This document shows, piece by piece, positions 1-33,842 of a stretch of DNA of 33,842 nucleotides; the stretch's first letter is position 1; each line of letters begins with the position of its first letter. The DNA comes from Candidatus Woesearchaeota archaeon. GTDB taxonomy: Archaea; Nanobdellota; Nanobdellia; Woesearchaeales; J072. The notes below the pieces were generated by a model, which ran no database searches, was not told the DNA's origin, and saw only the letters and a list, made by a program, of their open reading frames with translations. The stretch lies in contig RFII01000050.1 of assembly GCA_003695265.1 (NCBI GenBank), forward strand, positions 1 through 33,842, written 5' to 3'. Both the position numbers and the translations under genes were made by a program.

Positions 1-1278
1 ATCAAAAATCTTATAAAAACTAACAAGGAACTGCAGGAAACCTTATCAAAAATTCTTGCCAACATAAGTGGGCTGCCAAAAAAGAAGCAGGAAAAGCCCT
101 TTTTTAAGGCAGATTACCAGAAAGATCAGGCTTCTATTATTAAAAAAAGGGAACTGCAAATAACTGATTTGAACGAGGAATTAAAGCGCAGAAACAAACT
201 TATCCAGCACCTGGCAGCAAAACTTAGGCTTGCTCAGGATTACAGCGCCCAAGCCAATAAACAGCTCAATCTGCTGAATAAGAAATTGGACTCAAAAAAC
301 AGACAAATACTTCTTATGAAAAAAGAACTGGAAAAAAGGGATAAATACATTCAAAAATTGGCAGCCGAAAAAAGCGATGAAACCAAGACATTAAAAAATA
401 CACTCTTAAAAGCACAGGAAGAAATCAACTTAAAAAACACACTTATTTTTAATCTTGAAAAAGAGGTTGAAACACACAAAAATTCTTTGGAAGAATTAAA
501 GCGAAAACTGCGAAGGCTGGCAAATGAATCTTATGAAAAAGAAAAGAAAATAACTCTTCTTAAGTCTGAAAATTCTTCCTTAGCAAATGCTGTTAGGGAA
601 TTAAAGCAGAATTCTGATTTGTTGTCAGCGCAGGTTGAGTCTCTCAAGTCGGATTTGGGTATTGCCAGGCAGAAAATCGTCGCTGTAGAAACAAGAGCCC
701 GTAAAAAAGAGGCGGCCTCTAAAAAGTCTTTAGAAATGTTGAAAATGGAGTATGAGAAGTCCTTGAAAGAACTTATTAAGAGCCAGTCTCAAAAAGAAGT
801 CGCTCTAAAGTCAAAAATTAACGAGTTAAACGAGAAAATACTTAACAAGGCACTGCTTCTTAAGAAAAAACAGGAGCAAGAAAAAAAATTATTTTACACT
901 TTTAACAAAGCCTTAAGAAACCTTTTTTATTTGAACGAGTCTGAATTAAAGCCAATGCTAAAAAAAGCGCTTTCTCAACAAACACAACCAACACAAGAGC
1001 CAGACCAAAAGGAAATCACAATACACCACTCCAGCGATGATAATGATTCTTTTTTTGTTGACGAACCACAAAAATTTCATACGCCAATCCACACACCTGT
1101 AATGCATAAAACTGTCAAACAAGTTATAAATGAGGATGATCCTTTAAAACTGCTCGTTCCTATGGTAAAAACAGCCTTAGACCATGGTGATTCTGTTGAG
1201 CAGATAAAGCATTCTTTACTCAATTCCGGCTATTCTGAGAAACACATAGAAGAAGCATTAACAAAAGTCAAAAAATAA
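1..1278 (+). CDS. Coiled-coil protein, 5'-truncated by window edge; short helical C-terminal module
   Basis: Frame 1 is open from base 1 (IKNLIKTNKELQETLSKILANISG...), so the listed TTG start at 169 is an artefact. Long K/E/L heptad-like sequence, then a Q/P/D linker and DDPLKLLVPMVKTALDHGDSVEQIKHSLLNSGYSEKHIEEALTKVKK. Confidence 0.75.
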   Translation: MKNLIKTNKELQETLSKILANISGLPKKKQEKPFFKADYQKDQASIIKKRELQITDLNEELKRRNKLIQHLAAKLRLAQDYSAQANKQLNLLNKKLDSKNRQILLMKKELEKRDKYIQKLAAEKSDETKTLKNTLLKAQEEINLKNTLIFNLEKEVETHKNSLEELKRKLRRLANESYEKEKKITLLKSENSSLANAVRELKQNSDLLSAQVESLKSDLGIARQKIVAVETRARKKEAASKKSLEMLKMEYEKSLKELIKSQSQKEVALKSKINELNEKILNKALLLKKKQEQEKKLFYTFNKALRNLFYLNESELKPMLKKALSQQTQPTQEPDQKEITIHHSSDDNDSFFVDEPQKFHTPIHTPVMHKTVKQVINEDDPLKLLVPMVKTALDHGDSVEQIKHSLLNSGYSEKHIEEALTKVKK

Positions 1279-1287
1279 AAAAATAAT

Positions 1288-2256
1288 TTATCCCGCGTGT
1301 TTTACCAGCACTGGTGTTGTCACGTGGTCCTTATAATCAAACTCTGCCTTTATTGTCACAAGCTTTTTGAACTCTGAGTTTATTGGCATTGACAGCTGCT
1401 GCACACACCTAATTATTCTGTGCCCATTAAACAGCTTTACTTCTCCAGAGTCCCTTCCTGCTTCGTTCGGGCCGTCCAATCCATTGCAGTCAAGGGTTCC
1501 GCTTAATCCAGTGTCAACCTCAACATAAATTGTGTCCTCATCTTGAATGGTGTCACTACATTCAGTGCCTAATCTTGAGATTAAGCCAACATTTCTGTGC
1601 TGAAGCTCAAACGTGAAAGCTATTTTGTCATTTCCTTGTGCTGATTCTGTTAATGAGGCGACCTGTATTGGAGATCCTGAATTATAAACCGTTTTTTGCT
1701 CGTTCACAAAACACACTGGCTCAACAATCTTTGTCCCAGATGCTGTCTCTTGCGTGTCTAACAAATCATCTTTTATACATAGAAACGCTTCTGACATCAA
1801 ACCGTACTGGTAACAGATGTCTGCCCTGAAAAAGAATTGTGTTTGGCCGCTCACATTACCAGCATAATTCCATTCTCCCATGTCAACAAATGAAATCCCT
1901 CCTGGAATTACATTAAGATCAGGATCAAACTCTTGGCCTGGTATGTCCTCATTAACAATAACAGTTTGTTCTCCTGTCCTTCCAAAGTCTTCTGGGTCAA
2001 CACCGACAAGAGTTACTTTAGCTTCTCCTGCGTTAATATCCCATTCACCAACATTCTCCAAGACTACCTGGACCCCGAAGGGAAATTGTCCTTGATCAAA
2101 CACTATGCCTGGTGGTGAGCCCTCAAGAAAGCCGATGTCCAATCCCTGAGTTCCTCCAATAAATGGGTTGGTAGTATCACCTACTTGTTGCCCACCTTGG
2201 GTGCATCCAACGATTATTAATCCAAGCGCAATTAAAAGAATCAAGATCTTGTTCAT
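1288..2256 (-). CDS. Secreted lipoprotein, paralogue 1 of 4
   Basis: Signal peptide with lipobox (MNKILILLIALGLIIVGC). SD-like gaggagg upstream on the minus strand. Shares FLxxxPPxxI, NVGxxDI and CYxY motifs with the next three genes. Confidence 0.8.
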   Translation of the reverse strand: MNKILILLIALGLIIVGCTQGGQQVGDTTNPFIGGTQGLDIGFLEGSPPGIVFDQGQFPFGVQVVLENVGEWDINAGEAKVTLVGVDPEDFGRTGEQTVIVNEDIPGQEFDPDLNVIPGGISFVDMGEWNYAGNVSGQTQFFFRADICYQYGLMSEAFLCIKDDLLDTQETASGTKIVEPVCFVNEQKTVYNSGSPIQVASLTESAQGNDKIAFTFELQHRNVGLISRLGTECSDTIQDEDTIYVEVDTGLSGTLDCNGLDGPNEAGRDSGEVKLFNGHRIIRCVQQLSMPINSEFKKLVTIKAEFDYKDHVTTPVLVKHAG

Positions 2257-2370
2257 TTTCCAGCCTCCTCTTTTTTGGTCTTCATTATTTAAACAACTTT
2301 TAATTATCAGAAATGATTATGAAGTTAGCAATATATAAATTTTTTGGTTTTTTCTCCTCTAAAAAAGGTT

Positions 2371-3306
2371 TTAAACAAAAATGCTCCTAATAATTCTCAT
2401 GTTTGTGTAAATAGAATCCCTGTAGCCGTAACCAAGCCTTAACGTAAGCAAAGTCTCGTAATTTTCTCCAAAATCCAAGCATGTTTCGCAATAACAATAA
2501 ATGTACCCTTCGCCGCGTTCATCCAACCTTATTTCATCAGGCTTGCAAGTCAGAGTGTTTTCTGCGAGGCGTGCCTCTTCAAGAGACAACTTGTTGTATT
2601 CATCTCTTAAAAGGTCTGTGTGGCAGTTAGTAATCCCTCCAGGACCACTACCTTTGTAAAACACTTCTCCTCCACCAAGATTCTTAAAAAATATTTTGAA
2701 TTGCACTCTCTGGCCTATGATGTTCTCTTCAATCCTGGTAATTGCTACAGGCGCTCCTTGGCCGCCTGCCAAGGAAAGGTCATGCACCTCACAAACCTTG
2801 TCCTGTATTGTGTTCGTGTAATCAGTGTCAATGCACACCTTTGGAGTGGCATAAGTCTCATAATAATAGCATGCTGTTACCTTAAACGTTTGGTCAAAAT
2901 AAGGAACCTCTTGCGGAATTTCAACACGGTCCTCCCTGAACGAAACAGTTCCATAAATATCGCCGTAAGGGTTGAACTCGCTTATTCCTGGAGCCTCAAA
3001 AGTCCTGGTGTTGTCATAAGAAAGGTGGGGAAAGTACCTGTCGTCAAATCCTGTAAGGTAAAAATACCCTTGTCCATTTGTTATGTCATATGTTCCTTTG
3101 TTTGAGAACTCAACCATTATGTCCACTGGATCTCCATTATATATCTCTGCCGGCGGCGTGTTTGGAAGAAACCTCATGACAATTCCCAAGTTTCCTCTCG
3201 CGTAGTCAACAGCATAATCACGCCGAGACCCGAACCCACCCCAATAAGTACAACCAACTAAGAAAATGAAAATAAAAACCAATGAAAATTTCACTATTTT
3301 ATACAT
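2371..3306 (-). CDS. Secreted lipoprotein, paralogue 2 of 4
   Basis: Lipobox FIFLVGC; RFLPNTPPAEIYNG; CYYYETYATPKVCIDTD; GGQGAPVAITRIEE; FFKNLGGGEV. Confidence 0.8.
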   Translation of the reverse strand: MYKIVKFSLVFIFIFLVGCTYWGGFGSRRDYAVDYARGNLGIVMRFLPNTPPAEIYNGDPVDIMVEFSNKGTYDITNGQGYFYLTGFDDRYFPHLSYDNTRTFEAPGISEFNPYGDIYGTVSFREDRVEIPQEVPYFDQTFKVTACYYYETYATPKVCIDTDYTNTIQDKVCEVHDLSLAGGQGAPVAITRIEENIIGQRVQFKIFFKNLGGGEVFYKGSGPGGITNCHTDLLRDEYNKLSLEEARLAENTLTCKPDEIRLDERGEGYIYCYCETCLDFGENYETLLTLRLGYGYRDSIYTNMRIIRSIFV

Positions 3307-3344
3307 GGAACCACCAACCTGTTTTGAGCTATATAAAATTTTCG

Positions 3345-4313
3345 CTAACTTTCAAGGCTCCTAACAATCTCAACCTTTTTTTGGATTGAGTTGCTGTAAC
3401 CGTACTCAAGCACGATTCTAAGCACTGATTCATGCGCGTCTTTCTCTTTTGGCACGCTGTAAGTGCAGACAAACACTGCTTCATCATTGTACAGCCTTAT
3501 CCTTGGAACCATCAAAACATCATCAACAGGTTTGCAAGTGTCAGTTATTTCAAAGTCAGACACAAAAACCTTTGGGTAAACCCATCCTTTATTGTTCCAC
3601 AAATCTTCGCTTGTGTATTTTGAGGCAAGGCAGGGCATGTCGTACTTGCCAATGTCAAACACTTCCCCATCACCTTCATTTTCTATTTTTATTTCAAAAG
3701 TAACATCAACTATCGAAGGATCTTGAGTCTCTGTTACATATTCATTTACATAAGTGACAGCAATCGGAGCTCCTTGTCCTTTGCTGATTTTTTTATCTGA
3801 AATGTAACATGTCTGGTCTGTTTTTACCCCTCCAGCTGGTATTGTGTCTATGCAAACAGGTATATTGGCAACAGTGTAATAAGGATAGCAGGCAACCACT
3901 TTTATTGGCACATCATAAAAGTTTGTCTCGCTATCAGGAAACCTTATGTTATAAGTTTCATATTCTTTGTATTCATAGCCTCCATTCAAATTTATTTCAC
4001 TTCTGCCTTCTAAAGAAAACCTGTTTTCTTCGCTTCCCTCAACGTACAAGCCCTGAACCAGCTTAGTGTCAAACCCTTGAATGCTTATTAAGCCGTCAAC
4101 AACATCACTAGTTCCTCTGTTTCTTATTTCCAGGCCTACGTGCAGGCCTGAGTGCTGCCACACCTTGTCAGGTGGAAGGTTGTCAGCAAAGCTTAAAACA
4201 ACACCCTCTTTTCCGCTAGCGTCAAAAGTGTAACTGTTTGAGGGCTGAAAGCTAACCAGGCAGCCGCTTAGCGCGGCCAGCAAAAAAATGTGAAGCACAT
4301 GGATTAATCTCAT
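3345..4313 (-). CDS. Secreted lipoprotein, paralogue 3 of 4
   Basis: Lipobox LLAALSGC; NLPPDKVW; CYPYYTVANIPVCIDT; KGQGAPIAVTYVNE; IENEGDGEVF. Confidence 0.8.
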   Translation of the reverse strand: MRLIHVLHIFLLAALSGCLVSFQPSNSYTFDASGKEGVVLSFADNLPPDKVWQHSGLHVGLEIRNRGTSDVVDGLISIQGFDTKLVQGLYVEGSEENRFSLEGRSEINLNGGYEYKEYETYNIRFPDSETNFYDVPIKVVACYPYYTVANIPVCIDTIPAGGVKTDQTCYISDKKISKGQGAPIAVTYVNEYVTETQDPSIVDVTFEIKIENEGDGEVFDIGKYDMPCLASKYTSEDLWNNKGWVYPKVFVSDFEITDTCKPVDDVLMVPRIRLYNDEAVFVCTYSVPKEKDAHESVLRIVLEYGYSNSIQKKVEIVRSLES

Positions 4314-4314
4314 A

Positions 4315-5268
4315 TTACCTTTCCTTCACTTTTATTACATTATACTTTGTAACAACATAACCATACTTTAAGTTTATGTTTAAGGGCGTTACGTACTCTG
4401 AATTGGGCGTTTCTAGTTCTCCTGTGCAAACAACATAATTCAACTCGTTTTTGTCAGTCATAATAATTTCACCCTCATTGCTGTCTGCCCCGCATTTTAA
4501 GTCAACGTCATGCAATTGGGCAGTCACCTTAACAACTTCCAAATCATCATACGTGAACTTGTCGCTGCCGCAAATATCCCAGAGTACAGCGGTGTTTTTT
4601 GTGATTTGCCCGTCACCGACGTTTTTCACAAATATTTTGTACTGGACATTCATCTTATTGTCGCTCACTATCGCAGAAGGCTCCACCCTGCTCACAACAA
4701 CAGGCGCTCCCTGCTCCTTAAGGTCAATGTTTTCAGCCTTGCAAACCTTGTTTTCTTTTATGTTGTAAGGGTCTGGGTCAACGCAAACATCAGGATCAGC
4801 GTTTGTTTCGTAAGTGTAGCACAGTTCTGTTTGAATAAGGCATTCATCATCTCGCTTGTCAGCATGCAGCGTTAAATCACCAATCCAAAACCCTCCGCCT
4901 GGCTGAAACCTCGAAACGCCTTTTATTTCAATGTTATTTATAGTAGCTGCGTGGTGCGTTCCCGCAAGGTCAGAAAAGCTCACTGCCTTGCAACTCGAAA
5001 CAGCTATTGTCGCATCATTAACATCAGTAACGCCGAGGTTCCTGACTTCCATAGCAACCTTAAAATTAGTATCCTCCCAGACCTCTGGAGGTGGGGCATT
5101 TTTCAATAGTTTCATCACTAATCCTTGACCGCCCACGTTTAAGTCTAGGAAATCAATTTCTTTCCCTGTCTTTTGTCTGATTCCACAACTGCTGAGAATC
5201 ATAACTGCAAAAATCAAGATTACAGCAAACATTATTTTTTTCACTTTAAGTTGCGGCCTCATTGTCAA
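4315..5268 (-). CDS. Secreted lipoprotein, paralogue 4 of 4
   Basis: Lipobox VMILSSC; KNAPPPEVWED; CYTYETNADPDVCVDPD; EQGAPVVVSRVE; VKNVGDGQI. Start overlaps the end of the upstream gene by 23 nt. Confidence 0.8.
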   Translation of the reverse strand: MTMRPQLKVKKIMFAVILIFAVMILSSCGIRQKTGKEIDFLDLNVGGQGLVMKLLKNAPPPEVWEDTNFKVAMEVRNLGVTDVNDATIAVSSCKAVSFSDLAGTHHAATINNIEIKGVSRFQPGGGFWIGDLTLHADKRDDECLIQTELCYTYETNADPDVCVDPDPYNIKENKVCKAENIDLKEQGAPVVVSRVEPSAIVSDNKMNVQYKIFVKNVGDGQITKNTAVLWDICGSDKFTYDDLEVVKVTAQLHDVDLKCGADSNEGEIIMTDKNELNYVVCTGELETPNSEYVTPLNINLKYGYVVTKYNVIKVKER

Positions 5269-7039
5269 TTATTTCAAAGCTCTGCTGCTTTTCAATTATG
5301 TAATTATAGCTCATCTCTGAGCTTATTACCAAGTCAACAGGGTTGTTTGTTTCGTCAAACAGCCCGCGCGTGTCAAGCTCCAATGGTATGTACGTGTAAG
5401 CGAGCTTTCCTTTCTTCTCAAACTCCTTTATTACTCTGTTAAACTCTGCTTTTGCATCTGTTGTCATACAACACCTTTTTCCTGTGCAGTCAATCGTCGC
5501 GTCCCCACTCTTTTTTGAAATGAAGTCAGGAAGCTCTAAGCACAGTTCAGTGACCTCATCGATTTTTCCCTCGCCGTTATTCACCAAAGCAACTCTTAAG
5601 GGAAGCTCTATTGTTTTATCATCAGGCACAGGAACAGGCGATTCCCTTTTTGTTGTCAGGTCAATCATTACAATGTTTGGGTCCATGGCAGCAGGCACAA
5701 CAACATTATTGTATGGGAAAGGCTCTTGAGAATAAAGGTCCGGCGTTCCTTCCCTTATAAAATACGTTTTAACGCTTGAAGTTGACCTCTGACCAAATTT
5801 AATCCATCCTGTCAAATAATAATTCCCTTTTGTTAATTCCAAAGGCGCTGACTTGCAAAGAGATATTGTTTTTGAGGTTCCTGCCCTGTACTCTTTAGAA
5901 ACGTGAAATTCGTTCGGCACAGGATCACTCGTACCAGTAAAATTACTGGTTGCGTTGCTGAACCTGCAATGTATTTCTCCATCAATATCAAGCTCGTCAT
6001 TCCCCCTTATTACCTCCACTTCCATGCTTAAGCCAGTCTCTTTAACATAATTTGAAGTGTAAGAACCATAAACCTCATCCAAATTAAGCTTGACTTCAGT
6101 TGGGATTTTCTCTGTTTCTTTGCCCCCTATAACAACAACTTCTTCCTGCTCCCCTGTCGTGATTTGATCATACTCTGTGCAGTCCTGCTGCGGCCCTATG
6201 CATTTCAGGTAAGCTGCCTGTAATCTTCCTAAATTAAGCAGACCTTCACCAATAGCTGACGCTTTTTCTTTTACACCCACAATTCTGTTATTAACAATTT
6301 CGTACTGTTCCGGAGCAACTATCATCCTTATGTCATACCCCCACGCTCCAAAATCGTTTTGGTCTAGGAAGAAAGCAAGCCAAAACAACAACAGCAAAAA
6401 CCACATTCTAGCATTAAAGCTTGTCGGCTCATAAGTTGAGCCTGCAAGCAACCCTATGTAGCTCCACCAAGGCCACAGCGGCTTGAAGAAAATCCATTTG
6501 ACGAAAGGAACAGTATGCAAGTACGGTCCCAACAGCTTCGGCATAAAAACTTCGAGTGAAATTCCGAGAAGAGCCCATATAAGACCGTCATGCCTGAACC
6601 TGAAAACAACACCCCACAAGACGCAAGCATATATTATGTCAACAACAATTGTTGCTGTAGTAACGCTGTAAGCCGGCATGCCGACAGACCTTGGAAGCAT
6701 GGAATCAATAACATAATTGTTCAGCAAGCCAAGGATTACGAACCAGTCGAACATGCTTCCGGGCAGAAACCCGCCAAGAAACCCTGCTGCGCCGCCCAAA
6801 GCCCATTTTGCAGTTCCTTTAACAACTGCACCTCCCATTCCGGCGGCCCTTTCAATTCCTCTTCCTGCTTTCTTCACCGCTTGCTTTGCCTGGGCAGCAG
6901 CCGCTTTTGCCCTTTCCTTCGCTGCTTCTTCCTGTTCTTCTGCTGTTTCCTCCTGCTCCTCTGCCAATTCTTCTTCTTTTTCTGCTGCTTTTATCTCCTC
7001 TTTAAGCTTCTTCTCTGTTAACTCATCAACATCAGCCAT
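5246..7039 (-). CDS. Polytopic membrane protein: charged Ala/Glu/Lys N-terminal helix, several TM segments, extracytoplasmic C-terminal domain
   Basis: N-terminus MADVDELTEKKLKEEIKAAEKEEELAEEQEE...; hydrophobic stretches (MFDWFVILGLLNNYVI, TIVVDIIYACVLWGVVF, GLIWALLGISLEVF, MWFLLLLFWLAFFL); C-terminal ...LRVALVNNGEGKIDEVTELCLELP... resembling the lipoprotein motifs. Confidence 0.8.
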   Translation of the reverse strand: MADVDELTEKKLKEEIKAAEKEEELAEEQEETAEEQEEAAKERAKAAAAQAKQAVKKAGRGIERAAGMGGAVVKGTAKWALGGAAGFLGGFLPGSMFDWFVILGLLNNYVIDSMLPRSVGMPAYSVTTATIVVDIIYACVLWGVVFRFRHDGLIWALLGISLEVFMPKLLGPYLHTVPFVKWIFFKPLWPWWSYIGLLAGSTYEPTSFNARMWFLLLLFWLAFFLDQNDFGAWGYDIRMIVAPEQYEIVNNRIVGVKEKASAIGEGLLNLGRLQAAYLKCIGPQQDCTEYDQITTGEQEEVVVIGGKETEKIPTEVKLNLDEVYGSYTSNYVKETGLSMEVEVIRGNDELDIDGEIHCRFSNATSNFTGTSDPVPNEFHVSKEYRAGTSKTISLCKSAPLELTKGNYYLTGWIKFGQRSTSSVKTYFIREGTPDLYSQEPFPYNNVVVPAAMDPNIVMIDLTTKRESPVPVPDDKTIELPLRVALVNNGEGKIDEVTELCLELPDFISKKSGDATIDCTGKRCCMTTDAKAEFNRVIKEFEKKGKLAYTYIPLELDTRGLFDETNNPVDLVISSEMSYNYIIEKQQSFEIIDNEAAT

Positions 7040-7098
7040 TTTTGTTTAGAACAACAGAAATTTCTTCTATTCACCTCTTTTTCTGTTGAAAATCTTGA

Positions 7099-8793
7099 TT
7101 AGGTTTCAACTAGCTCTACGCGCAGCTCAACAATGTCAAGCGACTTGCTTAGCGGCACTATTGTTATTCCGTTGCTTCCGGGCTCAACATAATTCCCTAT
7201 GCTTCGGTAAAACTCCGGCTGCCTGGTGTTGAATGAGAATGTGTGGCCATTAACAAAAACTTCCCCCTGCTTCATTTCAAGATCGTCAATGAACCTCAAC
7301 GTAAGAATAACATCGTAAGCGTCGCTTAACACGAAATCATAAAACTCAACGGACTGCGGCCTTTGCCTTGGAGGGCAATCAGGATTATCACCGTCGCTGT
7401 TCTCATAACCTGCCGGGCAGTCGTCACATTCCGACGTGCTTATTCCAGCCTCGCAAATGCTTCTCACACCTGTTGTTGGGAAATCATCACACCACCAGTA
7501 CGAGCCGTTCTCTTCTTCAAAACAGCAGTCTTTATCATAATAAATTGAGCAATCATCAGGGCACTCACCATCAGTGTCATCACCACATTCTCCTTCGCAA
7601 GCCTGAGGCGGATCGCCGTTCTTTTCTTCATATCCTGAAGTGCACCTGCCGCAGTTTTCTGATGACACATAAGACACACACCTGTCATCCTGATTGTCTG
7701 TTTCCAAGTCGCACCAGTAATTGTTGTTTATGAAGCAGCAGTCCTTATCCTCATCCTCATCACAACCGCTGGGACAGTACCCATCAATCACACCACAAAC
7801 ACCCTCTTCAAAAAACTCATCAATAGCACCTTCAAAAAACACGTCCGGCAATTCAAAAAAATAGCTTGGATAAACGCTTTCTTTCAAAAAACTCGTTACC
7901 ATTATCTGATCAATTATTATATTTCCTTTGTTTGTGCTGAACTTTACTTCGTTGTTTCCCTCAAACAACGTTTCTGGGCTTATTTCTATTGGGTTGTTCA
8001 TGCTTTTGCATGCGGGAACGCCCCTAAAAACGCGCTCATTGTTTATAATAATTGATAATGTGCCAACTTTGCTTTGATCGCAGTCTGCGTAAAACACCAT
8101 TTCTGCAGCTTCCAAATTCTCTTTTTCGCTTTCACCAAGGACAAACCTGCTTGAAGCAACTCTTCCAGAAATGTCTGAAACATCAGCTGTTATTTTCACG
8201 TTTTCAAGAAGCATCTCATTTGATTTCCAAAACGCGAATCCTGTCGGAGACACAAGAAATTCCAGCACGTTATTTTGTTGAAGAGCATCTTTAGCCAAAG
8301 GTATTGGGTTTGGAGAGTCAGAAATGTATGAATTAAATATTTCTTTTCCATTTAAAAGAATTATTAACCTTCCATTATGAACGCTTGAAGCAAATGATAA
8401 CAGCACGTTTTCTGTGTTTTCAAAATCATTTATTGGAAATTCCAGAGACTTGAACTGCTTGCCAAAAACGCTGTTTTTTACGTAAATATTGCTGACTTCC
8501 TTTATTATTTTTGAGCTTGTTACTGTCTGCAATGACACGCTCGGCAGCGGGTGTGGTATTTCTCCTGTCTGGATGTTTTCTAATCTTCCAGGGCTTTCAA
8601 GCAGTAAAACCTCATTAAAATCAGACGGAATCCTTCCTCCATTGTCTTCACCAGGAACATTTGGAGTTCTTCCTTCAAGAAGCTCTTCCCTTTCTTTTGG
8701 TGGAAGAAAAAGAATGTACAACACAACAAGTATTCCAATAATAATTATTAATGATGCAGCCCCTGAAGCCCTTTCCTGTGCCTTTCTGCGCAT
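7099..8793 (-). CDS. Membrane-anchored ectodomain protein (N-terminal TM) with two Cys-rich modules
   Basis: MRRKAQERASGAASLIIIIGILVVLYILFLPPKE (positive residues then TM), beta-rich ectodomain, tandem Cys-rich repeats. SD-like gaggtg upstream on the minus strand. Confidence 0.8.
   Translation of the reverse strand: MRRKAQERASGAASLIIIIGILVVLYILFLPPKEREELLEGRTPNVPGEDNGGRIPSDFNEVLLLESPGRLENIQTGEIPHPLPSVSLQTVTSSKIIKEVSNIYVKNSVFGKQFKSLEFPINDFENTENVLLSFASSVHNGRLIILLNGKEIFNSYISDSPNPIPLAKDALQQNNVLEFLVSPTGFAFWKSNEMLLENVKITADVSDISGRVASSRFVLGESEKENLEAAEMVFYADCDQSKVGTLSIIINNERVFRGVPACKSMNNPIEISPETLFEGNNEVKFSTNKGNIIIDQIMVTSFLKESVYPSYFFELPDVFFEGAIDEFFEEGVCGVIDGYCPSGCDEDEDKDCCFINNNYWCDLETDNQDDRCVSYVSSENCGRCTSGYEEKNGDPPQACEGECGDDTDGECPDDCSIYYDKDCCFEEENGSYWWCDDFPTTGVRSICEAGISTSECDDCPAGYENSDGDNPDCPPRQRPQSVEFYDFVLSDAYDVILTLRFIDDLEMKQGEVFVNGHTFSFNTRQPEFYRSIGNYVEPGSNGITIVPLSKSLDIVELRVELVET
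7375..7797 (-). repeat. Two tandem Cys-rich protein modules of about 70 codons inside the 564-aa protein
   Basis: Unit 1 CGVIDGYCPSGCDEDEDKDCCFINNNYWCD...CGRCTSGYEEKNGDPPQAC; unit 2 CGDDTDGECPDDCSIYYDKDCCFEEENGSYWWCD...CDDCPAGYENSDGDNPDC. First Cys codons lie at about 7797 and 7587, 70 codons apart. Confidence 0.85.
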
Positions 8794-8910
8794 ATAAATT
8801 ACACCTCTATTTTTAGGCGTTTGACATAGCTTTGATTTTCAAAAATTATATATATAGAGCACTATTTAAATGTTTTGCTAATAATAGAGAATTAAAATGA
8901 AAAATCAAAA

Positions 8911-9978
8911 ATGAAAATCATTCATAAAAACTTTAAGACAGGAGAATTAAAATTTCAAGTTCAGAACCCTGATGATTTGTGGCATGTAAGCCAAATAATC
9001 GATCCTGGAGACCTTGTCAGCGGTCAGACTTTTAGAAAAATCAAGATTGGTAACGAAGACCAAAGAAAAGCAGCGACTGTAAAAAAAAAAGTTTTTCTAA
9101 CCATAATGGTTGAGCGCGTTGAATTTCACAAGTACAGCGACACTCTGCGCGTTTTAGGCACGATTGTTGAAGGCCCGGAAGACCTGCAAAAAGGATCACA
9201 CCACACGATAAGCATTGAACAAAACTCAATAATAAAGCTGAAAAAGGAGAAATGGCTTTCTTTCCAAATAGAAAAAGTAGCAGAAGCATCCAAGCAGAAT
9301 CTGCCAAAAATAATCCTTTGCGTCATGGACCGCGAACAAGCAATCTTTGCTCTTTCAAAACAGTTTGATTACCAAATAATATCTTCTATTGAAGGTGATG
9401 TTGAGCGCAAGGAAAAAAGGGCTTCTTTCAAAGGAGGATTTTACACTGAAATAGTAAAAATTTTAAATGATTATTCTAAAAGGTACAAGCCAAAAAACAT
9501 TATTCTTGCGAGCCCGGCTTTTTTCAAAGATGACCTTTACAAAAGCATTAAGGATAAGGATTTGAAAGACCTCATTGTTTTAGCCACTTGCTCTTCTGTA
9601 AGCAAAAACGGCCTGAACGAGCTTCTTAAAAGGCCTGAAGTCCGTCAAGTTCTCCATCAAGACCGTGTCGCAAAAGAAATAAAATTTGTTGAGGAACTGT
9701 TGTCTGAAATCTCAAAGGACGGCGCAGCCTCGTACGGGTTTAACGAAACAAGGGATGCGGCAATTGCAGGAGCAGTAAAAACGCTTCTAGTAACAGACTC
9801 TTTTATTAAGAAAAAAAGAGAATCCGACGATTATTCTTCTCTCGATTCTGTTATGAAAGCAGTTGACGCTTCAAAAGGCGAAATTCACATAATAAGCTCT
9901 GACAACGACGCTGGAAAAAAACTTGATGGTCTCGGCGGAATAGGTGCTGTTTTAAGGTATAAAACAAATTTTTCATAA
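8911..9978 (+). CDS. pelA: Pelota homologue (Dom34, eRF1-like mRNA surveillance/ribosome rescue)
   Basis: MKIIHKNFKTGELKFQVQNPDDLWHVSQIIDPGDLVSGQTFRKIK and the C-terminal GEIHIISSDNDAGKKLDGLGGIGAVLRY are typical of archaeal pelota. Confidence 0.93.
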   Translation: MKIIHKNFKTGELKFQVQNPDDLWHVSQIIDPGDLVSGQTFRKIKIGNEDQRKAATVKKKVFLTIMVERVEFHKYSDTLRVLGTIVEGPEDLQKGSHHTISIEQNSIIKLKKEKWLSFQIEKVAEASKQNLPKIILCVMDREQAIFALSKQFDYQIISSIEGDVERKEKRASFKGGFYTEIVKILNDYSKRYKPKNIILASPAFFKDDLYKSIKDKDLKDLIVLATCSSVSKNGLNELLKRPEVRQVLHQDRVAKEIKFVEELLSEISKDGAASYGFNETRDAAIAGAVKTLLVTDSFIKKKRESDDYSSLDSVMKAVDASKGEIHIISSDNDAGKKLDGLGGIGAVLRYKTNFS

Positions 9979-10197
9979 TATATTTTTTTTCTATATTTAT
10001 ATATCCTAATCATTCTAGAAGAGGAATCTTTAAATAGTAGTTATTCTATAATAGTATAAGCATATATTAACTGTTAAGTAAAAAACAAAGCTTGTTCGGC
10101 TTGAAAAACCATTACTAAAGGGTAAAAAATCATAACATATTAATAGTAGTAGTTCATCAGTACTCAACATTGTAGTAAATGTCGGAGGGGATGATTG

Positions 10198-11016
10198 ATG
10201 ATTGTTAAAGAAGAATTTTTAAGCAAACTACGTCGATATTTTTCTCTTAATTTGTACGAAGTCAAAATCTGGACAGCTCTTCTTTCTCGCGGCGTTTCAA
10301 CAGCAGGCGAGCTTTCAGACATAGCAAACGTTCCAAGATCAAGAAGCTATGACATTCTTGAAAGCCTAGAAAAAAAGGGTTTTGTTGTCATGAAGCTTGG
10401 AAAGCCAATAAAATACGTTGCTGTTCCCCCAGAAGAAGTCGTTGAGCGCGTGAAGAAAAACGTTAAGTTGGACGCGGAGCGCCAGACAAAGCTTCTTGAA
10501 AAATTAAAGGACACTGAGATACTAACTGAACTAAATTCTCTCCACAATCAAGGAGTCGAGCTAATAGAACCGACCGACCTTAGCGGCTCCTTGAAAGGAA
10601 GGCATAACCTTTACAATCATCTTGAGCTGACAATAAAAAATGCTGAGGAATCAGTTACCATCATGACAACACAGTTAGGTCTTATAAGAAAGATTGAGGG
10701 CTTCAGACACGTGTTTGAGCAGCTGAAAAAGAGGGGTGTTAAAATAAGAATAGCAGCCCCAATAACAAAAGAATCTAAGGCAGCAGTAAAAAGCCTTGGC
10801 AACCTCGCTGAGATAAGGCACACTGACAACCCGGCAAGATTCGTTGTTGTCGACGGAAAAGAGCTTGTGTTTATGGTGTTGAATGACACTGAAGTGCATC
10901 CAACTTATGACGTTGGCATATGGGTTAACACGCCGTTCTTTGCGAGCGCCCTTGAAGGGTTGTTTGATTTGGCATGGAAGAACATGAAGCCGGTCAAAGC
11001 CACAGCCATCAAATAA
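10198..11016 (+). CDS. TrmB-family transcriptional regulator (N-terminal HTH plus PLD-like sensor region)
   Basis: LYEVKIWTALLSRGVSTAGELSDIANVPRSRSYDILESLEKKGFV is a TrmB-type wHTH. SD-like ggagggg at 10184-10190. The listed start 10195 is TTG, with ATG directly after at 10198. Confidence 0.85.
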   Translation: MIVKEEFLSKLRRYFSLNLYEVKIWTALLSRGVSTAGELSDIANVPRSRSYDILESLEKKGFVVMKLGKPIKYVAVPPEEVVERVKKNVKLDAERQTKLLEKLKDTEILTELNSLHNQGVELIEPTDLSGSLKGRHNLYNHLELTIKNAEESVTIMTTQLGLIRKIEGFRHVFEQLKKRGVKIRIAAPITKESKAAVKSLGNLAEIRHTDNPARFVVVDGKELVFMVLNDTEVHPTYDVGIWVNTPFFASALEGLFDLAWKNMKPVKATAIK

Positions 11017-11205
11017 ATATCTTTTTAACCTTTTTTTCTAAGCCTTTTTAACAAATAGTTAAGTAAATTTTGTTGTTTTGAATTATTGTAAAAATTCTTA
11101 GTCCTACCCACACCACCCAAAAGCATGAAAGCTTTCTAACTTAAGCTGACAGCACACTTAAATCACAAACTTTTTATACAGGATTATTCCTTTTTCCCCA
11201 CTATA

Positions 11206-12738
11206 ATGAACATTGACAAGATTATTGACACGCTGCACCCATTGGAAAGGGCAGTGCTTCCAGCACTTTCAAACCACAACAAATTTGAAGAGATAGTCTT
11301 CAACTCCAAATTAAAAGATATAGAAGTGATGCGCGCCCTGCAGTGGCTCCAAAACAAAGGAATAGTTGAATCAAAGCAGGAATCAAAGGAAATAATAAGC
11401 TTGGACCAAAACGGAAAAAAATATTTGGTGAGTGGCCTTCCAGAAAGAAAGTTTCTTGAATTAATAAAAGAGAAAGAAATGCCCCTTTCTTCAATTATGA
11501 ATGAGGGGAAATTTCAAAGAGAAGAGCTTAACGTTTGCATTGGAGTACTGAAAGGAAAAGCGGCAATAAGCGTTGAGAAGGGAAAGGAGTTACTTGTTTC
11601 AATAACAGAACAAGGGAGAAAATTATTGGAAAAAGAATTCTTGGAAGAAAAATTTCTGAAGAAAGATTTTCCTCTTGAAATATCTCAACTAACGCCTGAA
11701 GAAAGATTCGCTTTCCAAAACCTTCTGAAAAGGAAGAATTTCCTTCGTGTAGAAAACAAGAAAGTAAAATACTTTTTTTTAACCGATTTGGGGAAGCAAA
11801 TAATAGAAAAAGGCCTCGGCGACTCAGAAATCATAGACTCTTTGACGCCGTCAATGATCAAGGACGGGTCTTGGCGCAATAAAAAGTTCAGGAGATATGA
11901 TATAAAAGTTAACGTGCCAAAAACTTTCGGCGGAAAGCGCCACTTCGTGAGCCAGGCAATAGAATACGCTAAAAGAATCTGGCTGGACATGGGATTTAAG
12001 GAAATGACAGGACCAATAATTCAAACATCTTTTTGGAACTTTGACGCGCTTTTCACAGCCCAAGACCACCCAGTCAGGGACTTACAAGACACGTTTTACA
12101 TTAAGGACCCTGCACACGGCAAGCTTCCAAAAAAAGAATTAGTGATGAAAGTAAGAAAAGCGCATGAAGAAGGCGTTGCAGGAAGCACGGGCTGGAATTA
12201 CTCATGGAATCAAAAGGAAGCAACGAAAAACGTTTTGAGAACACACACAACTGTCCTGAGCGCCAGAACAATCGCAGCCCTGAAAAAAGACGAGCTTCCC
12301 GCAAAATACTTTTCAGTGGCGAAATGCTTCAGGAATGAGACTCTTGACTGGAGCCACTTGTTCGAGTTCAACCAAACAGAAGGCATTGTTGTTGATGAAA
12401 ACGCCAATTTTAGGCACCTTCTGGGGTATTTGAAAGAGTTTTTTGCAAAGATGGGTTTTCCAAAAGCAAGGTTTAGGCCCGCTTATTTCCCATACACAGA
12501 GCCAAGCGTTGAGATAGACGTGCTTCACCCAGTTCATAAAGAATGGGTTGAACTAGGCGGAGCAGGAATTTTCCGGCCAGAAGTAGTTGTTCCTCTTTTG
12601 GGAAAAGACATTCCTGTGCTTGCGTGGGGGCCCGGCTTTGACCGCATAATACTTGATTATTACAAGATAAATGATATAAGGGAACTTTACAAGAATGACC
12701 TTAACCAGCTGAGAACAATAAGAGCTTGGATGAAATAA
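11206..12738 (+). CDS. pheS: Phenylalanyl-tRNA synthetase alpha subunit
   Basis: N-terminal wHTH-like region; motifs MTGPIIQTSFWNFDALFTAQDHPVRDLQDTFYI, SVAKCFRNETLDWSHLFEFNQTEGIVV, LAWGPGFDRI. Confidence 0.96.
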   Translation: MNIDKIIDTLHPLERAVLPALSNHNKFEEIVFNSKLKDIEVMRALQWLQNKGIVESKQESKEIISLDQNGKKYLVSGLPERKFLELIKEKEMPLSSIMNEGKFQREELNVCIGVLKGKAAISVEKGKELLVSITEQGRKLLEKEFLEEKFLKKDFPLEISQLTPEERFAFQNLLKRKNFLRVENKKVKYFFLTDLGKQIIEKGLGDSEIIDSLTPSMIKDGSWRNKKFRRYDIKVNVPKTFGGKRHFVSQAIEYAKRIWLDMGFKEMTGPIIQTSFWNFDALFTAQDHPVRDLQDTFYIKDPAHGKLPKKELVMKVRKAHEEGVAGSTGWNYSWNQKEATKNVLRTHTTVLSARTIAALKKDELPAKYFSVAKCFRNETLDWSHLFEFNQTEGIVVDENANFRHLLGYLKEFFAKMGFPKARFRPAYFPYTEPSVEIDVLHPVHKEWVELGGAGIFRPEVVVPLLGKDIPVLAWGPGFDRIILDYYKINDIRELYKNDLNQLRTIRAWMK

Positions 12739-12794
12739 TAAAATCATTAAAAACAATTAACAAAATAAAATCTGAAAAAACAAATAGGATAAAA

Positions 12795-14441
12795 ATGCCC
12801 GCAGTAACATTAAACAAGAAAGTCTTTGAAAAGCTTGTTGGAAAGAAACTGTCAGACAAGTTTCTCTCAGAAAGGATTCCTATGATTGGAACAGACTTAG
12901 GCAAAATAACACAAGACAATATAGAAGTTGAGGTTTTCCCTAACAGGCCTGACATGCTGTCCGAGCAGGGCTTCGCAAGGGCTTTTAGAAGCTTTATAGG
13001 TTTAAAAAAAGGCCTGCAGACTTACACTATTAAAAAAAGCAGCTACAAAGTAATAATCGACCCCTCTGTCAAGAACGTCAGGCCGTACACCGCGTGCGCT
13101 GTTGTCAAAGGTATAATGTTTGATGATGAGAAAATTAGGGAAGTAATCCAAATACAGGAAAAGCTTCACGTCACTTATGGAAGGAACAGGCGAAAAGTAG
13201 CTATCGGAATTTATCCGTTTGAAAAAATAAGAACTCCAATAAAATACTTGGCGAAGAGGCCTGAAGAGATCAGGTTCAAGCCTTTGGAATCTCCACGCGT
13301 AATGAATGGAAGGCAGATTCTTTCCCAGCACGGCACAGGTAGAGAATACGCCCATCTTCTTGAAGGATTCTCAAAATTCCCTGTTTTCATTGACGCAAAC
13401 AAAAAAGTGCTTTCAATGCCTCCAATAATCAACAGTGATGACGTTGGCAAGATAACAGAATCAACGAGAGACGTTTTTATTGAGTGCTCCGGATTTGATT
13501 TTAATGTTCTGAGCAAATGCCTTAACATGATTGTAACCGCTCTGGCTGACATGGGCGGAACAATTTATTCTATGCAGTTAAATTACGGAAGCAAAAAAAT
13601 CGTAACACCAAACCTCGAGCCAGAAAAAATGAAGATTGACATAAATTACATAAACAAGATTTTAGGGCTCAGCCTTAAAGAACCTGAAATAAAAAAATAT
13701 TTGCTTATGATGGGCTTTGGCTATAAGAATAAAACTGTTCTTATTCCAGCGTACAGGGCAGACATACTGCACCAAATTGACTTGGCAGAAGACATAGCTA
13801 TTGCTTACGGTTATGAAAACTTTAAGCATGAAATTCCGAACGTCTCAACCATTGCCAAGGAAGACGAATTTGAGGTTTTTAAGAGGAGAATAGCAAACAT
13901 TCTTGTCGGTCTCGGATTGATTGAAGTGAACACTTACAACTTGACTAACGAGGAAATACACAACAAAAAACCGAATTCTGACCTGAAGGGTATTGAAATA
14001 ATCGATGCCAAAAACGGCGACTTTAATCTTTTGAGGGCGTGGATGATCCCAAGCCTTTTGAACGTTTTAAGCGAGAACAAGCGCTACGAATACCCTCAGA
14101 AAATCTTTGATATTGGATATGTTTTCAAGCCGGACGCAACAACAGAAACAAGGATTGCTGAGATGCAAAGGCTTTGCGTAATTGTTTCGCATGCAAAAGC
14201 TGATTATACAGAAATAAAGCAGGTGCTTGACTTTTTGATGAGCACCCTAAACCTGAGCTATGAAATAGAAGATGTTGACAACAACACCTTTATTCCAGGC
14301 AGGGTCGGCCGAGTTTCAGTTAAAGGAAGAAAAGTTGCGTTTATAGGAGAAATTCACCCGCAAGTGCTGGAAAACTTTAATCTGGAAATGCCTGTAGCAG
14401 CATTAGAACTAAACCTTACCGACCTTTTTGGCGTCTTCTAA
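12795..14441 (+). CDS. pheT: Phenylalanyl-tRNA synthetase beta subunit
   Basis: MPAVTLNKKVFEKLVGKKLSDKFLSERIPMIGTD...VEVFPNRPDMLSEQGFARAFRSF. The listed ORF begins at 12726, but the ATG at 12795 gives the usual N-terminus. Confidence 0.94.
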   Translation: MPAVTLNKKVFEKLVGKKLSDKFLSERIPMIGTDLGKITQDNIEVEVFPNRPDMLSEQGFARAFRSFIGLKKGLQTYTIKKSSYKVIIDPSVKNVRPYTACAVVKGIMFDDEKIREVIQIQEKLHVTYGRNRRKVAIGIYPFEKIRTPIKYLAKRPEEIRFKPLESPRVMNGRQILSQHGTGREYAHLLEGFSKFPVFIDANKKVLSMPPIINSDDVGKITESTRDVFIECSGFDFNVLSKCLNMIVTALADMGGTIYSMQLNYGSKKIVTPNLEPEKMKIDINYINKILGLSLKEPEIKKYLLMMGFGYKNKTVLIPAYRADILHQIDLAEDIAIAYGYENFKHEIPNVSTIAKEDEFEVFKRRIANILVGLGLIEVNTYNLTNEEIHNKKPNSDLKGIEIIDAKNGDFNLLRAWMIPSLLNVLSENKRYEYPQKIFDIGYVFKPDATTETRIAEMQRLCVIVSHAKADYTEIKQVLDFLMSTLNLSYEIEDVDNNTFIPGRVGRVSVKGRKVAFIGEIHPQVLENFNLEMPVAALELNLTDLFGVF

Positions 14442-14780
14442 TTTTTTCTCTTCCTTTTCCTTCTTTTTCTCTTCCTTTTTCTCTTCTTTTTTTGTTTGTT
14501 TTTGCAGGGATTTTTCAGGTTTCTTCTCTTTTTTCACTTTCTCCTTTATTTCAATGCCTAACTTCTTAAATTCTCTAACAACTTCTGCGTGGCTCGCGCC
14601 TTTAGAAATCTTTATAACCTTGCTTGTCGGCTCAATATGCTTTACATTGCACTTCTTCCTTCTCGTCTCGCCGTCTATAAGAACATAATTGTTGTTAAGA
14701 ACGTCAACTATTACACATCTCTTGTTGCTGTCCCTTCCGGCAATCTTCAAGCACACTCTCCCCACTTCAATAACTGCCAT
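14409..14780 (-). CDS. rpl14e: Ribosomal protein eL14 with K/E-rich C-terminal tail
   Basis: MAVIEVGRVCLKIAGRDSNKRCVIVDVLNNNYVLIDGETRRKKCNVKHIEPT. Confidence 0.92.
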   Translation of the reverse strand: MAVIEVGRVCLKIAGRDSNKRCVIVDVLNNNYVLIDGETRRKKCNVKHIEPTSKVIKISKGASHAEVVREFKKLGIEIKEKVKKEKKPEKSLQKQTKKEEKKEEKKKEKEEKKLEDAKKVGKV

Positions 14781-14782
14781 TT

Positions 14783-15052
14783 TCAGATACTCCTCGCTTT
14801 TTTCTTAAGCTCTTTTCTCGAGCAGGCAGAGCACAAAACACCGCCGAAAGCCCTCTCAGGCCTTTTCTTTGTTTTCGCCATGTTTTTCATCTTTTTAGGC
14901 CTTTCCCTAGCAACTCCTGCAAGCGGTTTGCGGCAAGAAGCGCATATGGCTTTCGCTGGCTTTTTTTTCTTATAATGAATCTTTGTTTTTCCTCCAGGTG
15001 TTTTTACAAAAACCTTTCTTAACGTCCTTGATTTGTGTCTTCCGCTAGGCAT
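14783..15052 (-). CDS. rpl34e: Ribosomal protein eL34
   Basis: MPSGRHKSRTLRKVFVKTPGGKTKIHYKKKKP...CASCRKPL...CSACSRKEL. Internal ATG at 15052 preferred over the listed start at 15097. Confidence 0.93.
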   Translation of the reverse strand: MPSGRHKSRTLRKVFVKTPGGKTKIHYKKKKPAKAICASCRKPLAGVARERPKKMKNMAKTKKRPERAFGGVLCSACSRKELKKKARSI

Positions 15053-15100
15053 TTTTCTCTGGAATAATATTTTATTTAAAAAACTTGCGCATGACAAGCG

Positions 15101-15862
15101 TTAATAAACCTTCATAACCTTTCTGAGAGCTGAACTTAGCACTACTGCCATTATTAAGTAAGCCCAAATCCATGTCAACCCAAAAATCCTTATTTTTTTA
15201 TTGCTAACCCTTATTGAGGCAACGCCATCCTTGTTCACATACTGCAGCGGCTCCAAATACTCTTTTCCGTCTGTTATTAACACTTCTTGCTTGAACAAGT
15301 TGTTATCATAATTAAAAACAAGAGAATATTTACCCTTTTCACCTTTTAATCTCCAAACAACCTCTTTCTCCTTTATCGTTTTTGTTTCATCATCAAGCAA
15401 AGTAATCCCTTCCGGAACCATTAACGTAATGTTTCCTTCAGAGCCTCTTGCAAGCCTCACAGTAACATTGAACTCTTGGCCTGGCATGATCGGCTCATAA
15501 GCAATGTTTGTGGCAAGCCACGAAAAAATTATTAGGAGTGGTATTGTTGTGAAAAGCATAGGCCTCATGCTTCCCTTGAACTGCCTGCCCATCATATCCC
15601 ATGATTTCTTCTGCAATGCCATAACTTTTTTAGGGTCTTTTTCCTGCTTCATCTCATTCTGTAGCTTTTTCATATCCTCCTTAACTTTTCTCAACTCTTC
15701 CTGATTCGTTGTCTTCTTGTAAATCAACGTCGTTATAAAAGTAATTATTGCAGTGATTATAAAAACAGTCCAGAAGGGTGGCAGGTTCAGCAATGGCTTT
15801 AAAACAGGGTCAAGGATTGGGTTGAATATTTTTGCGAACCAGTTCAGTAATCCGCTAGCCAT
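15101..15862 (-). CDS. EMC3/TMCO1-family (DUF106) YidC-like membrane protein
   Basis: TM, coiled coil (EELRKVKEDMKKLQNEMKQEKDPKKVMALQKKSWDMMGRQFKGSMRPMLFTTIPLLIIFSWL), then TMs. Location next to secY is classic for this family. Confidence 0.88.
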   Translation of the reverse strand: MASGLLNWFAKIFNPILDPVLKPLLNLPPFWTVFIITAIITFITTLIYKKTTNQEELRKVKEDMKKLQNEMKQEKDPKKVMALQKKSWDMMGRQFKGSMRPMLFTTIPLLIIFSWLATNIAYEPIMPGQEFNVTVRLARGSEGNITLMVPEGITLLDDETKTIKEKEVVWRLKGEKGKYSLVFNYDNNLFKQEVLITDGKEYLEPLQYVNKDGVASIRVSNKKIRIFGLTWIWAYLIMAVVLSSALRKVMKVY

Positions 15863-17269
15863 TTAAGCCTCCATGAACCTTCTTAGCATTGGGTGCATGT
15901 CCATCATATGCTGCCTTGCAATCTCCTCATAAAGCCTGTAAACAATCATTACTGCAAGCAAAATTCCTGTTCCCCTGCTCAGTGCTCCGCTTAAGTCAGC
16001 AAGGCCTGCTAGTATCCCAACAGTGATTCCTCCCATAACAGTCAGAGGCCAAATATACCTGTCAAGTATTCTTTCCAAGACGCGCTGGTCTTTTCTGAAG
16101 CCAGGTATTTGCAGTCCTGACGACATTATGTTCTTTGCCTGGGTTTTTGCGTCCATTCCTGCTGTTTGAACCCAGAATATGGAAAAGATTACTGATCCTC
16201 CAAGCATGACTAGCAGGTACACCAACGAATGCAATAATGAAGACCAAGTGAAGCTCCCTTTTATTATAAGGCCTACAATGTTCGTGTGGGCTATCCATGC
16301 CACTAGGCCGCTTGCCGGCGTGTTGCCTACAAAAGTCCCTAAGAACGGGTGGCCCCAGTTTTGCAGCAAGTGAGCCCACAACTGCACGTTTGCCATGAGA
16401 GCAGCCACTAAAATGACTGGAATATTGCTCGTGTAAATAAAGTTAAGCGGCCACCTTATGCCATGCCCCCTCACACGGCCGAATGAGAGCGGAATTTCTA
16501 TCTTCATTGCCTGCGCGTAAACAGCCATTACAAAAACAAGCACTGTTGAAGCCAGAGCAGCAACTTTCAAGCCTGCTGTTACAGGGTCTCCTGCTGCTAA
16601 TGACTGGAATAATGCTGGAATCGCTCCTGCAGAAACTCCGGGGTTTGTAGGGCTCGGCAACGGGCTGAATGCCTGCACGAATATGCTCTGCGAGACGTTT
16701 GCTGCTATGAACAAGCTTACTCCTGACCCGAAGCCCCATTTGCTTACAACTTCATCCATAAAAACAATTAATATTCCACCTATTGTTAGCTGAGTGATTA
16801 AAAGGAACTGGAGGCTTGTATAAACTCCTGTTCCTGCCAACTCGGATGGGGGGGCTAATCCTCCCATTAAAACATAAATGCTTGCTTCAAAAACAGTGAA
16901 GCCTATTGTGAGAAGTTTTTGCAGTCCCTGAAACTTTCTCTTTCCATCATGGGATGTGAGGTCAAACTTGAATATGCCGCTTCCATTCAATAATTGAAGC
17001 ACTATTGACGCTGTGACAATAGGCCCTATTCCAAGAGAAAGAACTGAGCCGAAATGAGCTCCTAAAACAATGGACAAAAACTCAAACTGCTGAAGCGCAT
17101 TCTGCCCAAGCCCGAACAAAGGGAATAATCCAAGAGCATAAAACAGAATTAATATTAATCCAGTCCATTTGAGCTTTTCTTTAAAAGACAGCTTTTTTTG
17201 CGTCGGAGCAGCTACTTCTGGAAGGTTGAAAAGAATATTGTCTATCCAGCTCATCTTACTCTTCTCCAC
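15863..17269 (-). CDS. secY: Protein translocase subunit SecY
   Basis: Polytopic; GLFPLFGLGQNALQQFEFLSIVLGAHFGSVLSLGIGPIVTASIVLQLLNGSG; located at the end of the spc-like cluster. Confidence 0.95.
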   Translation of the reverse strand: MEKSKMSWIDNILFNLPEVAAPTQKKLSFKEKLKWTGLILILFYALGLFPLFGLGQNALQQFEFLSIVLGAHFGSVLSLGIGPIVTASIVLQLLNGSGIFKFDLTSHDGKRKFQGLQKLLTIGFTVFEASIYVLMGGLAPPSELAGTGVYTSLQFLLITQLTIGGILIVFMDEVVSKWGFGSGVSLFIAANVSQSIFVQAFSPLPSPTNPGVSAGAIPALFQSLAAGDPVTAGLKVAALASTVLVFVMAVYAQAMKIEIPLSFGRVRGHGIRWPLNFIYTSNIPVILVAALMANVQLWAHLLQNWGHPFLGTFVGNTPASGLVAWIAHTNIVGLIIKGSFTWSSLLHSLVYLLVMLGGSVIFSIFWVQTAGMDAKTQAKNIMSSGLQIPGFRKDQRVLERILDRYIWPLTVMGGITVGILAGLADLSGALSRGTGILLAVMIVYRLYEEIARQHMMDMHPMLRRFMEA

Positions 17270-17711
17270 TATCTTTTGAAGCGTTTAGAACATTAACTTG
17301 TCCGCCGGACTTTTGTACTTTTTCAACAGCCTTTTTTGACGCTTTTTCAACGCTTATGCTCATTTTTGTTTTTATGCTTCCCTTGCTTAGCAGCTTTTCG
17401 TAGCCGAGCTTTCCCAAATCTATAATGTAAGCATCTTTTTCTTTTGCTGCCAGGCCTTTTTTCTCCCACGCAGCCAGCTTTTTTTCAACGTCTCCCAAAT
17501 TTATTGCTTTGATTTTTTTCGCTTTCTTAAACCCGTACTTGCCGAAATACTTGCTTTTCCAAATGTTCGGCTTTTTTGCATCGCCTTTTTTTCCTGTGCC
17601 GGCCATACCTCTTCCTCCTCGGTTGCCTGCTCCGCGATGCTTTTTCATTGCGCCCCAGCCGTGTGTTTTGGAGCCGCGCTGCCTCGTATTCTTCTTTCTT
17701 TTGTTTCTCAT
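17256..17711 (-). CDS. rpl15: Ribosomal protein uL15
   Basis: MRNKRKKNTRQRGSKTHGWGAMKKHRGAGNRGGRGMAGTGKKGD. Confidence 0.94.
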   Translation of the reverse strand: MRNKRKKNTRQRGSKTHGWGAMKKHRGAGNRGGRGMAGTGKKGDAKKPNIWKSKYFGKYGFKKAKKIKAINLGDVEKKLAAWEKKGLAAKEKDAYIIDLGKLGYEKLLSKGSIKTKMSISVEKASKKAVEKVQKSGGQVNVLNASKDSGEE

Positions 17712-18157
17712 GGTAACATCTTTTTTATCAAATCATTAATTTTTTTACCCCTGTAACCAAGGGCGCCTCCTTTCGTGAAAGCCTTTTTTATGCCTTTCCT
17801 CTCAAAACCACCTCTTGGCGGGTGAAGGCAATAAACTCTCATTTTCTCATTCTTTACTTTTCTTTCTTTCAAACCCTTAAATAATGACTCATCGACTTCT
17901 CCCCATGTTACATAATCCTTGCACTTCCTTATCATGCCAAGAATGCTTGCATTGTTCGGAACAATAACGCAACTGTTTTTCTTATGTAAATTAAGCATTT
18001 TAAGGGTGTCCTTTATTGCGGATTTTACCTTGATATCTCCTCTAATTCTAATAACAGCAATGCTTTCCGATTTCTCGGCTTTTTTCACAGCAGCTTCTTT
18101 TTTTACTGCTTCCTGCTTTTTCTCTGCATTCTCATTTTTCTTCTGCTTTTGCTCCAT
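17708..18157 (-). CDS. rpl30: Ribosomal protein uL30 with charged N-terminal extension
   Basis: IAVIRIRGDIKVKSAIKDTLKMLNLHKKNSCVIVPNNASILGMIRKCKDYVTWGEV after about 32 K/E/A-rich residues. Confidence 0.92.
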   Translation of the reverse strand: MEQKQKKNENAEKKQEAVKKEAAVKKAEKSESIAVIRIRGDIKVKSAIKDTLKMLNLHKKNSCVIVPNNASILGMIRKCKDYVTWGEVDESLFKGLKERKVKNEKMRVYCLHPPRGGFERKGIKKAFTKGGALGYRGKKINDLIKKMLP

Positions 18158-18983
18158 TTTGCGCTTTTCCCTCTACCACATTAAGCTTATCATAATGTTT
18201 TGGCTGAAGCTTTGTAGTCATAAGTTTCTTCAAAGCTTCAAAACACGCATATGCGAGGTTTGACTTTGTTGTCTGACCTTTTGTCTTTGACCACACATCT
18301 TTTATTCCAGCAAACTCCAATATTTTCCCGCATTCTTTCTCTATTACAAGGCCCGTTCCTTTAGGTGCTGGCATAAGCCTTATTTCTGACGAGCCCACTT
18401 TTCCTACAACTTCAAAGGGAATACTATGGTGCTCTTTGCACGAGCACGCCCAGCTTCCGCAACCCCTTCTTATTTTTATGATGTTCAGCTTAGCGTTTCT
18501 TTTTGCCTTTTCTCTAGCAGGCACTGTTTCTTTTGCTTTTCCATAGCCTATTCCAACAATCCCATTTTTGTTGCCAACAACTGCTAGGGCGCCGAAATGC
18601 GGCTTGTTGCCCTCTCTTGTCTTCTTTTGGGTTTGCTTGAAGACTCTTCTTTGGCCGCCGCCAAACTTTCCCTTTGATTGCCCTATTAATATTAAATCAG
18701 ACTCCAAATCAGGAACTAACACATCAACGATTTCCTCCTCAAGTATTGGAAGGCCTTTATCAAGCAATTCATTAATATCAACGATCTCTTTTTTCTGGAC
18801 TGCTTTTCCTACAGATGTTTTCGGATTCCATTCAGAAATATCAAACTCCTCCTTTTTCTCTTCCTCTGTACTTTCTTCCTCACTTTTTTCTTCTGCTGCT
18901 TCTTCAACAATTATAGGATCTTCTACTATTTCTTCCTTTTCTTCATTCTTTTCAACTGCTTTTTCTTCTTTTGCTTCTTTCAT
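18132..18983 (-). CDS. rps5: Ribosomal protein uS5 with acidic N-terminal extension
   Basis: GGGQRRVFKQTQKKTREGNKPHFGALAVVGNKNGIVGIGYGKAKETVPAREKAKRNAKLNI after an E-rich N-terminus. Confidence 0.93.
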   Translation of the reverse strand: MKEAKEEKAVEKNEEKEEIVEDPIIVEEAAEEKSEEESTEEEKKEEFDISEWNPKTSVGKAVQKKEIVDINELLDKGLPILEEEIVDVLVPDLESDLILIGQSKGKFGGGQRRVFKQTQKKTREGNKPHFGALAVVGNKNGIVGIGYGKAKETVPAREKAKRNAKLNIIKIRRGCGSWACSCKEHHSIPFEVVGKVGSSEIRLMPAPKGTGLVIEKECGKILEFAGIKDVWSKTKGQTTKSNLAYACFEALKKLMTTKLQPKHYDKLNVVEGKAQNGAKAEEK

Positions 18984-19549
18984 TTTTTCAATGCCTTAAC
19001 TTTGTTTTTTATTTCCTCAAAATGCGTTTGGATTTTTGTGAGGTCGATGAGCTTTGACACTTTTGAAAATTGTGATTCTTGCTTTTTCATTGAGGCAAAT
19101 TTACTTATATGCTCTCCTCTTATACGATCCTCACCTGGAAATATCTCCTCTTCTGCCTTAAATTTCAGACCACCATCTCTTGCGCCTTTCAGGCAGGCGT
19201 AAATCCTTGATTTTTTTACTGGTGTATAAATACCTATATCAACGACTAATTCTTCAGGATGCTTTATTTTTTGCGCTAAAAGGAGTCCTGTCAAATAAGC
19301 TGCCGGCACGTTCGAGCAGCTTGCTTTCCACCCTAATTTGAGCAGTTCTCTTGAATGCGCAGATCCCAAAACTTTATCCCCTTGTGGCAAATACTTAATT
19401 ATTTGAGCCCAAATATGCTTTGATGATTTTCTTATTACAAGCCTGTCCTTTCCAGACATTACTATTTTTAGCCTTTTCTTGTAATTTGTTTTTCCTTCTC
19501 TTTTCCTTCGGTACTGAACAGTGTACCTTTTACTTTTTCTTCTTTGCAT
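18980..19549 (-). CDS. rpl18: Ribosomal protein uL18
   Basis: YTVQYRRKREGKTNYKKRLKIVMSGKDRLVIRKSSKHIWAQIIKY; AYLTGLLLAQK; GARDGGL. Confidence 0.93.
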   Translation of the reverse strand: MQRRKSKRYTVQYRRKREGKTNYKKRLKIVMSGKDRLVIRKSSKHIWAQIIKYLPQGDKVLGSAHSRELLKLGWKASCSNVPAAYLTGLLLAQKIKHPEELVVDIGIYTPVKKSRIYACLKGARDGGLKFKAEEEIFPGEDRIRGEHISKFASMKKQESQFSKVSKLIDLTKIQTHFEEIKNKVKALKK

Positions 19550-19997
19550 CTTTCCTCATCAATCCTTTTTCAGTTATGAAAAGCTTGACGTGTCTTTTGC
19601 TTCTGAAAAACCCTCCTTTTGCTTTCTGGTACAACGACCTGTAATCCTTTGATGTGATCATTTTTTTATCTCTGAGTTCTTGCAAAAACTTTCTCTGAAT
19701 TCTTATCCTGTTCATCCATGTTTTTTTCTTAGGATTCCTAGCTTTTTTCCCTCCTTTTCTCGAGCCTTTTCCTGTTCGCTTGCCTTTTCTTTTTTGTATC
19801 TGCCTTTTTTTTGCTCTCACCCTAGAAACACCTTTGGCAGGCTTGGCAGTTATTACTTTGTCATGTATTAATCCGCGAATGTCAGCTTTTGTAATAGCCT
19901 CTTTTATGTCTTCAATCCTTTCAGTATCAAAAACAACACGCTTCTCTGCGCATTTTAAGATTTGCGCTGCCAACTTTCTTTGTGATTTTAGCCTCAT
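19530..19997 (-). CDS. rpl19e: Ribosomal protein eL19
   Basis: MRLKSQRKLAAQILKCAEKRVVFDTERIEDIKEAITKADIRGLIHDKVI; KGKRTGKGSRKGGKKAR. Confidence 0.94.
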   Translation of the reverse strand: MRLKSQRKLAAQILKCAEKRVVFDTERIEDIKEAITKADIRGLIHDKVITAKPAKGVSRVRAKKRQIQKRKGKRTGKGSRKGGKKARNPKKKTWMNRIRIQRKFLQELRDKKMITSKDYRSLYQKAKGGFFRSKRHVKLFITEKGLMRKDAKKKK

Positions 19998-19998
19998 T

Positions 19999-20538
19999 TT
20001 ACAGTTTCTTTGTTAAAACCTTGTCCTTTTCTTTTTTCTCAAGCTTCCTCTTTTCTTCCTCGCTCTCTTCTTTTTCCACTTTTTTCTCAAGGCTTTTCTC
20101 TTCTTTTTCCTCGATCTTTTTCTTTTTCTTCTTCGCTTCTTTCATCTCTTTCCTTTTCTTCATGTCTTCCTTCCTTTTTTCAATGCTCTTTTTGACTTCT
20201 TTTAAATTAATGATTTTGATTCCTTCTTTTTCCGCAGCTTGCATGATTTCCAACTTCTTTTTTGTTCCAACAGCTGCTATCAGCACAGCGTCTGTATTTT
20301 TATTAATGCTTTTAAGCTCTTTCACGTTTTGGACGCGCATTATTCTCAAACCGTCCTTGCTGAGATGTTTTTCGCTCTTTTTTGTCCCATAACCTATACT
20401 AACCTTTTTTCCGTAGCCGCGCAGGCCAAGCCTTTTCTTGTTCTGAAGCCCTTTAGGCTTTCTCCACTTCATCTTGAGACGCTTCTTCTTATGAGCATCC
20501 TTTCTCACAAATTTTGGCTTTTTTCTTTTTTGTTTCAT
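19999..20538 (-). CDS. rpl32e: Ribosomal protein eL32 with K/E-rich C-terminal tail
   Basis: KPKFVRKDAHKKKRLKMKWRKPKGLQNKKRLGLRGYGKKVSIGYGTKKSEKHLSKDGL. Confidence 0.92.
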   Translation of the reverse strand: MKQKRKKPKFVRKDAHKKKRLKMKWRKPKGLQNKKRLGLRGYGKKVSIGYGTKKSEKHLSKDGLRIMRVQNVKELKSINKNTDAVLIAAVGTKKKLEIMQAAEKEGIKIINLKEVKKSIEKRKEDMKKRKEMKEAKKKKKKIEEKEEKSLEKKVEKEESEEEKRKLEKKEKDKVLTKKL

Positions 20539-21104
20539 CTTACCTGTTTTCCATCTTTCTCAATAATGAATATTCCATCCTGGAAGATTCTTCTGTCCCT
20601 ATTGGTTATTCTGCAAAGTTGCTCTATTGATGCTGCTTGCTGGCTGACAACCTGCTTGTCGATTCCTTCTACAATTACTTCTTGTCCGTTGACTTTAACT
20701 GACACGCCGTTGCTTATCTTTACTTTTCTTGGTATTTTTTCTCCTAAAAAATTTTTAACTACGAACTCATCACCACTCACACTGACATTCATTGGGAAAT
20801 GGCCTGAACAAATCTTTAATTTATAAACGTGCCCTTCTGTAACTCCTTTTACAGCGTTTCTCACGTGCGCCTTGAAAGTTCCTAAAAGCTTTTTCTCCCT
20901 TTTCGTGCCTTTCTTTACTTCAAAAACAACTTTGTTCTGCTCTACTTTTGAGATTATGTTAGGGTTTGCAAGTTTCTTCTCTACTTCTCCCTTTTGGCCT
21001 TTAAATTTGAACAAGCCATTATTTAATTCAACGCTTACTCCTTCAGGCATTTCAACAACGACTTTTTGGTCTTCTCTCATTTTCTTTATTTGATTTAATA
21101 ACAA
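20535..21104 (-). CDS. rpl6: Ribosomal protein uL6 (start may be the internal ATG, MREDQKV)
   Basis: EMPEGVSVELNNGLFKFKGQKGEVEKKL; LGTFKAHVRNAVKGVTEGHVYKLKI. Confidence 0.93.
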   Translation of the reverse strand: MLLNQIKKMREDQKVVVEMPEGVSVELNNGLFKFKGQKGEVEKKLANPNIISKVEQNKVVFEVKKGTKREKKLLGTFKAHVRNAVKGVTEGHVYKLKICSGHFPMNVSVSGDEFVVKNFLGEKIPRKVKISNGVSVKVNGQEVIVEGIDKQVVSQQAASIEQLCRITNRDRRIFQDGIFIIEKDGKQVR

Positions 21105-21496
21105 TAACCAATCAGTTTTCCTCCAAGCGATTTTTTCTTGGCTGACTCATGGTCCATCATCCCTTTTGTTGTTGAGACTATGAGTATGCCAAAATTTTTG
21201 GCAGGCAAAAACCTTTTTTCGTATTTCTCATAACCATCTTTCTTGACTGAGTAATGAGGCTTTATGACTCCACACTTGTTTATGTTTCCCAAAAGATTGA
21301 TGTGAAGCTCGCCGCCTCTCTGGTTTTTAATCTCCTTATAATCACCAATATACATTCCTTCTTTCATAACGTCCAGCACTTTCTTTATCATGTTTGAAAC
21401 CGGCTTTACAATACATTCTTTCTTGCCAATTCTTTCACAGTTTAAAACGCTCGAAAACATATTGGCTAATGGATCATTTAATGTCATGATTTTCAC
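21095..21496 (-). CDS. rps8: Ribosomal protein uS8
   Basis: MTLNDPLANMFSSVLNCERIGKKECIVKPVSNMIKKVLDVMKEGMYIGDY; GILIVSTTKGMMDHESAKKKSLGGKLIGYCY. Confidence 0.95.
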   Translation of the reverse strand: MKIMTLNDPLANMFSSVLNCERIGKKECIVKPVSNMIKKVLDVMKEGMYIGDYKEIKNQRGGELHINLLGNINKCGVIKPHYSVKKDGYEKYEKRFLPAKNFGILIVSTTKGMMDHESAKKKSLGGKLIGYCY

Positions 21497-21727
21497 CTAA
21501 CTGTATTTCTTGAACCCTATTTTTGATGCGATTTCCCTGAAGCACTGCCTGCACAGGTTCAAACCATATTTTTGTATGTGCCCCCTTATTCGGCCGCATC
21601 TCCTGCAGCGCTTAGTGCTTATGCCTTCCTTCCTGTCTTTAGGAACATTGTACTTTTTGAATCGCTTAATCTTGGCAGGCTTTTTGCCAATCTGCTTCAG
21701 CGCTTTTGTGTGCTCGCTGTAAGTCAT
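21497..21727 (-). CDS. rps14: Ribosomal protein uS14 (zinc-ribbon type)
   Basis: [36 protein letters not shown]. Confidence 0.95.
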
Positions 21728-22245
21728 TCTTCTTCACCAACCTTTAAATTAAATTTTTGTTTCATGAACTCTATTGCTTCTTTCTTTGTTATCCTGTGGT
21801 TTCTTGGGATTTTTCTTTTCATGATTTTCCTTCTTTTTATCCTGAAACCAGGTCTTTGCAGAGTTATGCAGACCTCCAATCCCATAACCCCTATATTTGG
21901 ATCATATTCCAATTGAGGAATATCAATGTATTCGTGTATTCCAAAAGCAACATTTCCATTGTCATCAAACTGCTCTTCCTTAAGGCTGTTTTCCTTTGCC
22001 TCGAGCAATCTTTTTGCCAGCTCTTCAGCTTTCTTCCCTCTTATGGTAAGTTTGCAGCCTATTGGTAAGCCAGGTCTTAGGCCCCACGCAGCTATTCTCT
22101 TGTTTGTGAATGTTTTCACTGGGGAGATCCCAGTTATGTTTTTCAGCAGGGTCATTCCCTTCTTTAGCTTGTTCTGGTCTTTGCCTGCTCCAACGTTCAG
22201 CGTTACTTTCTCGATTTTTATTTGTTTCATAGGGTTCATTTTCAC
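21724..22245 (-). CDS. rpl5: Ribosomal protein uL5
   Basis: [65 protein letters not shown]. Confidence 0.95.
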
Positions 22246-22934
22246 TTTATCTTTATTAATGGTTTATCCTTCCCTATCAAAAATTCATACCCTTTCTTTG
22301 TTTCAAATAATTCTCCTTTTTCGTTTTTGAATATAATCTTGTTTCCATCTATTTTCTCTAATTTTCCTGAATGACCAGCATACGTTCCATCAATGAAGTA
22401 AAGGATTGCGCCTTTTTCAGGCTTTATATGATCAACAATTTTTTGTTCTGGAATCTTTAGTATTAAGCTCTCCCCTACTTTGTAATCATCTTTCTCTACG
22501 AGAATATTCCTTCCGCCGCCGGTGTTTAACTGGATTTTTCCTTTTTTCAACACTGTTTTTCCTTTTATCCTCACTGGTTTGAGCTCAGCATCTTTTTTGT
22601 CAATTTGCAAAGCAAATAATTTGCCTTTCTCATCAAGCAAAATCCTAAAATACTCTTTTGTGCTTGGTATTTCAACAACATCCATGAGACCGACGTTGTA
22701 CTTCGGGTCTTTCCTTCTCCTTCCATCTACCAAAACACCTTTCTTGTTCAGCAGGAACATGACCTCCTTTCTCGTCTTGCACTTTGGAATTATTTCTTTA
22801 AACAGCGTGTTCAATGAAACGCCCAGGCTCAACGTGTGAGCTCCAGGATTAGGTCTTGTAATAAAAACACTGCCTTTTCTTTTAATAGGCCAGTTTTTCG
22901 GCGTTGCTAATCTTTTAAGGTGTTTTTTTATCAT
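22242..22934 (-). CDS. rps4e: Ribosomal protein eS4
   Basis: MIKKHLKRLATPKNWPIKRKGSVFITRPNPGAHTLSLGVSLNTLFKEII. Confidence 0.94.
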   Translation of the reverse strand: MIKKHLKRLATPKNWPIKRKGSVFITRPNPGAHTLSLGVSLNTLFKEIIPKCKTRKEVMFLLNKKGVLVDGRRRKDPKYNVGLMDVVEIPSTKEYFRILLDEKGKLFALQIDKKDAELKPVRIKGKTVLKKGKIQLNTGGGRNILVEKDDYKVGESLILKIPEQKIVDHIKPEKGAILYFIDGTYAGHSGKLEKIDGNKIIFKNEKGELFETKKGYEFLIGKDKPLIKIK

Positions 22935-23448
22935 TTTTTACCACATTAGCTTTTTTCTTGTCTTTTTTAGCAGCCTTTACGTCTTCTTTTCCGGACGCGT
23001 CTGATTTTTGTCCTTGTTTTTCGCTTTTCTCTTCTTTCTTTTCTTCTTTTTTAGGCTGCTGAGATTTTGCTTGTGTTCTTTTAAACCTTTTTCTCTCTTC
23101 TACTAACTCTTGTATCATCACATTTGAGCAGTTTATGGGTATTTGGGCTTTTGAGCCGTCCTTCTTGCTTATCTCTGCTTTTGAAACGTAAATCCTATGC
23201 TTTTTTGTGTCAACTCTCTCAACTTTTCCACTGTGTCCTTTTAGCTGTCCTCTCATAACAATCACTTTGTCACCTTTCCTCACCCTAATTGATCTCACAC
23301 CATACTTTTTCCTAAGCTCTTTTGACAAAGTGGCATGCATGAACTTGTCTCTTACGTGGAGAGGAGCATTATACCTGTATTTTCTCTGCTTTCTCGGTTG
23401 TTTGCTCTTATTCCACGATTTTGACCATTTTTTCTTCATGATTATCAC
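22915..23448 (-). CDS. rpl24: Ribosomal protein uL24 with charged C-terminal tail
   Basis: KYRYNAPLHVRDKFMHATLSKELRKKYGVRSIRVRKGDKVIVMRGQLKGHSGKVERVD (KOW). Confidence 0.94.
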   Translation of the reverse strand: MIIMKKKWSKSWNKSKQPRKQRKYRYNAPLHVRDKFMHATLSKELRKKYGVRSIRVRKGDKVIVMRGQLKGHSGKVERVDTKKHRIYVSKAEISKKDGSKAQIPINCSNVMIQELVEERKRFKRTQAKSQQPKKEEKKEEKSEKQGQKSDASGKEDVKAAKKDKKKANVVKNDKKTP

Positions 23449-23451
23449 ATA

Positions 23452-23853
23452 TTACACTATTATTCCAGCAAGTTTTGCAATTCCAGGCCACCTTTCGCAG
23501 GCCTCTTTTGCTATAGGGCCTTTGAAAGCAGTCCCTTTTGGGTTGCCTTTGTCATCCTTTAGCACGACAGCAGCGTTGTCCTCGAACTTGACTCTTGTGC
23601 CATCACTTCTCCTGAACTCTTTTTTCTGCCTGACAATAACAGCATAAACTACCTGTTTTCTCATCTCGGGCTTTCCTTTCTTCACAGAAGCCATGCAAAG
23701 GTCGCCTATTCCAGCGCTAGGCTTCCTGCCTTTCACTGTTTTCTTGTTCAGCACCGCAAATATCTTAATCATTTTAGCTCCTGAATTATCACATGTCGGA
23801 ACTATGCTGCCTATTGGCAACGCATTAGTCATCTTTGATTGCAGCGCTTTCAT
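23452..23853 (-). CDS. rpl14: Ribosomal protein uL14
   Basis: GSIVPTCDNSGAKMIKIFAV; PSAGIGDLCMASVKKGKPEMRKQVVYAVIVRQKKEFRRSDGTRVKFEDNAAVVL. Confidence 0.95.
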   Translation of the reverse strand: MKALQSKMTNALPIGSIVPTCDNSGAKMIKIFAVLNKKTVKGRKPSAGIGDLCMASVKKGKPEMRKQVVYAVIVRQKKEFRRSDGTRVKFEDNAAVVLKDDKGNPKGTAFKGPIAKEACERWPGIAKLAGIIV

Positions 23854-24344
23854 TAATTCTCACCTTTTAGCTTGGCTTTTTTGACGCTCTTTTTTTGGTT
23901 TCTTTGCTTTGTGGACTGGGTTTTTTCTCCTTTCTCTGCTTCTTTTTTAACCCCAGTGTTTTTTTCCAGCTGAGCATTCATCTTTTCCTTTTTGTCAGTT
24001 GTTTTTCCTTTCATTTTTTCTTGCTCTATCTCTTCCTCGGCTTTTTCAAGCAGGTAGTCACGGTCTGTGCCGAGCACTTTTACAACAATAAATTTTTTAG
24101 TCTTACTTAATGGCCTGCATTCCTTTATCATTACAACATCAGTTTCTTTTGCATTTATTTCAGGCGGATTATGAGCTTTCACTCTCGTCCTAGCCTTAGC
24201 AAGTCTTTCATACTTTGCTATTTTTTTGACACGACTCCATTCCACGGTAACTGTTTTTGCTGATTTTGCTGATATAACTGTGCCTACAAAAGTGCGGCCT
24301 CTCGTCTTTATTTTCCTTTCCTTAGCTTTGGTCTTTGATTTCAT
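23853..24344 (-). CDS. rps17: Ribosomal protein uS17 with charged C-terminal tail
   Basis: GRTFVGTVISAKSAKTVTVEWSRVKKIAKYERLAKARTRVKAHNPPEINAKETDVVMIKECRPLSKTKKFIVVKVL. Confidence 0.93.
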   Translation of the reverse strand: MKSKTKAKERKIKTRGRTFVGTVISAKSAKTVTVEWSRVKKIAKYERLAKARTRVKAHNPPEINAKETDVVMIKECRPLSKTKKFIVVKVLGTDRDYLLEKAEEEIEQEKMKGKTTDKKEKMNAQLEKNTGVKKEAEKGEKTQSTKQRNQKKSVKKAKLKGEN

Positions 24345-24354
24345 TTTCAGCTAG

Positions 24355-24615
24355 TCACCTTTTCTTTATCCTGTCTTCCGGCCTGCCCACCAATGCTTTT
24401 CCTTTGACCACAATTTTTTTATCGTTCATTTTTATTCTTAGCGTAACGTTTTTTTTTATGATTGTTTTTTTTGCGTTGTCTTTTTTCACTATGATTGTGT
24501 GTTTTGTCTCATCAATTATTTTTCCTATTATCCCAACGTTGTCTTTATTTGTTGAGCATATGACTTCGATTTCTCTGCCTATCAATTCCTTCCTTTGCAC
24601 GTCTTTAAGATTCAT
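24355..24615 (-). CDS. rnp1: RNase P protein component 1 (p29/Rpp29)
   Basis: LIGREIEVICSTNKDNVGIIGKIIDETKHTIIVKKDNAKKTIIKKNVTLRI, at the canonical position between SUI1 and uS17. Confidence 0.9.
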   Translation of the reverse strand: MNLKDVQRKELIGREIEVICSTNKDNVGIIGKIIDETKHTIIVKKDNAKKTIIKKNVTLRIKMNDKKIVVKGKALVGRPEDRIKKR

Positions 24616-24617
24616 CC

Positions 24618-24926
24618 TTACTTTATTTCAATTGTATCCTCGCTGAACCCCATTTGGATAAGCGCTTGCTTTATCTTTGTTTTGTGGTTTCCTTGAAGCT
24701 CGATTTGGCCGTCTTTTGCTGTTCCTCCGCAGGCAAACTGGGCCTTTAACTTTTTGACAAGCTCTTTGAGGTCAATGTCTTTCTCGTCAATCCCTTTTAT
24801 AATGGTGTATTGTTTTCCGAACTTTCTCTTTTCTACAACCGCAGTTATCTTTTGTCGTTCCTTTGCAATGTTTTCGCAAACGCATAGCTCCTTTGGGAGT
24901 CCGCATACGGTACATATCTCACTCAT
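24618..24926 (-). CDS. Translation initiation factor aIF1 (SUI1 family)
   Basis: N-terminal [68 protein letters not shown]. Confidence 0.93.
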
Positions 24927-25129
24927 TGCTTTGATTTCTCCGTGTTTTTTTGTTGTTTTATTGTTTTTATTTTAGCTAAAGTTTTTTTTATTGTTTTAAC
25001 TTGGCCAGGGCTCTTTGGATTCGTGCCCGTGGCAATCTGAGCATTAATCTTAATGAGTTCTTTTTTTAACTCAACAAATTTTTCATCAAGTTCTTTCTCT
25101 GACATCATGCGCAATTCTTTTATTTTCAT
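24923..25129 (-). CDS. rpl29: Ribosomal protein uL29
   Basis: [57 protein letters not shown]. Confidence 0.92.
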
Positions 25130-25905
25130 TTTTTATCTGCTTTTTTCTCGCTGCTTTTTTTTGTTGTTTTTTTTGCTGAGGATTTTTTTGTTTTCTTTTC
25201 TCTTTTCTTTTCAGCGGATTTTTCTTCTGTTTTCTTATCCTCAGCTTTCTTTTCTGTTCCTTCTTCCTTGTCTTCTTTTTCTTCTTTCTTTTCTGTTTCA
25301 ACTTCATCTTTTCCTTTGGTTTTTATCCTATCCGGAAGAGTTGTTTCCGGAGGCATAATCCTTACTTTTATGCCAACAACTCCTGTTTTTAGCTTTGCTA
25401 TGGCTTCTGCGCTTCTCACACCTGTTAGTGCTATGTCACCGCATTTTTTTAAGTATCCTGAGTAAAACCTCCAGCTTTTAGCGCGTGCGCTCGGAATCTT
25501 TCCGGATATTATTATTTCGACTCCTAATGCGCCGGCGTTCATAACATCAACCATTGTTTTGTGGCCTATCCCCTTAAAGCGCACAGCTCCAAACCTTTCC
25601 AACGTGTTTGCTATTCTTTCCGCAACAATTTGGGCGTCGAGGTTTATGTTTTCAACCTCGTTAATTTCTATTTGGGGGTTTTCAAGATTAAACCTGTTTT
25701 TGATTTCTTCAGTAAGGTTCTTTATGTTTTCCCCTCTTCTTCCGACAACAAGGCCTGGTCTAGAGGCATAAATTATTATTTTCTCACCTAATGGAGTTCT
25801 TTGCAGGCGCGTGTGGGAGTGGCCTGCGCCCTTAAGGTTTTTTCTAATAAACTCCTGTATCCTGAATTCCTTCAGCTTTTCTGCAACGAATTGTCTTTCT
25901 ATCAT
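25126..25905 (-). CDS. rps3: Ribosomal protein uS3 with long charged C-terminal tail
   Basis: GAGHSHTRLQRTPLGEKIIIYASRPGLVVGRRGENIKNLTEEI (KH); GVVGIKVRIMPPETTLPD. Confidence 0.94.
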   Translation of the reverse strand: MIERQFVAEKLKEFRIQEFIRKNLKGAGHSHTRLQRTPLGEKIIIYASRPGLVVGRRGENIKNLTEEIKNRFNLENPQIEINEVENINLDAQIVAERIANTLERFGAVRFKGIGHKTMVDVMNAGALGVEIIISGKIPSARAKSWRFYSGYLKKCGDIALTGVRSAEAIAKLKTGVVGIKVRIMPPETTLPDRIKTKGKDEVETEKKEEKEDKEEGTEKKAEDKKTEEKSAEKKREKKTKKSSAKKTTKKSSEKKADKK

Positions 25906-26624
25906 TTCTTAGGATCCTCCTTTTCAGCCTCTTCTTTTTTTGGTTTCGGATCAGTTTTTTTCTCTTCATTTTTTGGCTCAGGCACTTTTTCTCTTTTAAC
26001 ATCTTTTGCTTCTTTTTTGCTTTTCGCATCTTTTTCATCAGCAATTGCTTCTTTTTCGGCTGCCCCTGCTTTTGACTCTTGTTTTTTTTCTTCTGCTTTT
26101 TCAGATTCCTTTTTGCCTTGCGTGGCTTCTTTCTTAATCTCCTTTTTTTGTTCTGCCTTTTCTTCCTTTTTTATGCTTGCCTTTGATTTTTTGTCAGCTT
26201 TTTCTTCAACAACAACCTCTATGTGTGTTCTCTTCATCTGCCTTCTTCTCAGCCTTCCATACCTCAACGGTGTCGAAGCCTTGTGCGCGCATATGTGTTT
26301 TATTATCAAGTTATTAACGTTTAGCCCCTTTGAAAGAGCATTCGCCTCAACAGACTCAAGCAATTTCAGTATTAAGCTTGATGCTTTTACATAGTATTTT
26401 CCCGAACCAATGCCTTTCTTATGGCCTGCCCCTTCTGTGAATCTTCTTACAGGGATAGGTTTCTTCAGTTCTTTTGCTAGTTTAAGCAACTCTTTTGCCT
26501 CCTGTAAATTTCTTTTTCTTATGTAATTGCATATTTCAACACTTGCCTTTGTGGAAATAGCTAATTCTCTGCCTATGGCCCTTGCCATGTTCTCATTATA
26601 TTCTTTATATGAATAATCAACCAT
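25902..26624 (-). CDS. rpl22: Ribosomal protein uL22 with about 100-aa charged C-terminal tail
   Basis: KPIPVRRFTEGAGHKKGIGSGKYYVKASSLILKLLESVEANALSKGLNVNNLIIKHICAHKA then K/E/A-rich tail. Confidence 0.93.
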   Translation of the reverse strand: MVDYSYKEYNENMARAIGRELAISTKASVEICNYIRKRNLQEAKELLKLAKELKKPIPVRRFTEGAGHKKGIGSGKYYVKASSLILKLLESVEANALSKGLNVNNLIIKHICAHKASTPLRYGRLRRRQMKRTHIEVVVEEKADKKSKASIKKEEKAEQKKEIKKEATQGKKESEKAEEKKQESKAGAAEKEAIADEKDAKSKKEAKDVKREKVPEPKNEEKKTDPKPKKEEAEKEDPKK

Positions 26625-26625
26625 T

Positions 26626-27006
26626 TTACCTCACTGATATTGCCGCGCTTGATCTTGTAGCTCCAACTCCAGGAGCGCTGTGCCCAACCTTCTTTCTTGT
26701 CATAGCAAATTCACCCAAGTAATGCCCCAACATTTCAGGCATTATCTGCACGGCAACAAACTCCTTCCCATTATGTATCCTTATTGTCTTGTTTAGCATC
26801 ATCGGAACTACTATCATATCCCTGCAATGTGTTTTCACATTATTCTTTTTCTCTATTTTCTTAAGCAATTTTTTATGCTCGTCAGGAAGCCCTCTTAAGA
26901 GGCTTCTTTTTTGTCTGGCAGGAAGTATTTGCGCAAATTCGGTTATACTCATCTTCTTCAATTCTTCTAGTGTTTTCCCATAAAACCTGAATTCTTTTTT
27001 TGCCAT
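26626..27006 (-). CDS. rps19: Ribosomal protein uS19
   Basis: [64 protein letters not shown]. Confidence 0.96.
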
Positions 27007-27725
27007 TATTTCTTCCTCCTACCAACCCTTTTAGGTCTCAGCATGCCGACCTTTCTTCCTGGCGGCGCGTTTTTCGGAGCAACAGTGGCCCTTCCTTTCC
27101 TAGACGACCTTGATCCTCCAAAAGGATGATCAACGGCGTTCATCGAAGCGCCACTCACTCTTGGATAAAGCTTGTTTTTTGCCTTCATTGCATGATACTT
27201 TTTGCCTGCTTTCAGCATTGGCTTTTCTTTTCTTCCGCCAGCTGCAATTATACCTATTGTCGCTTTGCAGTCTCCCTTAAACTTTTTCCTTTTCTTTGAT
27301 GGCAGCTGAACAAGTACTTCATTTTTCATCTTGCTAATAATCTTAGCAAAGCCCCCTGCGGAGCGAACAAATTTTCCGCCGTCTCCAGGAAGGTTTTCTA
27401 TGTTAAATATTGAAGTGCCCTCAGGTATGTCTTTTAAATACATAGTGTTTCCAGCACTTATCTTGTCTGTAGCTCCTATTTCTATAACATCTCCTGTTTT
27501 CACCCCTTCAGGGGCAATGTTCAAACCATAATCACCATTATCATATTTTAATACTAGTAAAGGACTTTCATGCCCTGGGCATTTTATTATATCTTTTATT
27601 TCTCCCTTTATTACCTTCTTATCTTTTAATAATGGGTATTTTACTTGGCCTACGTACCTGTGGCTTGGAGCCCTGTAAGTTGGGCTTCCTTTTCCTCTTG
27701 CTTGTTGTATTAATCTTTTGCCCAT
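27006..27725 (-). CDS. rpl2: Ribosomal protein uL2
   Basis: [36 protein letters not shown]-type motif ([36 protein letters not shown]). Confidence 0.96.
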
Positions 27726-27732
27726 TTTATCA

Positions 27733-27993
27733 TCACATCAACCCAAGTTGAGTTGCCAAGTCTATTGCTGGTGTTTCCTCACTTAATTTTACATAAGCCC
27801 TTTTTATCCCATGAGGGTCAACGTGCGTCGTCACCCTGACAATTTTTATCTTGTACATTTCTTCCAAAGCTTTTTTTATATCTTTTTTAGTTGCTTTCTT
27901 CTCTACTGCAAAAATTAGCTTGTTCTCTGACTCCATCAGCCTTAACGATTTTTCTGTTGACAATGGGTATTTTATCACGCTTTCCATTTTCAC
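27733..27993 (-). CDS. rpl23: Ribosomal protein uL23
   Basis: VIKYPLSTEKSLRLMESENKLIFAVEKKATKKDIKKALEEMYKIKIVRVTTHVDPHGIKRAYVKL. Confidence 0.95.
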   Translation of the reverse strand: MKMESVIKYPLSTEKSLRLMESENKLIFAVEKKATKKDIKKALEEMYKIKIVRVTTHVDPHGIKRAYVKLSEETPAIDLATQLGLM

Positions 27994-28796
27994 AAGTATA
28001 ATTTTTCCTTGCCCATTTTTTCAATAGCTGATTCGCTCCAAAGAGTGAGCCTTCCCATCACTGCGCCGGGAGCAAGCACTTCTGCATTTATTGCGTTAAC
28101 AGGCACCACATCAACGCCTTTCACGTTTTTCGCGGCTTTTGAAAGCTTACACTCTTTTGAAACCACTATTAAAGGTCCGATTTTTACTTTTGTCTTTCTC
28201 CCCCTAATCTTTGCTTTCCCTTCTTTTCTTACTGTTTTAGACACTCTCTCAAGCTCTTCTTTCAGTCCTAATTTTTCAAGGACTTTCTTAACCTCCTTTG
28301 TTTTTTCAGCGTCTTCAATTTTTGAGCTTATGACAAAAGGATAATCCTTTGGAACTTTGTGTCCTCTTTTTTCAACAATTTCGGTAATCACGCTTGCTGA
28401 GATTGCCGACCTTATGGCTTTCCTGTTTTCTTTCTTGTTTATTTTCTGTTCCCAGTTCTTCTCAGCTTTTGGCGGATGGGCTCTTCTTCCACCCCTTGTG
28501 CCGGGCGCAAAAGCACCTTCCCAATTCATTCTTGTTCCGCGCCTGCTCATAATTTTCCTAGGCACTCTTGAAATACCATAACCATATGATCCTCTATACT
28601 TCCTTCTCCTTCTTGAAAGCTCGGCTGAATGCCTTTTTCCTGCTTCAGGAGAAGCACCATATTTTTGTCTCTTGTTTGCTTGCAAAACCTGAACTGCCTT
28701 TTTTACAAGGTCTGGCCGGGGTTCTTCCTCAAACTGTTTTGGCAACTCAATCTCTTTTTCTGGTGCTCCTTCCAGTGTTTTGACTTTAATTCTCAT
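27990..28796 (-). CDS. rpl4: Ribosomal protein uL4
   Basis: RQKYGASPEAGKRHSAELSRRRRKYRGSYGYGISRVPRKIMSRRGTRMNWEGAFAPGTRGGRRAHPPKAEKNW. Confidence 0.95.
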   Translation of the reverse strand: MRIKVKTLEGAPEKEIELPKQFEEEPRPDLVKKAVQVLQANKRQKYGASPEAGKRHSAELSRRRRKYRGSYGYGISRVPRKIMSRRGTRMNWEGAFAPGTRGGRRAHPPKAEKNWEQKINKKENRKAIRSAISASVITEIVEKRGHKVPKDYPFVISSKIEDAEKTKEVKKVLEKLGLKEELERVSKTVRKEGKAKIRGRKTKVKIGPLIVVSKECKLSKAAKNVKGVDVVPVNAINAEVLAPGAVMGRLTLWSESAIEKMGKEKLYL

Positions 28797-28800
28797 TTTT

Positions 28801-29781
28801 TTAATTGCCTTGTTTTGATTCTAATGAAATATGCTGTATAGCTGGAGCCTCTTTTGGTATTTTCTTGCTAGGTCTTGATGATTTCGTGAGTATTATTAAT
28901 CTTTTTTTCGGCCCACTAACTGATCCTTTTAGTAAGACATAATTATTTTTTACAAGGCCATAATTAATGAATCCTCCCTTCGGGTTTATCTCTTCAGGAT
29001 TACTTCCTATTTTCAGTAGCCATTTATTATACTCTGTTCTTTGATGATAACCGTGCTGCCCCGCATGAGCAACCCTATATAATATGTGTCCTTGACCCCT
29101 CCAAGGACCTAAAGATCCGGGATTTCTAACACCTTTCTCAGACTTATGCTCTTTTAACCCAATTCCAAATCTTTCTACAGGCCCTTTAGTGCCTTTTCCT
29201 TTTGTAATACTATGAACGTCAACTTGCTCTCCTTCTTGAAACACTTTTTCTATAGGCACTTCCTTGTCAAAATACTCTTTTATAAACGCAAGCTGCTCCT
29301 CTTTTGTCCCTCCTATTCTTATCTCAAACAGTTCTGGCTTCTTCTTCCCAATTCCTGTGAGACTAGGCTGCGTGTAAACAACTGCTTTGATAAAATCATA
29401 CTCTTTAACATCATCTAACTTTTTTGTGCTTGCTTTCGGCAGTTTAACCTTTTTTGCAAGGTTTTTGTCAATGTTTTTCGAGAAGATCTCAGAAGAAAGA
29501 GCCGCGCCAGAAGGAGTGTTTTTGTAGAATCGGGCAGAAAAAATTTTGATCGGGGGGCACTCAATGACTGTAATAGGACATATAATGTCTGAACCCTTTG
29601 TTGTTGACGTTTTCCTGTTGTCAGTGATTATCACATGAGTCATTCCTGCTTTGTAGCCAGCAAAACCAACCAAGCCTGGATTAGAATTAGGATTATTCCT
29701 TAATCTAGGATAACTTCTCTTGGCCCTTTTCCGGGGCCAAAATTGCATGCTTCCACTTCTTGGTTTGTGTGCTTTTGGCAT
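28801..29781 (-). CDS. rpl3: Ribosomal protein uL3
   Basis: MPKAHKPRSGSMQFWPRKRAKRSYPRLRN...GFAGYKAGMTHVI...GLKEHKSEKGVRNPGSLGPWRGQGHILYRVAHAGQHGYHQRTEYNKWL. Confidence 0.95.
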   Translation of the reverse strand: MPKAHKPRSGSMQFWPRKRAKRSYPRLRNNPNSNPGLVGFAGYKAGMTHVIITDNRKTSTTKGSDIICPITVIECPPIKIFSARFYKNTPSGAALSSEIFSKNIDKNLAKKVKLPKASTKKLDDVKEYDFIKAVVYTQPSLTGIGKKKPELFEIRIGGTKEEQLAFIKEYFDKEVPIEKVFQEGEQVDVHSITKGKGTKGPVERFGIGLKEHKSEKGVRNPGSLGPWRGQGHILYRVAHAGQHGYHQRTEYNKWLLKIGSNPEEINPKGGFINYGLVKNNYVLLKGSVSGPKKRLIILTKSSRPSKKIPKEAPAIQHISLESKQGN

Positions 29782-29836
29782 TTTGGCAGGGATGACTGAT
29801 TTTTCATCCTTTTTTTCTCTGTAACAGCCTTTTTGT

Positions 29837-29908
29837 GGAGCTTTTGCCTAGAACAAGTTTAATGGATAAACTTTGTACTGAAAAGCTCCTTTTCAGGCCT
29901 TGTTATCC
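29837..29908 (-). promoter_or_regulatory. Putative structured 5' leader of the uL3 operon with mutually exclusive stems
   Basis: Stem A: CTGAAAAG (29878-29885), loop ctc, CTTTTCAG (29889-29896), 8 bp perfect. Stem B: GGAGCTTTT (29837-29845) with AAAAGCTCC (29881-29889), 9 bp perfect, sharing bases with A. Inner AAGTTT (29855-29860) / AAACTT (29868-29873). Confidence 0.5.
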
Positions 29909-29911
29909 AAT

Positions 29912-29934
29912 ATTTAAATTCTCACGATTTAAAT
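29912..29934 (-). promoter_or_regulatory. Candidate archaeal TATA boxes for the uL3 operon
   Basis: Two palindromic ATTTAAAT elements at 29912-29919 and 29927-29934 in the uL3/primase intergenic region. The distal one would place the TSS near 29904, just before the stems. Confidence 0.4.
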
Positions 29935-30014
29935 AATGGTTTTCTCTCAGGAATTTGAACTATTTTATAAAGCTTTCTGTTATCTCTCGTGTATTCCAGT
30001 CTCTTTTGAGTTTT

Positions 30015-31325
30015 TTAACTATTTTTACGTGTTTTTCTCCTGTTCAAATACTTCGTCTTTCTTATTGAGTAATTGACAGGGTTTTTGATTTTTGCGCAGG
30101 TGGGGTCTGGATTGCAGACCTGCAAGTCTTTCAAGAACATGTTGTGCGGCGGGCAGTTTGGAGGCAATGCTTTCTTTTTTTTAGTCATGTGGTACCTGAG
30201 GTGGCCTACAATGCGTGATTCGCGAAGCGGCTCCTGGTTTCTCTCATTCCACTCCCTTACAAGCTTTTCAATTTGGTCTTTGCTCCAGCCGACGTTGCTT
30301 AAGAAATTCACGAGCACAAACAATGACCTTTTCCTTCCGTCCTCCAAGCCTTCCAGTATTTTTTTTATGCATGGGGGAAAGAACTGTTCAGGAATTGCCT
30401 CTTCAACGACAGCGTATTCTTTTACTGGCTTTTCGATTTCTTCTTTCTCTTCGATGACAGCGCTGAAGTCAAACGCCTGCACTAAAAGCTGGTTTGCCTC
30501 ATTTTTTTCCGCGCTGGAACTGTCCAAAAAGCGAAGCTTGCCCACCTTGACTTTTTCTGGCATAGCGCTCTCACGTTTAAAGCCAAGCACTTCGTTCAGC
30601 CCTATCGGAATTGATGCCAGCCCTGACTTTTCGTTTAGGGAGTAAGGGCTCCTGTAAAGGTGCCTGCTGGAAATCAGTATTGTGTCAATGTCAACTATTT
30701 TGAAAGGGTCAAATTCATTGTCCTTTGCCAGTTCATCAACTGGAATTCCAAACCTCTGTGAGATTGATGAAACATCTTCCATTTCAAGAATCTTTTTAGC
30801 CAAATGCTTTCGTATCATCTCCCTCAAGTAAGCAGCAACTACTTTCGGCCCTTCCGGAAACAAGGTTTTTGTTGGCTTTCCGAGGACTTTTTCAGGGAAA
30901 GACTCGTAAGGCACTCCTATGTGAAACCCCTTGTTGCCGCTGAACTTGACGCTTATGCTCCTTATTCCATGGTGTTTTAATGCTTCTATCAGGTAATAAG
31001 CAGTGATTTTTGAGAATTGAATGTCCTTGCAGTCTATGTCAAGAACTAAGTCCCAGCCAGACCTCATCTCATCAAGCTCAGCCTTTTTCTTGTTAGGAGC
31101 CAGCATTAAAGGATTATTCCAGCGCTCTTCTGATATATGAAAAGAGGTTGCTCCTTGCTTTGCAAGCTCAAGAACATCCTGCGGGTATTGCAGGATGTCA
31201 GGCCTCTTGCCAAAGCCTTTATCACCAAATCTTATCGCGACTTCTTTGTTTTTCGCGCTATTAACAATCTCGTTGCGTATGTCTTCCCTTTTGTAATACT
31301 GCAATAAAGTGCTTAAGCTTATCAT
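30015..31325 (-). CDS. priS: DNA primase, apparent fusion of catalytic PriS-like domain and PriL-type Fe-S C-terminal domain
   Basis: Catalytic DLVLDIDCKD, SVKFSGNKGFHIGVP, ISSRHLYRSPYSLNEKSGL; C-terminal PPCIKKILEGLEDGRKRSLFVLVNFLSNVGW...PNCPPHNMFLKDLQVCNPDPTCAKIKNPVNY carries four Cys in PriL-CTD-like order. Confidence 0.85.
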   Translation of the reverse strand: MISLSTLLQYYKREDIRNEIVNSAKNKEVAIRFGDKGFGKRPDILQYPQDVLELAKQGATSFHISEERWNNPLMLAPNKKKAELDEMRSGWDLVLDIDCKDIQFSKITAYYLIEALKHHGIRSISVKFSGNKGFHIGVPYESFPEKVLGKPTKTLFPEGPKVVAAYLREMIRKHLAKKILEMEDVSSISQRFGIPVDELAKDNEFDPFKIVDIDTILISSRHLYRSPYSLNEKSGLASIPIGLNEVLGFKRESAMPEKVKVGKLRFLDSSSAEKNEANQLLVQAFDFSAVIEEKEEIEKPVKEYAVVEEAIPEQFFPPCIKKILEGLEDGRKRSLFVLVNFLSNVGWSKDQIEKLVREWNERNQEPLRESRIVGHLRYHMTKKKKALPPNCPPHNMFLKDLQVCNPDPTCAKIKNPVNYSIRKTKYLNRRKTRKNS

Positions 31326-31398
31326 GCTTTCTGGGATAATAACTGTTTATTTATTCTTTTTGGAAAATGATTTAAATAAATTTAACATTAATCAAAGA

Positions 31399-31764
31399 AT
31401 GCGCTCTGAAAATTTTGAAGACTTCGACGACTTTCTCGAAAAGCTCAGGTCTTCTGGCAAGCTAATTATTGTTGAAGGAGCAAAAGACAAGAATGCTCTC
31501 AAATCACTTGGAATAACAAACACTTTTATGATGAACGGCAAGCCATTGTTCAAAATTGTTGAGGAAGTTGCTGAAATTACTAAAGAATGCGTTATTCTGA
31601 CAGATTTTGACAGTGAGGGAAAAAAGCTTTACGGCAGGCTTAATTCTGGATTGCAGCGGTTAGGCGTTAAGGTTGATCATAGATTCAGGGAATTCTTGAT
31701 TAGAAAAACAAGGCTTAGCCATGTGGAAGGAATCTTAAGTTATAAAGAACACCAAAACCAATAA
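31399..31764 (+). CDS. Small TOPRIM-domain protein (UPF0292-like)
   Basis: KLIIVEGAKDKNALKSLGI...CVILTDFDSEGKKL has the TOPRIM E and DxD motifs. ATG at 31399 preferred; the listed start at 31309 is GTG and overlaps the divergent primase start. Confidence 0.8.
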   Translation: MRSENFEDFDDFLEKLRSSGKLIIVEGAKDKNALKSLGITNTFMMNGKPLFKIVEEVAEITKECVILTDFDSEGKKLYGRLNSGLQRLGVKVDHRFREFLIRKTRLSHVEGILSYKEHQNQ

Positions 31765-31795
31765 TTTTTTAAGCCATTCAATTATTTTTATTCTT

Positions 31796-32326
31796 ATGGC
31801 AAAGCTGTCGGAAAAAGAGGTTAGGGCTATTGATCATATCGAGCATCAGATTATTGCTCTTGAGAAGGAATGGAATTCTTTTTCTAAAGAAACATTTATT
31901 GATTGGAATAAAAAATACGGCCGGCTTACACCTATGCAAATCCGGGAGAGGGTTCTTCTGCAAGTTGATGATGAGATTATAGAAAAAAAAGAGTTCAAGG
32001 AATTATGGTGGGAATCAATAATCACGTTCCGCAAGCTTTCGCATTTGATTAAAACGAAGAGGAAAAAGCAGGCTCTGAAGCTCTTCGAAATAAGTTATGA
32101 TAATTTTAAGCAGAAGCTGAAAGACCTTGAGTTCTTAGAATTAGACACTCTTATTTTTTTGAAGAGGAACCGCAACATTTTAGAGAAAACCTTTGATTCT
32201 GTTTATGGGAAAGGCTATTTTGACAGGCACGTCATAGGCAACTATTCAATCAGGTTTAGGATAATTCAGATTCTTTTTCGCGAGTACGAACTTTTAGAAG
32301 CGGTGCTGAACAACCTGCTGCGATAA
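31796..32326 (+). CDS. Uncharacterised predominantly helical protein
   Basis: Intact 176-aa ORF, 31 nt after the TOPRIM gene, charged helical composition; no family recognised. Confidence 0.65.
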   Translation: MAKLSEKEVRAIDHIEHQIIALEKEWNSFSKETFIDWNKKYGRLTPMQIRERVLLQVDDEIIEKKEFKELWWESIITFRKLSHLIKTKRKKQALKLFEISYDNFKQKLKDLEFLELDTLIFLKRNRNILEKTFDSVYGKGYFDRHVIGNYSIRFRIIQILFREYELLEAVLNNLLR

Positions 32327-32327
32327 A

Positions 32328-33224
32328 TCACATGCTTTCCAGAGCCTTTATTCTCTCATCAATCGGTGGATGAGTTGAGAACATCCTGTTGAGACCGCCC
32401 TTCAAATTCCTTAAGGGGTTCTCAATGTACAGGTGTGCTGTGGCCTTGTTTGCCGTGTCAACCACTTTGTCATGGTCATTTTTTATTTTTCGCAGAGCAT
32501 CTGCAAGGCCTTTCGGATATCTAGTTAGCTTTGCGCCTGAGGCGTCTGCCAGGAATTCCCTCTTGCGCGAAATAGCAAACCTTATCATCTGCGCGATTAT
32601 CGGCGCTAGAATTGCCATTGCAAGCGCAACAACAATTAATATTACGTTTCCTCCGCTTTTGCTGTCTCTTCTGCCGCCGCCCCAAAGGAATGAGCGAAGC
32701 ATAAAGTCACTTAGTAGCGCAACTATTCCTATCATCACAGTAACAAGCATCATGAAGCGGATGTCATAGTTCTTTATGTGGCTTATCTCGTGCGCTAAAA
32801 CCCCTTCTAATTCCGCCCGGTTCAGCCTTTTCCTGGCGCCGCTTGTTATGCAAACAGCAGAGTGCTCAGGGTCTTTTCCTGTGGCAAACGCGTTAATTGA
32901 CTCTTCTTGAATCATATAAATTTTCGGCATTGGTATTCCTGCTGCTATTGAAAGGCCCTCAACTGTGTTCCAATAAAAAGGGTCATCTTTCTTTGTGACA
33001 GGCTTAGCGTGGCTCAGGCTCAGAATCATATTGCTACCGGAATGATAAGCAATTAGGGAATAAATAATAGCTATTATAAATGCAAAAACCATTCCAAACA
33101 TGTAATCGCCTAAGAAAACCTCTCCGAAAACGTAGCCTAAAACAATTATTAAAAGGCTGAAAAAAACCATTAAAGCGTACGACTTCAGCTTGTTCTTAGA
33201 GATTTCCTCATAAAAGTCGGCCAT
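32328..33224 (-). CDS. htpX: HtpX-like M48 membrane metalloprotease
   Basis: HEISHIKNYD zinc site, INAFATGKDPEHSAVCITSGARKRLNRAELEGVLAHEISH, flanking TM segments, C-terminal FSTHPPIDERIKALE. Confidence 0.95.
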   Translation of the reverse strand: MADFYEEISKNKLKSYALMVFFSLLIIVLGYVFGEVFLGDYMFGMVFAFIIAIIYSLIAYHSGSNMILSLSHAKPVTKKDDPFYWNTVEGLSIAAGIPMPKIYMIQEESINAFATGKDPEHSAVCITSGARKRLNRAELEGVLAHEISHIKNYDIRFMMLVTVMIGIVALLSDFMLRSFLWGGGRRDSKSGGNVILIVVALAMAILAPIIAQMIRFAISRKREFLADASGAKLTRYPKGLADALRKIKNDHDKVVDTANKATAHLYIENPLRNLKGGLNRMFSTHPPIDERIKALESM

Positions 33225-33225
33225 C

Positions 33226-33780
33226 TTAGAACTTTACCTTTACAGGCTCGCGCTCTTCCTTTGATTCTGTCTTGAAGAATTCCTCTTCCTTGAACTTGAA
33301 CATGGCTGCCATTATGTTTGTCGGAAACTGCTGGATTTTCGTGTTGAACTTCAGCACCTGGTCATTATAAAACTGCCTTGCATAAGCTATTTTGCTTTCT
33401 GTTCCTGAAAGCTCTTCCTGCAACTGCATAAAGTTTTCGTTCGCCTTAAGCTGGGGATACGCTTCTGCTACTGCAAACAAACTTTTTAGCGCGCCGCTGA
33501 GCATGTTGTCAGCCTTTGCTTTGTCGCCCAAGCTTTTTGCGTCTTTCATCAAGTTGCGGGCCTCTGTAACCATCTTGAAAGTTTCTTTTTCGTGCTTTGC
33601 GTATCCTTTCACAGTCTCGACAAGATTTGGGATAAGGTCAAACCTTCTCTTCAGCTGAACGTCAATCTGCGACCACGCGTTCCTAATCCTGTTCCTCAAG
33701 CGAATCAGGCTGTTGAACACTATTATCATGTACAGCACGATTATTCCAACAACAATAAGCACTATCTGCAAAGGACTCAT
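33226..33780 (-). CDS. lemA: LemA family protein
   Basis: N-terminal TM then [82 protein letters not shown]. Confidence 0.95.
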
Positions 33781-33842
33781 TTTGCTTCACCTCTCTTCAC
33801 TTTAATAAAAAATCTCTTATTTAAATACTTTGTTTATTATAC

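Follow-up and report, generated by a model that had tools for sequence, protein, structure and literature searches.

Gene arrangement of the cluster

The window considered here is the whole stretch of DNA that was analyzed, 33,842 nucleotides of contig RFII01000050.1, which belongs to a 1.06 Mb draft genome of a Candidatus Woesearchaeota archaeon (GCA_003695265.1). From position 1288 through 8793, its minus strand carries six open reading frames, all of them confirmed, whose products we term E (one protein), P (one protein) and L (four proteins). An earlier note on this DNA had described six consecutive minus-strand genes with short gaps or an overlap, and this is the arrangement present: the genes are spaced by 1-114 bp, and the single overlap (P/L1) is no longer than 23 bp and may in truth be smaller, as it presumes that L1 begins at a TTG codon. 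The features of the locus are as follows.

8911..9978, plus strand: pelota (eRF1-like; Pfam eRF1_1/2/3), a conserved divergent neighbor that lies outside the complex
8794..8910, no strand: divergent spacer separating E from pelota, in which the sequence shows an AT-rich, TATA-like tract that may serve as a promoter
7099..8793, minus strand: E, 564 amino acids, with an N-terminal anchor, three jelly-roll (galactose-binding-like) domains and a Cys-rich insert
8707..8787, minus strand: N-terminus of E, with a [KR][GA]Q motif of prepilin-like type (RKAQ), a hydrophobic helix and then LPPxER; processing is putative
7360..7785, minus strand: Cys-rich two-repeat insert of E, between jelly rolls 2 and 3, delimited by alignment of orthologues
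5246..7039, minus strand: P, 597 amino acids, with a cytoplasmic N-terminal helix, 4-5 transmembrane helices and a beta-sandwich C-terminal domain, lacking a hydrolase tail
6362..6754, minus strand: membrane-helix region of P (amino acids 96-226), from model helices and hydropathy
5270..6022, minus strand: predicted extracellular beta-domain of P (amino acids 340-590), from model and alignment, ending at a conserved YxY strand that is the hydrolase attachment point in relatives
4315..5268, minus strand: L1 lipoprotein, lipobox SSC, placed by the tree with position-1 lipoproteins at weak support
3345..4313, minus strand: extra divergent L2-like lipoprotein, lipobox SGC, on a long branch near the L2 group and window-specific among close comparisons
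2371..3306, minus strand: L2 lipoprotein, lipobox VGC, in an L2 clade supported at 99/93
1288..2256, minus strand: L3 lipoprotein, lipobox VGC, in an L3 clade supported at 100/99

The other flanking genes are ordinary for archaea as read from their translations (a TrmB-like regulator, pheS, pheT, secY and a ribosomal-protein operon).

None of the six cluster proteins has a credible match in Pfam or NCBIfam, and PDB sequence searches with family profiles return no meaningful score for the E, P or L families. The statement in the earlier note that the genes resemble no recognized system is thus upheld by searches of these three collections, and the absence of an ATPase gene from the cluster, which it had also remarked upon, is evident from both the open reading frame list and Pfam. 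An identity as an S-layer or ABC transporter finds no support in Pfam or NCBIfam. Several other candidate matches were dismissed: those of L to ATR13, RL11D and NVEALA are weak Pfam scores attributable to chance; those of the P profile to calcium ATPases, Piezo and glutamate receptors in the PDB reflect composition (coiled coil plus transmembrane segments); and a resemblance of P to STT3 is confined to the soluble beta-domain, with P having too few transmembrane helices for such an identity.

Predicted structures of the E, P and L proteins

Protein E was expected to be a membrane-anchored ectodomain protein with Cys-rich modules. It does carry an N-terminal hydrophobic helix and 22 cysteines, most of them inside the two-repeat module, which is optional in the family and is found in approximately 12 of 105 E orthologues. 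An AlphaFold model built from 95 sequences (pLDDT 90) places helices at residues 10-29 and 32-39 and jelly rolls at approximately 60-210, 212-322 and 487-563, the second and third of which flank the Cys-rich module. Foldseek aligns this model with the jelly rolls of beta-galactosidase, with BcsB and with PNGase F at E values of 1e-4 to 1e-8, which are matches at the level of domains with low TM-scores.

A [KR][GAS]x motif precedes the hydrophobic stretch in approximately 90 of 104 E orthologues, and in the window protein the helix is followed by a PPxER break. The same genome encodes a prepilin peptidase (PF01478) and secretion-type ATPases (PF00437), the latter on other contigs. Given the frequency of the motif and the presence of these two kinds of proteins, it is possible that E undergoes prepilin-type processing.

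The polytopic membrane protein of the earlier description corresponds to P, for which model and hydropathy agree on 4-5 membrane helices. Its AlphaFold model is of moderate confidence (pLDDT 74) and consists of a charged N-terminal helix (residues 5-67), membrane helices within residues 96-226 and a beta-rich domain spanning approximately 340-590. With an odd number of transmembrane helices and the charged helix inside, the beta-domain is predicted to lie outside the cell. Foldseek searches with this head region yield weak matches to integrin Ig-like and FN3-type scaffold proteins, again at the level of domains and with low TM-scores. A comparison of profiles gives a marginal match between the P beta-domain and the second half of L (E value 3e-4, probability 40%), which suggests that the two may share an Ig-like fold.

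The four L proteins of the window are paralogues of 311-322 amino acids, each with a lipobox after the signal peptide, just as the earlier note had read them. Among 248 L homologues, 232 conform to a strict lipobox pattern, and most of the misses have a variant residue preceding the cysteine. A phylogenetic tree resolves L1, L2 and L3 as positional orthologues, and the full-length L genes of the source genome are all in this cluster. Taken together, topology and lipoboxes support a predicted location outside the cell for E, for L and for the C-terminal half of P, in agreement with the placement originally proposed.

Conservation of the locus among Woesearchaeota

A search with the P sequence by itself recovers four weak relatives among 98 genomes, and none in the genome collection. 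At all four, E adjoins P and L lies downstream, and a profile of E was then used. By this profile, E is present in 264 of 288 Woesearchaeales-type genomes of the order, as well as elsewhere in the class, in further families and orders, and a pattern scan of all GTDB species gives matches solely in Woesearchaeota/Nanoarchaeota. Approximately 100 loci were retrieved, and annotation by iterated profiles identified P orthologues at approximately 98 of them.

The tally of 105 E loci gives E-P-L-L-L at 63, E-P-L at 15, E-P-L-L at 8, E-P at 5, E-P-L-L-L-L at 2 and E alone at 12, where several of the partial or E-alone loci end at contig ends. The earlier note had presented a six-gene set, which is accurate for the window but is not the norm: the usual set has five genes (E, P and three L), and a fourth L is found, among these 105 loci, in the window and at locus L127. 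Beyond the order, yet still in the class, four loci are arranged E-P-L-L with a shorter P (389-456 amino acids).

Because the same gene order is repeated across an archaeal order at protein identities of approximately 15-45%, the cluster is not a product of chance. Its position also appears fixed, as evident by pelota serving as the divergent neighbor of E at 75 of the 101 loci with enough upstream sequence, and the locus looks to have been inherited vertically. Many of the apparent absences of E are assembly gaps, since 17 of 20 genomes in which E was not detected retain L genes, several of them at contig starts. In genus f84, where L genes are on separate contigs, E may be truly absent. The earlier note had proposed searching DPANN genomes for co-occurrence; the ordered operon proves to be co-inherited through nearly the whole order and in related orders, rather than scattered. 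Co-inheritance is the one ground on which we infer that the products would be physically assembled.

Interchangeable murein hydrolase domains

Alignment of the P proteins reveals a conserved core followed by an interchangeable C-terminal tail, which extends beyond the YxY strand by anything from nothing to approximately 660 amino acids. A peptidoglycan hydrolase tail scoring above the Pfam cut-off is present in at least 18 of the 98 P proteins, with six unrelated families represented, and two L1 proteins carry such a domain as well. The remaining recognized extracellular tails of P are fn3-like. Hydrolase domains are distributed as follows.

SLT: nine P above the cut-off (L062, L063, L064, L068, L149, L153, L164, L166, L168) and two below it (L074, L076); on L1 at L007 and L139
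M23: three P (L045, L052, L060)
Glucosaminidase: three P mapped (L089, L140, L172), with a fourth in the tallies
Amidase_2: one P (L008)
NlpC/P60: one P (L077)
M15: one P above the cut-off (L144) and one below it (L075)

The attachment point varies, given that the L077 domain precedes the terminal strand as aligned. Catalytic residues are retained in nearly all tails (the SLT Glu; the NlpC Cys/His; the M15 His/Asp/His), with HxxxD/HxH present in two of the three M23 tails; the M23 tail of L060 and an SLT-like tail at L061 look degraded. The amidase tail of L008 is approximately 37% identical to Enterococcus phage endolysins, which is consistent with its having come from a bacterial or phage source. 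When presence of a hydrolase is mapped on the E tree, 17 changes are counted, at least seven of which are forced by well-supported branches. This patchy pattern indicates that the domains have been gained and lost repeatedly.

Tails of this kind are not unique to the operon, an idea that we discarded because an SLT domain occurs somewhere in 162 of 288 genomes (approximately 300 matches by a rough count). The argument therefore rests on enrichment and not on exclusivity. SLT domains are enriched in P by approximately 100-fold over background, and the probability that 98 P proteins would include at least nine by chance is approximately 4e-16, rising to 9e-11 when length is corrected for four-fold, where gene numbers are approximate and genomes are treated without correction for kinship. 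Pfam detects no murein hydrolase domain in the P or L proteins of the window, and no SLT domain anywhere in the source genome. Neither the hydrolase tails nor the fixed locus beside pelota had figured in the earlier note.

A proposed contact complex and its possible role

The six families cleave different bonds, whether in the glycan strand, at the amide or in the stem peptide, and the sole substrate common to all of them is bacterial murein. Archaea do not have this polymer, and pseudomurein differs from it in composition and linkage (PMC12352652). For this reason, we read the E-P-L proteins as a contact device that would open walls in some lineages. Domains of six murein-cutting families have repeatedly been joined to P at its C-terminal end, and L1 has acquired such a domain twice, which likewise favors a role in bacterial contact. 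Approximately 80% of P proteins, including that of the window, lack a recognized hydrolase, and there is no SLT domain in the source genome. Murein cutting can therefore not be the core function, which is most likely binding or attachment.

Our tentative proposal, to which we assign a probability somewhat short of even, is that these genes encode a surface complex, part of the core equipment of Woesearchaeota, which makes contact with bacterial envelopes and is in some lineages armed with a murein hydrolase. What the sequences show is the conserved operon, the topology signals, the beta-domain architecture and the repeated capture of hydrolases with most catalytic residues kept; assembly into one complex, the bacterial target and the purpose are inferred. 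The earlier note had suggested assembly outside the cell, for example for host attachment. The tails in relatives now direct that suggestion toward bacterial cells, and the complex itself, with P as its platform, remains conjectural. In the scheme that we envision, P would form a base in the membrane and carry an Ig/FN3-like head on the outside, and three lipid-anchored, Ig-like L proteins (four in the window) together with the jelly-roll protein E would surround it outside the cell. The ligands of E and L might be glycans, or polymers in the envelopes of other cells. An exchangeable murein hydrolase would, in many lineages, sit at the C-terminal end of P or sometimes on L1, such that contact with a bacterium could lead the complex to open the peptidoglycan at that spot, whether to attach, to feed or to kill. 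Where no hydrolase is fused, as in the lineage of the window, the complex might serve for binding only or work with a hydrolase encoded elsewhere. A bolder formulation, which we consider possible but hold with more reserve, is that of a contact machine, near-universal in Woesearchaeota and the sister Nanoarchaeota, that attaches to and breaches bacteria by means of interchangeable murein-cutting tips, lipoproteins and a glycan-binding protein arranged around a membrane base.

A general envelope scaffold, S-layer-like or membrane-organizing, would account for several of the same observations. A near-universal, vertically inherited locus befits a housekeeping structure, most P proteins have no hydrolase, and lipid anchors, like Ig/FN3-like heads, are of a structural kind; the tails would then be antibacterial weapons acquired opportunistically, or spacers, carried by a surface anchor that is abundant. 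However, the recurrent acquisition of domains from six murein-cutting families, by P at one end and by L1 in two cases, speaks rather for contact with bacteria, and we regard the scaffold as unlikely, if still a serious competitor.

Relation to known systems

The jelly rolls of E invite comparison with carbohydrate-binding proteins, and with BcsB of bacterial cellulose synthase in particular, which likewise holds jelly rolls in tandem, anchored to the membrane, at its outer side (Foldseek E value ~1e-5). However, the operon has no BcsA or glycosyltransferase, the anchor of E is N-terminal and no sequence similarity was found between the two. The likeness to sugar-binding folds can also be taken to mean that polysaccharide or fragments of murein are captured by E and L and that tethered hydrolases free muropeptides, which P moves inward. 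Hydrolases would indeed release usable sugars and peptides, and the small genomes of the order (approximately 0.6-2 Mb) imply scavenging. Yet the operon has no gene for a transporter, ATPase or binding-protein-type component: Pfam and NCBIfam reveal no transporter permease or ATPase and no TonB channel (ABC, SusCD-like) among the six proteins, and P matches no transporter in either collection. Nutrient capture therefore seems improbable to us.

Even less probable is that the cluster supplies the external portion of a machine for secretion, conjugation or pilus formation, with P resembling an extended VirB6, the tail resembling VirB1 and E being a pilin-like subunit. The architecture of P (4-6 transmembrane helices and a large C-terminal domain) does parallel that of VirB6/VirB1 (reviewed in PMC12857230), where Gram-positive type IV systems likewise combine a polytopic protein, a large C-terminal domain and a murein hydrolase at the cell surface. 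Most E orthologues have a prepilin-like N-terminus, and the source genome contains PF00437 ATPases and a prepilin peptidase. However, the E-P-L set has no sequence match to such systems and no ATPase, VirB8/VirB10 or DNA-transfer genes. Pfam finds no TrbL/VirB6, VirB8, VirB10 or other type IV component in the cluster, and no VirB6/TrbL or VirB8/VirB10 homologue among 98 P, 120 L and 45 E proteins. The window operon has no VirB4/VirD4-type ATPase, and neighboring genes in the relatives examined are unrelated; no operon-linked ATPase is present at the loci examined. Nor does the cluster have a PilC/FlaJ platform or PilB/FlaI ATPase, P giving no T2SSF match, and the Pro-Pro break after the E helix is unusual for a filament pilin.

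The proposed contact complex also has precedents among enzymes already reported from archaea. Castelle et al., 2021 (PMC8204110) describe a murein-like lytic transglycosylase family (fam00969, Module 98) in Pacearchaeota/Woesearchaeota and propose a role in attachment to bacterial walls; they and Vigneron et al. (PMC9723730) suggest that murein-like transglycosylases of these lineages serve attachment to or predation on bacteria. The lineages are the same and the proteins are likewise large, extracellular and equipped with an SLT-type domain, and some P proteins may belong to fam00969. However, fam00969 is a single enzyme family, most P proteins here have no transglycosylase, and the passages of PMC8204110 consulted mention neither an operon nor a membrane base, lipoproteins, an E protein or an exchange of six hydrolase families.

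Archaeal peptidoglycan hydrolases can kill bacteria, as was demonstrated for a haloarchaeal M23 enzyme (Strock et al., 2025; PMC12352652). The modular hydrolases treated there, such as Woldo, include M23 and glucosaminidase enzymes acting on bacteria, have patchy and shuffled domains and are prominent in Nanoarchaeota. They are defined by a catalytic and a wall-binding domain, and those tested are secreted and soluble, whereas in the E-P-L system the enzyme forms the end of P, a polytopic membrane protein whose gene lies in a conserved operon.

The attached enzymes are of known kinds, and murein transglycosylases in these archaea have already been reported. The operon, the E, P and L families and the domain swapping were not found described in the main texts of the open-licence papers searched. 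We regard the assembly as new in kind because no core component falls in a known family and no known system tested has such a composition.

Woesearchaeota are a very large archaeal group for which no cultured isolates or hosts are known. An operon that joins E, P and L with enzymes acting on bacterial walls provides concrete genes with which to ask whether these organisms live on or attack bacteria, and its place beside pelota makes it a marker that can be tracked in metagenomes, proteomes and imaging. If the contact machine outlined above is real, then bacteria, besides archaea, would be regular hosts or prey of DPANN archaea.

Genomic surroundings of the operon

A divergent pelota gene adjoins the gene for E, the membrane-anchored jelly-roll protein, in 75 of 101 loci (window 8911-9978 and relatives), and this adjacency is a fixed neighbourhood across the order. 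At the opposite end of the operon lies a convergent gene:

window 169-1278, plus strand: coiled-coil protein

In one relative (L060), a coiled-coil gene resembling this one comes after the operon.

Genes lodged inside the operon

In some relatives, other genes are found among those for E, the polytopic membrane protein P and the lipoproteins L1 to L3, including large coiled-coil-rich genes inserted in otherwise conserved operons:

L052:3389-7807, plus strand: large coiled-coil-rich gene
L135:4890-6392, minus strand: large coiled-coil-rich gene
L135:6433-8994, minus strand: 853-aa protein, between L1 and L2 (genome G182)
L150:11197-11694, minus strand: PIN-domain ORF, between E and P
L178:11192-11674, minus strand: PIN-domain ORF, between E and P

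Both PIN-domain ORFs, VapC-like as judged by reading, come from related genomes. By eye, the C-terminal part of the 853-aa protein has a beta-barrel-like alternating pattern ending in an aromatic residue, which would be odd in an archaeon.

Domains of P and transglycosylases

One P protein (L166:5227-7464, plus strand) begins with an N-terminal zinc ribbon, presumably on the cytoplasmic side. SLT murein transglycosylase domains, which form a C-terminal tail on some P proteins, occur in 162 of the order's 288 genomes, mostly outside this operon, a frequency exceeding published counts for archaeal peptidoglycan hydrolases.
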